Source of the DNA: Caulobacter sp. BK020
Lineage (GTDB): Bacteria > Pseudomonadota > Alphaproteobacteria > Caulobacterales > Caulobacteraceae
Direction: 5' to 3'
NCBI RefSeq assembly: GCF_004342605.1
Contig: NZ_SLZL01000014.1
Location: forward strand, 1 to 64,000
DNA length: 64,000 nt
The notes under the pieces were generated by a model that worked only from the letters and a program-made list of their open reading frames with translations, ran no database searches and had not been told where the DNA came from. The translations under genes and the position numbers were made by a program. Positions 1-64,000 of the stretch are shown here, piece by piece. Each line of letters starts with the position of its first letter. Position 1 is the stretch's first letter.

Positions 1-79
1 GGCCACCGGCTTGCTCCTCAACGCCTTCCCACCAGAAGAATGCGCCAACTATCTCAGAAACTCAGGCTACGCCGCCTAA
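1..79 (+). mobile_element. IS630-family transposase, C-terminal fragment
   Basis: Frame 2 from base 2 runs open from the window edge to a TAA at 77-79 and ends in FPPEECANYLRNSGYAA. This resembles the conserved C-terminus of IS630-type DDE transposases (F-P-x-E-C-A-N-Y-x-R-x-x-G-Y). Only the last 25 residues are inside the window, so intactness of the element cannot be judged. The stop lies 12 bases from the stop codon of the convergent hydrolase gene, so the end of the insertion must fall within or beside 80-94. A TA dinucleotide, the usual IS630 target, is at 93-94. Confidence 0.6.
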
Positions 80-91
80 TCTCAACAGGCT

Positions 92-775
92 CTAGGCTTC
101 GCCGCGCGAGCCGCCGGCCCGCTGGAACAGCTGCAGCGTCCGCAGCATGGCCAGGCTGGCGCTGTCGGCATGATGGCCGCTGGGGGCGACGAAGGCGTGG
201 CCGGCGTCGTAGAGCCAGACGGGCAGGTCGGGATGGGCGGCGACGATCCTGTCCACGTCGCCGAGCGGGATCAGGGGGTCGGTGCGGCCGAAATGCAGGA
301 TGGTCGGGACCTTGGGCTGATCGTCGGCATAGCCGGCGATGTCGCCGCCGTAGAAGCAGGACACCGCCGTCAGCCCTGTGCAGCGGGCCGCGGCCAGCCA
401 GGCGGTGGTGCCGCCGAAGCAGAAGCCCATGGCGAAGACCTTGCCGCCGCCGGCCAGCCGGTCGATCGCCGCCTGGACGCGCGGCAGGGCCGCCGCGCCC
501 CAGCCGCTGGCCAGGCCCAGGGCCATGCGGGCGTCCAGGTTCGGGGGATCCAGGTCGACGGCCGGGAACGGCGCGTCGGCCTCGTCCAGCAGGCTGGGGG
601 CGATCACCTCGTAGCCTTGCCCGGCCAGGGTGTCGGAGAGCTCGCGGATGTGCGGGGTGACGCCCCAGATGGCGTGCAGGATCACCAGCCCGCCCCGCCG
701 GGCCTCGCCGGGCGGGGCGTGATAGGCGGCGACGGGGGAGCCGTCGGCGGTCGTCAGGGTGATGCGCTCGCCCAT
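92..775 (-). CDS. dienelactone hydrolase family protein (second of tandem pair)
   Basis: A 227-residue alpha/beta hydrolase of the dienelactone hydrolase family, which acts on lactone or ester bonds in the cytoplasm. The Cys-Asp-His triad is visible: nucleophile in MGFCFGG, acid in FGRTDPLIP, histidine in DAGHAF. Start is ATG at 775, five bases after the stop of the upstream paralogue (781-1461), so the two are probably co-transcribed. The two proteins share layout but only moderate identity, so this is an old tandem duplication. The stop at 92-94 lies beside the transposase remnant, so the extreme C-terminus may have been altered by insertion. The true substrate is unknown. Confidence 0.85.
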   Translation of the reverse strand: MGERITLTTADGSPVAAYHAPPGEARRGGLVILHAIWGVTPHIRELSDTLAGQGYEVIAPSLLDEADAPFPAVDLDPPNLDARMALGLASGWGAAALPRVQAAIDRLAGGGKVFAMGFCFGGTTAWLAAARCTGLTAVSCFYGGDIAGYADDQPKVPTILHFGRTDPLIPLGDVDRIVAAHPDLPVWLYDAGHAFVAPSGHHADSASLAMLRTLQLFQRAGGSRGEA

Positions 776-780
776 GGCCG

Positions 781-1461
781 CTACGCCGCCCCGCGGGCCT
801 GGAACAGCGCCAGGGTCCGTTCGCGCGCCAGCCTGGCGTCGTCCGGGTCGGACTCCGGACGGCCGTCGTTGTTGAAACCGTGGCCGCTGTTCTCGTAGAC
901 GTGGACCGGAACGTCCGGATGGGCCTCGGCGAGCCTGGCCTTGACCGCGTCGGCCGGGATGTGGGCGTCCTTGCGGCCCAGGTGGACGATCACCGGCGCG
1001 TTCAGCACCAGCTCGGCGTTGGCCGCGATCATGCTGCCGTAATAGGCCGAGCCCGCCGCCAGCCCCTTCAGCTTGCCCGCCGCCAGCCAGACCAGCGAGC
1101 CGCCCAGGCAGTAGCCGACCGCGAACACCGGGCCGCGCGGCGCCAGGTGGTCGATGCAGGCCTGGATGTCGGACAGCATGGCGTCCAGGCCGATGGCGTT
1201 GACGTGGGCGACGCCGGTCGCGAAGTCCTGCGGCTCGCGGCCGCCGACATAGCCGGGAACCCGGCGGTCGAAGATCGACGGGGCCAGCACCTCGAAGCCC
1301 AGGGCCGACCAGCGCGCCACGTCGGCCTGGACATATTGGTCGAGGCCGAAGATCTCCTGCACCACCACGATCCCGCCCTTGCGCGCGCCCTGGGGCTGGG
1401 CGTGCAGGGCGGTGAACGCGAAGCCGTCGAGGGCGGAGGTCAGGGTGACGGTCTCGGTCAT
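781..1461 (-). CDS. dienelactone hydrolase family protein (first of tandem pair)
   Basis: A 226-residue cytoplasmic hydrolase of the dienelactone hydrolase family. Motifs: VGYCLGGSLVW with the nucleophilic Cys, HLGRKDAHIP with the acid, and ENSGHGFNN with the catalytic His. Start ATG at 1461 gives an N-terminus (MTETVTLTSALDG) typical of the family, and the length fits. It is the promoter-proximal member of the tandem pair with the gene at 92-775. No aromatic-degradation genes (such as chlorocatechol dioxygenase) lie nearby, so a general carboxylesterase role is as likely as true dienelactone hydrolysis. Confidence 0.87.
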   Translation of the reverse strand: MTETVTLTSALDGFAFTALHAQPQGARKGGIVVVQEIFGLDQYVQADVARWSALGFEVLAPSIFDRRVPGYVGGREPQDFATGVAHVNAIGLDAMLSDIQACIDHLAPRGPVFAVGYCLGGSLVWLAAGKLKGLAAGSAYYGSMIAANAELVLNAPVIVHLGRKDAHIPADAVKARLAEAHPDVPVHVYENSGHGFNNDGRPESDPDDARLARERTLALFQARGAA

Positions 1462-1527
1462 GAAAGGTCCCAGGCAGCGGCCGGATCGAAACGGTTCCGT
1501 CCCGCGAGGTCAAGCCACCGGCGTGGT

Positions 1528-2061
1528 TCAGGGCAGAATCCTTACCGCCGCGCCGTCGCGCGTCAGTCGCCAGATCTCGTCCATCTCGGCGTCGGTGACG
1601 GCGATGCAGCCGTCGGTCCAGTCCTGGCCTCGGTAGAGCGCCGCCATCCCGCCGCGCCCGTTGGGCAGGCCGTGGATCATGATGTCGCCGCCGGGATCGA
1701 CGCCGCCCGCCCGGGCCTGGGCGCTCTGAGCCGGGGTCGGATAGCCGATCCGCAGCGACAGGTGATAGGCGCTGCGGGGATTACGGCCCGTGATGCGGTA
1801 GTCGCCCTCGGGCGTGCGGCGGTCGCCTTGCCGGACCTTGGGCGCCAGGCCGCCGCGCCCCAGCGAGACACGATAGGTCGCCAGCTTCCGTTCGCCGGCG
1901 AACAGGGTCATGCGATGGGCGGCCTTCTCGACGACGATGCGGTCGGCCAGCATGCCCTCGGCGCGCTCCGAGCGCGGAGAGGCGGTGGACGGCGCGCTGC
2001 ACCCAGCCAGGGCCAGGCCGACGACGCCTAGCATGGCCATGACCGCGCGGCGACGCATCAT
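1528..2061 (-). CDS. L,D-transpeptidase (YkuD/ErfK) lipoprotein
   Basis: A 177-residue envelope protein. The N-terminus has a basic region, a hydrophobic stretch and a lipobox ending LALAGC, so it is probably lipidated at Cys20. The YkuD catalytic domain follows: IMIHGLPNG supplies the conserved His and DWTDGCIAVTDAEMDEIW holds the active Cys. Such enzymes form 3-3 peptidoglycan cross-links or attach proteins to peptidoglycan. The start overlaps the stop of the upstream membrane-protein gene by four bases (ATGA at 2058-2061), so translation is likely coupled. The exact acceptor is not predictable from sequence. Confidence 0.88.
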   Translation of the reverse strand: MMRRRAVMAMLGVVGLALAGCSAPSTASPRSERAEGMLADRIVVEKAAHRMTLFAGERKLATYRVSLGRGGLAPKVRQGDRRTPEGDYRITGRNPRSAYHLSLRIGYPTPAQSAQARAGGVDPGGDIMIHGLPNGRGGMAALYRGQDWTDGCIAVTDAEMDEIWRLTRDGAAVRILP

Positions 2062-2534
2062 CGACCGTCCTTGGCGAGTTCGGGAAACAGGTGCGGCGCG
2101 CGTCGATGGATGGCCAGCTTCAGGTCGTCCTCGTCGACGTCCGTTCCTTCAAGTTTCACCTGGACGTAACGGCGATCGCGCTCTTCGGTCAGCTCCAGGC
2201 GGAGCCAGAAAAGGTCCATGCGGTCGCGGGGCTCGATGATCCGGGCCGCCGTAAACCTGGACCAGGCCGTGAAGCTCAATTGCCTCGACGGCCAATCGCG
2301 CCATCGCAGGCCGTGGTCCTCAACAATCAATCGCGGCTCACGGTCGGTGAACGGCCACAGGGCGGAGATCAGGCAGACCGCCGCGAAGATCGTGGTGAGA
2401 AGAAACGGGCCAGGTCCGTTCGCGAAGCCGACCAGCGAGACCACCAGCGCCATCGCCGTCGTTACGCCCAGCCTGACCCAGTTCACGGCGCGCGACGCTT
2501 TGACGACCAGGGGCGGCCCACCGTCTTCGACCAT
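2058..2534 (-). CDS. small two-TM membrane protein, unknown function
   Basis: Encodes 158 residues. Two hydrophobic segments (about residues 20-38 and 43-60) sit near the N-terminus. They are followed by a soluble domain rich in Arg, Asp and aromatic residues (WSRFTAARIIEPRDRMDLFWLRLEL). This two-helix-plus-PH-like-tail layout suggests an inner-membrane protein with a cytoplasmic domain, but I do not recognise the family. It is the first gene of a two-gene unit with the L,D-transpeptidase (4-base overlap), which hints at an envelope role. That role is inference from context only. Confidence 0.65.
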   Translation of the reverse strand: MVEDGGPPLVVKASRAVNWVRLGVTTAMALVVSLVGFANGPGPFLLTTIFAAVCLISALWPFTDREPRLIVEDHGLRWRDWPSRQLSFTAWSRFTAARIIEPRDRMDLFWLRLELTEERDRRYVQVKLEGTDVDEDDLKLAIHRRAPHLFPELAKDGR

Positions 2535-2561
2535 GCTCGCCCCGCCCCCCGTCGCGTCTCG

Positions 2562-3662
2562 TTACACGTTGAACCGGAAGTGCATCACGTCGCCGTCCTT
2601 GACGACGTAGTCCTTGCCCTCGGCCCGCATCTTGCCGGCTTCCTTGGCGCCGGCCTCGCCGCCCAGCTTGACGAAGTCGTCGAAGGCGATGGTCTCGGCG
2701 CGGATGTAGCCCTTCTCGAAGTCGGTGTGGATCACCCCGGCCGCCTGCGGGCCGGTGTCGCCCACATGGATGGTCCAGGCGCGGGCCTCCTTGGGGCCGA
2801 CCGTGAAATAGGTCTGCAGCCCCAGGAGGTTGTAGGCCTCGCGGATCAGGCGGTTCAGGCCCGGCTCGGCCAGGCCCAGGGTCTCAAGGAACTCGGCGCG
2901 CTCGTCGGCGTCGAGCAGGGCGATCTCGCTCTCGATCTGGGCCGAGATGACCACGGCCTTGGCGTTGTCCCTGGCGGCGCGTTCGGCGACCAGGTCGCTA
3001 TATTTGTTGCCCTTGTCGGCGCTGGCTTCCTCGACGTTGCAGACATAGAGGGCCGGCAGCGAGGTCAGCAGCTGCAGCATATGCCAGGCCTTCTCGTCCT
3101 CCTTGTCCACGGCCGCGGCGCGGGCCGGGCGGCCCTCGCGCAGCTGGGCCAGGGCCAGGTTGATCAGGCGCAGGGTGTTGGCCGCTTCCTTGTCGCCGCC
3201 CGACTTGGCCTTCTTCTCGATGGCCGGCAGGCGCTTTTCCAGGCTCTCCAGGTCGGCCAGCATCAGCTCCATCTCGATGATCTCGAGGTCGCTGAGGGGG
3301 TCGATGCGGCCCTCGACGTGGGTGATGTCGTCGTCCTCGAAGCAGCGGGCCACGAAGGCCACGGCGTCGCAGTCGCGGATATTGGCCAGGAACTGGTTGC
3401 CCAGGCCCTCGCCCTTCGACGCGCCGCGCACCAGGCCGGCGATGTCGACGAAGGTGATCCGGGCCGGGATGATCTCCTTGGAGCCGGCGATCCTGGCCAG
3501 GGCCTCCAGGCGCGGCTCGGGCACGGCCACGTCGCCGGTGTTGGGCTCGATCGTGCAGAACGGATAGTTGGCCGCCTGGGCCGCGGCCGTCTGGGTCAAG
3601 GCGTTGAACAGGGTGGACTTGCCGACATTGGGCAGGCCGACGATGGCGACTTTCAGGGCCAT
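2562..3662 (-). CDS. ychF: redox-regulated ribosome-binding ATPase YchF
   Basis: A 366-residue Obg-like P-loop NTPase, the normal YchF length. N-terminal G domain: GLPNVGKST (G1), and DIAGLVRGASKGEGLGNQFL covering the G3 region. The C-terminal TGS domain ends ...FEKGYIRAETIAFDDFVKLGG and DGDVMHFRFNV. YchF binds ribosomes and hydrolyses ATP rather than GTP. I chose ATG at 3662 because MALKVAIVGLPN is the canonical N-terminus. A longer open frame to 3746 has no homologous residues. No pth gene, a frequent partner, is inside the window. Confidence 0.96.
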   Translation of the reverse strand: MALKVAIVGLPNVGKSTLFNALTQTAAAQAANYPFCTIEPNTGDVAVPEPRLEALARIAGSKEIIPARITFVDIAGLVRGASKGEGLGNQFLANIRDCDAVAFVARCFEDDDITHVEGRIDPLSDLEIIEMELMLADLESLEKRLPAIEKKAKSGGDKEAANTLRLINLALAQLREGRPARAAAVDKEDEKAWHMLQLLTSLPALYVCNVEEASADKGNKYSDLVAERAARDNAKAVVISAQIESEIALLDADERAEFLETLGLAEPGLNRLIREAYNLLGLQTYFTVGPKEARAWTIHVGDTGPQAAGVIHTDFEKGYIRAETIAFDDFVKLGGEAGAKEAGKMRAEGKDYVVKDGDVMHFRFNV

Positions 3663-3745
3663 GGAACTCTCGGTGAATTTCGTTGGCGCGCGCTTAGCAT
3701 GGATCGGGGGGGAAGTCCTGTTGGACGTAGGCCGAGCGGCGATCA

Positions 3746-3873
3746 CTTGCCCCCTACGGACCGCTGCGCGGTCGTCTTCCCCCAGAGGGGGAAGAGCGCT
3801 GTCGTAGGCGCCGTGCGAAGGCTCCGCCCCCTATGGGGGCGGACAGACCGCGAAGCCGCCAGGTGGGGGCAAG
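3746..3873. repeat. palindromic extragenic repeat, family B copy 1
   Basis: Outer ends CTTGCCCCC and GGGGGCAAG are inverted repeats. Inside lie further dyads, including GCTCCGCCCCCTATGGGGGC and the word GGACAGACCGCGAAG. A second copy with the same ends and internal words lies at 35701-35824. The element starts about 80 bases upstream of the ychF start codon. Confidence 0.8.
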
Positions 3874-3915
3874 TGGGCGCGATCTCACGCGATCACTCGC
3901 TGAGTGGATGGAAAG

Positions 3916-4182
3916 GGTCGCGGAGCGCCGGACGACGTCCGGAGGGTTTGAGTTAAGTGTACCGTTTCGACGAAGCCAGACGCTCCGCGCGACCGTTATC
4001 CGCAAGGCCGGGGCGCGCGGGCCTTTTCCGCCCTTCACCCCACCCGGTGGTTCCTCTGGATCTGTGCACCGCATGTATCAGAGGCGGGAGTGAGCCGTTT
4101 TAAGAGGACCGGAGCGAACCCCACGACGGGCGGGACCTTCCCAGCATGAAGATCCCGATGGGCGAGCTTACGTCCCTCGCCC
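3916..4182. ncRNA. candidate structured RNA region (orientation unknown)
   Basis: Consecutive stems are read directly from the sequence. GGTCGCGGAGCG (3916-3927) pairs with CGCTCCGCGCGACC (3981-3994), enclosing the 15-base dyad 3928-3942. CCTCTG (4053-4058) pairs with CAGAGG (4079-4084). GGGACCTTC (4132-4140) pairs with GAAGATCCC (4148-4156), allowing one G-T wobble. GGGCGAG (4160-4166) pairs with CTCGCCC (4176-4182). No protein frame fits. It does not match the motifs I know for RNase P RNA, tmRNA, SRP RNA or common riboswitches. The minus strand has a short CCTCTTAAAACGG block faintly like one in 6S RNA, which is too weak to name it. Low-copy repeat debris is the alternative. Confidence 0.35.
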
Positions 4183-4420
4183 TCTGTTTAAGCGCCTCGG
4201 CTGCAAACTCACGCGCATCCGACGAGCCCCGCTCGATCGCCCCCCGCCGCCGCATCGGTCGCTGGCCATGCGCCCTTTCCCTGCGACGAGGTGAGATCAG
4301 GATAGGGGTGGTTTGAAGGGGTGAGGATGGATTGGGGTCGAGAAAGTTCAGGGCGTTGAAATCGCTGGGGTTCGTTCCCGACGCCCCAAGGATAAGTCCC
4401 CCGGCGTGCGCGTCCCCACC

Positions 4421-4669
4421 CTACTTCCCGCCGTCGACCACGTGCGTCGTCGGGCGGTCGTCGCCGGCGGAGAGTTCGTCGCGCCAGCGGCCGCGCTCGT
4501 CCTCGTAGGAGATGCCGGTGTCCTCGCCGGCCACCCGCTGCTCGCCGGCCGCGCGCTGGGCGGCGTGCAGGGCCGCGTCGTGGGTGCGGAAGGTCTCGGA
4601 GAACACGTCGCCCACCTTGTAGGCCCAGCCGCCGTCGTGCTCGACGATGGTGTAGGTGATGTCGGTCAT
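4421..4669 (-). CDS. DUF2188-like small protein
   Basis: An 82-residue acidic soluble protein starting MTDITYTIVEHDGGWAYKVGD. The motif EHDGGWAYKVGDVFSETFRTHDAAL resembles DUF2188/YdfB-type domains (a small beta-sheet followed by a helix with H-x-A-A-x-x-A-A), whose molecular function is unknown. Start ATG at 4669 is chosen because all family-like sequence follows it. The longer frame upstream reads into intergenic repeat. It stands alone, flanked by gene-free repeat regions on both sides. Confidence 0.7.
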   Translation of the reverse strand: MTDITYTIVEHDGGWAYKVGDVFSETFRTHDAALHAAQRAAGEQRVAGEDTGISYEDERGRWRDELSAGDDRPTTHVVDGGK

Positions 4670-4780
4670 GGGCTGCGGCTCCGTTTGAAGGCTCGTACGA
4701 GAAACTGCGCCTGGATTGGCGCGGTTCCAAGCGCGGAGTCTTGAAGGGATGAGCCGTGATCCTTCGCTCGGCTTCTCAAC

Positions 4781-4907
4781 CGTCATCCTGGGCCTTGTGC
4801 CCGGAAACCCTCTGTCCGCCGCAGATGCGAGGGTGTGGCGCGCCGCGCGCCGCTGTTCTTCACCGTCGGCTGCGTCAGGGGTTCCGGGCACAAGGCCCGG
4901 AATGACG
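4781..4907. repeat. palindromic extragenic repeat, family A copy 1
   Basis: Left arm CGTCATCCTGGGCCTTGTGC and right arm GGGCACAAGGCCCGGAATGA are near-perfect inverted repeats around about 65 bases containing GTCCGCCGCAGATGCG. Copies: 26895-27025 (complete) and 40992-41085 (one arm, interior inverted). Confidence 0.85.
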
Positions 4908-4982
4908 GATGTAGGAGATGTCGGCGCCCACCTTCTCGCTCCGAGAAGGGAGCCAGCCTTTCATCTCACGGCGAGACGATCG

Positions 4983-5073
4983 CCGGTCTGGACAGGTCAC
5001 TCAAGGACCGGCCGGAGGCCGGCCGCGACGCGGCGGCGCGGAGCGCCGTCCTTGACTGACCTGTCCAGACCGG
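4983..5073. repeat. large palindrome upstream of the TIR gene
   Basis: Left arm 4983-5008 begins CCGGTCTGGACAGGTCA and right arm 5048-5073 ends TGACCTGTCCAGACCGG. The arms are almost perfectly complementary over 26 bases, and the centre is itself GC-rich and dyadic. Weaker complementarity extends outward (CATCTC near 4962 and GAGATG near 5090). No second copy was seen in the window. Confidence 0.75.
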
Positions 5074-5198
5074 CACGCTTGCCTCCGAGAGATGAATGGC
5101 TGGATGCGCCGCGCGGGCGGCGAGAAGCAGGTCTTCCGCTCAATGGTTGCGTTCGCCAAGGTTGCTTCGCCATGCTTGTGCGGGGTGGAGGGGGAAAA

Positions 5199-6186
5199 TT
5201 GAAAGTTTTCATTAGCTGGAGTGGCGACCGTAGCAAGGCGCTGGCGCAAGCAATCCACGGATGGCTGCCTTTGGTGCTGCACTATGTTGAGCCTTGGCTT
5301 TCTCAATCCGATATTGACGCTGGAGAGCGTTGGAGTGTCGAAGTCGCAAAAGAGCTGTCGGCCTGCACATTTGGAATAACGTGTGTCACGCGGGAAAAAT
5401 ATTAGCTCGCCGTGGATTCTTTTTGAGGCGGGAGCTCTTGCGAAATCCATGGAAGAGGGACGAGTTGTTCCTCTTTTGTTGGATTTGGACTTCAGTGATA
5501 TATCTGGACCTCTTTCGCAATTTCAAGCGAAGAAAGTTGAGAAGCAAGGTATAAAAGACATAGTTTTCGCAATAAATCGTATTTGGTCCAATCCAATTCC
5601 GGATGATCGGCAATCGCAGCTTTTCGAGGCGCTGTGGGGGCAGATGGAGCAAGCCATTGGCGAAATACAAAGTGTTTCTATCCCCATAAAGCCGCATAGG
5701 CCTCAAGCTGATATACTTGAGGAACTGGTCTCCAGCGTCCGAAATTTGGATCTTCGGTATCGAGAGGACATGCAAGAAGGGAGAGGGGCGAGAAGGTCAA
5801 AGTCGTTTCATCACAAGATGATGGTGATGGATGACTTCTTCCATAGGGTAGCTGATAGGGGGGATTATCCGGGGGCTATAATGCTTGGAGCGAGTGTATT
5901 TAGGGAGGATTATCCCTGGGTATATGAGGCAGCTAATCGAGTCTATAACGACGTAGTTACGGGTAAAGCTGACGCCGTGAGGCGATCCCAGAAGCAATTC
6001 TTCGAAGCTGCGGAAGCTTTACGAAGAGGGCCCTTCCTTGATGAAATGCAGGACCGAGCGATGGGTTTTCTCATGCACGTGGTTGATCGTGCGGTTGAGC
6101 TCGGCATTTCTGATCGCACGGTCAAACGCGAAGTGCGGCCCAGGCCAACTATACCCAGACCTTCAATAACAAAGGAAGCAGGATAA
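5199..6186 (+). pseudogene. TIR-domain protein, frameshifted at an A5 tract; low GC
   Basis: Frame-corrected, this encodes about 328 residues: a TIR domain (about 1-140) and a helical C-terminal region of unknown role. Visible TIR motifs are KVFISWSGDRSKALA at residues 2-16, PWLSQSDIDAGERW, FGITCVTRE, and then PWILFEAGALAK. The last holds the Glu (E76) expected to be catalytic in NAD-hydrolysing bacterial TIRs. Start is TTG at 5199 with GGAGG at 5187-5191. A longer ATG start at 5172 is possible. The first frame stops at 5403-5405, and the second frame is entered by removing one A from 5395-5399 (CVTRE-NISSPW). Base composition is unlike its neighbours: 5521-5580 has only 20 G/C of 60. Probably a horizontally acquired defence-type effector. 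Confidence 0.8.
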
Positions 6187-6195
6187 GGTGGCCCC

Positions 6196-7203
6196 CTAAG
6201 CCACCTTCACCCGCGCCGCGCTCTCCGGGAGATCCGTCCCGAACGCCCGCTGGAAGAACTCGGCCACGGTCGGGCGCTCCAGTTCGTCGCACTTGTTCAG
6301 GAAGGTCAGCCTGAACGCCAGGCCGATGTCCTTGTCGAAGATCTCGGCGTTCTGGGCCCAGGTGATCACCGTGCGCGGGCTCATGACGGTCGAGATGTCG
6401 CCGTTCATGAAGGCGTTGCGGGTCATGTCGGCGACGCGGACCATGGCGGCGATCGTGCGCTTGCCCTCGGGCGTGTCGTAGGCCGGGTTCTTGGCCAGGA
6501 CGATGCCGGCCTCGACGTCGTGGTCGAGGTAGTTCAGCGTGGTGACGATGCTCCAGCGGTCCATCTGGCCCTGGTTGATCTGCTGGGTGCCGTGATAGAG
6601 CCCCGTCGTGTCGCCCAGGCCGATGGTGTTGGTCGTCGAGAACAACCGGAAATAGGGATTGGCGCGGATCACCCGGTTCTGGTCCAGCAGGGTCAGCTTG
6701 CCGCCGGCCTCCAGTACGCGCTGGATGACGAACATCACGTCCGGCCGGCCGGCGTCGTATTCGTCGAACACCAGGGCGATCGGGCGCTGCAGCGCCCAGG
6801 GCAGGATGCCTTCGCGGAACTCGGTGACCTGCTTGCCGTCCTTCAGGACGATGGCGTCCTTGCCGACCAGGTCGATGCGGCTGACGTGGCTGTCGAGGTT
6901 GACCCGCACCAGCGGCCAATTCAGCCGGGCGGCGATCTGCTCGATGTGGGTCGACTTGCCGGTGCCGTGATAGCCCTGGACCATCACCCGGCGATCGTTG
7001 GCGAAGCCGGCGCAGATGGCCTTGGTCGTCTGCGGGTCGAACCGGTAGGCCGCGTCGATCTCGGGGACGTGGCTGTCCTTGTGGCTGAAGGCGGGGACCT
7101 TCATGTCGCTGTCGACGCCGAACGCGTCGCGAAGCGTGACCCACTTGTCGGGGGCCAGGGTGATCAGGGGATCGGCGGCGTGGCTGTCGGTCAGGTCGGG
7201 CAT
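6196..7203 (-). CDS. cobS: cobaltochelatase subunit CobS (AAA+ ATPase)
   Basis: A 335-residue AAA+ ATPase. Walker A is GYHGTGKST and Walker B is [11 protein letters not shown]. The sensor region [19 protein letters not shown] and the N-terminal [20 protein letters not shown] are typical of CobS. CobS and CobT form the chaperone ATPase of the aerobic CobNST cobaltochelatase. cobT is usually the next gene downstream, but here the TIR gene ends nine bases from the cobS stop and no cobT or cobN is in the window. An AAT-hairpin-free 8-base dyad (6185-6192 and 6200-6207) lies at the junction. Name is by family; cobalt chelation in this strain is not proven. Confidence 0.9.
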
Positions 7204-7349
7204 GATGCCTCCCGCTTACCGCTTTGACGTGGGGGAGGGGAAGGGCGAAGGCCAGTCCCGCATGGAAAAAACGCCACGCCGGACGCACGACGCCCCGGGC
7301 GGCGGGGCCGTCCGGGGCGCGATGGGGTCCTTCGGGGGAGGGAAGGGCC

Positions 7350-7736
7350 CTAGTTGTTGGCGATGATCACCGAGGCGATCAGGCCGGTGGCCACGGCGGC
7401 CAGGATGTAGCGGTCGTCCACGCGCTGCCAGCGATAGCCGCGGGGCGGGGCGCGCAGGCCGTGGCGGCGCCAGTCGCGGACATAGTAGCGGTCGTCGCGA
7501 TAGCGGGCGTCCAGGCGCTGGCCGCGTTCCCAGCGACGGTAGTCGCGGCGCTCGTGGGCGGCTTCGCGGCGGCTGTGGCCGTAGTCGCGGCGGTCATGGC
7601 GATCGTAGCGGTCGTCGTGACGCTGGTCGTAGCGGCCGCGGTCGTCATAGCGCTGGCCGGCGGCCATGGCCGTGCCCGACAGGGCCGTGCCCGCCAGCAG
7701 GCTCGCCGCCAGGGTGGTGATGATCAGACGCTTCAT
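7350..7736 (-). CDS. RcnB-family periplasmic protein
   Basis: A 128-residue exported protein. The signal peptide is MKRLIITTLAASLLAGTALSGTAMA, with cleavage after AMA. The mature N-terminal half is extremely rich in Arg, Asp, Tyr and His (RYDDRGRYDQRHDDRYDRHDRRD). The C-terminal half RHGLRAPPRGYRWQRVDDRYILAAVATGLI matches the RcnB domain, described in E. coli as a periplasmic factor in nickel/cobalt homeostasis. Start ATG at 7736 has an AGGA Shine-Dalgarno upstream. It lies upstream of the cobS-like gene on the same strand, with 146 bases between them, so a cobalt link is possible but unproven. Confidence 0.8.
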   Translation of the reverse strand: MKRLIITTLAASLLAGTALSGTAMAAGQRYDDRGRYDQRHDDRYDRHDRRDYGHSRREAAHERRDYRRWERGQRLDARYRDDRYYVRDWRRHGLRAPPRGYRWQRVDDRYILAAVATGLIASVIIANN

Positions 7737-7933
7737 GGCGAGGTCCTTTCCTAGTTGGTGGCGGTCCGACACCGCCGAACCTCTTCGATAGTCCGACACT
7801 AGCGAACGGGGTTTGGACTGGACATGAACGGCGCGGGTCAGGAATGGTTCATCATGTTTCGGCGGCGAAACATTTGCGCGAACCTGTGGAATACTAGCTT
7901 GGCGCGAAATCGAGTTTTACGCGTTCATCAGCG

Positions 7934-8668
7934 ATGCTGCGTCTTTCCTTCTTTCAACCTCGCCGGGATTTGCCGCGGTTGCTGACCGCGGCGCGAAACG
8001 AGCTGGGCGCGGTGGCGGCCCTGCTGGTGCTGGCCGGCGGCGCCCTGGCGTTTCTGGAGCTGTCGGACGACGTGGCCGAGGGCGACACGGCCGCCTTCGA
8101 CCTGGCGGTGCTCCGGGCCCTGCGGCTGCCGGGCGACCCCAACGCCCTGGTCGGCCCCAAATGGCTGCACGTGGCGGCGGCCGACGTCACCGCCCTGGGC
8201 TCGATCACCGTGCTGGGCCTGGTGGTGGTCCTGGCCCTGGCCCTGATGCTGAGCCTGCGGCGCTGGAGCGAGGCCCTGGTGGTGCTGGTCGGCGCGGGCG
8301 GCGGGGTGGCGATCAGCCAGGGCCTCAAGCACCTGTTCGGGCGCGAGCGGCCCGACCTGGTCTACCGCGCGGTCGAGGCGGCCAATCCCAGCTTCCCGTC
8401 CGGCCATGCCATGCTGTCGGCCGTGGTGTTCCTGACGCTCGGCGCCCTGGCGGCCCGGTTCGCGCCTCGCCGGCGGGTCAAGGCCCTGGCCCTGGGCGCG
8501 GCGGTGCTGCTGAGCCTGCTGGTCGGCGCCTCGCGGATCTATCTGGGCGTCCACTGGACCAGCGACGTCCTGGCCGGCTGGAGCCTGGGCGCGGCCTGGG
8601 CCATGGCCTGCTGGGTGGCGGCCTGGGCGTGGGAGCGGCGGTTTCCCAAACCTCCACTCGTTAGGTGA
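7934..8668 (+). CDS. PAP2-family membrane phosphatase
   Basis: A 244-residue integral membrane protein with about five or six hydrophobic helices. The three phosphatase motifs are in order: KHLFGRERP (K-x6-RP), PSFPSGHAM (PSGH) and SRIYLGVHWTSDVLAGW (SR-x5-H-x3-D). Members remove phosphate from phosphatidic acid, undecaprenyl pyrophosphate or related lipids on the periplasmic face. Several upstream bases are AT-rich (7860-7930), where a promoter would be expected. The substrate cannot be told from sequence, and an undecaprenyl-pyrophosphatase-like role is one option. Confidence 0.9.
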   Translation: MLRLSFFQPRRDLPRLLTAARNELGAVAALLVLAGGALAFLELSDDVAEGDTAAFDLAVLRALRLPGDPNALVGPKWLHVAAADVTALGSITVLGLVVVLALALMLSLRRWSEALVVLVGAGGGVAISQGLKHLFGRERPDLVYRAVEAANPSFPSGHAMLSAVVFLTLGALAARFAPRRRVKALALGAAVLLSLLVGASRIYLGVHWTSDVLAGWSLGAAWAMACWVAAWAWERRFPKPPLVR

Positions 8669-8689
8669 GCTTTCGGTTGAGTCCAGCGC

Positions 8690-9340
8690 CTACTTCGCCA
8701 ATCCCGACTTCTGCAGGGTCTTATAGGCCTTGATCACCCGCTGGAGCTTGTGCTCGGCGCTGCGGTCGCCGCCGTTCATGTCCGGGTGGCAGCGCTTGAG
8801 CAGGTCCTTGTACCTGGCGCGGATCGCCGCGCCGTCGGCGTCGGCCTCCAGGTCCAGGTCGGCCAGGGCCTGGCGCTCCAGCTTGCCCAGCTGTCGGCCG
8901 GCGGCGGCCGATTCGGCCCTGCGCTGCTGGGCGCGGAACAGGCCGAACGGGTCGTTCAGGTGGCGGGCGTCGCGGGCGGCGGCGGCGGCGGCCTCGCGCG
9001 AATTGGCGTCGGCCTTCATGGACCAGGTCGGACGGCCGCCGGTCATCTTCTCCTTTTCCTGCGCGGCGCGGATCTGGCCCTCGCTCATGCCGGCGTAGAA
9101 GTTCCAGTTCTTGTTGTACTCGGCCGCGTGGCGCTGGCAGAAATTGTAGTAGACGCCCGGCATGTCGCGCGACTTGGGCGCCTTGGCCGTGGCGGCCGAG
9201 CGGCACTCGGGATGGTCGCAGCGCACCTCGCCCGGTTTCAGGGCGTAGACGTCGTTCTCCCGGGCCGCCTCCTCCGGCGATTTCGGGGGGCGGACACGGA
9301 TGTCGAAAAACTTGGGGCGATATTCGAAGTCGGCGCTCAT
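8690..9340 (-). CDS. J-domain (DnaJ-like) protein
   Basis: A 216-residue soluble protein. The J domain is C-terminal (about 150-212) with the HPD signature in RYKDLLKRCHPDMNGGDRSAEHKLQRV, so it should stimulate an Hsp70 ATPase. The N-terminal part has paired cysteines (RCDHPECRS and YNFCQRHAAEYN) that may bind a metal. This arrangement, an N-terminal Cys/His region with a C-terminal J domain, is typical of a family found in Alphaproteobacteria. It is divergent from the BolA gene (9400-9672), and the 59-base gap must hold both promoters. The client is unknown. Confidence 0.88.
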   Translation of the reverse strand: MSADFEYRPKFFDIRVRPPKSPEEAARENDVYALKPGEVRCDHPECRSAATAKAPKSRDMPGVYYNFCQRHAAEYNKNWNFYAGMSEGQIRAAQEKEKMTGGRPTWSMKADANSREAAAAAARDARHLNDPFGLFRAQQRRAESAAAGRQLGKLERQALADLDLEADADGAAIRARYKDLLKRCHPDMNGGDRSAEHKLQRVIKAYKTLQKSGLAK

Positions 9341-9399
9341 GGCGCTTAGAGTAAGCCGACGCTATTTCCGTTCAAGGATTGACAAGCAAGGAACCCGTC

Positions 9400-9672
9400 A
9401 TGGGCGCTATCGCCGACGCCATCGCCGCCAAACTGACCACCGCCTTTTCGCCGACCCGGCTGGAGATCGTCGACGACAGCCATCGCCATCACGGCCATGC
9501 CGGACATCGCGAGGGCGGGGAGAGCCACTTCAACCTGCTGATCGAGGCTCAGGCCTTTGCGGGCAAGGCCCGGGTGGCCCGCCAGCGGCTGATCTTCCAG
9601 GCCCTGGCCGAGGAGATGGCGGGGCCGGTGCACGCCCTGTCGATCGTCGCCAAGGCCCCGGGCGAAGCTTGA
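9400..9672 (+). CDS. BolA-family protein
   Basis: A 90-residue protein of the BolA/IbaG type. The core motif HFNLLIEAQAFAGKARVARQRLIFQAL is conserved, and the loop HRHHGHAGHREGGESHF is rich in histidine. BolA proteins partner with monothiol glutaredoxins in iron-sulfur cluster handling and can bind DNA. ATG at 9400 is preceded by AAGGA. Length is normal. It is divergent from the J-domain gene, a pairing that fits a shared protein-maturation or stress theme (inference). Confidence 0.9.
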   Translation: MGAIADAIAAKLTTAFSPTRLEIVDDSHRHHGHAGHREGGESHFNLLIEAQAFAGKARVARQRLIFQALAEEMAGPVHALSIVAKAPGEA

Positions 9673-9777
9673 CCGTGCGTTGCGAAAACGGGCTTGCCAG
9701 GGCGGCCCGCGACTGATTGCCTCTCCGCCCGGCGCGACCCCGCAACGACGCGGATTTCCGCCGGCGAAGAGGCCGGC

Positions 9778-10221
9778 ATGAGCGCAACCGAGACATCCCC
9801 CACGATTCCGACCTTTCTGGACGAGGACAGCGAGGCCGCCCTGGCGGCGGCGCTGCCGGCCCTGCTGGCGCGGTCCTACGCCCGCTATTCGAACTTCACC
9901 GTGGCCGCCGCGGTGATCGACGCCGACGGCCGGGCCCACCTTGGGGTCAATGTCGAGAACGCCGCCTATCCGTCGGGCACCTGCGCCGAGCAGACGGCGA
10001 TCGGGGCGATGGTCACGGCCGGCGGCCGCGGCATCGCCAAGGTGCTGATCGCTTCCGGCTCCAACGGCGTGGTCCAGCCCTGCGGCGCCTGCCGCCAGCG
10101 CATCGCCGAGTTCGCCGCCGACGCCTGCGAGATCGTCTCGGTCCAGGACGGCAAGGCCACGCGCCGCACGCCGTTCTGGAGCCTGCTGCCCGAGTCGTTC
10201 GGGCCGCGGGATTTGGGATAG
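9778..10221 (+). CDS. cdd: cytidine deaminase
   Basis: A 147-residue enzyme of pyrimidine salvage that converts cytidine or deoxycytidine to uridine or deoxyuridine. Zinc-site motifs are present: GTCAEQTAIG (Cys plus catalytic Glu) and QPCGACRQRIAEF (C-x-x-C). The substrate-binding NVENAAYPSG is intact. The size matches the small homotetrameric class. ATG at 9778 gives the expected N-terminus. It sits alone, with 53 bases to the convergent peptidase gene. Confidence 0.93.
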   Translation: MSATETSPTIPTFLDEDSEAALAAALPALLARSYARYSNFTVAAAVIDADGRAHLGVNVENAAYPSGTCAEQTAIGAMVTAGGRGIAKVLIASGSNGVVQPCGACRQRIAEFAADACEIVSVQDGKATRRTPFWSLLPESFGPRDLG

Positions 10222-10274
10222 GGCGATGAAAAAGGGGGAAGCTCGAAAGCCGCCCCCGGTCCCCAAAAGGCTGA

Positions 10275-12302
10275 TCAGAGGCCGCCTGGGCCGCAATCGG
10301 TCTTCAGGTACTTCTCGATCTCGACCAGCTGGGTTTCCAGCATCTCCGGGGTCATGAAGATGTACTGGTGGCCCATATCCTTGATTTCCAGGTACTTGTA
10401 CGTCTTGCCGGCGGCCTTCAAGGCGGCGACGAAACGGCGGGACTCCTCGACTTCGACGGTCTGGTCCCGGTCGCCATGATAGACGAAGATCGGAATTGAC
10501 ACGTTCTTGGCGTTGGGCTGGGGATCCAGGCCGTCGATGGTCGGCCGCTGGTATTCGCGCAGGAAGCGGTCGTTGTAGGTCTCACCCTGGAAACGCTTGA
10601 TCTCGGCCACACCGGCCCCGGCGATCGAGCACTGGTACAGGCCGTTGGGGCGGATGGCGGCGGCAAAGGCCGCGTAGCCGCCGTAGGAATAGCCGAACAG
10701 GGCGATACGATCCGGCGCGGCCAGCTTTTGGTCGATCAGGTACTTGGCCGCGTCGTCGTTGTCGTCCTGCATGGCCAGGCCCCATTGGGCGTCGCCGGCC
10801 CGGGCCAGCTTGGAGCCCCAGCCCTCGGAGCCGCGGAACTGCGGTTGGATCACCACATAGCCGCGCGCGGTGAAGTACTTGGTCCAACCCGACACGTCCC
10901 AGTCCAGCTCGTCGCGGGCCGAGGGGCCGCCGTGGGGCAGGACGATGGCCGGGTAGGGACCCGGGCCGTAGACGTCCTTGGGCGGCGTGTGCAGGAAGGC
11001 GGGAATCATCAGGCCGTCGCGGGCGGCGTACTGCACCAGGCGCGACTCGCCCAGGGTGGCGGGATCGATCTGCGGCCGCGACTTGCCCAGCAGGGTCAGC
11101 TTGCTCCCGTCGGTCAGCAGGTAATATTCCGGCGGCAGGTTCGGGCCGGACTTGCGAACCAGGATGTACTTCTTGTCCTTGGACCAGCCGGTGATCTGGA
11201 CGCCCGCGCCGTTCGGATAGCTGAACTTGGTCGGGGGGGCGTCGCCGCCCGGATCGGTCCACTGCAGGGTGGTGTTCGTGATCCCCAGGGCGGTGGGCAG
11301 GCTTTTGGCCGCGGCCGCCAGGACCGGATCGACCCAGTAGTCCCGGCTGGTGTCGGCGGCGTAGCCGAAGCCCAGCACCTTGCCGTCGTCGTCGAGGATC
11401 GGCGCGCCGGCGTCGAACAGCTTGATCTCGAAGGCCGGCTCGGTGATCTTTCGCTGCTTGATGTCGTACTCGTAGATGCCGGTCTTGTCTGCCCCGTTCT
11501 GGCGGACATTGACATAAACGATGTTCGGGTCGTCGCTGAAGCCGACCACGGTCATGAGGTTGCGGTCCTTGGCGTACGAACGGAAGTGTTCGACCCAGTC
11601 ACCGGTCCGCGGGTCGCGGATCTGCTGGCCGACATAGACCTTGCCGTTGTCGAAATCGACCTTCTGGCGGGCGCGTAGGTCTCCATTATGATCCGCCTCC
11701 AGGCCGCCAAAGCGCTCCGAGCCGCGGGTCACGCGTTCGGCGCCGCCGTCGTAGAGATCGACCTTGTAGACGTCCCCCGCGCCGTTGGCGCCGGTGTTGA
11801 GCACCAGGATGTGCTTGGGATCGTTGGGCAGCCGGCTCAAGATCGAGGGATTGCTGACGGCCTGCATCAGCTCCTCGTAGTCGCTCTTGCCCCGGTTCTC
11901 CGGCAGGGCCGAGGTCCATTTCGAACCCTGCAGGTCGGTGATATAGACCTTTTGCAGGTGAGCCTTGGTCGCGCCATAGGTCCACAGCTGCTGGGCCACC
12001 ACGGTCAGGCGGTCGTCCTTGACGAAATCCACTCTCATCAGTTGCATCTTGGAGGCGCCCAGGATGGTCGGCGCCTTGTCGGGATTGGCGGTTTCCCAGA
12101 TGGCGATGACCTTGGTCACGCCGTCCTGCGAGACCAGACCGGCGATGTGCTGGCCGTCTGGCGAGAGGGTGACGTTGTCGATCTGGGCGTTGCGGGCGAA
12201 GTCGCGGGCGGCTGGCGGAGACGCGGGCGCCCGGGCAAGAGCCGGAGCGGCCATCAATGTGAGGGCGGCGCCGGCGAACAATCCAAGATTGCGTAAGAGC
12301 AT
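10275..12302 (-). CDS. secreted S9-family prolyl oligopeptidase-like peptidase
   Basis: A 675-residue exported serine peptidase. Signal peptide: MLLRNLGLFAGAALTLMA, then APALARA. A beta-propeller-like N-terminal half is followed by an alpha/beta hydrolase domain (about 420-675) with GYSYGGYAAF (nucleophile Ser), HGDRDQTVEV (Asp) and DMGHQYIF (His). The oxyanion region is ILPHGGPSARDE. Such enzymes cleave short peptides (dipeptidyl or acylaminoacyl type) in the periplasm. I prefer ATG at 12302 because the longer frame (from 12383) puts 27 non-signal residues before the signal peptide. It is divergent from a TonB receptor, a common pairing for peptide scavenging (inference). Confidence 0.92.
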   Translation of the reverse strand: MLLRNLGLFAGAALTLMAAPALARAPASPPAARDFARNAQIDNVTLSPDGQHIAGLVSQDGVTKVIAIWETANPDKAPTILGASKMQLMRVDFVKDDRLTVVAQQLWTYGATKAHLQKVYITDLQGSKWTSALPENRGKSDYEELMQAVSNPSILSRLPNDPKHILVLNTGANGAGDVYKVDLYDGGAERVTRGSERFGGLEADHNGDLRARQKVDFDNGKVYVGQQIRDPRTGDWVEHFRSYAKDRNLMTVVGFSDDPNIVYVNVRQNGADKTGIYEYDIKQRKITEPAFEIKLFDAGAPILDDDGKVLGFGYAADTSRDYWVDPVLAAAAKSLPTALGITNTTLQWTDPGGDAPPTKFSYPNGAGVQITGWSKDKKYILVRKSGPNLPPEYYLLTDGSKLTLLGKSRPQIDPATLGESRLVQYAARDGLMIPAFLHTPPKDVYGPGPYPAIVLPHGGPSARDELDWDVSGWTKYFTARGYVVIQPQFRGSEGWGSKLARAGDAQWGLAMQDDNDDAAKYLIDQKLAAPDRIALFGYSYGGYAAFAAAIRPNGLYQCSIAGAGVAEIKRFQGETYNDRFLREYQRPTIDGLDPQPNAKNVSIPIFVYHGDRDQTVEVEESRRFVAALKAAGKTYKYLEIKDMGHQYIFMTPEMLETQLVEIEKYLKTDCGPGGL

Positions 12303-12413
12303 CGTTACTTCAGGTCCCCGCGCTGGATAAAGATTGCTATTTGTAAGAGCGTGCTTACTAACTGCCAGCCCCATTTTCGACACGCTCGACGACCGGTTTC
12401 AAGACGCTCAAGC

Positions 12414-12435
12414 CCGCAATCTATCCAGATTGCGG
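12414..12435. promoter_or_regulatory. perfect 9-base inverted repeat (possible operator or hairpin)
   Basis: CCGCAATCT (12414-12422), a 4-base spacer ATCC, then AGATTGCGG (12427-12435). It could be an operator shared by the divergent peptidase and TonB receptor genes, or an RNA hairpin in the peptidase leader. No T-run follows in either direction, so a terminator is unlikely. Confidence 0.4.
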
Positions 12436-12508
12436 ATGACTCCAACCCGTCGCGCGCATCCGGGACGCCGGTGAAAGCGGCGCCGTGAGGCCTTCGTGGC
12501 CACACTGT

Positions 12509-12529
12509 GACCAGATTGTAACGCTGGTC
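12509..12529. promoter_or_regulatory. inverted repeat GACCAG-N9-CTGGTC
   Basis: Six-base arms with a 9-base AT-rich spacer, about 126 bases upstream of the TonB receptor start. The spacing would suit a dimeric regulator. No known consensus is matched. Confidence 0.3.
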
Positions 12530-12654
12530 GCCATAAGTTTCCGGACGTGCTTCTTATCGTTGAGCCGGCTTCCGAAGGTGAATAGCGTTCGTCGTAAACG
12601 GGGGCGGCGCAATTTTTTGTCGTGCCCCGCCGTAGTTAATTGGCAGGGGACCAT

Positions 12655-15570
12655 ATGCTCGACCGCAAGCTTTTGCTCACCACTTCAATCCTGGCGGGCG
12701 TCGTCGCCCTTGCCGTCGCGCCCGTGGCCGCCCTCGCCCAGGACGCCGCGACGACGGCCAAGCCGGCCGACACCGAGGTCGAGGCCCTGGTCGTGACCGG
12801 GTCGCGCATCAAGCGCACCGAGTACACCAGCGCCTCGCCGATTCAGGTGATCACCTCCGAGCAGTCCACGCTGCAGGGCCTCGTCGACACCGGCGACATC
12901 CTGCAGAAGTCGTCGGCGGCCAGCGGCTCGTTCCAGTCGAACAACCTGCTGACCGGCTATGTCATCACGGGCGGCGAGAACATCAGCAGCGTCTCGCTGC
13001 GCGGCCTGGGCGCCAACCGCACCCTGGTCCTGCTGAACGGCCGCCGCCTGGCGCCGGCCGGCCAGGGCGGCACGGTCGGCCCGGTCGACCTGAACGTCCT
13101 GCCGTCGTCGATCATCGACCGCACCGAAATCCTCAAGGACGGCGCCTCGTCGATCTACGGCTCGGACGCCGTGGCCGGCGTCGTCAACATCATGACCAAG
13201 AAGGATTTCGACGGCGTCGAAATGAACGTCTACGGCGCGATCCCGACGCGGGGCGAGGGCGAGACGTACCGTGTCTCGGGCACTGCGGGAAAAGTGTTCG
13301 ACAAGGGCTATCTGAACCTGACGTTTGACTACAATGAGCAGAAGGCTCTGAAGGTCAAGGACCGCAAGTACACCTCCTGCGCCGAAGACTACCGTTTCGA
13401 CGCCACGACCGGCGAGCGGGTCGACTTCATCGATCCGAAGACCGGCCACTACAAGTGCTACAACGCCATCAACAACGGCTGGCAGGCGGCCGACCTCTTC
13501 GGCGGCATGTTCCAGTGGGATCCGACCCTGGCCAACGCCCCTCCCGGCGGCTATCCGGCGGCCGGCCTGACGACCCGCGCGTTCCTGCCCAACTGGGTGC
13601 GCGCGGCCCGCGCCGGCCAGCCCGCGACCTATCCCTACGCCAACTACGATAGCCCGGCCTACCAGAACGCCGACGCGATCTCGCCGATCAAGCGCGGTAC
13701 GGTCTATCTGACCGGCAGCTACGACATCACGCCCAACGTCGAGGCCTATACCGAACTGCTGTTGAACCGCCGCAAGTCGTCGGGCACCAGCATCATGTAC
13801 CTGTTCGAGACGGTGTCGGGCGACAACCCCGCCAACTCGGTGGCCGCGGGCCTGCAAGCCGGCGGCGCTTCGGGCGACGCGATTCCGCTGATCCTGCTGC
13901 CGCACAAGCAGTCGGAAACCATCGACTACGGCCGCATCGTCGGCGGTCTGAAGGGCACGATCACGGGCGGCGGCTTCCTGAACAACTGGGACTGGGACGT
14001 CTACGGCCAGTACGGCAAGTCCGACGCCAAATACACCAGCGACTTCATCTACCAGGACCGCGTCTTCGCGACGACCGGCGGCAGCGGCCTGGCCTGCGAC
14101 CCGAGCGAGATCACCATCTCGGGCGGCTCGTGCATGACCATCGACTATTTCGGCAAGGACATCCTGGCCGGCAACCTGACGCCCCAGCAGCGCGCCTTCC
14201 TGATCGGCGAGGAAACCGGCACGACCAAGTACACTCAGTATTCGGTCGAAGGCACGATCAGCGGCGACCTGTTCACCCTGCCGGCCGGCCCTGTGGGCGC
14301 GGCGTTCGGCGCGACCTACCGCAAGGACAAGCTGGACGACATCCCCGGCTTCAACGCCCAGCACGCCAACTACTGGGGCTACAGCACCGCGGGCCGCACG
14401 AAGGGCAGCGACGACGTCAAGGAAGTCTACGGCGAACTGGCGATCCCGATCTTCAAGGACCTGCCGATGGTCGAGAAGCTGGATCTGAGCCTGTCGGGCC
14501 GTTACACCGACTACAAGAGCTACGGTTCGGACGAGACCTACAAGATCGGCCTGAACTGGCAGCTGTCGTCGGCCTTCCGGATCCGTTCGGCCTACGGCAC
14601 CTCGTTCCGCGCCCCGGCGCTGTACGAACTGTACCTGGCCGACCAGACCTCGTTCTTCAACGGCGTGGACCCCTGCGAGCGTTGGGGCACCACCCAGGCG
14701 AACAACCCCCGCGTCCAGACTAACTGCGCGGCGGCGGGCATCCCGGACGACTACACCGCCCCGTCCACCCCGCAGGTCAGCACCGGCGGCGGCCTGGGCC
14801 GCCTGAAGGCCGAAACCTCCAAGGCCACGACCTTCGGCGTCATCTGGACGCCGAGCTTCATGGACCTGAGCGTGGCGCTCGACTACTTCGACATCAAGGT
14901 CAGCAACGAAGTCGCGGTGTTCGGGGCCAGCAACATCCTGGCCTCGTGCTACGGCGGCACCACGTTCCCGAACGACTTCTGCACGCTGTTCAATCGCGAC
15001 CCGACCACTCACGACATCACGGTCATCAACGACAACTACCTGAACGTCGCCCAGCAGGTGAACCGCGGCCTGGACCTGAACACGCGCTACCAGCACGAGT
15101 TCACGGCGGGCAAGCTGACGATCGACGGCCAGTTCACCTGGCAGTTCAAGGACGTCACCAATCTGCTGGAAGGCGGCATCCCCGACGACCACAATGGCGA
15201 GACCACCGAGCCGGACTTCACCGGCGTGATCAATGCGCGCTTCGATCACGACGACTGGACCGTCAACTGGGCGGTCGACATGTACGGCAAGGCTTCGGAC
15301 ACCGAACTGCTGGTCGACGGCGACACCCGCTTCAGCACCCGGTACAACAAGACGCTCTATTCCAAGCAATACACCGAGTTCACGGCCTACCACTCGCTGA
15401 CCGTGCGCAAGAAATTCGACAAGCTGACCCTGCAGGCCGGCGTGCTGAACCTGTTCGACGAACTGCCCCCGGCGCAGTCGGCGGGCCAGTTCCGGATCGG
15501 CACCTCGGCGCTGAACGCCTACGATCTGCGCGGTCGCAGGGTGATGTTCGAAGTCACCAAGCGCTGGTAG
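12655..15570 (+). CDS. TonB-dependent outer-membrane receptor
   Basis: A 971-residue receptor. Signal peptide: MLDRKLLLTTSILAGVVALA to about AALA. A TonB-box-like VEALVVTGSRI follows. The plug domain (about 50-180) contains SLRGLGANRTLVLLNGRRLAP and DGASSIYGSDAVAGVVNIMTK. The 22-strand barrel ends in VMFEVTKRW with a C-terminal aromatic residue. ATG at 12655 is chosen because AGGGGA precedes it. TTG at 12640 gives a five-residue extension. It is probably for large substrates such as peptides or oligosaccharides. The divergent secreted peptidase favours peptides (inference). It is followed by a strong bidirectional terminator. Confidence 0.95.
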   Translation: MLDRKLLLTTSILAGVVALAVAPVAALAQDAATTAKPADTEVEALVVTGSRIKRTEYTSASPIQVITSEQSTLQGLVDTGDILQKSSAASGSFQSNNLLTGYVITGGENISSVSLRGLGANRTLVLLNGRRLAPAGQGGTVGPVDLNVLPSSIIDRTEILKDGASSIYGSDAVAGVVNIMTKKDFDGVEMNVYGAIPTRGEGETYRVSGTAGKVFDKGYLNLTFDYNEQKALKVKDRKYTSCAEDYRFDATTGERVDFIDPKTGHYKCYNAINNGWQAADLFGGMFQWDPTLANAPPGGYPAAGLTTRAFLPNWVRAARAGQPATYPYANYDSPAYQNADAISPIKRGTVYLTGSYDITPNVEAYTELLLNRRKSSGTSIMYLFETVSGDNPANSVAAGLQAGGASGDAIPLILLPHKQSETIDYGRIVGGLKGTITGGGFLNNWDWDVYGQYGKSDAKYTSDFIYQDRVFATTGGSGLACDPSEITISGGSCMTIDYFGKDILAGNLTPQQRAFLIGEETGTTKYTQYSVEGTISGDLFTLPAGPVGAAFGATYRKDKLDDIPGFNAQHANYWGYSTAGRTKGSDDVKEVYGELAIPIFKDLPMVEKLDLSLSGRYTDYKSYGSDETYKIGLNWQLSSAFRIRSAYGTSFRAPALYELYLADQTSFFNGVDPCERWGTTQANNPRVQTNCAAAGIPDDYTAPSTPQVSTGGGLGRLKAETSKATTFGVIWTPSFMDLSVALDYFDIKVSNEVAVFGASNILASCYGGTTFPNDFCTLFNRDPTTHDITVINDNYLNVAQQVNRGLDLNTRYQHEFTAGKLTIDGQFTWQFKDVTNLLEGGIPDDHNGETTEPDFTGVINARFDHDDWTVNWAVDMYGKASDTELLVDGDTRFSTRYNKTLYSKQYTEFTAYHSLTVRKKFDKLTLQAGVLNLFDELPPAQSAGQFRIGTSALNAYDLRGRRVMFEVTKRW

Positions 15571-15632
15571 CACCTGAGTTCCGCGCCGCCGGTTCCCCGG
15601 CGGCGCGGATCAAGGCGATCTATAGACAAAAA

Positions 15633-15666
15633 AGAGCGGCGGGAGCTGTCCCGCCGCTCTTTTTCT
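15633..15666. terminator. bidirectional Rho-independent terminator
   Basis: Perfect 12-base stem: AGAGCGGCGGGA (15633-15644), loop GCTG, TCCCGCCGCTCT (15649-15660). It is followed by TTTTCT on the plus strand and preceded by an A-run that supplies a U-tract on the minus strand. It separates the TonB receptor from the convergent response-regulator gene. Confidence 0.9.
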
Positions 15667-15690
15667 TTGGGCGGCCGTAAGCCGTCGTCC

Positions 15691-16059
15691 TCAGACGCTC
15701 TGCGCCGCCAATCCCTCCAGCACCTTGCGCAGGTCGGCTTCGCGGAACGGTTTCTGCAGCACGGTCGCGCCCTTGTGGCCTTCCGACAGGCCGGCCTCGC
15801 CATAGCCGCTGGCGAAGGCGAACGGCACGCCGCGTTCCTTCAGGGCGTCGGCGACCGGGAAGATCGGGCGACCGCCCAGGTTGACGTCCAGCAGGGCGGC
15901 GTCGATGTCGGCGGCGGCCGCCAGACGCAGGGCCTCGTCCAGCTCGGCGGCGGGGCCGACGATCACGCAGCCGAGGTCGCTGAGCATGTCCTCCACCAGC
16001 ATGGAGACCAGCGCCTCGTCTTCGACGACCAAGACCTTAAGGGCGGCGAGGGTCTTCAT
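15691..16059 (-). CDS. single-domain response regulator (CheY-like)
   Basis: A 122-residue receiver domain with no output domain. Acidic pocket VVEDEA near residues 11-15, phosphoacceptor Asp in DAALLDVNLGG, conserved Ser/Thr region FASGYGEAGL and Lys in LQKPF. It starts three bases after the stop of the HWE kinase gene, so it is surely in the same operon and likely its phosphorylation partner. Single-domain receivers of this kind often act in general-stress or light/redox phosphorelays in Alphaproteobacteria. The target here is unknown. Confidence 0.92.
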   Translation of the reverse strand: MKTLAALKVLVVEDEALVSMLVEDMLSDLGCVIVGPAAELDEALRLAAAADIDAALLDVNLGGRPIFPVADALKERGVPFAFASGYGEAGLSEGHKGATVLQKPFREADLRKVLEGLAAQSV

Positions 16060-16062
16060 GGT

Positions 16063-17673
16063 TCAGGGCTCCAGGGCGCGGGTCGGCAACTTCATGGTGC
16101 ATACGAGGCCCAGGCTATCATAGGCCAGTGCGACTTGTGCGGACAGTTCTCCCGCCAGGCCCTTTTCCAGCAGGCGCGCGCCAAACCCGTGGCGGCGGGG
16201 CGGCACGACCGGCGGGCCGCCGTGTTCGGCCCAGGTCAGGCGCAGCGCGCCCGAGTCGTCGGGCTCCGGCTCCCAGGTCACTCGCACGCCGCCGCCGGGA
16301 ACCGACAGCGCGCCGTACTTCAGGGCGTTGGTCGCCAGTTCATGGACCGCCATGCCCAGGGCCACCGTCGCCTTGGGGCTCAGCTGGACGTCGCGGGCGT
16401 AGTCGAAGGCGATGCGGTCGCGGGCGGCGAAGGCCTCCAGCTCGAAATCGAAGATCTCGCGCAGGCTGGCGCCTTGCCAGTTCTGCTGGGTCAGCAGGTC
16501 GTGGGTGTGCGACAGGGCCATGATCCGGCCTTCGAAGGCGTCGCGGAACGCCTCGGGCGAGTCGGTCGTGCGCAGGGTCTGGCTGGCGATCGACTGCACC
16601 GAGACCAGGGTGTTCTTCACCCTGTGGTTCAGCTCGTTGACCAGCAGCTTCTGGCGCTCCTCGGCGCGCTTGCGCTCGGTGACGTCCAGCGACACGCCGG
16701 CCATCCGCCGGGCCCCGCCATGATCGGCGGTCTGGGCGGCGCGGCCGCGGGCGTGCACCCAGCGGACCTCGCCGTCGGGCCTGCGGACGCGGTACTCGAT
16801 GTCGTAGTCGGCCCCGTGGCGGATGGCGTCCTCGATGGCGGCGATCATCCGCGGGCGGTCGTCCGGATGCACCGAGGCGACCAGGTCGGCGAACCCGAAA
16901 TCGTCGCCCGGGGCGCGGCCGTAATTGGCCTTGCAGATGTCCGAGGCCAGATAGGCGCGGGTCTCGACGTCCAGTTCCCACGAGCCCAGGCGGCCGGCCT
17001 CCAGGGCGAACTTCAGGCGCTCCTCGGCGTCGCGGCGCTGGGTCAGCTCGGCCTGGGCGGCCTCTTGGGTCCGCGCGGACTCGATCGCCACCGCCGCCTG
17101 GCCGGCCAGGCCGACCGCCAGGCTCTCGGCGCGCGGCCCGAATCGTCCCGGCTGCGGATGGCCGAAGAACAGCCCGCCCAGCACGGCGCCCGCGCGGGTG
17201 ACCACCGGCACGGCCAGATAGCTGCGGACGGGCAGGTGACCCTCGGGCATGCCGTAGTGGGGCGAAGTGCGGCCGTAGCGCGGATCGCGGGTGATGTCGT
17301 CCGACCGCACCACGCCCTCGCCCCTGAAGGTGGGGGCGAAGACGGCGGTGCCGCGCGGCGTCGGAAAGGCTTCGAAGGCCGAGCGCGGCGCGCCCGACAG
17401 GCTGTAGAGCATCAGGCTTTCGCCGGCCTGGTCGACAACCTTGTAGAAGAACGCGCCGAACTGGGCGCCGGTCAGCTCGACCCCGCCGTCGACCACCGTC
17501 TGGACCAGGGTTTCGGCGTCGTGGCCGGCCCCGATGGCCTCGGCGATGCGGTTGAGGGCGCGCGAGCGACGCACCTCCTCGGCCAGGGCTTCCTCGGCGG
17601 CGGCGAGGCGCGCGGCCAGGTCTTCGACCCCACCCTTCTCGGCGAGACTGGTCGCCTTGGCCAAGCTCCTCAC
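16063..17673 (-). CDS. GAF-PAS HWE-family sensor histidine kinase
   Basis: About 536 residues, with no obvious membrane helices, so cytoplasmic. A GAF domain (about 20-190) includes PVRSYLAVPVVTRAGAVLGGLFFG. A PAS domain (about 225-340) has LEAGRLGSWELDVETR and ends DVTERKRAEERQ. The HWE kinase core has the phosphoacceptor His in ELNHRVKNTL and the N-box HELATNALKYGALS. GTG at 17673 (VRSLAKATS) is preferred. An in-frame ATG at 17742 gives 559 residues, but its extra segment looks like non-coding DNA. The kinase precedes its response regulator by 3 bases. The ligand or chromophore cannot be told from sequence; the GAF lacks an obvious bilin-Cys motif. Confidence 0.9.
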   Translation of the reverse strand: MRSLAKATSLAEKGGVEDLAARLAAAEEALAEEVRRSRALNRIAEAIGAGHDAETLVQTVVDGGVELTGAQFGAFFYKVVDQAGESLMLYSLSGAPRSAFEAFPTPRGTAVFAPTFRGEGVVRSDDITRDPRYGRTSPHYGMPEGHLPVRSYLAVPVVTRAGAVLGGLFFGHPQPGRFGPRAESLAVGLAGQAAVAIESARTQEAAQAELTQRRDAEERLKFALEAGRLGSWELDVETRAYLASDICKANYGRAPGDDFGFADLVASVHPDDRPRMIAAIEDAIRHGADYDIEYRVRRPDGEVRWVHARGRAAQTADHGGARRMAGVSLDVTERKRAEERQKLLVNELNHRVKNTLVSVQSIASQTLRTTDSPEAFRDAFEGRIMALSHTHDLLTQQNWQGASLREIFDFELEAFAARDRIAFDYARDVQLSPKATVALGMAVHELATNALKYGALSVPGGGVRVTWEPEPDDSGALRLTWAEHGGPPVVPPRRHGFGARLLEKGLAGELSAQVALAYDSLGLVCTMKLPTRALEP

Positions 17674-17853
17674 CCCCACTCGCCCGGCGCTCGTTATGCT
17701 TCGAGCGCGACCACCAACGCGTCGCCACGGTGATGGTTCCACAGGCGGCCATACTGCGCTGGGAAGCAGGCGCCCTCAACCCGCCCGCGCGTCGAATCTT
17801 CGAACAAATCGCCGGAAATCAAGCCGCTGCGTCGGGTATGCGACGCAAGGCGA

Positions 17854-19140
17854 TCAGCGGGCGCTCTCGTCCAGCCGTCCGCTGATCCGCAGGCCGGTGA
17901 CCTGGTTGCGCTGGCGGCGCAGCACCTGGAAGCGGTGGTGGTGGAAAATGAAGATCTGGCCCGGCTCGGGGATGGTCTGGGCCTCGTGGATCACCAGGCC
18001 GGCGATGGTCACCGCCTCGCCCTCGGGAAGCCGCCAGTCCATCGCCCGGTTGAGGTCGCGGACCGTGACGTGGCCGTCGACATGCACCGAGCCGTCGGGC
18101 TGCGGACGCAGGCCCTCGACCTTGGTGTCGTGCTCGTCCTCGATCTCGCCGACGATCTCCTCGAGGATGTCCTCCAGGGTCACCAGCCCCTGCAGGGCGC
18201 CGTACTCGTCGACCACCAGGGCGAAGTGGCTGCGCCGCTTGAGGAAGGCGTTCAACTGGTCCTTCAGGTTGGTGGTGTCGGGGATGAACCACGGCTCGCG
18301 CTGGATGGCGGCCACGTCGATGTCGTCGATCGCGCCGTTGGCGGCGGCCAGGGCGCGCAGCAGGTCGCGGGCGTGCAGCACGCCCACGATGTTGTCGGGG
18401 TTCTCGCGATAGAGCGGGATGCGGGTGTGCTGGGCCTCCAGCGCCTCGGCCACCAGCTCGCGGATCGGCAGGTCGGCGTCGATCAGGGTGATCGACTTGC
18501 GGTGGACCATGATCTCAGAGACGTCCATGTCCGACAGGTCCAGCACCCCGCCCAGCATCCGCCGGTCGCCGCTTTCGACCCCGCCTTCGGAGTGGTGGTA
18601 CTCGACCGCGCCGCGGATCTCCTCATGGGCGGCCAGCACGTCGACCTCCATGGTCAGCTTGACGCCGAACAGGCGCAGTGTACGGCGCACCACCCACTGG
18701 ATGGCGTAGATGATCGGGCCGAACAGGCGCACCACCAGCAGGGTGGGCCCCGACAGGAAGCGGGCCACGTCGTCCGACTTCAGGATCGCCAGGGTCTTGG
18801 GCAGCACCTCGGCGAACACCAGGACCAGCACGGTCATCGCCCCGGTCGCCGCCGCCACGCCCCAGGGGCCCGGGATGGCGGCGGTCAGCACCTGGGTGGT
18901 CAGGGCCGAGGCCAGGATGTTGATCAGGTTGTTGCCCAGCAGCACCGCCCCGATCATCGTCTCCTGGTCGGACAGCAGCGTGTTGACCCGCTGGGCCGGC
19001 CGGTCTCCCTCGCGTTCCAGCTGGTGCATGCGGGCCCGCGAGGCGGCGGTCAGCGAAGTCTCGGCGGCCGAGAACAACGCCGAGAGGGCCAGCAGGCCGA
19101 TGATGATCGGCGCGAGGCCGAGAATGGCGGTCAGGATCAT
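17854..19140 (-). CDS. CNNM/CorC-HlyC family transporter-associated protein
   Basis: A 428-residue inner-membrane protein. The N-terminal CNNM (DUF21) domain has about four helices, including LSALFSAAETSLTAASRAR and LVFAEVLPKTLA. Two CBS domains follow (about 215-335: VSEIMVHRKSI, IVGVLHARDLL, DEYGALQGLVTLEDILEEIVGE). The C-terminus is a CorC_HlyC domain. Relatives take part in magnesium or cobalt efflux or resistance. Its transcription runs toward the histidine kinase gene, with about 180 bases between them. No regulatory RNA was seen upstream. Confidence 0.93.
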   Translation of the reverse strand: MILTAILGLAPIIIGLLALSALFSAAETSLTAASRARMHQLEREGDRPAQRVNTLLSDQETMIGAVLLGNNLINILASALTTQVLTAAIPGPWGVAAATGAMTVLVLVFAEVLPKTLAILKSDDVARFLSGPTLLVVRLFGPIIYAIQWVVRRTLRLFGVKLTMEVDVLAAHEEIRGAVEYHHSEGGVESGDRRMLGGVLDLSDMDVSEIMVHRKSITLIDADLPIRELVAEALEAQHTRIPLYRENPDNIVGVLHARDLLRALAAANGAIDDIDVAAIQREPWFIPDTTNLKDQLNAFLKRRSHFALVVDEYGALQGLVTLEDILEEIVGEIEDEHDTKVEGLRPQPDGSVHVDGHVTVRDLNRAMDWRLPEGEAVTIAGLVIHEAQTIPEPGQIFIFHHHRFQVLRRQRNQVTGLRISGRLDESAR

Positions 19141-19346
19141 GGAACGGTTGTACGCCGCGCGCGCGGCGAGGGGGAGGGCTATCGCCCGGGGTTTGCGCCC
19201 TGGTCCCGGATCTTCGCGCCGCGTGCTCGCCCGGGGTGACGGTCTTCAACAAGGTTCGTGTAAGTTGCGGATTTTTTGTGGATATGCTCCTCATGCGACG
19301 GATTTATTTGGAGGTTTGGTGGTAATTTTGTGGGTTTGCGAGAAAA

Positions 19347-19353
19347 CTGTCAC
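19347..19353 (+). promoter_or_regulatory. possible Pho-box half-site CTGTCAC
   Basis: CTGTCAC matches one half of the PhoB consensus (CTGTCAT/C repeated at 11-base spacing). It lies 47 bases before the TonB receptor start. The expected second half at 19358-19364 (CCATGCC) matches only 3 of 7, so this is weak. It is listed because the downstream operon encodes a phytase-like phosphatase. Confidence 0.2.
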
Positions 19354-19399
19354 ATAGCCATGCCATGGGCTCCCCCGACTTCATTCGCAGGAGGGGCTC

Positions 19400-22210
19400 A
19401 TGCACCGGATCATCGATACAGGCGCGGCGTCGACGCACGCGCGCCGGGCTGGACTTCGTAGACGCGCGCTGATGGCCAGCGCCCTGGCCACGGCGGCCCT
19501 GATGGCCGGCCAGGCCCGGGCGGCGGAACCCGCGGCGGACGCCGGCGACCCCACGACGGTCGACTCGCTGGTCATCGTCGCCAAGCGCAACGACGCCGCC
19601 AAGGCCCAGATGAACGCCCTGACCCCGGTGGCGATCCTGTCGGCCGAGGACCTGGAGCACACCGCGGTCCACAACGTCGCCGAGGCCCTGGGCATGATGC
19701 CCAGCGTCAATGTGATGAACACCGGCTCGTCCTTCTTCGGCGGCATCGACGGCGCCTCGCGCGGCGAGGGCATGTTCGTGTCGATCCGCGGCCTGAACGC
19801 CGAGTTCAACGTCAACATGATCAACGGCGTGACCGTGGCCCAGGGCATGCCCTACAGCCGCCAGGTCCAGCTGAGCCTGCTGCCGCCCTCGGGCCTGCAC
19901 ACCATCGTGCTCAACAAGACCTCGACCGCCGACATGGACGGCGACGCCATCGGCGGCACGGTCGATTTCCGCACGCCTTCGGCCTTCGACTACCACGACG
20001 ACTACCATGGTTCGATCACCGCCTCCGGCCGCGTCGAGAGCCGGGCTCGCGACTATGGTGACAAGGGCCTGGGCGGCGGGCTTTCGGGCGAGTGGGCCCA
20101 CCAGTTTGGGGCGAACCGGACGTTCGGCGTCTATGCCAGCGCCTTCTACGACAAGCGCAACTACGCCAACAGCGAGATGGCCGGGGTCATGGCCGCCCGC
20201 AATGACGGCGGCTGGGGCTTCCTGGTCAAGGACAAGGACGGCGCCAGCTATCCCGGCCTGGATCCGGAGCAGAACATCACCCAGACCGGCGCCAACTTCG
20301 GCGTCTCCAACGGCTACACCGCGCGCTGGGGCGGCAATTTCACGCTGGACTGGCGCCCGGACGATACGCTGGACGTCTATCTGCGCGGCTCCTACGCCAA
20401 CGCCAAGACCCAGCAGAACTCGACGCTGAGCCAGTATGTCAGCGCCGCCAAGAGCTACAAGGAGGCCGTCGCCGGCTCCGGGCGCTACGCCCTCAGCGTC
20501 GACGCGATCTCCACCCGCGTCTGGTACGAGACCAACCCCGAGAAGGCCGACCTGGGCACGCTGCAGCTGGGCGGCGACAAGACCCTGGGGGCCTGGACCC
20601 TGTCGCCGCAGCTGTTCTACAGCGAGGGCGACAACGACCGCCCCAACCACATCGAGGCCTCGGCCCGCATCAACCAGAGCGACCGCTTCAACAGCGGCTC
20701 GAACCGGCCGCTGGGCGGCCTGTCGATGGGCTATACCGACGACCTGCCCCGACCGCTGCTCACCCCCGACATCTACAACGACCTGAACAACGCCGGCTCC
20801 GCCCTGCTGGCCCGCCGGGCCGGCCAGCTGACCGAGCAGTACAGCGGCCAGCAGAAGTATGGCTTCAAGTTCGACGCCAAGCGGGTCTTCGAGGGCGGCG
20901 CCCTGCAGTGGGTCAAGCTGGGCGGCAAATATGTCGACAGCCACCGCCGGGTCACCAACCGCGACTGGACCAACGACCACTTCGCCAACCTGATCGGCCA
21001 GGGCGGCCTGACCTGGGACAGCCTGGGCCTGACCACCGGCTATTACGACCACATCTATCCGGGCGAGTATGAGTGGCGGGTCCCGAAGGTCAGCCAGGAC
21101 AAGCTGTTCGAGTACTTCTACAAGTACAAGACCGACGCCAGCTTCGACACCTGCGGCTCGAACGCCGTCAACAACTACAATTGCAACACCCAGAAGGGCG
21201 ACGAGGCGGTGGCCTCGCTCTACGCCACGGCGGACTACCAGTTCGGCGATGTCGAGGTCATGCCGGGCCTGCGCTACGAGCACACCAAGATCGACAACAC
21301 CTACTGGGTGATCCCGACCACCAGCGCCGGTCAGCAGACCGGGAACTGGGCCAAGAGCGACACCACCTATGACGAGGTCCTGCCCAGCCTGTTCCTGACC
21401 TGGCGGCCCAGCGGGGCGGCGGTCTATCGCGGCTCGGTCTGGACCTCCTACACCCGCCCAGCCTTCATCCAGCTGGCCGGGGGCGAGCGCCGCCAGGTCA
21501 GCGACGACGGCAACGTCTCGATCACCAAGGGCAATCCCGACCTCAAGCCGATCAAGGCGATCAACCTGGATCTGTCGGGCGAGTGGAGCAACGCCAAGGG
21601 CGGCTACGCCATGGTCGGCGGCTTCTACAAGCACCTGTCGGACTATCTGTACGACAACGGCTCCAGCCCGGTGAATTCCGACACCCTGACCGAGGGCAAG
21701 GTCACCACCAGCCAGCCCACCAACGGCGGCGACGGCGACGTCTACGGCGTGGAGCTGCAGCTGCGGCAGAAGTTCTCGGACCTGCCGGGCCTGCTCGGCG
21801 GCCTGGGCGCGGGGCTGAACGTCACCCGCCAGTGGACCAGCGTCGACCTGGGCGACGGCGTCGACAACCGCATCCAGAACGCGCCGGACTGGCTGGCCGA
21901 CGCCCAGCTGTTCTACCAGAGGGGCGGCTTCAGCTTCGACGTGATCTACCACTATACCGGCGCCTATGTGGCCGACTACGACGTGCTGGACCAGCCGGGC
22001 GAGTGGGACAATCTGTGGGTCCGGCCGCAGCGCAACGTCGACCTGCACGTCGGCTACGCCTTCGACAACGGCGTCAAGCTGGACCTGTCGGTGGCCAACC
22101 TGCTGAAGGACGAAAGCTACTGGTCGCATATCGGCCAGCACAGCCTGGCGCTTTCCGACGTGGTGGACTCGGGCCGCACCAGCCTGCTGACCCTGAAATA
22201 CGCCTACTGA
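19400..22210 (+). CDS. TonB-dependent receptor (Caulobacter/Xanthomonas type), phytase-linked
   Basis: A 936-residue outer-membrane receptor. Signal: basic MHRIIDTGAASTHARRAGLRRR, then a hydrophobic core ending GQARA. The plug has SIRGLNAEFNVNMINGV and NKTSTADMDGDAIGGTVDFRTP, the typical motifs of the TonB-Xanth-Caul subfamily. The barrel ends SLLTLKYAY with a terminal aromatic. A strong Shine-Dalgarno AGGAGGGG lies at about 19389-19396. The next gene, 83 bases on, is a histidine acid phosphatase, suggesting that the receptor imports products or substrates of phosphate-ester hydrolysis such as inositol phosphates (inference). Confidence 0.94.
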   Translation: MHRIIDTGAASTHARRAGLRRRALMASALATAALMAGQARAAEPAADAGDPTTVDSLVIVAKRNDAAKAQMNALTPVAILSAEDLEHTAVHNVAEALGMMPSVNVMNTGSSFFGGIDGASRGEGMFVSIRGLNAEFNVNMINGVTVAQGMPYSRQVQLSLLPPSGLHTIVLNKTSTADMDGDAIGGTVDFRTPSAFDYHDDYHGSITASGRVESRARDYGDKGLGGGLSGEWAHQFGANRTFGVYASAFYDKRNYANSEMAGVMAARNDGGWGFLVKDKDGASYPGLDPEQNITQTGANFGVSNGYTARWGGNFTLDWRPDDTLDVYLRGSYANAKTQQNSTLSQYVSAAKSYKEAVAGSGRYALSVDAISTRVWYETNPEKADLGTLQLGGDKTLGAWTLSPQLFYSEGDNDRPNHIEASARINQSDRFNSGSNRPLGGLSMGYTDDLPRPLLTPDIYNDLNNAGSALLARRAGQLTEQYSGQQKYGFKFDAKRVFEGGALQWVKLGGKYVDSHRRVTNRDWTNDHFANLIGQGGLTWDSLGLTTGYYDHIYPGEYEWRVPKVSQDKLFEYFYKYKTDASFDTCGSNAVNNYNCNTQKGDEAVASLYATADYQFGDVEVMPGLRYEHTKIDNTYWVIPTTSAGQQTGNWAKSDTTYDEVLPSLFLTWRPSGAAVYRGSVWTSYTRPAFIQLAGGERRQVSDDGNVSITKGNPDLKPIKAINLDLSGEWSNAKGGYAMVGGFYKHLSDYLYDNGSSPVNSDTLTEGKVTTSQPTNGGDGDVYGVELQLRQKFSDLPGLLGGLGAGLNVTRQWTSVDLGDGVDNRIQNAPDWLADAQLFYQRGGFSFDVIYHYTGAYVADYDVLDQPGEWDNLWVRPQRNVDLHVGYAFDNGVKLDLSVANLLKDESYWSHIGQHSLALSDVVDSGRTSLLTLKYAY

Positions 22211-22293
22211 CCCCGACGGGTCCCGGCCGCCCGTGGCCGGGACCCGCCCCAGGGCGCGGACGTCGCGCCGACCCTCACCGACAGGCGCGCCTG

Positions 22294-23529
22294 ATGAAGC
22301 CCTTCCTTTCGATCTTCGCCTGCGCGGCGGTGCTGGCCCTCGGCGGCGTCGCGGCGGCCCAGGACCCTGGCCCGTCCGGTCCGCTCAAGGTCGAGCGGAC
22401 GGTGATGCTGTATCGCCACGGCGTCCGCGCCCCGCTGCCGGGCGAGGCGGCGGTCGACGCCTACGCCCATCCGCCCTGGCCGGTCTGGAGCACGCCGCCC
22501 AGCCTGCTGACGTCGCACGGTCGCGAGGCCGCGCGGCTGATGGGCGCCTATGATCGCCAGCGCCTGTCCAGCCTGGGCCTGACCGCGCCGAAGGGCTGTC
22601 CCACGTCCGGCGCCGTCGCCATCTGGACCAACACCGCCCAGCGCACCATCGCCAGCGGCGAGGCGTTCGCCGAGGGTTTCGCGCCGGGCTGCGGCCTGGC
22701 CGTGGGCCACCAGCCGCGCGACACCGAGGATCCGCTGTTCCACCCCCTCGAGGCCAAGGCGGTCGAATTCAAGGCCGCCGACGCCGTCGCCGCGATCACC
22801 GCCGAGACCGGCGGTCCGGCCGCCCTGGTCGCCCCCTACGCCGGCGAGATCCGCGAGATGGAGCGCGTGCTGGGCTGCGACCGCGCCCAACCGCCGTGCG
22901 ACATCGCCTCGGCCCGGACGGGCCTGGAGCCCAGCGCCGACGGCGGCGGCCTTGTGCTGGACGGGCCGATCTCCGTCCTGTCGGGCACGGCCCAGGTGTT
23001 CATGCTGCAATATGCCGAAGGCCTTCCGCTCGGCCAGGTGGGCTGGGGCCGCGCGACGCCGCGGACGCTGGAAGACGTCTCGCGCCTGCACGCCCTGCTG
23101 TTCGACATCCACGCCCGGCCGCGCTACATGGCCCGGCGGATCGGCGGGCCGATGGCGCGGCGGATCTCCGGCATCCTGGCGGCCAAGGACGCGCCGGCCG
23201 TCAACATCTTCGTCGGCCACGACAACAACATCGCCGCCCTGGCCAGCCTGATCGGCGCCCACTTCAAGATGGACGGCTACGGCCAGGACGACCCGCCGAT
23301 CGGCGGCGCCCTGGAGCTGCAGGTCCTCATCGACGCCCAGGGCCGCCGGTTCGTCGCCGCCTATTACGAGGCCCAGACCCCCGACCAGCTCCGGAGCCTC
23401 ACGCCCTTGTCGCTGGCCAATCCGCCGGCTCGGCGCGCACTGACGCTGACGTGCCAGACGCCCGGCCAGGGGCCTTGCAGGCTGGAGGATTTCCTGGCCG
23501 GCCTGGACCGGCGGCTGGCGGCGGACTAG
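22294..23529 (+). CDS. histidine acid phosphatase (phytase / glucose-1-phosphatase type)
   Basis: A 411-residue exported phosphatase. Signal peptide: MKPFLSIFACAAVLALGGVAAAQ. The catalytic signature RHGVRAP near residue 45 carries the phosphorylated His, and the distal proton-donor motif HDNN is in FVGHDNNIAALASL. Several Cys residues could form periplasmic disulfides. The family (E. coli AppA and Agp) cleaves phytate or sugar phosphates. It follows the TonB receptor gene on the same strand, likely co-transcribed. Which phosphomonoester is preferred cannot be read from the sequence. Confidence 0.92.
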   Translation: MKPFLSIFACAAVLALGGVAAAQDPGPSGPLKVERTVMLYRHGVRAPLPGEAAVDAYAHPPWPVWSTPPSLLTSHGREAARLMGAYDRQRLSSLGLTAPKGCPTSGAVAIWTNTAQRTIASGEAFAEGFAPGCGLAVGHQPRDTEDPLFHPLEAKAVEFKAADAVAAITAETGGPAALVAPYAGEIREMERVLGCDRAQPPCDIASARTGLEPSADGGGLVLDGPISVLSGTAQVFMLQYAEGLPLGQVGWGRATPRTLEDVSRLHALLFDIHARPRYMARRIGGPMARRISGILAAKDAPAVNIFVGHDNNIAALASLIGAHFKMDGYGQDDPPIGGALELQVLIDAQGRRFVAAYYEAQTPDQLRSLTPLSLANPPARRALTLTCQTPGQGPCRLEDFLAGLDRRLAAD

Positions 23530-23595
23530 GGGCCATAGCACGAGGCCCGGGATGACGAACGTTTGGGGCGCGACTTCTTGAATACTGCGGCCGCC

Positions 23596-24705
23596 CTAAA
23601 CCGCCCCTTCCTCGATCAGGAACGCCCGCAGCGCCGCCCGGTCGACGTCCTTGGCCACGAAGGCGTCGCCGATGCCGCGGACCAGGATGAAGGTCAGGGC
23701 GCCGCCCTCGGCCTTCTTGTCCTGGGCGCTGTGGGCGATCAGGGCGTCGGCGCTGAACGGCTCGGGGCGGACGTCCGACAGACGGGTCGGCAGGCCAGCG
23801 GCCTTGATCGCCGCCTCGGCGCGGACGGCGTCCTGGGCCGAGCACAGGCCCTGGCGGACCGAGAAGCGGAAGGCCTGGGCCATGCCCAGCCCCACGGCCT
23901 CGCCGTGCTTGAGCGCGTCGCCGAAGCCCATCTCGCCCTCGACGGCGTGGCCGAAGGTGTGGCCCAGGTTCAGCAGGGCCCGGCGGCCGGCTTCCTTCTC
24001 GTCCTCGGCGACGATCTCGGCCTTCATCTCCACCGAGCGGCCGACGGCGCGGACCAGGGCGGCGGTGTCGCGCTCCAGCACCGCCTTCACATGGGTCTCC
24101 AGCCACTCGAAGAAGGCGAAGTCGCCCAGCAGGCCGTACTTGATGATCTCCGCATAGCCGCAGGCCAGCTCGCGGGCGGGCAGGGTGGCCAGGATGTCGA
24201 GGTCGGCCAGCACCAGGCGCGGCTGGTGGAAGGCGCCGATCAGGTTCTTGCCGCGCGGGGTGTCGATGGCGGTCTTTCCGCCCACGGACGAATCCACCTG
24301 GGCCAGCAGGGTGGTCGGGATCTGGATGAAGTCGATGCCGCGCTTGTAGATCGCCGCCGCGAAGCCGGTCAGGTCGCCGACCACCCCGCCGCCGAACGCC
24401 ACGACCATGTCGCCGCGCTCGAGGTTCAGGGCCAGCAGCCGGTCCGACAGCTCGGCCAGGCCCTCGAAGCTCTTGGTCTCCTCGCCGGGCGGGACCAGGA
24501 TCACGTCGGTCGCGACCCCCGCGTGCTCCAGAGCGTTGGCCAGCCGTTCGCCGTGGTGCTCGCCGACATGGGTGTCGGTGACCACCGCCACCCGCTTGCG
24601 CTTGAGCAGGGGCGCGATGTGCTCGCCCGCCCGGTCGATCAGGCCCGTGCCGACGACCACGTCATAGGCGCGCGCGCCCAGGCCCACGGGAATGGTGGTG
24701 ATCAC
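23596..24705 (-). CDS. aroB: 3-dehydroquinate synthase
   Basis: A 369-residue cytoplasmic enzyme of the shikimate pathway, converting DAHP to 3-dehydroquinate with NAD and a divalent metal. NAD-binding segments are visible: [29 protein letters not shown], and [20 protein letters not shown]. The metal ligands lie in [27 protein letters not shown]. The start codon is GTG at 24705, overlapping the aroK stop (GTGA, 24702-24705), so translation is coupled. Confidence 0.97.
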
Positions 24706-25286
24706 TTGAGCTCGCTTTCGGACTTCTGCAGGTGGCCTTTGAGGGCCTGGATCACGGCGTCGACCGCCACAGCGTGCGGGGTGTCGCCGGTCTCGACGGT
24801 CAGGTGGGCCTCGCCATAGGCGGGATAGCGCAGGCGGGCGTGCTCGCGCAGCACGTCCATCGGGTCGCGGCCCTTCAGCAGCGGCCGGCCGTCCTTGCGG
24901 CTGACTCGGCGAGCCAGCAGCTCCAGGTCGGCCTTCAGCCAGACGGCGATGGCCTTGGACTTGATCAGGGCGCGGGTCTCGGCGTTGACGAAGGCCCCGC
25001 CGCCGGTGGCCAGCACGTGGGGCGGCTCGTCCAGCAGCCGGGCGATCACCCGCCGCTCGCCGTCGCGGAAGGCCGGCTCGCCCATCTCGGCGAAGATCTC
25101 GGGGATCGAGCGGCCGGCGGCGGCCTCGACCTCGTTGTCGGCGTCGCGGAACGGCAGGTCCAGGGCCGCGGCCAGGCGGCGGCCGACGCTGGACTTGCCC
25201 ACCCCCATCAGCCCGACCAGGACGATGGTCTTGCGGCGCAGGGCGGCCCTCGGGTCGGGGCTGGAAAGGGCGGTGTCGTCGGTCAT
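24702..25286 (-). CDS. aroK: shikimate kinase
   Basis: A 194-residue P-loop kinase phosphorylating shikimate at O3. Walker A is [11 protein letters not shown]. The shikimate-binding residues are in [18 protein letters not shown], and the GGG of LATGGGAFV and the lid R in [11 protein letters not shown] are present. ATG at 25286 is chosen; a 10-15 residue N-terminal extension before the P-loop is common in Alphaproteobacteria. First gene of aroK-aroB; its stop overlaps the GTG of aroB. Confidence 0.97.
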
Positions 25287-25406
25287 GCCTGGGCGCGGTT
25301 TACACGAGGGCGGGGCCTCCCGCCAAGGTTTGGACCAAAGCCGCGTCCAGGGTGTCCGAAAGGGCGAAACGTTTCGCCAACCTCGGTCCTGCGGCATAGT
25401 TGAACC

Positions 25407-26852
25407 ATGGCTTCTTCCAAGCGACTCACCTCCTGTTCGGCGCTGGTCCTGGCGGCGCTGCTCTCCGTGGCGCCCGCCTGGGCCCAGGTGCAGGTCCAGT
25501 CCCTGGCCGCGCCGGACCTGTTCTCGCCGCCGGCCGGCCAGACGGGGCTGTCGGGCGACCTGTGGAAGGACGCCTCGCCGGGCGTCGCCAGGGAAGCCCT
25601 GCCCAAGCTGGCCGCCAAGCCGCTGTCGCCCGCCGCCGCCGCCCTGGCGCGGCGGGTGCTGTCCACCGGCGCCAACGCCCCGGCCGGGATCGGCGACAAT
25701 CCCGAGCTGGGCGCCAGCCGGGCCATGGCCCTGATCGCCCTGGGCGAGGCCAAGGGGGCCGACGCCGTGCTCGACCGCGTCCCTGGCGTGGCGGCCAGCG
25801 CCCCGCTGTCGCTGGCCGCGGCCGAGGCGGCCCTGATCACCGGGGCCGACGACAAGGCCTGCAGGATCGGCGAGGCGCTGAGCGTCGAGCGCGGCGCGCC
25901 GTACTGGCTGCGGTTGCGGGCCTTCTGCCAGGCGGTCGGCGGCCAGCACGACGCCGCCCAGCTGACCTTCACCCTGGCCGCCCAGCAGACCAAGGACGCC
26001 GACTACGCCCGGCTGATGAACGCCCTGCTGTCCGGCACGCCGGCCGGGGCGGCCAACCTGAAGAACGGGATCAACTACGCCCTGTCGCGCAAGCTGGGGC
26101 TGGACGTGTCGTCGGCCGCCGCCGTCGCCACCGCCTCGCCGGCCCTGAAGGCGGCGATCAAGCCCGCCGACGCGGCCTCGCCGACCGACCTGACCGCCGC
26201 CCAGGCCTCGGCGGTCGCGGGCCTGCGCGGCGCCAAGGGCCTGGCCGCCTTCACCGAAGCCGCCAGGGCCGCCCAGCCGGCCGTCGCCGCCCTGGCGCGG
26301 GCCGACGCGCCGCTGGAGGACCCGATGCTGCTGGCCCGCGCCGCCCTGGCCGCCGGCGACCCGGCCACGGCCCAGGCGATCCGGGGCAAGCTGACCAGCG
26401 ACACCCTGCCCGCCGGCGCCACCGCCGCCGACCTCGCCTTGCTGGACGCGACCCTGGCCGCCGCCGGGGGCAAGGCGGACAGCCAGGTCCTCGACGGCCT
26501 GATCGAGCGCGGCGCCCAAGGCGGCGCCAAGTCCCCCGCCCAGCCGGCCGCCCTGATCCTGGCGTCGCTCGGCGGCGCCCTGGGTCCCGACGCCCGCGCG
26601 TCGTTGGCGACCTTCGATCCCGGCAAGTCGGCCGCCCCCGCCGGACGGCTGATCGTGCTGGACGACGCGGCCGCCGCCGGCCGCCAGGGGGAGGCGGCCC
26701 TGCTGGCCCTGTCGATCGCCGCCGACGCCGGTCCGGCGGGCCCCGGCCCCGTCGACCGCGCCAGGCTGGTCCGCGCCCTGCTGAAGGCTGGCCTGGAAGC
26801 CGACGCCCGCGCCTTCGCCGTGGAGGGGCTGCTGGCGCTGCAGGTCAAATGA
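25407..26852 (+). CDS. secreted Ala-rich helical protein, unknown function
   Basis: A 481-residue protein. Signal peptide: MASSKRLTSCSALVLAALLSVAPAWAQ. The mature part is extremely rich in Ala, Leu and Gly in a heptad-like helical pattern with no catalytic motif that I recognise. It could be a TPR/Sel1-like alpha-solenoid. Two Cys (ADDKACRIGE and RAFCQAVGG) may pair in the periplasm. Divergent from aroK (120 bases apart) and upstream of xerD. The strong Ala bias also fits the high GC, so low complexity should be allowed for. Confidence 0.75.
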   Translation: MASSKRLTSCSALVLAALLSVAPAWAQVQVQSLAAPDLFSPPAGQTGLSGDLWKDASPGVAREALPKLAAKPLSPAAAALARRVLSTGANAPAGIGDNPELGASRAMALIALGEAKGADAVLDRVPGVAASAPLSLAAAEAALITGADDKACRIGEALSVERGAPYWLRLRAFCQAVGGQHDAAQLTFTLAAQQTKDADYARLMNALLSGTPAGAANLKNGINYALSRKLGLDVSSAAAVATASPALKAAIKPADAASPTDLTAAQASAVAGLRGAKGLAAFTEAARAAQPAVAALARADAPLEDPMLLARAALAAGDPATAQAIRGKLTSDTLPAGATAADLALLDATLAAAGGKADSQVLDGLIERGAQGGAKSPAQPAALILASLGGALGPDARASLATFDPGKSAAPAGRLIVLDDAAAAGRQGEAALLALSIAADAGPAGPGPVDRARLVRALLKAGLEADARAFAVEGLLALQVK

Positions 26853-26894
26853 CGATGACGCCTGGAGCGGTCATTTCACCCTTTTTCTTTTCAT

Positions 26895-27025
26895 CGTCAT
26901 CCCGGGCCTTGTGCCCGGGACCCCTCTGTCCGCCGCAGGTGCGGAAGGGGCGGTTCGCTGGCGAACCGCTTGCACTTCACGCGCAGGCTGAAACAGGGGT
27001 CCCGGGCACAAGGCCCGGGATGACG
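26895..27025. repeat. palindromic extragenic repeat, family A copy 2
   Basis: Arms CGTCATCCCGGGCCTTGTGC (from 26895) and GGCACAAGGCCCGGGATGAC (to 27024) are inverted repeats. The interior begins CTGTCCGCCGCAGGTGCG, as in copy 1 (4781-4907), then diverges, carrying its own small dyad GGTTCGCTGGCGAACC. It ends 23 bases before the xerD start. Confidence 0.88.
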
Positions 27026-27048
27026 GCCCTGGAGGGGGCTGAAAGCGC

Positions 27049-27957
27049 ATGAAGGCCGTCAGCTGGATCGACGCCTTCCTCGAGATGATGGCCGTCGAGC
27101 GGGCCGCCGCCCGCAACACCCTGACCGCCTACGAGAAGGACCTGGCCGACGCCCGGCTGTTCCTGGCCTCGCGCGGCGACCTGGACGGCGCCTCGGCCGA
27201 GGCCGTCGAGGCCTATTTCGCCGACCTGGGCGCGCGCGGCCTGTCGCCGGCCACCGCCGCCCGCCGCCGCTCGGCCCTGCGCCAGTTCTACCGCTTCGTG
27301 CTGGGCGAGGGCTGGCGGGACGATGATCCCTCGCGCCGGGTCGCGGCCCCCAAGGCCGGCCGACCCCTGCCCAAGGTGCTGTCGCGTGACGCCGTCGTGC
27401 GGCTGATCGCGGCCGCCGCCGCCAGGGACGGGGCCCAGGGCCTGCGGCTGGCCTGCATGATCGAGCTGCTCTACGCCTCGGGCCTGCGGATCTCCGAACT
27501 GCTGAACCTGCCCCTGGCCGCCGTGGCGCGCGACCCAGCCTTCCTGATGGTCAAGGGCAAGGGCGGCAAGGAGCGGCTGGCGCCGCTGAACGACGCGGCC
27601 CGCGCGGCGGTCAAGGCCTATCTGGAGGCAAGGCCGCAATTCCTGCCAAAGGGCGTCAGGGACAGCCCGTGGCTGTTCCCGTCGCGGGCCAAGAGCGGGC
27701 GGCTGACCGGCCGGCGGGTGTCGCAGCTGCTGGAGGACGCCGCCATCGCCGCCGGCCTGGACCGCGAGGCCGTCAGCCCCCACGTCCTGCGCCACGCCTT
27801 CGCCACCCACCTGCTGGAGGGCGGCGCCGACCTGCGGGTCATCCAGACCCTGCTGGGCCACGCCGACATCGCCACCACCCAGATCTACACCCACGTGGCG
27901 GGGGATCACCTGGCGCAGGTGGTCAAGTCCAAGCACCCGCTGGCGAGAAAGGGGTGA
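27049..27957 (+). CDS. xerD: tyrosine recombinase XerD
   Basis: A 302-residue tyrosine recombinase. With XerC it resolves chromosome dimers at dif during division. The N-terminal SAM-like domain (about 1-95) includes RNTLTAYEKDL. The catalytic set is complete: Arg in LLYASGLRISELL, Lys in VKGKGGKER, HVLRH (His-x-x-Arg), LGHADI and Tyr in TTQIYTHV. The absence of neighbouring prophage genes supports a housekeeping XerD rather than a phage integrase. ATG at 27049 gives a normal length. Confidence 0.94.
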   Translation: MKAVSWIDAFLEMMAVERAAARNTLTAYEKDLADARLFLASRGDLDGASAEAVEAYFADLGARGLSPATAARRRSALRQFYRFVLGEGWRDDDPSRRVAAPKAGRPLPKVLSRDAVVRLIAAAAARDGAQGLRLACMIELLYASGLRISELLNLPLAAVARDPAFLMVKGKGGKERLAPLNDAARAAVKAYLEARPQFLPKGVRDSPWLFPSRAKSGRLTGRRVSQLLEDAAIAAGLDREAVSPHVLRHAFATHLLEGGADLRVIQTLLGHADIATTQIYTHVAGDHLAQVVKSKHPLARKG

Positions 27958-28031
27958 GGACGGGTGACAACGGGCGGTCCGCCCGATAGGAAGCGCCACC
28001 TTTCCGGAGCCCTCTTTTCAAGGAGAATGGC

Positions 28032-28253
28032 ATGTCCGACGAAACCCGCGACAGCAACGGCGCGATCCTGGCCGACGGCGACAACGTCACCCTGATCAAG
28101 GACCTGAAGGTCAAGGGCTCGGGCGGCGTGACGCTGAAGCGCGGGACCCTGGTCCGGAAGATCCGCCTGACCGGCGACCCCGACGAGATCGAGGCCAATG
28201 TCGACAAGGTGCGTGGCCTGGTGCTGCGGACCGAGTTCGTCAAGAAGGCGTAG
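28032..28253 (+). CDS. PhnA-domain (YjdM-like) small protein
   Basis: A 73-residue protein matching the C-terminal PhnA domain: RDSNGAILADGDNVTLIKDLKVKGS and LKRGTLVRKIRLTGDPDEIE. Full-length PhnA/YjdM proteins carry an N-terminal zinc ribbon, which is absent here, so this is the domain-only form. The name (alkylphosphonate utilisation) is historical; the reaction is unclear. SD AAGGAGAA precedes ATG at 28032. It follows xerD by 74 bases. Confidence 0.82.
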   Translation: MSDETRDSNGAILADGDNVTLIKDLKVKGSGGVTLKRGTLVRKIRLTGDPDEIEANVDKVRGLVLRTEFVKKA

Positions 28254-28279
28254 AGGCTCAGGCAAAGCTATGCGCGGCC

Positions 28280-28305
28280 GGGGACAGGCGCATGCGCCTG
28301 TCCCC
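28280..28305. repeat. 26-base hairpin palindrome, family G copy 1
   Basis: Arms GGGGACAGGCG and CGCCTGTCCCC surround CATG. It sits between convergent genes (PhnA-like and VOC). The 11th stem pair is G-C here, C-G at 33426 and A-T at 49380. Probable 3'-end stem-loop; no U-tract. Confidence 0.85.
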
Positions 28306-28325
28306 GATCGACCTCGATGGCGACT

Positions 28326-28814
28326 TCAGGCGGTCCCCTCGAACGCCGCCTTCAGCTTGGGCATGTCCAGCTTCACCATCTGCATCATGGCCGCGAACAT
28401 CCGGCTGACGGCGGCCTTGTCGGGGCTGGAATAGAGGTCGAGCAGCTCCTGGGGCGTGATCTGCCAGGACAGGCCGTACTTGTCTTTCAGCCAGCCGCAC
28501 TGGCTTTCCCGGCCGCCGTCGGCGATCAGGGCGTCCCAGTAGCGGTCGACCTCGGCCTGGTCGGCGCAATGGACGACGAACGACACCGCCTCGGTGAAGG
28601 GGAACAGGGGGCCGCCGTTCAGGGCGGTGTAGGGCTGGCCGTCCAGCTCGAACCCGACGGTCATCACCCGCCCGGGCGGCCCGGCGGGCGGCTGGGCGTC
28701 ACTGGGATAGTAGGCGACGCTGGTGATCCTCGAATTGGGAAACAGCGAAACGTAGTAGTTGGCGGCTTCCTCGGCCTGGGTGTCGAACCACAGGAAGGGG
28801 GTGATCTTGGACAT
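28326..28814 (-). CDS. VOC-family (PhnB/3-demethylubiquinone-methyltransferase-like fold) protein
   Basis: A 162-residue protein of the VOC superfamily (PF06983 type). Typical segments are KITPFLWFDTQAEEAANYYVSLFPNS, YTALNGGPLFPFTEAVSFVV, QAEVDRYWDALIADGG and CGWLKDKYGLSWQITP. The fold is glyoxalase-like; family members have no settled reaction. ATG at 28814. Divergent from the aminotransferase gene, convergent with the PhnA-like gene. Confidence 0.87.
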   Translation of the reverse strand: MSKITPFLWFDTQAEEAANYYVSLFPNSRITSVAYYPSDAQPPAGPPGRVMTVGFELDGQPYTALNGGPLFPFTEAVSFVVHCADQAEVDRYWDALIADGGRESQCGWLKDKYGLSWQITPQELLDLYSSPDKAAVSRMFAAMMQMVKLDMPKLKAAFEGTA

Positions 28815-28960
28815 GGGGCGTCCTCCGTTGGCGCGGGTGTCGAGCGAAGGACGATCAGGATGCGCCAGGTCCGACATCGGTGCACGATTTTGATGGACCC
28901 ACCGGCGGGTCCCCAACGCCGCCGTTGCCGCTCCCGCCGCCGCGGACTAGTTACGCTGTC

Positions 28961-30100
28961 ATGTCCGCCTCCGAGATCGAACCCTTCCACGCCATCGCCA
29001 TCAGCCGCCTGGCCCACCAGATGAAGGCCGAGGGGAAGTCGATCATCCACATGGAGTTCGGCCAGCCCTCGACCGGCGCGCCCAAGGCGGCGATCGCCAC
29101 GGCGCATCACGTGCTGGACACCGACGGCATGGGCTATTGGGAGAGCCCCCTGCTGAAGGCGGCGATCGCCCGGCGCTACGCCGAGCTGGACGGGGTCGAG
29201 GTCGATCCCGAGCGGATCATCCTGACCTGCGGCGCCTCGCCGGCCCTGGTGCTGGCCCTGGCCTCGAACTTCCAGCCGGGCGACCGGGTGGCTCTGGCGA
29301 GGCCGGGCTACGTGGCCTATCGCAACACGCTGAAAGCCCTGAACCTGGTCCCGATCGAGATCGGCTGCGGGGCCGAAAGCCGCTTCCAGCTGACCGCCGC
29401 CCACCTGGCCGCCCTGGACCCCGCGCCGGCTGGAGCGATCATCGCCAGCCCGGCCAATCCGACCGGCACGATCATTCCCGCCGCCGAGCTGGAGGCCATA
29501 GCCGGCGTCTGCCGCGACCGCGGGATCCGCATCGTCTCCGACGAGATCTATCACGGCCTCAGCTATGGCCAGCCGGCCCGCTCGATGCTGGCCTTCGCGC
29601 CCGACGCCCTGGTCGTCAACAGCTTCTCCAAATACTTCAGCATGGCCGCCTGGCGGCTGGGCTGGGTGGTCGTTCCGGCCGACCAGGTTCCGCGGGCGCG
29701 GGCCTTCATGGGCAACCTGTTCCTGACCCCGCCGTCGCTGAGCCAGCACGCCGGCCTGGTCGCCATGGACTGCCTGGACGAGCTGGAAGGCCATGTCGCC
29801 GTCTACCGCGCCAACCGCGCCCTGCTGCTGGACGCCCTGCCGGCCCTGGGCCTGGCCTCGATCGCCCCGCCGGACGGAGCCTTCTACATCTATGCCGACA
29901 TCGGCCACCTGACCGACGACAGCCTGGCCTTCTGCGAGGCCCTGCTGCGCGACACCGGCGTGGCCACCGCCCCCGGCGTCGACTTCGACCCGGTCGACGG
30001 CCGCCGGTTCATCCGCTTCAGCTTCGCGGTCTCGACGGCGGAGGTGGAAGAAGCCCTGCGGCGGATCACCCCGTGGTTCGCGGCGCGAATGGCGGCCTAG
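28961..30100 (+). CDS. PLP-dependent class I/II aminotransferase
   Basis: A 379-residue cytoplasmic enzyme of fold type I. Key sites: SPANPTGTIIP, VSDEIYHGLSYG (Asp contacting the pyridine N), the Schiff-base Lys in NSFSKYFSMAAWRLGW, and C-terminal RFIRFSFAVS (Arg binding carboxylate). It is closest in pattern to aspartate/aromatic-type aminotransferases without further resolution. ATG at 28961. An Lrp-family regulator lies downstream in the opposite direction, which may fit amino-acid metabolism. Confidence 0.92.
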   Translation: MSASEIEPFHAIAISRLAHQMKAEGKSIIHMEFGQPSTGAPKAAIATAHHVLDTDGMGYWESPLLKAAIARRYAELDGVEVDPERIILTCGASPALVLALASNFQPGDRVALARPGYVAYRNTLKALNLVPIEIGCGAESRFQLTAAHLAALDPAPAGAIIASPANPTGTIIPAAELEAIAGVCRDRGIRIVSDEIYHGLSYGQPARSMLAFAPDALVVNSFSKYFSMAAWRLGWVVVPADQVPRARAFMGNLFLTPPSLSQHAGLVAMDCLDELEGHVAVYRANRALLLDALPALGLASIAPPDGAFYIYADIGHLTDDSLAFCEALLRDTGVATAPGVDFDPVDGRRFIRFSFAVSTAEVEEALRRITPWFAARMAA

Positions 30101-30104
30101 TGGT

Positions 30105-30190
30105 CCTCGTCCTTCGACAGGCTCAGGATGAGGACCATGGATAGGCCTAATCAGTAGAAAACCTCATCCTGAGCTTGTCGAAGGACGAGG
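30105..30190. repeat. palindromic extragenic repeat, family E
   Basis: Left arm 30105-30133 (CCTCGTCCTTCGACAGGCTC onward) and right arm 30162-30190 are inverted repeats with a 28-base AT-richer spacer. It lies between convergent genes (aminotransferase and Lrp regulator). Related in sequence to family F (57773 and 61631). Confidence 0.85.
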
Positions 30191-30221
30191 TTTTCAGGCC
30201 CCAGAGCTGGCGCAATCCGCC

Positions 30222-30689
30222 CTAACGCCGCGCCGCCAGCAGCGCCTTGCCGATCGGCCTCGGCGGCTGGCTCTGCAACACCACCGAGGTGGTCACCGGG
30301 CCGAAGCGGCCGATGGCGTCGACGATCGTCGCCAGGTCGCCGGCCGAGGGAACCAGCGCCTTGAGCACGAAGCAGTCGTCGCCCGTCACCCGATGGATCT
30401 CGACCAGGTAGGGCAGTCTTTCGAATGTCTCCAGGCAGGCGCGCATGTGTTCGTGGGTGGTCTTCAGGCGGATGACGGCGCCGAGCGACAGGCCCAGGGC
30501 CCGCGGGTCGATCCGGGCGCCGTAACCGGTGATGATTCCGCGTTCTTCCAGACGCTTGACCCGCTCCGACATCGCCGGCTGCGACAGGCCGACCTGACGG
30601 CCCAGCTCCGACAGCGAGATCCGGCCATCGACCTGCAGCGCTTCGAGGATGGCGACGTCCTTGGCGTCGAGACCGTCGGGGAGGGGCAT
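30222..30689 (-). CDS. Lrp/AsnC-family transcriptional regulator
   Basis: A 155-residue regulator. The N-terminal winged helix-turn-helix contains ILEALQVDGRISLSELGRQVGLSQPAMSERVKRLEERGII. The C-terminal RAM domain (about 65-150) includes VTGDDCFVLKALVPSAGDLATIVD. It senses an amino acid or small effector. ATG at 30689; a second in-frame ATG upstream at about 30716 adds nine residues. Divergent from a glutathione S-transferase gene with a gap of about 110 bases, a natural site for auto- and divergent control. Confidence 0.93.
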   Translation of the reverse strand: MPLPDGLDAKDVAILEALQVDGRISLSELGRQVGLSQPAMSERVKRLEERGIITGYGARIDPRALGLSLGAVIRLKTTHEHMRACLETFERLPYLVEIHRVTGDDCFVLKALVPSAGDLATIVDAIGRFGPVTTSVVLQSQPPRPIGKALLAARR

Positions 30690-30799
30690 GTACGGTTCTC
30701 GCCTTGAATTCATCGGAATTATCGCACTTTGACCGATGAATGGCCATGCCCTCGCGCTCGCGGGTCGGCTATTCCGCCTCGTCGACAAGGGAGTGCGCG

Positions 30800-31395
30800 A
30801 TGCGACTGATCGGAATGCTGGATTCACCCTATGTGCGGCGCGTGGCGGTGACCCTGCGGCTGCTGGACCTGCCGTTCGCGCACGAGCCGGTGTCGGTGTT
30901 TCGCCACTACGACGCCTTCGCGGCGATCAATCCGGTGGTCAAGGCGCCGACCCTGGTGACTGACGACGGCGTGGTGCTGATGGACTCCAGCGTGATCATC
31001 GAGCACCTGGAGCGGCTGGCCGGGCGGCGCCTGGGCCCCGGACCCTTGGCCGACCACGCCCGCGCCCAGCGGATCGTCGGCCTGGCCCTGGCCGCGTGCG
31101 AGAAGACCGTGTCGCTGGTCTACGAGTTCAACCTGCGCCCCCAGGAGAAGCATCACGCCCCCTGGATCGACCGGGTGCGGACCCAGCTCGGCGCGGCCTG
31201 GAGCCTGTTGGAGGCGGAACTGGCCTCGCCGCCGGCCTGGCTGGAGGGCTCGCAGGCGTGGCTGACCAGCGCGGTGGCCTGGACCTTCGCGGTCCGCACC
31301 TTGCCGGAGTCGGTGGAGGCGGGCGCCTATCCCAGCCTGGCGGCCCTGACCGCGCGGGCGGAAGCCACGCCGGCCTTCCAGGCCGCGCCGTTCGA

Positions 31396-31399
<4 letters not shown>
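30800..31399 (+). CDS. glutathione S-transferase family protein
   Basis: A 199-residue GST. The N-terminal thioredoxin-like domain (MRLIGMLDSPYVRRVAVTLRLL) has the catalytic Ser-like position in DSPYVRR and the glutathione contact in VLMDSSVIIEHLE. An all-helical C-terminal domain follows. SD AGGGAG precedes ATG at 30800. The stop overlaps the convergent LysR gene by three to four bases (31396-31399), so the two have no intervening terminator. Substrate unknown. Confidence 0.9.
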
Positions 31400-33407
<2,008 letters not shown>

Positions 33408-33425
33408 TCGCGCGCTCCCGTTTTT

Positions 33426-33451
33426 GGGGACAGGCCCATGGGCCTGTCCCC
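33426..33451. repeat. 26-base hairpin palindrome, family G copy 2
   Basis: Arms GGGGACAGGCC and GGCCTGTCCCC around CATG, 18 bases after the aldo/keto reductase stop. The 11th stem pair is C-G. A T5 run precedes it on the plus strand, so nothing here proves termination. Confidence 0.85.
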
Positions 33452-33525
33452 AGCCTCGGCTGCGGACCTTCCTCCTGGAACAGGGGTCTTGCTGGTTGCG
33501 CCCCGGCGCCCCCACACTGACCGTC

Positions 33526-34557
33526 ATGGTCGACAATCCGCTGCAGCGCCTCGACGCCCTCGAACTGGTCAAGATGGGCAAGAGCACCATCACCCTCGGG
33601 GGACTGGGCGCGGCGATCGTGATCGTGGCCGCGGCCATGCTGGCGGCCCGCCTTGCCGCCGCCGGCCTGCGCCGCCTGCGGGCCCGGGCGGTCGACAACG
33701 CCTCGTCGCTGTACGTCGTCGAAAAGCTGGCGACCTACGGCCTGGTGGCGATCGGCCTGCTGGCCGCCCTGTCGACCATGGGCATCGACCTTACCTCGCT
33801 GGCCGTATTCGCCGGCGCCCTGGGCGTCGGCGTGGGCCTGGGCCTGCAGGGGGTGATCAAGGACTTCGCCTCCGGCATCTCGCTGGTCTTCGAGCGGCTG
33901 GTGGCGGTGGGCGACTTCGTCGAGCTGTCGAACGGCGCCCGCGGCGTGGTCCACGAGATCGGGCCGCGCGCCACCCGCATCCGCACCAACGACAGCACCG
34001 ACATCATCGTGCCCAACTCGGTGCTGGTGAACGACCAGGTGATCAACTGGACCCTGCACCACTCCAACCGTCGCATCCGCGTGCCGTTCGTCACCGCCTT
34101 CGGCGCCGACAAGGAGGCGGTGCGGGCCGCGGTGCTGAAGGCCGCCCACTCGGTGCCGTTCACCTCGCCGGACGACGCCGTGCGCAAGACCCAGGTCTGG
34201 CTGGTCGGCTACGGGGATTCGGCGCTGAAGTTCGAGCTGGTGGTCTGGCCGACCATCGACTCGGTGCGCCGGCCGGCGGCGATCTTCGCGGCCTATACCT
34301 GGGCCATCGACGACGCCCTGCGCGCGGCCGGGATCGAGATCCCCTATCCGCAGCGCGACCTGCGCCTGCGCGGCGTGCTGGGCGAGGAGGGCGACGACGC
34401 CCGGGCCGCCCTGCGCCTGGAGCCCCGCGCCAGCCGCCGCGCCAGGGCCAAGGCCGCCGCCCCCGCATCCAGCAACGACGCGGCCGAGGACCTGACGCGC
34501 GAGGATCCCGAGGAGCCGCCCCAGCCGATCCAGGGGCCGCCGAAGCCTGAACGTTGA
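33526..34557 (+). CDS. MscS-family mechanosensitive ion channel
   Basis: A 343-residue inner-membrane channel. TM helices lie at about 21-45, 63-83 and 87-110. The pore-lining segment has the Gly/Ala pattern AVFAGALGVGVGLGLQGVIKDFASGISLVFERL. The MscS beta domain follows: VAVGDFVELSNGARGVVHEIGPRATRIRTNDSTDIIVPNSVLV. The Ala/Pro/Glu-rich tail after about residue 290 looks disordered. Opens under membrane tension to release osmolytes. ATG at 33526 is the first sensible start. Confidence 0.93.
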   Translation: MVDNPLQRLDALELVKMGKSTITLGGLGAAIVIVAAAMLAARLAAAGLRRLRARAVDNASSLYVVEKLATYGLVAIGLLAALSTMGIDLTSLAVFAGALGVGVGLGLQGVIKDFASGISLVFERLVAVGDFVELSNGARGVVHEIGPRATRIRTNDSTDIIVPNSVLVNDQVINWTLHHSNRRIRVPFVTAFGADKEAVRAAVLKAAHSVPFTSPDDAVRKTQVWLVGYGDSALKFELVVWPTIDSVRRPAAIFAAYTWAIDDALRAAGIEIPYPQRDLRLRGVLGEEGDDARAALRLEPRASRRARAKAAAPASSNDAAEDLTREDPEEPPQPIQGPPKPER

Positions 34558-34632
34558 TCACTTGACGCCGCTACCGCGTCGCCGCAATCTTCTCGCAACT
34601 GCGAAATAAGAAACGACGCCGGGAGCCCGCCA

Positions 34633-35682
34633 ATGAAGACCCCCCGAGGCTTTTTCAGACCCCTGGCGATCGGCGCGCCGACGCCATGGCGCGAGCCGCC
34701 GGCCCGGGTGGAGCGGATGATCCACTTCGTGCCGCCGCACCTGGACAAGGTGCGGGCCAAGATCCCGGAGATCGCCCCGACCGTCGACGTGATCCTGGCC
34801 AACCTGGAGGACGCCATCCCGGCCGACGCCAAGGGCGCGGCCCTGGCCGGGACGGTGGCGATGTCGCGCGAGATCGACTTCAGGGCCCTGGGCGTGGGCC
34901 TGTGGGTGCGGATCAACGGCATCAACTCGCCCTGGCACCTGGACGAGGTGGCGACCCTGGTCGAGAAGGCCGGCGACAGGATCGACGTGATCATGGTCCC
35001 CAAGGTCGAGGGACCGTGGGACATCTTCTACATGGACCAGCTGCTGGCCTCGCTGGAGGCCAAGCATGGCGTCACCCGCCCGATCCTGCTGCACGCCATC
35101 CTTGAGACCGCGGAGGGCGTGATGAACGTCGAGCATATCGCCGGCGCCAGCCCGCGCATGCAGGGGATCAGCCTGGGCCCGGCCGACCTGGCCGCCAGTC
35201 GCGCCATGAAGACCACCCGGGTGGGCGGCGGCCATCCCGGCTATCGGGTGATCGAGGATCCGCAGGCGGACGGCGGCCCGCGCGGCTCGGTGCAGCAGGA
35301 CCTGTGGCACTATACCTTCGCCAAGATGGTCGACGCCTGCGCCGCCCACGGCATCAAGCCGTTCTACGGTCCGTTCGGGGCCATCGACGACCCGGTGGCC
35401 TGCGAGCAGCAGTTCCGCAACGCCTTCCTGATGGGCTGCGCCGGGGCCTGGAGCCTGCACCCCAGCCAGATCGAGATCGCCAAGCGCGTGTTCTCGCCGG
35501 CCCCCGAAGAGGTGGCCTTCGCCCGGCGCATCCTGGAGGCCATGCCCGACGGATCGGGCGTGGCCATGCTGGACGGCAAGATGCAGGACGACGCCACCTG
35601 GAAACAGGCCAAGGTCATGGTCGACTGCGCCCGGCTGATCGCGGCGAAGGACGCAGAGTATGCGGGGCTGTATGGGTTCTGA
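34633..35682 (+). CDS. HpcH/HpaI aldolase / CitE-type CoA-ester lyase
   Basis: A 349-residue TIM-barrel protein of the citrate-lyase beta / malyl-CoA lyase family. Mg-binding acids are in [16 protein letters not shown] and [21 protein letters not shown]. The phosphate/CoA-contact residues appear in [18 protein letters not shown]-terminal lid [13 protein letters not shown] is typical of malyl-CoA lyase. Possible reaction: cleavage of malyl-CoA or beta-methylmalyl-CoA to glyoxylate and an acyl-CoA. No other ethylmalonyl-CoA pathway gene is nearby, so the substrate is open. Confidence 0.87.
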
Positions 35683-35700
35683 GTATCCGGCGGCTCGCCA

Positions 35701-35824
35701 CTTGCCCCCACCTGGCGACTGCGTCGCCTGTCCGCCCCCATAGGGGGCGGAGCTCAAATCAGCGCCGCGCAGCTCCGCCCCCTATGGGGGCGGACAGACC
35801 GCGAAGCGGTCAGGTGGGGGCAAG
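35701..35824. repeat. palindromic extragenic repeat, family B copy 2
   Basis: Ends CTTGCCCCC and GGGGGCAAG. The centre has two facing dyads of CCGCCCCCATAGGGGGCGG type. Shares ends and the internal GGACAGACCGCGAAG word with 3746-3873. Lies between the CoA-ester lyase and the convergent OsmC gene. Confidence 0.88.
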
Positions 35825-35836
35825 CGTTCGTCGCGC

Positions 35837-36253
35837 CTACCCCACCGTCGTCTCCACCCGCGACCCCGCCACCAGCATCTTGTGCACCGGACAGGCCTCG
35901 GCGATCTCCATCAGCCGGGCGCGCTGGGCCTCGTCCAGGTCGCCGGAGAGGGTGATCGTCCGCTCGAACAGGTCGGCCGGCGCGGCGGCCGGCTCGCGCC
36001 GCCAGGTCACTTCCACATGCACCGCGCCCAGCGGCCACCCCTTGCGCCGGGCGTAGACCCGCAGGGTCTGGGTGGTGCAGGCCGCCAGGCCGGCGGCGAC
36101 CAGGTCGTGGGGATTGGGACCGATGTCCAGCCCGCCGTCCACGGGCCCCAGGTCGGCCGCGAAGCGGCTGGGGCCGGCGGTGACCAGGATCTGGACCCCG
36201 CCGTGGCCGCTGTCGTCGGCGATGGCGGAAGGGCGGGCGGGGGCGACGATCAT
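35837..36253 (-). CDS. OsmC-family protein
   Basis: A 138-residue OsmC/Ohr-type protein with the two conserved cysteines: one in AAGLAACTTQTLRVYA and one in AEACPVHKML. The YhfA/OsmC pattern (NPHDLVAAGLAACT) favours the OsmC subgroup rather than Ohr. The family reduces organic hydroperoxides or detoxifies reactive compounds. ATG at 36253. Single gene, facing the family B repeat. Confidence 0.9.
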   Translation of the reverse strand: MIVAPARPSAIADDSGHGGVQILVTAGPSRFAADLGPVDGGLDIGPNPHDLVAAGLAACTTQTLRVYARRKGWPLGAVHVEVTWRREPAAAPADLFERTITLSGDLDEAQRARLMEIAEACPVHKMLVAGSRVETTVG

Positions 36254-36322
36254 CAGGCGGACTCCGGCAAGCGAGTCGCGACTATAGCGGGCGTCAAACG
36301 CGACGCTTGCACCTTCATAAGG

Positions 36323-36523
36323 TCAGGCGGCGACCGGCTGGGCCGAGGTCACGGCGAACAGCTGGGTGGCGCCGCGCCACACCTCGACGGTGTCGCAGCC
36401 GCGATGGACGCCGACCAGCTCTTCGGCGCGGCGGCGCGCGGCCTGGTCGTCGGGGCAGGACGTGACGTCGAAACGCGGCACCGAACCATCCGGCTCGACA
36501 CAGAAGAAGGTGAACACCTGCAT
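36323..36523 (-). CDS. short hypothetical protein
   Basis: 66 residues starting MQVFTFFCVEPDGSVPRFDV. The pattern suggests a small alpha/beta fold with a helix rich in Ala, Arg and Glu (DDQAARRRAEELVGVH) followed by a strand VEVWRGATQLFAVTS. It resembles small DUF-type proteins common in Caulobacter, but I do not recognise it. An upstream ATG at 36541 would add six residues; neither has a strong ribosome site. OsmC lies downstream on the same strand, 69 bases away. Confidence 0.5.
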   Translation of the reverse strand: MQVFTFFCVEPDGSVPRFDVTSCPDDQAARRRAEELVGVHRGCDTVEVWRGATQLFAVTSAQPVAA

Positions 36524-36867
36524 GGGAACATCCGTTCGCATCAGGCGGGACCGGGTCCATATTCGATGGGCGGGGCCGCGGGCGTCGGCTTTGGTTCTAA
36601 GCCGACCAGAAAGCATATAGGCGACAACCTGGCGATTAACCAGTAACCATCGGTTTTCAGACGAGACTCTCCTGGGGACGAATCCCTGGGACGTAAAAGG
36701 GGTTCCCACACGGCCAAGGTGTCGCTGCGACGACGAGTCGCAGGGGCGGCCCACGCGTAGGGCCCTTCTGGGCCGATTTCGCGGCCGGGGGCGCCAAAAC
36801 CGGTTTCGTTTTCGGCTATCGCGCTCTAGGTTCGCCACCTTTCCGCAACGGCGACGTTAAGAGACTC
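36524..36867. other. 344-base intergenic region before accA
   Basis: No gene is supported on either strand. It must contain the accA promoter. The AT-richer part (36590-36665) includes TTAACCAGTAACCAT, which recalls a degenerate CtrA site but does not match the TTAA-N7-TTAA consensus. Confidence 0.4.
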
Positions 36868-37830
36868 ATGGCCGCGCACTATCTCGACTTCGAGCGACCC
36901 ATCGCCGATCTGGAAAGCAAGATCGAAGAGCTGTCCCGGCTTTCCGAGACGGCCGGACCCGGCGCGTTCGAAAGCGAGATCCAGGCCCTGCGCGACCGCG
37001 CCCAGCAGCTGCGCAAGGAAGCCTACGCCGGCCTCGACGCCTGGCAGAAGACCATGGTCGCCCGCCATCCCGAGCGTCCGCACCTGAAGGACTACGTGGC
37101 CGGCCTGATCGACGAGTTCGTCGAGCTGCGGGGCGACCGCAAGTTCGCCGACGACCAGGCGATCGTCGGCGGCCTGGGCCGGTTCCGCGGCGTCCCGGTG
37201 GTGGTCATGGGCCATGAGAAGGGCCACGACACCACCACCCGCCTGAAGCACAATTTCGGCATGGCCCGCCCCGAGGGCTACCGAAAGGCCGTGCGGCTGA
37301 TGGACATGGCCGAGCGCTTCAACCTGCCGGTCATCACCTTTGTCGACACCGCCGGCGCCTATCCGGGCCTGGGGGCCGAGGAGCGCGGCCAGGCCGAGGC
37401 CATCGCCCGCTCGACCGAGCGTGGCCTGGTGCTGGAGACGCCGATGGTGGCCACCATCGTCGGCGAGGGCGGCAGCGGCGGGGCCATCGCCCTGGCCGGG
37501 GCCAACAAGGTGCTGATCCTCGAGCACTCGATCTATTCGGTGATCTCGCCGGAAGGCGCGGCCTCGATCCTGTGGCGCGACGGCGCCCGGGCCAAGGACG
37601 CGGCCACCAACATGAAGATCACCGCCCAGGACCTGATCCAGCTGAAGATCGTCGACCGCATCGTCGACGAGCCGGCCGGCGGGGCCCATTCCGATCCGGC
37701 CGGAGCCATTCAGGCGGTCGGCGACGCGGTCGAGGACGAGCTGAGGAAGCTGATGCGGCTGTCGCCCGCCGAGCTGAAGACGCAGCGGGCCGAACGCTTC
37801 TACGCGATCGGGCGCGAGGGGCTGCAGTAG
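36868..37830 (+). CDS. accA: acetyl-CoA carboxylase carboxyltransferase subunit alpha
   Basis: A 320-residue subunit that with AccD transfers carboxyl from biotin to acetyl-CoA, the first step of fatty-acid synthesis. The N-terminal coiled region (DFERPIADLESKIEELSRL) and crotonase-like core are intact: GHEKGHDTTTRLKHNFGMARPEGYRKA, VDTAGAYPGLGAEERGQ, GEGGSGGAIAL and SPEGAASILWRD. Length and ATG at 36868 match the family. Stands alone, as accA often does. Confidence 0.97.
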   Translation: MAAHYLDFERPIADLESKIEELSRLSETAGPGAFESEIQALRDRAQQLRKEAYAGLDAWQKTMVARHPERPHLKDYVAGLIDEFVELRGDRKFADDQAIVGGLGRFRGVPVVVMGHEKGHDTTTRLKHNFGMARPEGYRKAVRLMDMAERFNLPVITFVDTAGAYPGLGAEERGQAEAIARSTERGLVLETPMVATIVGEGGSGGAIALAGANKVLILEHSIYSVISPEGAASILWRDGARAKDAATNMKITAQDLIQLKIVDRIVDEPAGGAHSDPAGAIQAVGDAVEDELRKLMRLSPAELKTQRAERFYAIGREGLQ

Positions 37831-37841
37831 CTCGCCAAAAC

Positions 37842-37962
37842 TCCGCTCATCCCGGCGGAAGCCGGGACCCAAGCCGACTTGGCTGCTTGGTCACGGCGGC
37901 GCGTTCTGCCGTGGCCTCTCTGATATTCAGCTTGGGTCCCGACTTTTGTCGGGATGAGCGGA
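37842..37962. repeat. palindromic extragenic repeat, family D
   Basis: Left arm from 37842 (TCCGCTCATCCCGGCGGAAG) and right arm ending at 37962 (GTCGGGATGAGCGG) are inverted repeats; both also contain the inner pair GACCCAAGC / GCTTGGGTC. It begins 12 bases after the accA stop. One copy in the window. Confidence 0.82.
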
Positions 37963-38049
37963 ATATTTTGAAGTTCGTGTCACGCCGGCTCCCGCCGCCT
38001 CGTCCTGTCCTCGAAGCCCCGCGATGGGGCCGCCAAGAGGACCAAGACG

Positions 38050-38484
38050 ATGACCGCCGAAACCGCCCCGTTCCGCCACGACCTGAACGTTCCCGAGATC
38101 TACAAGGCCTTCATCGCCGCCGAGAGCGCCGTGGTGGCGTCGGGCGTCGACAAGCATCTGCTGCACCTGATCAAGCTGCGCGTCTCGCAGATCAATGGCT
38201 GCGCCTTCTGCGTGAAGATGCATTCCAAGGAAGCCCGCGACGACGGCGAGACCAACGAGCGGCTGGACCGCTTGGTGGTCTGGAGCCACGTGTCGGACTT
38301 CACCGCCAAGGAGAAGGCCGCCCTGGCCTGGACCGAGGCCCTGACCCAGCTGCCCACCCACGCCGATCTCGGCCCGCTGCGCGCGGCGTTGCGCGAGCAC
38401 TTCACCGACGTCGAGGCCAGCGCCCTGACCACGGTGATCGCGATGATCAACCTGTGGAACCGGCTGGGCGTGTCGGTGCATTGA
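38050..38484 (+). CDS. AhpD-like carboxymuconolactone decarboxylase family protein
   Basis: A 144-residue protein with the AhpD-type C-x-x-C: QINGCAFCVKMHSKEARDDGE. The preceding HLLHLIKLRVSQ is typical. The AhpD-like subgroup uses the Cys pair as a peroxidase/disulfide reductase, whereas true gamma-carboxymuconolactone decarboxylases lack it, so a redox role is favoured. ATG at 38050. Follows the family D repeat after accA. Confidence 0.9.
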   Translation: MTAETAPFRHDLNVPEIYKAFIAAESAVVASGVDKHLLHLIKLRVSQINGCAFCVKMHSKEARDDGETNERLDRLVVWSHVSDFTAKEKAALAWTEALTQLPTHADLGPLRAALREHFTDVEASALTTVIAMINLWNRLGVSVH

Positions 38485-38499
38485 GTGGGTTCCGGAGAA

Positions 38500-38601
38500 C
38501 CCCCTCAGTCGCTTCGCGACAGCTCCCCCAGAGGGGGAGCATCTTGCACGATCAGATCCTCCCCCTCTGGGGGAGGTGGCGGCGAAGCCGACGGAGGGGG
38601 T
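38500..38601. repeat. palindromic extragenic repeat, family C
   Basis: Left portion CCCCCTCAGTCGCTTCGCGA then GCTCCCCCAGAGGGGGAGC; right portion CTCCCCCTCTGGGGGAG then GCGAAGCCGACGGAGGGGG. The whole is a nested inverted repeat starting 16 bases after the AhpD-like stop codon. A single copy in the window. Confidence 0.82.
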
Positions 38602-38682
38602 CTCCACGCACGGTAAACGCCCCGGCAAACACTGTGACGCCGCCACGAAGTTTTCGTGAAATAGCAGCGCTTCGGCCGGCCG

Positions 38683-38697
38683 ATTAGCCAGTCGTTA
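38683..38697. promoter_or_regulatory. degenerate CtrA-like box TTAG-N7-TTAG
   Basis: TTAG (38683-38686), 7 bases, TTAG (38694-38697), 43 bases before the GGDEF-EAL start. Each half matches 3 of 4 bases of the CtrA consensus TTAA-N7-TTAA. The spacing is exact but the match is imperfect. Confidence 0.2.
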
Positions 38698-38739
38698 GGC
38701 GAGAAATGGTCCCTCCAGCCCCGAGTAAAGGGGCTTGCC

Positions 38740-40966
38740 ATGTTCACCCTGCGAGACACCGTGTCCTCCCTGGTTCCGGCCCGCGCCGACACCCTGGGCA
38801 AGACGCTGTATGAGCGGTTCCGCGAGGAGCCGGACACCCTGATCGTGCCGGTGCTGGACGGCGACGACCGCCCCATCGGCCTGGTCGAGCGCAACGCCTT
38901 TTTCCTGCGCATGGCCGCCGAGTACGGCCGGGCCCTCTACGCCCTGCGGCCGATCTCGGTGCTGATGGACAATGACCCCCTGGTGGTCGAGGCCGACGTC
39001 GAGCTGGCGGCCTTCACCAGCGACAGCCTGTCGTACCGGGCCAGCGACCTGCTGCGCGGCTTCATCGTCACCGACGGCGGGCGCTATATCGGGGTCGGCA
39101 CGGTGCTGGGCCTGCTGCAGGCCGCCAACGAGACCAACCGCCGCGGCGTCGAGGCCCTGGCCGCGGCCAAGGCCGACGAGGAGCGGGCCCGCACCTTCAT
39201 GACCGCGGTGGTCGAGGCCATCCCGTCGATGGTGTTCGTCAAGCGGGCCGACGACCATGCCTACGTGCTGCTCAATCGCGCCGGCGAGAAGATCCTGGGC
39301 CACGCCCGCGCCGACATGATCGGCCGCACCGACGCCGACTTCTACCCGGCCGACCAGGCGGCGATCTACCGGGAGCGCGACGCCGAGGTGATCTCGTCGG
39401 GCGAGGTGCGGGTGATCGAGGAGGACCACGTGCCGCGCAAGGACGGCTCGGTGGCCCTGCTGCGCACCAAGAAGATCGCCATCCTTGGACCGGACGGCGC
39501 GGCCGAATATCTGCTGGGCGTCTCCGAGGACATCGCCGAGCGCAAGCGGGCCGAGGCCCAGATCGCCCGCCTGGCCCACTATGACCCGCTGACGGACCTT
39601 CCCAACCGCCTGCTGTTCCAGAAGGACCTGGCGGCGGCCCTCAGCCGGGCAGCGCGGCGCGAGGACCTGGTGGCGGTGCATTGCATTGACCTCGACCGCT
39701 TCAAGACCGTCAACGACACCCTGGGCCATCCGGTCGGGGACGCCCTGCTGAAGATCGCCGCCGAACGTCTGCGGACCTGCGTGCGCGAGGGCGACACGGT
39801 CGCGCGACTGGGGGGGCGACGAGTTCGCGGTGGTCCAGTGCGGCCTGACCGACCTTTCCGGCGCCACCCGTCTGGCCGGACGTATCGTCGAGGCCCTGGC
39901 CGAAACCTTCGAGCTGCAGGGCCAGCAGGTGATGATCGGCGGCAGCGTCGGGGTGGCGGTGTCACCCAACGACGGGGCCGACTGCGATGAACTGCTGAAG
40001 AAGGCCGACATGGCCCTCTACCGCGCCAAGGCCGACGGCAAGGGCGCGTTCCACTTCTTCGAGCAGGCCATGGACGAGGCCCTGCAGGCCCGGCGGGCCC
40101 TGGAGCTGGACCTGCGCCTGGCTCTGGCCGAGGGTCAGTTCGAGCTGCACTACCAGCCCCTCTACAGTTTGGGCGCCGACAAGGTGATGGGCTGCGAGGC
40201 CCTGCTGCGCTGGCGCCATCCCGCGCGCGGCATGGTCTCGCCGGCCGACTTCATCCCGCTGGCCGAGGAGATCGGCCTGATCAACGCCCTGGGCGAGTGG
40301 GTGCTGCGCGAGGCCTGCCGCGAGGCGGCCGGCTGGCCTTCGCACGTGCGGCTGGCGGTCAACCTGTCGCCGGCCCAGTTCCGCGACAGGCACCTGGTGA
40401 CCACCGTGGTCTCGGCCCTGGCGGCCTCGAGCCTGGCCGCCCAGCGGCTGGAGCTGGAGATCACCGAGTCGGTGCTGCTGCAGGACACCGCCGGCAACAT
40501 GTCGATCCTGCACGACCTGAAGGCTCTGGGCGTGCGGATCTCGATGGACGACTTCGGCACCGGCTATTCCAGCCTGAGCTATCTGCGCAGCTTCCCGTTC
40601 GACAAGATCAAGATCGACCAGACCTTCGTGCGCGACATCCTCGACGACGCCGACGCCCTGGCGATCATCAAGGCCGTGCTCGACCTGGGCGCCAGCCTGG
40701 GCATCACCACCACCGCCGAGGGCGTGGAGTCGGCCGAACAGCTGGACGAGCTGCGCCGCCAGGGCTGCGGCGAGATCCAGGGCTACTTCATCAGCCGCCC
40801 CAAGCCGGCCGCCGAGATCGCGGCGATGCTGGGGGTCGTCGTCAGGAGCGGCGACAAGGCGCCCGTGTTCACCTTCTCCCATGGGGGGAAGGAGGGGCCC
40901 GCCGCGCAGCGGTGGGAGGATGAGGGGGTTCTGAATCAGCCGGCGAGCCGGCAGGGCGCTCAGTGA
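38740..40966 (+). pseudogene. CBS-PAS-GGDEF-EAL c-di-GMP signalling protein, frameshifted in GGDEF
   Basis: Frame-corrected, this is 741 residues: CBS-like pair (about 1-125), PAS (about 150-270), GGDEF (about 280-430) and EAL (about 450-700). The first frame reads VARLGGRRV and stops at 39990. The second resumes as DEFAVVQCG when one G is removed from the G7 tract 39810-39816, so the break falls inside the GGDEF signature. EAL motifs are intact: CEALLRW, ELEITESVLL and DDFGTGYSSLSYL. The corrected protein would make or break c-di-GMP. If the insertion is real, the first frame yields a truncated protein lacking DEF, and an EAL module could be made only by internal initiation. Sequencing error in the G run is the main alternative. 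Confidence 0.85.
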
Positions 40967-40991
40967 AATCGTCGAGGGCGTAACTCCTCGT

Positions 40992-41085
40992 TCAGCCGAC
41001 GGTGAGACGCCTTGGCGCGCTGGCGCGCCACACACGCGCACCTGCGGCGGACAAAGGGGTTCCGGGCCCAAGGCCCGGAATGACG
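40992..41085. repeat. truncated family A repeat with inverted interior
   Basis: One outer arm is present (GGGGTTCCGGGCCCAAGGCC onward, 41056-41085, ending ATGACG). The interior (CAGCCGACGGTGAGACG to GCGGCGGACAAAGG) is the reverse complement of the interior of the copy at 4781-4907. The opposite outer arm is missing. Confidence 0.7.
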
Positions 41086-41188
41086 GTGAATAAGAAGATG
41101 ACCTTGTGAACCCGTTTTTGTGGCGACGATTTAGGCGCCGGGTGGTCTCGCCCCGCCGTCGCAAAGCTCTTGACTATCAGTGCTCGCG

Positions 41189-41217
41189 TTGACACCCGCT
41201 GGACCGGTGCTTAAGTC
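41189..41217 (+). promoter_or_regulatory. candidate secA promoter
   Basis: TTGACA at 41189-41194, 17 bases, then TAAGTC at 41212-41217 (GCTTAAGT around the -10). The -35 is a perfect match; the -10 is only partly like the Caulobacter GCTANAWC form. It lies 119 bases upstream of the secA start. Confidence 0.35.
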
Positions 41218-41335
41218 TCCGCGCGCGTACAAGACGTGGAAATTCCGCGCGCTTCGACGCCTCGAATTTACCGTAGTGAAGGCCTTCAAGCCCTAGCGCC
41301 GGCCTCACAGACACCCGCTCCGGAACCCTCTCTTC

Positions 41336-44101
<2,766 letters not shown>

Positions 44102-44171
44102 GGGCTGAGCGCTTGGTGATTACAGAAACGCCCGCCCCGGGAGACCAGGGCGGGCGTGTCCCCGGCCCGTC

Positions 44172-45608
44172 TTAGTCGATCGGGTTCCAGCGTTCCGACG
44201 GGGCGGCCGCGCGCTTGGGGCCGCGGAAGTCGCCGCCGCCCGAGCGGGCCTGGCCCTGGGCTTGCTGACCCTGGCCGGCGCCGTTGCGGCCGCGACCCTG
44301 CTGGCCGCCCGGCTTGCCGTGACCTTGGCCCTGGCCATTGCCGCCGCCCTTGTTCGGGCGGTTGCGCTGGCGGCGCAGTTCGGACGGGACGTTGTTGCGC
44401 GGGTCGGCGCGGCGCGGATCGACGTACTTTTCCGGCGGGGCCAGCTTGTCGGCCACGGCCGCGGCGGCCGCCAGGCCCTTGTCGTTGCGGCGGTCGAAGG
44501 ACGGGATCGTCTGGCGGGTGGCCTTCTGGATGTCCCTCAGCAGCGGACGCTCGTCATCGGCGCAGAAGCTGATGGCCACGCCGTCCTTGCCCTTGCGGGC
44601 GGTGCGGCCGATCCGGTGGACATAGGCCTCCGGCACGTTGGGCAGCTCGTAGTTGAACACGTGGCTGACGTCGTTGACGTCGATGCCGCGCGCGGCGATG
44701 TCGGTGGCGATCAGCGCCTTGACCTGGCCGGCCTTGAACGCCGCCAGGGCGCGCTCGCGCTGGCCCTGGGTCTTGTCGCCGTGGATCGAGGCGCTCTCGA
44801 TGCCGCTGGCGGTCAGGTACTTGGCCACCCGGTCGGCGCCGCGCTTGGTGCGGGTGAAGACGATGGCGCGCTCGACGCCGCGGTCGGCCAGGAGTTCGGC
44901 CAGCAGGGGACGCTTGCGCTGGGCCTCGATGAAGATCAGCGACTGGTCGATGCGCTCGACCGTGGTGGCCTGCGGGGTGATCGACACCTGGGCCGGGTTC
45001 TTCAGCAGCTCGCCAGCCAGCTTGCCGATCTCGCTGGGCATGGTGGCCGAGAAGAACAGGTTCTGGCGGTCCTTGGGCAGCTGGCTGGCGATCTTGCGGA
45101 TCGGCACCACGAAGCCCAGGTCCAGCATCTGGTCGGCCTCGTCGAGCACGAAGATCTCGACGCCGTTCAGGTGGGCGCTCTTTTCGCCCAGGTGGTCCAT
45201 CAGGCGGCCCGGGGTGGCCACGACCACGTCGACGCCGGCCGCCAGGGCCTTCATCTGCGGGCCGTACTTCACGCCGCCGAAGATGGTGGCGACGGTCAGG
45301 CCCAGATGGGCGCCATAGGCCTTGAAGTTGTCTGCGATTTGCGTCGCGAGCTCGCGGGTCGGGGAGAGGACCAGGCAGCGGAAGCCGCGGCGCGGGGCCG
45401 GCCTACGGTCCTCGGCCAGGCGGTGCAGGATCGGCAGGGCGAAGGCGGCGGTCTTGCCGGTGCCGGTCTGGGCGATGCCCAGCAGGTCGCGGCCCGACAG
45501 CACGGTCGGGATGGCTTGCGCCTGGATCGGGGTGGGCTGGGTGTAGCCCTTGTCGGCCAGCGCCTTCAGCAGGGGCTTGGCGAGGCCGAGGTCGGAAAAT
45601 TGAGTCAA
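44172..45608 (-). CDS. DEAD-box RNA helicase (RhlE-like)
   Basis: A 478-residue helicase. Q motif PTPIQAQAIP, Walker A AQTGTGKT, PTRELA, DEAD in VLDEADQMLDLGF, SAT in FFSATMPS, and HRIGRTARKGKDG are all intact. A Gly/Gln/Asn-rich basic tail (GGGNGQGQGHGKPGGQQGRG), typical of RhlE, follows. I use TTG at 45608 giving MTQFSDLGLAKPLLKAL; GTG at 45656 adds 16 residues without family match. The 299-base upstream gap could hold a long leader, as in cold-inducible helicases (inference). Confidence 0.92.
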   Translation of the reverse strand: MTQFSDLGLAKPLLKALADKGYTQPTPIQAQAIPTVLSGRDLLGIAQTGTGKTAAFALPILHRLAEDRRPAPRRGFRCLVLSPTRELATQIADNFKAYGAHLGLTVATIFGGVKYGPQMKALAAGVDVVVATPGRLMDHLGEKSAHLNGVEIFVLDEADQMLDLGFVVPIRKIASQLPKDRQNLFFSATMPSEIGKLAGELLKNPAQVSITPQATTVERIDQSLIFIEAQRKRPLLAELLADRGVERAIVFTRTKRGADRVAKYLTASGIESASIHGDKTQGQRERALAAFKAGQVKALIATDIAARGIDVNDVSHVFNYELPNVPEAYVHRIGRTARKGKDGVAISFCADDERPLLRDIQKATRQTIPSFDRRNDKGLAAAAAVADKLAPPEKYVDPRRADPRNNVPSELRRQRNRPNKGGGNGQGQGHGKPGGQQGRGRNGAGQGQQAQGQARSGGGDFRGPKRAAAPSERWNPID

Positions 45609-45907
45609 GTCGTACGCTTTCGTGCAGCCGCGAGGCGGCGCATGCGGTCCTCGCACGGCTCGCCTGGCGGCGGGTCGGTGGGGAGCGCCCCGCGTGACAC
45701 GGGCGGTCTGATGAGAAGCTTTCAGGGCGCTCGACAGGCTGGACCGGAAAGGTCCCTCACGCGGCTGGAGCGGCCGATAACGCCGGATGGCGTGAGGCCT
45801 ATGTCGTTTATTGCAGGTGCGAAGTCAAGGGTGGAGCTGGCGAGAGCCCTTTTGACGCAAGCGGTTTCGAAAGATTCGCGCCGAAGAGCGGATTTCCGAT
45901 CGTCCAG

Positions 45908-46249
45908 TCAGGGCGCCTCGAAAAACCGCTCCACCTGCGCGCCCCAGCCGTAGGTGGCGCTGCCCAGCTGGTCGCGATCGTAGGCCGGGACGTCCTTGAA
46001 GCGGCCCTTGGTCAGGTCGGCGACATAGGCCTCGTCCTTGTCGTCCCAGGTCAGCAGCCGCCAGGGCAGGGGGCGGAATTTGCCGCCGGCCGCGAACAGG
46101 CCGGCCGGCTCGACGGCGACGTAGCGGACGATGCCGGCGTCGCGGTCGACGAACAGTTCGCGGATCACGCCCAGCTTGTGGCCGCCGGCGTCCTTGACCT
46201 TGAGTCCGATCAGGGCGGCGCTCTTCTCCAGGCGATCATCGAGGCTCAT
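45908..46249 (-). CDS. PRC-barrel domain protein
   Basis: A 113-residue protein with a PRC-barrel beta-domain: LIGLKVKDAGGHKLGVIRELFVDRDAGIVRYVAVEP, then FRPLPWRLLTWDD. PRC barrels occur in RNA-processing RimM and in photosynthetic reaction-centre H, but stand-alone small ones have unassigned roles in stress or membrane surfaces. SD GGGAGA precedes ATG at 46249. Upstream is the divergent MFS transporter. Confidence 0.85.
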   Translation of the reverse strand: MSLDDRLEKSAALIGLKVKDAGGHKLGVIRELFVDRDAGIVRYVAVEPAGLFAAGGKFRPLPWRLLTWDDKDEAYVADLTKGRFKDVPAYDRDQLGSATYGWGAQVERFFEAP

Positions 46250-46430
46250 CGGGGTCTCCCTTGGTCTGTCCGCAAGCAAACGCGGCCACGGCGCGGATCG
46301 ATCCCGGGTTAGACCTTGGTCGGTCTTGCCAGGCGCTCGCCTTGCGGCGGCGGAAAGGCCGATCTATGCCCGTTACCGCTACCGTCGCGGTGAGGCCGCC
46401 GCAAAAGCGGGCGGAGCCGGGGAGAGACGC

Positions 46431-47726
46431 ATGAACGGCAAGATCCGGGCCTTGCGCTGGTGGATGATCGGCCTGGTGATGCTGGGCGCGGTGCTCAACT
46501 ACCTGACCCGCAGCACCCTGGGCGTCGCGGCCCCGACCGTGCTGGCCGACCTGCAGATCGGGCCCAAGGAATATTCCTGGATCACCGGCGCCTTCCAGCT
46601 GGGGGTCATGCTGCAGCCGCTGTGCGGCTATGTGTTGGACTCCGTCGGGCTGAAGCTGGGGTTCGCCCTGTTCGCCACCGCCTGGTCGCTGATCACCATG
46701 GCCCACGGCCTGGCCGGGAACTGGCAGGCGCTGCTGGGCCTGCGCGGGGCCCTGGGCGTGGCCGAGGGCTGCGCCCAGCCGGCCGGCATGAAGGCGGTGG
46801 CGACCTGGTTTCCGGCCCGCGAGCGCGGCCTGGCCGGCGGGGCCTTCAACATCGGCGCCTCGATGGGCTCGGTGCTGGCCCCGCCGCTGGTGGCCTGGTC
46901 GATCCTGGTCTGGAACTGGCGGGCGGCCTTCGTGGTGGCCGGGGCGCTGGGCCTGGCCTGGGTGGCGCTGTGGCTCTTCGCCTATCAGTCGCCCGACAGG
47001 CACAAGGCGCTGTCCGACGCCGAGCGCGACCTGATCGCCGCGGGCCAGGAGGCCCACCTGGAGGACGCCGGGACCCGGCCCTCGATACTCAGCCTGCTGG
47101 CCCGGCGCAACTTCTGGGGCATCGCCCTGCCCAGGTTCCTGGCCGACCCCACCTGGGGCACGCTGTCGTTCTGGATCCCGCTGTACCTGACCACGGTCCG
47201 GCATTTCGACCTGAAGCAGATCGCCCTGTTCGCCTGGCTGCCGTTCGTGGCCGCCGACATCGGCTGCCTGTTCGGGCCGGCGGTGGTGCTGTTCCTGCAG
47301 CGGCGCGGGGTCAGCCTGGTCAACGCCCGGCGCGGGGCCTTCACCCTGGGGGCGGCGCTGATGACCGGCATGATGTTCGTCGGCCGGGTCGAGAGCCCCT
47401 ATGTCGCCATCGCCCTGCTGTGCCTGGGCGGCTTCGCCCACCAGACCCTGTCGGTGACGGTGATCACCCTGTCGTCGGACCTGTTCCGCAAGAACGAGGT
47501 GGCGACGGTGGCCGGCATGGCCGGGTTCTTCGCCAATCTGGGAGTGCTGGCCTTCTCGCTGCTGATCGGCGGCCTGGTGGCCAGCGTCGGCTATGATCCG
47601 TTCTTCGTCGCCCTGGGCGTGTTGGACCTGGCCGGCGCCGTCCTGCTCTGGACCCTGGTCCGCGATCCCGCCATCACCTCGCCTGGGCCGCCGACCGCCA
47701 GGCCCGTCACCGTTCCGACGCCGTAA
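46431..47726 (+). CDS. MFS transporter, hexuronate (ExuT) type
   Basis: A 431-residue, 12-helix permease of the anion:cation symporter group. Recognisable parts: LNYLTRSTLGVAAPTVLADLQIGPKEYSWI and GVAEGCAQPAGMKAVATWFPARERGLAGGAFNIGASMGSV in the first half, and DLFRKNEVATVAGMAGF in the second. ExuT relatives carry glucuronate or galacturonate with H+. It precedes the GH43 enzyme by four bases, supporting import of plant-wall sugars. ATG at 46431 has SD GGGGAGAG. Confidence 0.88.
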   Translation: MNGKIRALRWWMIGLVMLGAVLNYLTRSTLGVAAPTVLADLQIGPKEYSWITGAFQLGVMLQPLCGYVLDSVGLKLGFALFATAWSLITMAHGLAGNWQALLGLRGALGVAEGCAQPAGMKAVATWFPARERGLAGGAFNIGASMGSVLAPPLVAWSILVWNWRAAFVVAGALGLAWVALWLFAYQSPDRHKALSDAERDLIAAGQEAHLEDAGTRPSILSLLARRNFWGIALPRFLADPTWGTLSFWIPLYLTTVRHFDLKQIALFAWLPFVAADIGCLFGPAVVLFLQRRGVSLVNARRGAFTLGAALMTGMMFVGRVESPYVAIALLCLGGFAHQTLSVTVITLSSDLFRKNEVATVAGMAGFFANLGVLAFSLLIGGLVASVGYDPFFVALGVLDLAGAVLLWTLVRDPAITSPGPPTARPVTVPTP

Positions 47727-47730
47727 AGCC

Positions 47731-49371
47731 ATGCCGCAAGACACGATCCCGAACCCGATCCTGCGGGGCTTCAATCCCGATCCGTCGATCGTCCGCGTCG
47801 GCGACGACTACTACATCGCCACCTCGACCTTCGAGTGGTTCCCCGGCGTGCAGATCCACCAGTCGCGCGACCTGGTGAACTGGCGGCTGCTGACCCGGCC
47901 CCTGACCCGGCCCAGCCAGCTGAACATGCTGGGCGCGCCGGACGGCTGCGGGGTCTGGGCCCCGTGCCTGACCCATGCCAACGACCGGTTCTGGCTGATC
48001 TATACCGACGTCAAGCGCTATGGCCGCACCACGGTGGGCGGAGCGTCCGGGGCGTCCCTGCGCGACTTCCACAACTACCTGGTCACCGCCGACGCCATCG
48101 AGGGACCGTGGTCGGACCCGGTGCATCTCAATAGCAGCGGCTTCGACCCCTCGCTGTTCCATGACGACGACGGCCGCAAGTGGCTGCTGAACCAGCTGTG
48201 GGACCATCGGCCGGGCCGCAACCGCTTCGCCGGCATCGTGGCCCAGCAGTACGACCCCGCCGCCCAGGCGCTGGTCGGCGAGCGCCGGAACATCTTCCCC
48301 GGCACGGCCCTGGGCCTGACCGAGGCGCCGCACCTCTACAAGCGGGACGGCTGGTACCATCTGATCACCGCCGAGGGCGGTACGGGGTTCGGTCACGCGG
48401 TGACCATGGCCCGCTCGCGGACGCTGGAAGGCCCCTACGAACCGCACCCCGACGGTCCGGTGCTGACCGCCCGCGACCGGCCCCACGCGGCGCTGCAACG
48501 GGCCGGCCACGCCGACCTGGTCGAGACGCCCGACGGCCGGACCTGGATGGCCTATCTGTGCGGTCGGCCCTTGCCCAACCGCGGGCGTTGCGTGCTGGGC
48601 CGCGAGACCGCGATCCAGCCGATGGCGTGGGGCGAGGACGGCTGGCTGCGCACCCGCGACGGCTCCGGGGATCCGGAGCTGGCCCCGCCTTCGCCGGGCC
48701 TGCAGCCCGCGCCCTGGCCCGCCGGGCTCGAATGGGAGGACTTCGACGGCCTCGACCTGCCGATCGACTTCCAATGGCTGCGTTCGCCGTTCCCCGACGA
48801 GCTGTTCAGCCTGGTGGCCCGCCCTGGCTGGCTGCGCCTGTTCGGCCGCGAGAGCATCGGCAGCACGTTCCGCCAGGCCCTGGTGGCACGCCGCCAGCAG
48901 GCGTTCTGCTACAGCGCCCGCACCGTGATGGACTTCGCGCCGGCGCACTTCCAGCAGGCGGCGGGGCTGGTCTGCTACTACGGGGCCAGCAAGTTCCACT
49001 ACCTGTTCGTCTCGCGCGACGACGAGCATGGACGGCATCTGCGGGTGATGTCGGCCTTGCCCGACAGCCCCCAGGCCGACGCCTTCACCGCCCCGATCCC
49101 GCTGCCCGACGACGGCCTGGTCCACCTGCGGGTCGAGGTCGATTACGAGCGCCTGCGCTTCGCCTTCAGCCTGGACGGCGAGGCCTGGACCTGGCTGCCC
49201 GAGATGTTCGACGCCTCGATCTTGTCGGACGAGGCCACCGCCCCCGGCGCGCCGGCCTTCACCGGCGCCTTCGTCGGCATGGCCTGCCAGGACACCTCAG
49301 GGACGGGGTTGCCGGCGGACTTCGACGGGTTCGGCTATGTCGAGCGGGCGTACGCGGCGAAGGTGGGGTGA
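47731..49371 (+). CDS. glycoside hydrolase family 43 (beta-xylosidase/arabinofuranosidase type)
   Basis: A 546-residue enzyme. The N-terminal five-bladed propeller starts NPILRGFNPDPSIVRVGDDYYIATSTFEWFPGVQ, which contains the general base Asp typical of GH43 xylosidases. Glu for acid catalysis is in LGLTEAPHLYKRDGWY. The C-terminal beta-sandwich (about 340-546) includes DFQWLRSPF and the X19-type shape. No signal peptide, so cytoplasmic, acting on imported xylo-oligosaccharides. It is the second gene of the MFS-GH43 unit. The family resembles XynB, but arabinose specificity is possible. Confidence 0.9.
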   Translation: MPQDTIPNPILRGFNPDPSIVRVGDDYYIATSTFEWFPGVQIHQSRDLVNWRLLTRPLTRPSQLNMLGAPDGCGVWAPCLTHANDRFWLIYTDVKRYGRTTVGGASGASLRDFHNYLVTADAIEGPWSDPVHLNSSGFDPSLFHDDDGRKWLLNQLWDHRPGRNRFAGIVAQQYDPAAQALVGERRNIFPGTALGLTEAPHLYKRDGWYHLITAEGGTGFGHAVTMARSRTLEGPYEPHPDGPVLTARDRPHAALQRAGHADLVETPDGRTWMAYLCGRPLPNRGRCVLGRETAIQPMAWGEDGWLRTRDGSGDPELAPPSPGLQPAPWPAGLEWEDFDGLDLPIDFQWLRSPFPDELFSLVARPGWLRLFGRESIGSTFRQALVARRQQAFCYSARTVMDFAPAHFQQAAGLVCYYGASKFHYLFVSRDDEHGRHLRVMSALPDSPQADAFTAPIPLPDDGLVHLRVEVDYERLRFAFSLDGEAWTWLPEMFDASILSDEATAPGAPAFTGAFVGMACQDTSGTGLPADFDGFGYVERAYAAKVG

Positions 49372-49379
49372 CCACGATT

Positions 49380-49405
49380 GGGGACAGGCACATGTGCCTG
49401 TCCCC
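49380..49405. repeat. 26-base hairpin palindrome, family G copy 3
   Basis: Arms GGGGACAGGCA and TGCCTGTCCCC around CATG, eight bases after the GH43 stop. The 11th pair is A-T, completing the covarying set with 28280 and 33426. Likely a 3'-end hairpin. Confidence 0.85.
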
Positions 49406-49464
49406 AGCCGATGCAGCGGCTTTAAAGATTGCCAATCGGCGCTGCGCGTCCGACTAACCTCAGC

Positions 49465-49884
49465 ATGACCGAAGCCTCCGCCCCCAAGCCCACCGTCCTC
49501 GTCGCCGCCGCCGCCCTGATCGATGTGGATGGCCGGATGCTGATCTGCCAGCGGCCGAAGGGCAAGCAGTTGGCCGGGCTGTGGGAGTTTCCCGGCGGCA
49601 AGGTCGAGCCCGGCGAGACGCCCGAGCAGTGCCTGATCCGCGAGCTGCACGAGGAACTGGACATCAAGGTCGCCCAGGCCTGCCTGGCGCCGTTCGTCTT
49701 CGCCTCGCACACCTACGAGACCTTTCACCTGCTGATGCCGCTCTACCTGCTGCGCCGCTGGGAAGGCCAGGTGACCGCCAAGGAGCACGAGGCGCTGAAA
49801 TGGGTGAAGCCCGACCAGCTGGCCGACTATCCGATGCCGCCGGCCGACCTGCCGCTGATCGCCTGGCTGCGCGATCTGCTGTGA
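49465..49884 (+). CDS. mutT: Nudix hydrolase MutT (8-oxo-dGTP diphosphatase)
   Basis: A 139-residue Nudix protein. The Nudix box reads GGKVEPGETPEQCLIRELHEEL with catalytic Glu residues, and the N-terminus VLVAAAALIDVDGRMLICQRPKGKQLAGLWEFPG is typical of MutT. Removes 8-oxo-dGTP from the nucleotide pool to prevent A:T to C:G changes. The MutT assignment is by overall pattern; other nucleoside-diphosphate substrates are possible. Confidence 0.88.
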   Translation: MTEASAPKPTVLVAAAALIDVDGRMLICQRPKGKQLAGLWEFPGGKVEPGETPEQCLIRELHEELDIKVAQACLAPFVFASHTYETFHLLMPLYLLRRWEGQVTAKEHEALKWVKPDQLADYPMPPADLPLIAWLRDLL

Positions 49885-49891
49885 ACCGACC

Positions 49892-50806
49892 CTAACCGCC
49901 GGCCTTGTCGCCCGCCGACTGCTCCACCGATCCTAGCGCGTCGGCCAGGCGCATCTTGGCCGAGCCGGGGCGCAGGGGCTTCTGCTGGCGCTCGTGCGGC
50001 GCCCAGCCGGTGACGGTGATGATCTCGAACGTGGCGGGCACGCGGCCGTCGGGCTCGGCGAAGCGCTGTTGGTAGATCTCCATCGCCCGCAGCAGCACCG
50101 CCCGGCCCAGCGGCTTGCGTGAGCGGTCCAGCAGCACGCTGGTCTCGCCCATGGCCCGCAGGTCCCTGAGCAGGGCGATCGGGTGGGGGTAGCGCACCTT
50201 GACCCGGTCCTTGTCGGCGACGGGCAGGGCGAAGCCGGCGCGCTGCAGCAGGCCCGCGGCGTCGACCGTGTCGGCGAACGGCGAGACGCGCGGGAAGGCG
50301 CCGCCGGTGATCTCGTCCTCGGCGGCCAGCAGGGCCTGGCGCAGCTCGGTCAGGGTGGCCCCGCCGAACAGGGCGCCGACGAACAGGCCGTCGGGCTTCA
50401 GGGCGCGGCGGATCTGGATCAGGGCCCCGACCAGGTCGTTGGTCCAGTGCAGGGCCAGGGTCGAGACCAGCAGGTCGATCGTCGCGTCGCCGAACGGCAG
50501 GCGCTCCTCGTCGGCGACGAGCCGCGTCCCTTCCCGGCCCGCCAGCATCCGCGCCGACAGGTCGGTCTCGATCAGCAGGCCGATCTTGGCGCGGGCGTCG
50601 CTGTCCCTCAGGGCCTGTGAGAAAGCGCCGTTTCGGCTTCCGAGATCGACGGCCACCGGAAACTCCCGCAGGATCGCTTCCAGGCGCAGCACGGCGTCCT
50701 CGGCGGCGCGGGCCTTCAGGAAGCCGGCGGCGTCGAAGCCGGGGGCGGCGCGGTCGAGGCGGACGCGCAGCAGGGCGCGGTCGAAGAGCAGGGGGGCGTC
50801 GGTCAT
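49892..50806 (-). CDS. SAM-dependent methyltransferase (NDUFAF5/BioC-like)
   Basis: A 304-residue class I methyltransferase. The SAM-binding strand is AVDLGSRNGAFSQALRDSD. Motif II/III is LPFGDATIDLLVSTLALHWTNDLVGALIQIRRALKPDG, close to BioC and to mitochondrial NDUFAF5. The C-terminus APHERQQKPLRPGSAKMRLADAL is characteristic of the alphaproteobacterial NDUFAF5-like group. Its start codon (50804-50806) overlaps head-to-head with the likely comF start (50805-50807). No complex I genes are in the window. Confidence 0.85.
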   Translation of the reverse strand: MTDAPLLFDRALLRVRLDRAAPGFDAAGFLKARAAEDAVLRLEAILREFPVAVDLGSRNGAFSQALRDSDARAKIGLLIETDLSARMLAGREGTRLVADEERLPFGDATIDLLVSTLALHWTNDLVGALIQIRRALKPDGLFVGALFGGATLTELRQALLAAEDEITGGAFPRVSPFADTVDAAGLLQRAGFALPVADKDRVKVRYPHPIALLRDLRAMGETSVLLDRSRKPLGRAVLLRAMEIYQQRFAEPDGRVPATFEIITVTGWAPHERQQKPLRPGSAKMRLADALGSVEQSAGDKAGG

Positions 50807-51596
50807 GTCCGTACAAGATGGGCCTTCCGGCGCGCCATGGAAACCTTTTGCGAAGCCGCCGGCCCGCGTCACGATCTTCGCCCATGGGCTGCTGGACCTG
50901 ATCCTGCCGCCGCGCGCCTTCGACGGCGGCGCGGCCCTGACTTCGGGCCTGTCGGCCGCGGCCTGGAGCCGGATCACCTTCCTGGACGGGCCGGTCTGCG
51001 ACGGCTGCGGCGCGCCGTTCGCCTATGACGCCGGCGAGATCCGCTGCGCCCTGTGTCAGGCCAAGCCCCGCGCCTTCGCCCGGGCGCGGGCCGCCTGTCT
51101 CTATGACGAATACTCGCGGGACCTGATCCTCAAGCTCAAGCACGCCGATCGCACCGACCTGTCGGGCCTGTTCGCCCGCTGGCTGTCGCGCTGCGCCGCC
51201 GATCTGCTGGAGGAGGCCGACGCGGTGGTCCCCGTGCCGATGCACCGCTCGCGCCTGCTGAGACGCCGCTACAACCAGGCCGCCGAGATCGCCCGGCCGC
51301 TGTGCGCCACGGCCGCGCGGCCCTACCTGCCCGACACCCTGGTCCGCAAGCGCGACACCGACAGCCAGGGCGGCAAGTCGGCCGACGGCCGGCGCCGCAA
51401 CGTCGCCGCCGCCTTCGCCGTGCCCGAACCGCGCCGCCATCGGGTGATCGGCCGCAAGGTGCTGCTGATCGACGACGTCCTGACCACCGGAGCCACCGCC
51501 GAGGGCTGCGCCCGGGCCCTGCTGGCGGCCGGCGCAACCGAGGTGATGCTCGCCGTCGTCGCACGCGTTACAGAAATGCAAGCGCGTCCTATATGA
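50805..51596 (+). CDS. ComF family phosphoribosyltransferase-like protein
   Basis: About 263 residues. N-terminal CxxC pairs (VCDGCGAPF and RCALCQAKP) likely bind zinc. The phosphoribosyltransferase fold has the PRPP loop VLLIDDVLTTGATAEGCARALLAAGA. VVPVPMHRSRLLRRRYNQAAEIARPL is typical of ComF. The family helps DNA uptake in some bacteria, but homologues also occur in species not known to be naturally competent. ATG at 50805 is the only in-frame early ATG and overlaps the methyltransferase start on the other strand. A later non-ATG start is possible. Confidence 0.85.
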   Translation: MSVQDGPSGAPWKPFAKPPARVTIFAHGLLDLILPPRAFDGGAALTSGLSAAAWSRITFLDGPVCDGCGAPFAYDAGEIRCALCQAKPRAFARARAACLYDEYSRDLILKLKHADRTDLSGLFARWLSRCAADLLEEADAVVPVPMHRSRLLRRRYNQAAEIARPLCATAARPYLPDTLVRKRDTDSQGGKSADGRRRNVAAAFAVPEPRRHRVIGRKVLLIDDVLTTGATAEGCARALLAAGATEVMLAVVARVTEMQARPI

Positions 51597-51627
51597 GGAC
51601 GAGCACGATCTCTGTTACGGATTCCCC

Positions 51628-51882
51628 ATGGCCAAGGTCACCATCTACACCCGCCCGTTCTGCGGCTACTGCGCCCGGGCCTTGAAGCTGCTCAACGACA
51701 AGGGCGCCGACTTCACCGAGATCGAGGCGGGCATGGACCCTGCGCTGCGCAAGGAGATGATGGACCGCTCGGGCCGCGCCACCTTCCCGCAGATCTTCGT
51801 CGGCGACCAGCATATCGGCGGCTGCGACGACATGATGGCGCTGGAGCGCGAGGGCAAGCTGGACCCGCTGCTGGCCGCATGA
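51628..51882 (+). CDS. grxC: glutaredoxin 3
   Basis: An 84-residue dithiol glutaredoxin with CGYC in YTRPFCGYCARALKLL and the cis-Pro loop TFPQIFVGDQHIGGCDDM. Reduces disulfides with glutathione. Starts MAKVTIYTRPFC at 51628. Its stop overlaps the start of the next gene by four bases (ATGA, 51879-51882). Order comF-grxC-nitrilase-DUF1178 is a recurring alphaproteobacterial cluster. Confidence 0.95.
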   Translation: MAKVTIYTRPFCGYCARALKLLNDKGADFTEIEAGMDPALRKEMMDRSGRATFPQIFVGDQHIGGCDDMMALEREGKLDPLLAA

Positions 51883-52727
51883 GCTCGTCCGCGCCTCTCC
51901 GGGTCGGCCTGGTCCAGACCCGCACGCCCGCCACCCACGCGGCGGCGCTGGCGCATGTCGCGCCGCTGGTGCGCCAGGCGGCGGCGCAGGGCGCCCGGTT
52001 CGTCCTGACGCCCGAGGGCGTCAACGTGCTGCAGAAAGACCGCGCCAAGCTTCTGCCGACCCTGGTCTCGCTGGACGACGATCCGGTGGTGCAGGGCCTG
52101 CGCGACCTGGCGCGCGAGCTGGACGTCTGGATCGACGTCGGCTCGGCCCTGGTGAAGCGTGAGGACGGAAAAGCCGCCAATCGCCAGGCGGTGATCGACC
52201 CGACGGGCGCGATCGTGGCCACCTACGACAAGCTGCACATGTTCGACGTCGACCTGCCGCCAAGAGACGGCAAGAAGGGCGAGACAGCGCGGGAATCGGC
52301 AACCTACGAGCCTGGCGACCGCGCAGCCGTGGTCGAGACCCCGCTGGCGACCTTCGGCCTGACCATCTGCTACGACATGCGCTTCCCGGCCCTGCATCGG
52401 GCCCTGGCGCTGGGCGGGGCCCAGGTCCTGACCGTCCCCGCCGCCTTCACCCGGCCCACGGGCGAGGCGCACTGGGACATCCTGCTGCGGGCCCGGGCCA
52501 TCGAGACCGGCTCGTTCGTGATCGCCGCGGCCCAGGGCGGCTTCCACGAGGACGGCCGCGGCACGTGGGGCCGCTCGATCGCCATCGGCCCGTGGGGCGA
52601 GGTGATCGGAAAACTTGACCACGACGAGCCGGGGGTGTTGATCGCCGATCTCGACCTCGCGGCCGTCGACAAGGTCCGCGCGGCGATCCCGGCCCTCAAG
52701 AACGCCCGTGAATTCACGGGTCCCTGA
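51879..52727 (+). CDS. carbon-nitrogen hydrolase (Nit1-like amidase)
   Basis: A 282-residue nitrilase-superfamily enzyme. The Glu-Lys-Cys triad: Glu in VLTPEGVNVL, Lys in YDKLHMFDVDL and Cys in TICYDMRFP. The DKLHMFDVD signature fits the Nit1/NitFhit branch, known to hydrolyse deaminated glutathione. Coupled to grxC by a four-base overlap, in keeping with thiol metabolism. Substrate inferred. Confidence 0.92.
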   Translation: MSSSAPLRVGLVQTRTPATHAAALAHVAPLVRQAAAQGARFVLTPEGVNVLQKDRAKLLPTLVSLDDDPVVQGLRDLARELDVWIDVGSALVKREDGKAANRQAVIDPTGAIVATYDKLHMFDVDLPPRDGKKGETARESATYEPGDRAAVVETPLATFGLTICYDMRFPALHRALALGGAQVLTVPAAFTRPTGEAHWDILLRARAIETGSFVIAAAQGGFHEDGRGTWGRSIAIGPWGEVIGKLDHDEPGVLIADLDLAAVDKVRAAIPALKNAREFTGP

Positions 52728-52742
52728 CCCCATATACTGAAG

Positions 52743-53177
52743 ATGATCAAGTACGCGCTCAGCTGCGATCACGACCATGCCTTCGAGGGCTGGTTCGGCT
52801 CGTCGTCCGACTATGACGACCAGGCCGCGCGCGGGCTGCTGGAATGCCCGCTGTGCGGCTCCAAGGCGGTTCGCAAGCAGATCATGGCCCCCGCCGTGGC
52901 CGGCACCAAGGCCCAGAAGGCCGCGCCCGAGCCCACCGCCGCCATGCGCGAGATGATGATGACCGCCATGGGCGAGGTCCGCCGCAAGGTCGAGGAGAAC
53001 TTCGACTATGTCGGCGACCGCTTCGCCAAGGAGGCCCGCGACATCCACGAGGGCAAGTCCGAGGAACGCGGCATCTACGGCGAGGCCTCGCCCAAGGAGG
53101 TCAAGGCGCTGATCGAGGATGGCGTCAAGGTCGCGCCGCTGCCGCCGGCCGCGCCGAAGAAGACCGAGGTGAACTAG
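52743..53177 (+). CDS. DUF1178-family protein
   Basis: A 144-residue protein. N-terminus MIKYALSCDHDHAFEGWFGSSSDYDDQAARGLLECPLCGSKAVRKQIMAP is the DUF1178 hallmark, with Cys residues that may form a zinc ribbon (SCDHDH and CPLCGS). The helical C-terminal half (REMMMTAMGEVRRKVEENFDYVGDRFAKEARDIHEG) is conserved too. Function unknown. Follows the nitrilase by 15 bases. Confidence 0.9.
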   Translation: MIKYALSCDHDHAFEGWFGSSSDYDDQAARGLLECPLCGSKAVRKQIMAPAVAGTKAQKAAPEPTAAMREMMMTAMGEVRRKVEENFDYVGDRFAKEARDIHEGKSEERGIYGEASPKEVKALIEDGVKVAPLPPAAPKKTEVN

Positions 53178-53207
53178 CCTCTCCTCCGGGATAGGGTGCG
53201 CGAAAAA

Positions 53208-53227
53208 GGGGACGGTTTCCCGTCCCC
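53208..53227. terminator. hairpin terminator between convergent genes
   Basis: Stem GGGGACGG (53208-53215), loop TTTC, CCGTCCCC (53220-53227). A-run 53203-53207 just before it gives a TTTTT tail on the minus strand, serving the glycine-zipper gene. A short TT after it serves DUF1178 less clearly. Confidence 0.75.
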
Positions 53228-53254
53228 TTCATCCGACCTGCCTGGAGCGGCCGC

Positions 53255-53569
53255 TTAGTAGCGGCGGTACTCGTAGTGGCAGTTCTTCTTCTTGGAGTTC
53301 TTCTTGGCGATCTGGTTGCCGGCGACCGCGCCCAGCGCGCCGCCGAGCAGGGCGCCTTCGGTCTTGTTGCCATGGCCGGCGACGACGGCGCCCAGCGTGC
53401 CGCCGCCGAGGGCGCCGACCACGGTGCCCTTGTTGCGAGCGCTCTTGGTGCTCTTGCACACCCAGACCTTGTGCGTGCGGGTCTGAGCGTCGGCCGCGGT
53501 GACCGCGACGGTGGAGGCCGTGAAGCCGAGAGCGACGACGACGGCGAGAGTCTTGATCTGAGCGCGCAT
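53255..53569 (-). CDS. secreted glycine-zipper protein
   Basis: A 104-residue envelope protein. Signal peptide: MRAQIKTLAVVVALGFTASTVAVTAADAQ. The glycine zipper GTVVGALGGGTLGAVVAGHGNKTEGALLGGALGAVAGNQIAKK spans about 47-90, a helix-packing motif seen in Rick_17kDa_Anti/YMGG proteins. A short Lys-rich tail ends CHYEYRRY. Similar zippers occur in the next gene and in 61866-62309. It may be an outer-membrane or stress-related component; no enzyme motif. Confidence 0.85.
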   Translation of the reverse strand: MRAQIKTLAVVVALGFTASTVAVTAADAQTRTHKVWVCKSTKSARNKGTVVGALGGGTLGAVVAGHGNKTEGALLGGALGAVAGNQIAKKNSKKKNCHYEYRRY

Positions 53570-53707
53570 GGCGGGCTCCCTTTTTCTGTTTCAGTCCCTT
53601 GAGCGCATTCAACGCCCAAGCTTCAATTGAGTTCGATCATTGTCGGAAATACGACCTGAACGGGGGATGAAGCGGCGCCGACCACGCCGTTCATCCTCGT
53701 CCAGACG

Positions 53708-54745
53708 CTAGCCCTGGATGCGATAGCGCCCTTCGCTGTCGGGACAGACGCGGACGTAGCGAGTCTCGACACGGCCGTTGTAGTCGGTGTCGGCCGGGGC
53801 CAGGCGGCATCGGCGGCTGTAGTTGCTGTAGGCCGTGCTGGAGCTGGCGCGATAGCGGCTGCTTTCGCGATAGGGGACCGTCTCGTCATAGGTCCAGTAC
53901 TGGCCGTCGGCGTCGCAGCGGTTCTTGGTTGAGGCGTTGCCGATGCTGGCCCCGACGCCGGCACCGACCAGGGCCCCCAGCACAGTGCCTTCCGGCTTGG
54001 CGTTGCGGGCCGCCAGGTTGGAGCCGGCCACCGCGCCGACCAGGGCCCCGATCACCCCGCCGGCCGTGGCGTTCTTCTTGGCGTCGATCCGGCACGGCGC
54101 GTTGTACGAGACGTCGTCGCCGTAGCGGCCGGCATAGGGCGCGCCATAGCGGTTGGCGTAGTCGGGATAGCGGCGGTCATAGGCGCCCGAGCCGTAGCGG
54201 CGGTCGTAGTCGGCGCGGGCCCGCTCATAGTCGGCCCGGTCGCGGTCGTACTGGGCGCGCTGGCTCAGATAGTCGCTGCTGTCGGCGCCATAGACCTGGC
54301 CGCTCGTGCCGAAGCGACGGGCCTGGTCGGGATAGCGGCGGTCGTAGGCGCCATAGCCGTAGCGGCGGTCGTAGTCGCGCCGGGTGTCCTCATAGATCTG
54401 GCGATCGTGGTCGAAGGCCGTCTGCTCGGCGTAATAGTCCGAGCTGTCGGAATAGCGGGCGTCGTCGAAGCGCGTGGCGTACTGCGGATAGCGCCGGTCG
54501 TAGGCGCCCGCGCCGTAGCGGCGGTCATAGTCGGCCTTGTCCCTCAGGTACTTGGCCCGGTCGCGGTCGTAGTCGCGCTGCTGCTGCTGGTAGTCGGCGC
54601 TCTGGGCGTCATAGACGGCGCGCTGGTCGCCGTAGCTTTCGAGGCGCTGTTGGTAGGCCGCGTCGGCCGACTGGGCGAGCGCCGGCGCGGCCGTGCTCAG
54701 GGCGAGGGCCGAGGCCATCAGCCACACGGTGGTTCTCGAGGTCAT
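53708..54745 (-). CDS. secreted Tyr/Arg/Asp repeat protein with glycine zipper
   Basis: A 345-residue exported protein. Signal peptide: MTSRTTVWLMASALALSTAAPALAQ. Residues 26-210 are extraordinarily rich in Tyr, Arg and Asp and carry three near-identical units: DYDRRYGAGAYDRRYP (72-87), DYDRRYGYGAYDRRYP (124-139) and DYDRRYGSGAYDRRYP (179-194), spaced 52 and 55 residues. A glycine zipper follows (about 228-271: AGGVIGALVGAVAGSNLAARNAKPEGTVLGALVGAGVGASIG split in two). The Cys-containing C-terminus (RCDADGQY, RRCRLAP, VRVCPDSEGRYRIQG) may be disulfide bonded. Function unknown; possibly envelope-associated. Confidence 0.85.
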   Translation of the reverse strand: MTSRTTVWLMASALALSTAAPALAQSADAAYQQRLESYGDQRAVYDAQSADYQQQQRDYDRDRAKYLRDKADYDRRYGAGAYDRRYPQYATRFDDARYSDSSDYYAEQTAFDHDRQIYEDTRRDYDRRYGYGAYDRRYPDQARRFGTSGQVYGADSSDYLSQRAQYDRDRADYERARADYDRRYGSGAYDRRYPDYANRYGAPYAGRYGDDVSYNAPCRIDAKKNATAGGVIGALVGAVAGSNLAARNAKPEGTVLGALVGAGVGASIGNASTKNRCDADGQYWTYDETVPYRESSRYRASSSTAYSNYSRRCRLAPADTDYNGRVETRYVRVCPDSEGRYRIQG

Positions 54746-54854
54746 GATAGCTCTCCGTTCCGACGAACGGATCAACGTCCGGCCCCCAGACGGGCCGTCA
54801 ATCCGGGTAGGCGTCCCTTGCCGAATAGAAGGCGTGGCGGCGGTGCAGGTTCCG

Positions 54855-55250
54855 TCAGGCGGCGGAGGCGGCGACGGCGCTTCTGATGTCGGTGCGCGTA
54901 AAGTCGTCGCCCTTGTAGAGCAGGACGCCGCCGCCGTGGGTCTTGGCCAGGGCGTAGGCGAAGCAGTCGCCCAGGTTCAGGATTCCTCGTCCGAACCGAA
55001 GTCGGGCCTCGATGGCGATCTGGGTTTGCTCGGCGTCGATGGGGGCGATCTCGACGCCCAGTTCGGTCATCAGGCGTTCAGCGTCGGAACGCCCCGCGTC
55101 GTCGCGAAGATGGGCGGTCCGGACACAGGTCTCCCAAGCGTTAACCGGAGAGATGACGCCGCCGCCCGCCGTGAGAAGGGCGTCCAGGAAGCGGTCCCAT
55201 TCGGGCTCGCGCAGCAGGATGGTCACGAGCGCCGACGCGTCGACCACCAT
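54855..55250 (-). CDS. vapC: PIN-domain toxin VapC
   Basis: A 131-residue PIN ribonuclease. Acidic residues of the active site: Asp in MVVDASAL, Glu in NAWETCVRT, Asp in NLGDCFAYALAKT, and Asp in LYKGDDFTRTD. It begins at ATG 55250 (an in-frame GTG at 55253 is alternative) and overlaps the VapB stop by one base (TGATG), typical of toxin-antitoxin pairs. VapC toxins cut tRNA or rRNA; the target here is unknown. Confidence 0.92.
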   Translation of the reverse strand: MVVDASALVTILLREPEWDRFLDALLTAGGGVISPVNAWETCVRTAHLRDDAGRSDAERLMTELGVEIAPIDAEQTQIAIEARLRFGRGILNLGDCFAYALAKTHGGGVLLYKGDDFTRTDIRSAVAASAA

Positions 55251-55519
55251 CACTTCGGGAAGCCCTCTTCGTCATAGAGGTCGGCGTCGGTGAGCAGCTC
55301 GCCCGCATGGGGACGAGCCCAGATCTCTTTCAGGAGGTTCATGACCTTTGTCTGGCGTGCTCCAAGCGCGCCAGCCTTCAGCGCCCGTTCCCGCTCCAGC
55401 GTTTCCCGCACCGCCGCCTCGACCGTCTCGGTCAGGCCCGCGCCGCGCAGCCGCGCCAGTTCGCGGATGTTCTCCACGACCTCGGCGTTGCGGATCTGGA
55501 TGGGGCCGGGCTTCGTCAT
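55250..55519 (-). CDS. vapB: VapB-family antitoxin
   Basis: An 89-residue protein matching the PSK-type VapB/RHH antitoxin group: QIRNAEVVENIRELARLRGAGLTETVEAAVRETLERE, then a C-terminal tail ending LYDEEGFPK which would wrap the toxin. Its stop overlaps the vapC start. Usually represses its own operon as a ribbon-helix-helix dimer with the toxin. ATG at 55519. Confidence 0.9.
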   Translation of the reverse strand: MTKPGPIQIRNAEVVENIRELARLRGAGLTETVEAAVRETLERERALKAGALGARQTKVMNLLKEIWARPHAGELLTDADLYDEEGFPK

Positions 55520-55567
55520 GATGGTTCGGAGACTATCATGATGGGCGGCCGCGGTCACCGCTGGACG

Positions 55568-56332
55568 TCAGTCCCGCGTCACCGTCATCATGTAGTTGAT
55601 GTCGACATCGGCCGAACGGCTCCAGCGGCCGGTCAGGGGGTTGTAGGCCACGCCGAACGGGCCCTGCACGGCCACCGGCTCGGCGGCCAGGAAGGCGCGC
55701 AGCTCGTCGGGCTTGAGGAACTGCTTCCAGTCGTGGGTGCCGGGCGGCACCCAGCGCAGCACGTATTCGGCGCCGATCTTGGCCAGGGCCAGGGCCTTGA
55801 GCGTGCGGTTCAGGGTGGCGACGATCATCAGGCCGCCGGGCGCGAGCAAGCGCGAGCAAGTCCGAAGAAATTGCCCCGGATCGGCCACGTGCTCGATGAC
55901 CTCCATGGTCAGCACCACGTCGAACGGTCCCGCGCCCTCGGCCAGAAGCTGTTCGGCGGTGGCCGGGCGATAGCCGATCTCCAGTCCCTGCTCGGCGGCG
56001 TGGGCGGCGGCGGTCTTGATGTTGTTCTCCGAGGCGTCGATCGCGGTGACCGTGAAGCCCAGCCGCGCCATCGGCTCGCTGAGCAGCCCGCCGCCGCAGC
56101 CGACGTCCAGCAGCCTCAGCCCCTCGAACGGCGCGCGGGCGTTGCCGTCGCGCTCGAAGCGCGCCAGGGCCTGCTCGCGGATGAAGCCCAGGCGGCAGGG
56201 ATTGAACACATGCAGCGGCGCGAACTTGCCGCGCGGGTCCCACCACTCGGCCGCGATCGCCGAGAACCGCGCCACGTCGGCGGGGTCGATGCTCCAGGAG
56301 GGCGGGGGCGGCGCTTCGGCGGGCTGGCTCAT
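55568..56332 (-). CDS. ubiG: 3-demethylubiquinone-9 / 2-polyprenyl-6-hydroxyphenol O-methyltransferase UbiG
   Basis: A 254-residue SAM methyltransferase for both O-methylation steps of ubiquinone synthesis. N-terminal [31 protein letters not shown] is a hallmark of UbiG. SAM-binding motif is [19 protein letters not shown], and the post-I acidic strand [11 protein letters not shown] is present. The C-terminal [37 protein letters not shown] is also typical. ATG at 56332 (alternative at 56341 adds three residues). Divergent from lysC. Confidence 0.96.
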
Positions 56333-56513
56333 GGGTCTCATGTAGCAACGTCCCGGCGAGCCGCGAAGGGCGCGGCGCCACACTCGGCGAAAAAGACGCG
56401 TCGCGACATTGCCGTTGCGCCGCCGCGCCGCTAGAAGACCGCGGCTTGCGCGACGGCGACGGTTCGTCCGCCCTCGGCGCAAGAATTGACCTTAGGTTTT
56501 TCAGGGGTAGGGC

Positions 56514-57761
56514 GTGTCACGTCTGGTGATGAAGTTCGGCGGCACCTCGGTGGCCGACCTGGAGCGCATCCGCCGGGTGGCGCGCCTGGTCGCGGCCGAA
56601 GTCGCCACGGGCAAGCAGGTGGCGGTGGTGGTCTCGGCCATGTCGGGCAAGACCAACGAGCTGGTGGCCTGGACCGACGGCTCGGGCCGCGCGGCGCAAG
56701 GCCTGCCGGAGTCGGACGACGAGTACGACGCCGTCGTCGCCTCGGGTGAACAGGTCACCGCCGGCCTGCTGGCCATGACCTTGCGCAACATGGGCCTGAA
56801 CGCCCGCTCGTTCCTGGGCTGGCAGGTGCCGATCCTGACCGACGACGCCCACGGCCGGGCCCGCATCGAGGAGATCCCGCCGGCCAATCTGGAGGCCTGT
56901 TTCGCGGCCGGCCAGATCGCGGTGATCGCCGGCTTCCAGGGCGTGACCCCCGACCAGCGCATCACCACCCTGGGCCGGGGCGGCTCGGACACCAGCGCCG
57001 TGGCCATCGCCGCGGCCCTGAAGGGCGACTGCGACATCTATACCGACGTCGACGGCGTCTATACGACCGACCCTCGGATCGAGAGCAAGGCCAAGCGCCT
57101 GGCCAAGATCTCCTACGAGGAAATGCTGGAAATGGCCTCGCTGGGGGCCAAGGTGCTGCAGACCCGCTCGGTCGAGATGGCCATGGCCCATCGCGTCCCG
57201 GTGCGGGTGCTGTCGAGTTTCGTCGAGCCGGGCGAAGCCCCGGGCCAAGGTACGATCGTCTGCGACGAGGAAGAAATCATGGAAAAGCGCATCGTCTCGG
57301 GCGTCGCCTATAGCCGCGACGAGGCCAAGATCACTCTGCTGGGTCTGCCCGACCATCCGGGCGTGTCCTCGCAGATCTTCGGCCGCCTGGCCGAGGCCAA
57401 CGTCAATGTCGACATGATCGTGCAGTCGCGCGCCCGCAGCGCCGACACCGCCAACATGGAGTTCACGGTCGGCAAGCGCGACGCGGTCCGCGCCGTCGAG
57501 ATCGTCCGCAAGGCCCAGGCCGAGATCGGCTTCGAGGACGTGGCGGTCAACGAGGACGTCGCCAAGGTCTCGGTGATCGGCGTGGGCATGCGCAGCCACG
57601 CCGGCGTCGCCCAGTCGATGTTCCAGGCCCTGGCCGAGAAGAACATCAACATCCAGGTCATCTCGACCTCGGAGATCAAGATCAGCGTGCTGATCGACGC
57701 GGCCTACACCGAGCTGGCGGTGCGGGCGCTGCACGCGGCGTATGGTCTGGACCAGCTGTAG
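56514..57761 (+). CDS. lysC: aspartate kinase
   Basis: A 415-residue monofunctional aspartokinase, first step to Lys, Met, Thr and diaminopimelate. Kinase motifs: [40 protein letters not shown] and [13 protein letters not shown]. Two C-terminal ACT domains (about 265-415; VNVDMIVQS and [14 protein letters not shown]) mediate feedback by lysine and/or threonine. The start is GTG at 56514 with AGGGG nearby. Order ubiG-lysC-ptsP is often kept in Caulobacter relatives (recollection, not checked). Confidence 0.97.
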
Positions 57762-57772
57762 GCTGAACAGCA

Positions 57773-57877
57773 CTGCGTCCTTCGAGGCCCGGCTTCGCCG
57801 CGCACCTCAGGATGAGGGATTCAAAGTTACGGAGCTCCTCATCCTGAGGCGCCGCGCAGCGGCCTCGAAGGACGCAG
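57773..57877. repeat. palindromic extragenic repeat, family F copy 1
   Basis: Arms CTGCGTCCTTCGAGGCCCGG and the reverse complement GGCCTCGAAGGACGCAG, with the inner pair CTCAGGATGAGG / CCTCATCCTGAGG. Begins 11 bases after the lysC stop. Second copy at 61631-61736. Related to family E (30105). Confidence 0.88.
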
Positions 57878-57946
57878 GGCGCCGCCGTTAGCGAAACGTC
57901 GCGTTCTGACGTTATGAGGGGTGCATTCGCCACTCCAGGAGCCCCC

Positions 57947-58408
57947 ATGTCGGTCTTCCATTTCGATCCCGACAAGAAGTCCGTCACCTTCGAGGGCGAG
58001 GCCGGGCTGGAGCTGCTGTACGACCTGCTGCTGCGCGCCAAGTTCGGCGACGGCTACGAGAAGCCGCTGCTGATCAGCCCGTGGCTGGCCGCGCTGCTGC
58101 GCAAGCTGGACAAGGCCCTGCCCGACGACGGCCAGTGGTTCCCCGAGCAGCCCGGCCGGCCGATCTTCGACGAGGACGACCTCCTGGCCATGGGCGACGC
58201 GGTGATCGAGGAGGGCCACACCGTCGGCTGGTGGACCATGACCGAGCCCGAGAAGCGCGCCTATCTGCGCGAGGTCATCGCCGCCCCCCATCCCCTGACC
58301 GACGCCGAGGTCGAGTTCATCGAGCGCGATATCGAAGGCGCGGTGGAGCAGGCCAAGCAGCTGGTCGAGGCGATCAGCGCGCCGCTGGCCCTGCCGGGAC
58401 ACGGCTAG
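57947..58408 (+). CDS. hypothetical cytoplasmic protein
   Basis: A 153-residue acidic protein (MSVFHFDPDKKSVTFEGEAGLELLYDLLLRAKFGDGYEKPLLISPW). It has alternating helices with many Asp/Glu/Lys and two Trp in HTVGWWTMTEPEKRAYL, and no signal peptide or membrane segment. No family recognised. ATG at 57947 follows a CCAGGAGC ribosome site. Lies between lysC (with its repeat) and the fucosidase. Confidence 0.75.
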   Translation: MSVFHFDPDKKSVTFEGEAGLELLYDLLLRAKFGDGYEKPLLISPWLAALLRKLDKALPDDGQWFPEQPGRPIFDEDDLLAMGDAVIEEGHTVGWWTMTEPEKRAYLREVIAAPHPLTDAEVEFIERDIEGAVEQAKQLVEAISAPLALPGHG

Positions 58409-58457
58409 GGGTTCCACCCGGGGGAGCGTCGGCGCGCCTTCTATTCATATGCAAAAA

Positions 58458-58472
58458 TCAATTTACCATTGA
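58458..58472. promoter_or_regulatory. AT-rich dyad TCAAT-N5-ATTGA before the fucosidase
   Basis: Five-base arms in an unusually AT-rich pocket (58441-58476). About 49 bases before the fucosidase start, so it could be part of its promoter/operator. No consensus named. Confidence 0.3.
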
Positions 58473-58520
58473 AATTCCCGCCGCGTCGCTTAGCGTGCCC
58501 GAAAAATCGGGGGGAATATC

Positions 58521-59858
58521 ATGCTGGACCGTCGCCACCTTTTGATCGGGGCCGCCGCCGCAGCCCTGGCTCCGTCGGCCCTGAACGCCCAGGTGCTGAC
58601 CGACGAACAGCGCTCGGCGCTGAAGGCCTCCAGTTCCGACCCGACCCTGGCGCCCGACCTGCTGCTGCCCGAACGGGACCTGGCGTGGTGGCGCGACGCC
58701 AAGTTCGGCGTCTTCGTCCACTGGGGCCTCTACGCCATTCCGGCCCGCGGCGAGTGGTACATGAACAATGAAAAGGTCTCGCCGGAGGCCTACGCCAAGC
58801 TCGCCGCGGAGTTCAATCCCCACCACTATGACCCGGTCAGCTGGGCCAAGCTGGCGAAGACGGCCGGCGCCCGCTACATGGTGCTGACGGCGCGCCACCA
58901 CGACGGCTTTGCGCTGTGGAACAGCCCGGCCAGCTACGGCCATTTCGACGCGATGCATTCGGCCGCGCATCGCGACCTCGTTGCGCCCTTCGTGAGCGCC
59001 GTCCGCGGGCAGGGACTTCGCGTCGGGCTCTACTATTCGCCGCTCGACTGGCGCTTCCCCGCCTATTTCCACCCCAAGGAGCTGCCGGAGAACGCCGCGC
59101 TGTTCAAGCGCCAGACCTATGCCCAGGTCGAGGAGCTGATGCGCCGCTACGGCCGCATCGACATCCTGTGGTGGGACGGCGGCTGGCTGGCGCACAGGGG
59201 CACGGACGCCGACGCAGCGTGGTTCTGGGAGCCGGACAAGCTGAACAGCATGGTGCGCCGATATCAGCCCAAGATCGTCATCAACCCGCGTTCGGGATGG
59301 CAGGGCGACAACGACGTCGAGGAAGGCGGCGCGCCGATCAAGGGGCCGATCCGCGCCCGCCCATGGGAAAAGACGTTCAGCATCAATAACGGCGCCTGGG
59401 GCTACACCCCCGAAGACAGCGTCCTGAGCACCGACCAGGTCGTGCGCCACCTGGTCGACGCCATCGTGCGCAACGGCAATGTCCTGGCCAATGTCGGTCC
59501 GGACCGGGAGGGGGTCATTCCGCCGAAGCAGACCGAAACGCTGAAAGGCGTCGGGCTCTGGCTGAAACGCCACGGCCGGGCCGTCTACGGCACGCGCCCG
59601 GGACCGCTGCAGCCCGTCGACGGCGTCTACGGCATGACCACCGCCGGCGACAGCGCCTTCGTCCATATCGTCGGCTGGCCCGCGGACGCGCTGTCGCTGC
59701 CGCCGCTGCCCAGGACGGTGGTGAGCGCCCGGAACCTGTCGGGCGAGGTCGTCAACTGGACCGCCGACGCCAAGGGCCACACCCTGTCCGTGCCGCCGTC
59801 GTCGCGCGGATCGGCCGTCACGGTGATCGAGCTGCGACTGGCGCCGGCCGCGACCTAG
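58521..59858 (+). CDS. GH29 alpha-L-fucosidase, exported
   Basis: A 445-residue retaining fucosidase. The N-terminus has a twin-arginine-like start MLDRRHLLIGAAAAALAPSALNA, so probably exported. The GH29 core is WWRDAKFGVFVHWGLYAIPARGEWYM, VLTARHHDGFALWNS, and the nucleophile Asp in IDILWWDGGWL. The acid/base Glu is not certain by eye. It releases terminal fucose from glycans. ATG at 58521 preceded by GGGGG. A short hairpin follows at 59869-59892. Confidence 0.93.
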   Translation: MLDRRHLLIGAAAAALAPSALNAQVLTDEQRSALKASSSDPTLAPDLLLPERDLAWWRDAKFGVFVHWGLYAIPARGEWYMNNEKVSPEAYAKLAAEFNPHHYDPVSWAKLAKTAGARYMVLTARHHDGFALWNSPASYGHFDAMHSAAHRDLVAPFVSAVRGQGLRVGLYYSPLDWRFPAYFHPKELPENAALFKRQTYAQVEELMRRYGRIDILWWDGGWLAHRGTDADAAWFWEPDKLNSMVRRYQPKIVINPRSGWQGDNDVEEGGAPIKGPIRARPWEKTFSINNGAWGYTPEDSVLSTDQVVRHLVDAIVRNGNVLANVGPDREGVIPPKQTETLKGVGLWLKRHGRAVYGTRPGPLQPVDGVYGMTTAGDSAFVHIVGWPADALSLPPLPRTVVSARNLSGEVVNWTADAKGHTLSVPPSSRGSAVTVIELRLAPAAT

Positions 59859-59868
59859 AGAAAATTTC

Positions 59869-59892
59869 CGGCCCGATGTCGAAATCGGGCCG
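59869..59892 (+). terminator. possible terminator hairpin after the fucosidase
   Basis: Stem CGGCCCGAT / ATCGGGCCG around GTCGAA. Strong 9-base stem 10 bases after the stop codon, but no T-run follows, so weak termination or merely a 3'-end structure. Confidence 0.4.
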
Positions 59893-59946
59893 CCTGGCGC
59901 GACTTCTCCTCGAAGGCCCCGCGGGGGCCTCGTCACGAGGAGCAGG

Positions 59947-60603
59947 ATGATGATCACGATCAGTGCTTTCCGCTGGGTTCCGCCGTTCGCCCAGGGGCTG
60001 GTGCGCGACCTTCGCGTGCGTTGGGCCCTGGAGGAGGCCGGAATCCCGTACCGGACCCGCCTGCTGGAGCAGGGTGAGCAGGGGACGGCCGCCTATCGCG
60101 AGATGCAGCCGTTCGGCCAGGCGCCCTACCTGCAGGACGGCGACTTCGTGATGTTCGAGAGCGGGGCCATCGTGCTGCACATCGCCGACCGCTCGCCCGC
60201 CCTGGCGCCGTCCGGCCCGCAGGCGCGGCTGCGCATGCACACCTGGCTGATCGCCGCGCTCAACTCGGTCGAGCCGGCCATCCAGAACCTGACCGCCATC
60301 GACCTGTTCCACGCCGACGAGGCCTGGGCCAAGGCGCGCCGGCCGGGCGCCGAGGCCTTCGCGATCTCACGGCTGGAGAGCCTGGCCGGCTGGCTGGCCG
60401 GTCGCGAATACCTGTCGGACGACCGGTTCACCGCCGCCGACCTGATGATGACCACCGTGCTGCGCTTCCCGCGCCAGACCGACCTGGTGACCTCCAACCC
60501 GGTGCTGGACGCCTATGTCCGCCGATGCGAGGCGCGCCCCGCCTTCCAGCGAGCCCTGGCGGCCCAGATGGCGACCTTCCAGGAAGCGGAAGAGGCGGCC
60601 TGA
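59947..60603 (+). CDS. glutathione S-transferase family protein
   Basis: A 218-residue GST-like protein. N-terminal thioredoxin domain: VRWALEEAGIPYRTRLLE, EMQPFGQAPYLQDGDFVMFESGAIVLHIADR (glutathione-contacting cis-Pro and E-S-G). Helical C-terminal domain with SDDRFTAADLMMTTVLRF. An ATG lies at 59947 and a second at 59950. Substrate unknown. Different subgroup from the GST at 30800. Confidence 0.9.
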   Translation: MMITISAFRWVPPFAQGLVRDLRVRWALEEAGIPYRTRLLEQGEQGTAAYREMQPFGQAPYLQDGDFVMFESGAIVLHIADRSPALAPSGPQARLRMHTWLIAALNSVEPAIQNLTAIDLFHADEAWAKARRPGAEAFAISRLESLAGWLAGREYLSDDRFTAADLMMTTVLRFPRQTDLVTSNPVLDAYVRRCEARPAFQRALAAQMATFQEAEEAA

Positions 60604-60680
60604 GTTCAATCCGGCCGAAACGAGAGGGCTCCGGGCGCTTTCGCCAAGCGTCCCGGAGCGTGGTCTGCTAACTCCCGGGC

Positions 60681-61625
60681 ATGGACCATAGACAGCGCCT
60701 GGCGATCGGACTTCTCTGCGGCCTCGTCGCCGGGGCCTTCTGGGGCGGGGTGTTCCTGGCGCCCAAGTTGCTGCACGCCTTCACGCCGCTGCAGATGACC
60801 GCCGGGCGCTACCTCTGCTACGGCCTGGCCTCGGCGGTGCTGCTGGCCCCCAGCGCGCGCGGCGTGCTGGCGCGCCTGACCCTGGCCGACTGGCGCGATC
60901 TGGCGGGCCTGAGCCTGCTGGGCAACATCGTCTACTATGTGGGCCTGGCGGTGTCGGTTCAGATCGCCGGCGTCGCCCCGGCCTCGCTGATCATCGGCCT
61001 CCTGCCCGTGACCATCACCCTGATCGGGGCCAAACCAGGGGAAGGCGTGGCCCTGCGCCGGCTGGCCGCGCCGCTGCTGCTGGTCGCGATCGGGGTGGCC
61101 TGCATCAATGTCGCCGCCTTCCAGACCGCCCGCGAGGTCGGGGTCGGACGGCTGGTCCTGGGCTTGCTGGCGGCGGTCGGGGCGCTGGCGGTGTGGACCG
61201 CCTACGCCGTCTGGAACGCCCGGCGCCTGGCCGCCACCCCGCGCTTCAACAGCCACGAATGGTCGCTGCTGACCGGCGTGGTCACCGGCCTTCTGTCGCT
61301 GCTGCTGGTGATCCCCGCCTTCCTGGGCGGCGCGTCGCACGCCCCGGCGGGCTGGACCCTGTTCTGGGGCGTCAGCCTGGCGGTGGCGCTGGGGGCCTCG
61401 GTGATCGGCAACGGCCTGTGGAACGCCGCCAGCCGGCTCCTGCCGCTCAGCCTGTCGGGCCAGCTGATCGTCTTCGAGACCCTGTTCGCCCTGCTGTACG
61501 GCTTTCTGCACGACGCCCGCTGGCCGCTGCCGCTGGAGGCCGCCGCCATCGTCCTGATGCTGGCGGGGGTGCTGTGGTCGGTGCATCTGCATCGGCCGGA
61601 GGCCGAGGCTCATCCGGCGGAATAG
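60681..61625 (+). CDS. EamA/DMT-family transporter
   Basis: A 314-residue, about ten-helix permease of the drug/metabolite transporter superfamily with two EamA repeats. Visible: WGGVFLAPKLLHAFTPLQMTAGRYLCYG in the first and LLPLSLSGQLIVFETLFALLYGFL in the second. ATG at 60681. Function (metabolite export) inferred from family. Followed by the family F repeat. Confidence 0.88.
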   Translation: MDHRQRLAIGLLCGLVAGAFWGGVFLAPKLLHAFTPLQMTAGRYLCYGLASAVLLAPSARGVLARLTLADWRDLAGLSLLGNIVYYVGLAVSVQIAGVAPASLIIGLLPVTITLIGAKPGEGVALRRLAAPLLLVAIGVACINVAAFQTAREVGVGRLVLGLLAAVGALAVWTAYAVWNARRLAATPRFNSHEWSLLTGVVTGLLSLLLVIPAFLGGASHAPAGWTLFWGVSLAVALGASVIGNGLWNAASRLLPLSLSGQLIVFETLFALLYGFLHDARWPLPLEAAAIVLMLAGVLWSVHLHRPEAEAHPAE

Positions 61626-61630
61626 GGGCC

Positions 61631-61736
61631 GTGCGTCCTTCGAGGCCCGCTGCGCGGGCGCCTCAGGATGAGGAGCGTTGTTGCTGATTTCCTCATCCTG
61701 AGGTGCGAGGCGCAGCCGAGCCTCGAAGGACGCACG
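61631..61736. repeat. palindromic extragenic repeat, family F copy 2
   Basis: Arms GTGCGTCCTTCGAGGCCCGC and CCTCGAAGGACGCAC, inner CTCAGGATGAGG / CCTCATCCTGAGG. Begins 6 bases after the EamA transporter stop. Matches 57773-57877 in the arms but not in the spacer. Confidence 0.88.
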
Positions 61737-61865
61737 ACCGTCCCGCGAACATGACCGCAACCTGAACATCGCCGTTCAGATCGGGTTCAAGGCGAATTTG
61801 CGACAAAGGCCCCAACAGCGCCGCACCGGACTTCTTCCGGCCTGACGCTCTCAAGGAGCTACGCC

Positions 61866-62309
61866 ATGAAGACCTTTGGTCAGTTCACCAGGATCGCCGT
61901 CGCCGCGGCCGTGACCGGCGCCCTGGTCCTGCCCGCCTCGGCCGCCTTCGCCGGCGACCGCAGCAACAAGACCGAACGCGCCATCCTCGGCGCCGTGATC
62001 GGCGGCATCGCCGGCGCGGCCCTGTCGGACGGCGACAAGGGCGGCATCGCCATCGGCGCCGTCGCCGGCGCCGCCCTGGGCGCCTCGACCGGCCACGGCG
62101 ACCGCTACGACCGCGACCACCGCCGCTATTCCAGCGGCTATCGCGACAGCCGCTACGGCTATGGGTCCAGCTACAACAGCGGCTACGGCTACAACAGCGG
62201 CTACGGCCGTTCCTACGGCGACCGCTACGACCGCGACCGCCGCTACGACACCGGCTACCGCCATGACGGCGGCCAGTACGGAAACGGCTATTACGGCCAG
62301 CGCCGCTAA
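61866..62309 (+). CDS. secreted glycine-zipper and Tyr-rich protein
   Basis: A 147-residue envelope protein. Signal peptide MKTFGQFTRIAVAAAVTGALVLPASAAFA. Glycine zipper AILGAVIGGIAGAALSDGDKGGIAIGAVAGAALG (about 39-72). The second half is Tyr/Gly/Arg/Ser-rich with near-repeats (YNSGYGYNSGYGRSYGDRYDRDRRY). Resembles 53708-54745 in composition but with the zipper before the Tyr-rich part. ATG at 61866 with AAGGAG. Ends in a strong terminator. Confidence 0.88.
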   Translation: MKTFGQFTRIAVAAAVTGALVLPASAAFAGDRSNKTERAILGAVIGGIAGAALSDGDKGGIAIGAVAGAALGASTGHGDRYDRDHRRYSSGYRDSRYGYGSSYNSGYGYNSGYGRSYGDRYDRDRRYDTGYRHDGGQYGNGYYGQRR

Positions 62310-62345
62310 CAGCCTCCCCTGACCGCCTTCGGGCCTGGGCGATCC

Positions 62346-62376
62346 GGCGCCGTCCCTTCGGGGGCGGCGCCTTTTT
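62346..62376 (+). terminator. Rho-independent terminator
   Basis: An 11-base stem (GGCGCCGTCCC / GGGGCGGCGCC, one T-G wobble) with a TTCG tetraloop (62357-62360), followed by T5 at 62372-62376. Terminates the glycine-zipper gene before ptsP. Confidence 0.93.
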
Positions 62377-62525
62377 CGTGCGCGAACCACGATTTGAGCG
62401 CGAGCGGTCGCTGTGCGGCGCGCGAAATCTGCTATAGCCCGGCTAAGGGCGATGCGGCTTCTTAACCTTCGACGCGTTCTGTCGGGACCAGCCGTATCGG
62501 ACCATTGGGGAGTGCGCGCTTAGAC

Positions 62526-64000
62526 ATGGCGGCGTCCGGGATCGCTGTTCGGGGACCACGCAGCCTGCTTCGGCAGATTCGCGAGGCCATGGCCGGGGGC
62601 GGACCCGCCCAGGCCAAGCTCGACATGGTGGTGCGCACCATCGCCATCTCGATGGTCGCCGAGGTCTGCTCGATCTATCTGCGCCGCGCCTCGGGCGACC
62701 TGGAGTTGTTCGCCACCGAAGGCCTGTCGCGCGACGCCGTCCACGTCACCCGGATGAAGCCCGGCGAAGGCCTGGTCGGCGAGACCATGCGCCTGGGCCG
62801 GCCGCTGAACCTGTCCGACGCCGCCAGCCATCCTCAGTTCTCGTACCGCCCGGAAACCGGCGAAGACCCCTATCACGCCTTCCTGGCCGTGCCGTTGCTG
62901 CGCGGCGGCCGCACGATCGGCGTGCTGGTCGTCCAGAACCGCACCGAGCGGGTCTATGACGAGGAGGAGGTCGAGGACCTGCAGATCATCGCCATGGTGC
63001 TGGCCGAGATGGTCAGTTCCGGCGAACTGCTGGGCCAGGGCGAGCTCAAGGACGTCGACATCGCGCCGCACAAGCCCGAGCGGCTGAAGGGCGCGCGCTT
63101 CGCCGAGGGTCTGGCCTACGGCGTGGCCGTGCTGCACGAGCAGCCGGTGGCCCCCGAGCAGCTGCTGTCCGACGACGCCCTGGCCGAGGAGGCCCGGCTG
63201 AAATGGGCCATCGAGGCGCTGCAGACCCAGATCGACGAGATGCTGGAGGGCCAGCACGGCCTGGTCGGCGCCTCGTACGAGGTGCTCGAGACTTACCGGA
63301 TGTTCGCCCACGACCGGGGCTGGAACCGGTCGCTGCAGGAGGCCGTGCGCTCGGGCCTGACCGCCGAGGCCGCGGTCGAGCGCGTGCGATCCGAGCATCG
63401 CGCCCGGCTGGGCCAGGCCCGCGATCCCTATCTGCGCGAGCGGCTGCACGACCTGGAAGACCTGAACGACCGGCTGCTGCGCCACCTGGCCGGCGACGTC
63501 CACGCCGTGCGGGTGCTGCCCGAGGACGCGATCCTGATCGCCCGGAACCTGGGTCCCGCCGACCTGCTGGAATACGACCGCACCAAGCTCAAGGGCATCC
63601 TGCTGGAGGAAGGCTCGGCCGCCAGCCACGCCGGCATCGTCGCCCGGGCCCTGGACATCCCCTGCGTCGGCCGCCTGGCCGGCCTGCGCGACCGGGTCAG
63701 CGAGGGCGATCCGGTGGTGGTCGACGCCGAGACCGCCGAGGCCTGGCTGCGGCCGCGCGCCGACGTGATCAAGGCGCTGCGGGCCCGGATGGAGGTCCGC
63801 GCCCAGCGCAAGGCCGAGTTCGCGCGTATCAGAGATACGCCAGCGGTCACGAAAGACGGCGACAAGGTCACCCTGCTGATGAACGCCGGCCTGGCCGTCG
63901 ACCTGGACATCCTGGGCGAGACCGGGGCCGAGGGCATCGGCCTGTTCCGCACCGAGTTCCAGTTCATGGTCGCCGAGGAGATGCCCCGGCTGGAGGCCCA
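62526..64000 (+). CDS. ptsP: phosphoenolpyruvate-protein phosphotransferase PtsP (EI-Ntr), partial
   Basis: Only the first 491 codons are in the window; the 3' end is cut. An N-terminal GAF domain (about 20-165; RTIAISMVAEVCSIYLRRASGDLELFATEGL and FLAVPLLRGGRTIGVLVVQNR) identifies the nitrogen-type EI rather than sugar EI. The phosphohistidine is in EEGSAASHAGIVARALDIP. The PEP-utilising TIM barrel starts at LLMNAGLAVDLDILGETGAEGIGLFRTEFQFM. It feeds phosphate from PEP to NPr and EIIA-Ntr; in Caulobacter it is reported to link nitrogen to (p)ppGpp. ATG at 62526. Confidence 0.95.
   Translation, partial: MAASGIAVRGPRSLLRQIREAMAGGGPAQAKLDMVVRTIAISMVAEVCSIYLRRASGDLELFATEGLSRDAVHVTRMKPGEGLVGETMRLGRPLNLSDAASHPQFSYRPETGEDPYHAFLAVPLLRGGRTIGVLVVQNRTERVYDEEEVEDLQIIAMVLAEMVSSGELLGQGELKDVDIAPHKPERLKGARFAEGLAYGVAVLHEQPVAPEQLLSDDALAEEARLKWAIEALQTQIDEMLEGQHGLVGASYEVLETYRMFAHDRGWNRSLQEAVRSGLTAEAAVERVRSEHRARLGQARDPYLRERLHDLEDLNDRLLRHLAGDVHAVRVLPEDAILIARNLGPADLLEYDRTKLKGILLEEGSAASHAGIVARALDIPCVGRLAGLRDRVSEGDPVVVDAETAEAWLRPRADVIKALRARMEVRAQRKAEFARIRDTPAVTKDGDKVTLLMNAGLAVDLDILGETGAEGIGLFRTEFQFMVAEEMPRLEA

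Follow-up and report, generated by a model that had tools for sequence, protein, structure and literature searches.

The window analysed here covers 64 kb at the start of contig C14 in a Caulobacter genome of 5.13 Mb, which is assembled in 47 contigs and scored 100% complete. On its forward strand there is a gene for a c-di-GMP enzyme that is split over two reading frames. The first frame (38740 to 39990) encodes a weak CBS-like N-terminus, a PAS domain, and the first half of a GGDEF domain, followed by 57 out-of-frame residues. It reads VARLGGRRV at the signature and stops at 39988 to 39990, giving 416 amino acids. The +1 frame carries the DEF of the signature and continues through the EAL domain to the stop (39818 to 40966, forward strand). 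Read from 39812, it begins GGDEFAVVQ and ends at 40966. The frames part at a run of seven Gs (39810 to 39816, forward strand). An earlier note on this DNA had claimed that this G7 tract splits a c-di-GMP enzyme inside its GGDEF signature, had given the same two readings, and had arrived at 741 residues in sum. All of this was confirmed by inspection of the frames, which contribute 359 and 382 residues. Among the named relatives in the GTDB collection, those closest by this protein are Caulobacter sp. Root1455 (96%), UNC279MFTsu5.1 (95%), and UNC358MFTsu5.1 (94%).

G7 tracts are rarer in the window than a dinucleotide shuffle predicts, with 3 observed versus 37.9 expected, and 95 exact ones are present in the 5.13 Mb of the genome. 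Upstream of the gene, at 38517 to 38581, there is an inverted repeat with 28-base arms that are 89% complementary. It resembles an intergenic repeat element, and a similar sequence seems to encode the C-terminal tail of the protein near 40880 to 40940.

The protein had been described in the note as CBS-PAS-GGDEF-EAL. The PAS, GGDEF, and EAL domains hold, as each passes its Pfam cut-off, while the CBS-like stretch (residues 22 to 51, 38803 to 38892) is below threshold with 17.8 bits versus a cut-off of 24. The PAS domain (PAS_4, residues 158 to 270) is encoded at 39211 to 39549. The GGDEF domain is divided between the two frames, with profile positions 1 to 81 at 39574 to 39816 in the first and positions 79 to 159 at 39809 to 40042 in the +1 frame. 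The EAL domain at 40109 to 40801 is complete (profile positions 3 to 236, about 250 bits). All of these features are on the forward strand. The first GGDEF half contains REGD, which we take to be an RxxD-type site. Bifunctional PAS-GGDEF-EAL enzymes (DibA NF045675; PDB 5m3c, 4rnh, DosP) have the same domain order, and the intact relatives possess complete GGDEF and EAL domains as these enzymes do. Here the EAL half is likewise complete (249 bits), whereas the GGDEF domain is frameshift-split and does not have its signature in a single frame. The best NCBIfam score is for DibA NF045675, far under the cut-off, with 130 and 341 bits for the halves against 980; the sum is also under it. No other equivalog cut-off is reached. 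Elsewhere in the genome, 11 GGDEF and 8 EAL matches are present, all in open frames of 263 to 859 amino acids, without stops.

The equivalent place was explored in 75 Caulobacter genomes including this one (74 relatives). With the N-terminal protein as query, 49 of them gave a match at E 1e-60 or better, and all 49 loci, the one under study and 48 orthologous loci, were examined. Between DEF and the conserved block that precedes the signature there are 9 bases in each of the 48 relatives and 10 here. The longest G run in this stretch is two at five loci, three at 41, and four at two; a run of seven occurs in this genome only. The signature is in frame with DEF in all 48 relatives, and the frame is broken here at a place where the relatives are intact, as in a recent pseudogene. 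Two relatives are broken elsewhere, the sister species G010 by a 20-base deletion and G024 by several frame breaks downstream of the signature. G024 was rejected as a third broken copy, as it is a poor draft scored 61% complete. Three matches that resemble the signature but contain an additional C, in G016, G019, and G020, were considered as frameshifted GGDEF signatures and set aside, since they read WAADEF in other genes. Six of the 48 orthologues (L083 to L088) match just query residues 1 to 137, before GGDEF-EAL, and thus seem to be without this PAS domain. A plasmid search yielded partial matches alone, covering 23% of the query at most.

A comparison of tract length with relatives had been proposed in the note, along with the idea that the homopolymer could be a natural slip site. 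The comparison goes against this idea. All 48 relatives are one base shorter at this place, and because none of these loci has a G run longer than four, the tract is not a conserved slip site; among the genomes searched, it occurs in this one alone. It is also just seven long. By hand count, in-frame G6 signatures make up two of the 150 matches listed, of about 161; they belong to other Caulobacter GGDEF genes, whose frames span 821 and 707 amino acids.

The possibility of a sequencing artefact was explored with a coding-frame test, in which codon usage was scored on both sides of 97 G/C tracts of at least 7 (93 of length 7 and four longer). Two tracts near a contig end were dropped, and tracts of at least 8 were sampled in part. 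A first run with 240-base sides over 96 tracts found 26 crossed in one frame, seven frame switches, one strand switch, and 62 unclear cases. On reading, six of the seven frame switches are gene-to-gene junctions and the seventh is this site. In a second run, which used sides of 90 bases, a model trained anew, and less strict score limits, 38 of the 97 tracts were crossed in one frame, one showed a strand change, four showed frame changes, and 54 were uninformative, leaving 43 clear cases. Three of the four same-strand frame switches are ordinary gene-to-gene junctions, and the fourth is again this site. Systematic miscalling of homopolymers was therefore rejected.

Alignment to G010 gives a similar picture. 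In the 33.8 kb of the window that could be aligned, there are 19 indel clusters with a frame-changing net length, six in clearly coding DNA and 13 unclear. Among the six, a frame switch in this genome without one in G010 is seen at the tract site alone. The reverse case, a switch in G010 alone, is represented by its 20-base deletion and two further places. Together with the frame test, this indicates that the assembly does not miscount Gs as a rule. Three silent third-position differences from G010 and most relatives are present at the site (39798, 39807, and within the tract), and they appear as real substitutions would. Thus the artefact suggested in the note seems the less likely reading; a systematic error is unlikely, with 38 of 43 clear tracts in frame and the sole true frameshift here, while a single error is possible.

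Other long G runs were found in the genome. Contig C20 (95929 to 96023) ends in a run of 95 Gs, which is presumably an artefact of two-colour short reads; G-rich read artefacts were thus not all removed from the assembly. A G16 run (G000:C5:158751-158766) is in a seemingly intergenic G/C-rich repeat element. A G10 run (G000:C3:102152-102161) is in frame near a gene start on the other strand, in a gene that we take to be purE-like, and it is a better candidate for a slip site than the G7 tract.

The gene ends close to a junction with the secA region (40958 to 40979), about 1.15 kb downstream of the tract. The distance from secA to the orthologue is about 260 to 270 kb in G010 and G015 and about 10 to 14 kb in G003, and the two are on different contigs in G059 and G019. 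The flanks searched at 75 loci, mostly short ones, contained no secA. The junction is either a rearrangement or a misassembly. Since it was not seen in the relatives compared and is so close, a local misassembly is conceivable.

The closest relative on the gene tree is G010 (locus L013, support 0.994), a two-contig genome in which 12 of the 20 blocks aligned in this region are 91 to 95% identical. It has no G run at the signature and lacks 20 bases situated 150 to 170 bases upstream of the tract, within GGDEF, so that its gene is also out of frame; its EAL domain stays open. The matching bases are present here at 39639 to 39658 on the forward strand. A loss of 20 bases is not a typical base-calling error, and on inspection the lost stretch sits among GGCGG-like repeats, which fits slippage. 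An ancestral lesion common to both was rejected, as the two lesions are at different places and neither genome has the other’s. Two sister species thus bear independent lesions in one domain of this gene. Indels at 2561 to 2563 and 36254 to 36284 of the window seem to be accompanied by a change of coding frame in G010 but not in this genome; these switches may be gene ends or lesions in G010.

Selection on the two halves was explored with our own codon model of 14 taxa, in which omega was varied on either this genome’s branch or the G010 branch. The N part had 331 codons and the C part 340. Likelihood profiles were made with the tree, relative branch lengths, kappa, and background held fixed. 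Background omega was 0.048 for the N part and 0.039 for the C part. On this genome’s own branch, omega peaks near 0.02 (N) and 0.03 (C), the profiles being two units down at roughly 0.05 and 0.09. An omega of 1 lies 37 (N) and 15 (C) units below the null on this branch and, similarly, 25 and 37 units below it on the G010 branch. No excess of amino-acid changes was found on either branch with this model. According to the model, purifying selection held on both halves over nearly all of both branches, and an old pseudogene was rejected on the low branch omega. Both lesions would then be young, or the separate parts would still be used. If nothing constrained the parts once the lesion had occurred, the lesion would be no older than about 5% of the branch.

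A frameshift mutation is the most likely explanation for the locus, with an assembly error next. This conserved Caulobacter PAS-GGDEF-EAL gene has probably undergone a recent loss-of-function frameshift by slippage, which would have inactivated both the cyclase and the full-length protein. Before this, the first of the glycine codons in the signature, GGC in most relatives and GGG here, would have changed silently and so fused two glycine codons into a G run. The two in-frame G6 signatures indicate that the supposed intermediate exists and is tolerated. Replication slippage would then have made the private run one base longer. The ribosome would go out of frame at the signature and stop 57 residues later, leaving a putative product made up of the sensor and half a cyclase, without the active site and without EAL. 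Cyclase activity would be lost, and little or no EAL protein would be made. In the assembly-error explanation, the strain’s enzyme is intact and the extra base is a mistake of the consensus in a G-rich stretch of a draft. This is an unlikely reading that still deserves serious weight. The draft is in 47 contigs, one of which has the 95-G end, relaxed selection is not seen on either half, and the junction not seen in the relatives compared is nearby. However, the 38 coding tracts of at least 7 that are in frame belong to the same assembly, the 33.8 kb aligned to G010 hold no further clear frame switch confined to this genome, and the differences around the site are silent, like real substitutions.

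The remaining explanations give the broken gene a function. The earlier note had suggested that the EAL part could be made from an internal start, and a candidate for this is present at 39998 to 40012 on the forward strand, where a Shine-Dalgarno-like AAGAAGG precedes an ATG at 40010 in the EAL frame. This is the best re-initiation candidate: the ATG is 20 bases past the first-frame stop and has a 6-of-7 Shine-Dalgarno match with a 5-base spacer; the GTG at 39830 has just a 4-of-7 match at a poor distance. Translation that ends at 39990 and restarts at ATG 40010 would retain a working EAL phosphodiesterase, so that c-di-GMP could be broken down by this protein without being synthesized. The EAL domain is complete and its omega is low in both lineages. 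G010 lost the cyclase frame independently with EAL open, and its stop codon begins 67 bases upstream of that ATG. However, the motif and ATG fall within GGDEF coding sequence and are found in G010 too, so they exist for coding reasons and are not evidence of design. Very recent lesions explain the low omega equally well, and chance could well have placed two lesions upstream of EAL. An EAL product from this start is improbable. A broader form of the idea, slightly more doubtful still, is that the cyclase half was knocked out twice, by a one-base insertion here and by the 20-base deletion in G010, with the EAL half left open and conserved, and that common selection for lower c-di-GMP has produced a two-product locus of a sensor fragment and a re-initiated EAL phosphodiesterase. 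A phase-variable contingency locus, where slippage of the G tract turns the full-length enzyme on and off in populations, is very improbable. The homopolymer is exactly at the signature codons, and in other bacteria, tracts that shift the frame of coding genes are known to inactivate them reversibly, according to the abstract of PMC2831843. However, the tract is mid-gene, is just seven long, and is not kept in related species, with none of 48 having a G run longer than four. An evolved slip switch is unsupported beyond the tract itself. Least probable of all is programmed recoding, in which ribosomal frameshifting or transcriptional slippage on G7 would restore the full-length protein. On inspection, the tract forms an in-register G GGG GGG heptamer, but a -1 shift enters the third frame, which stops at 39846 to 39848, and not the downstream EAL frame, and the site is in none of the 48 relatives. 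Polymerase slippage on G7 is still conceivable.

Known systems resemble this locus in part. The inlA gene of Listeria monocytogenes is likewise frameshifted by length change of a coding homopolymer, as the abstract of PMC2831843 describes; its tract is a poly(A) close to the 5′ end whose frequent variation has been measured, whereas here there is a mid-gene poly(G) known from one genome and seen at one length. PdcB of Clostridioides difficile, a phase-variable phosphodiesterase, is also a c-di-GMP enzyme with genetically varying activity. Its abstract (PMC9286219) attributes this to an invertible promoter, shown experimentally, and not to a slip tract. Slip-tract control of a GGDEF enzyme is not evident in the titles and opening lines of abstracts among the papers searched (including PMC8115180 and PMC9286219).

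If the extra base is an assembly error, the locus is a caution against reading switches into single-genome homopolymers. The one point worth a second look is that this domain carries an independent lesion in the sister species. A real frameshift would mean that one cyclase has been knocked out naturally in a genus that serves as a model for c-di-GMP control. A second, independent knockout would then stand in the sister species, and a common change in attachment or motility is conceivable.
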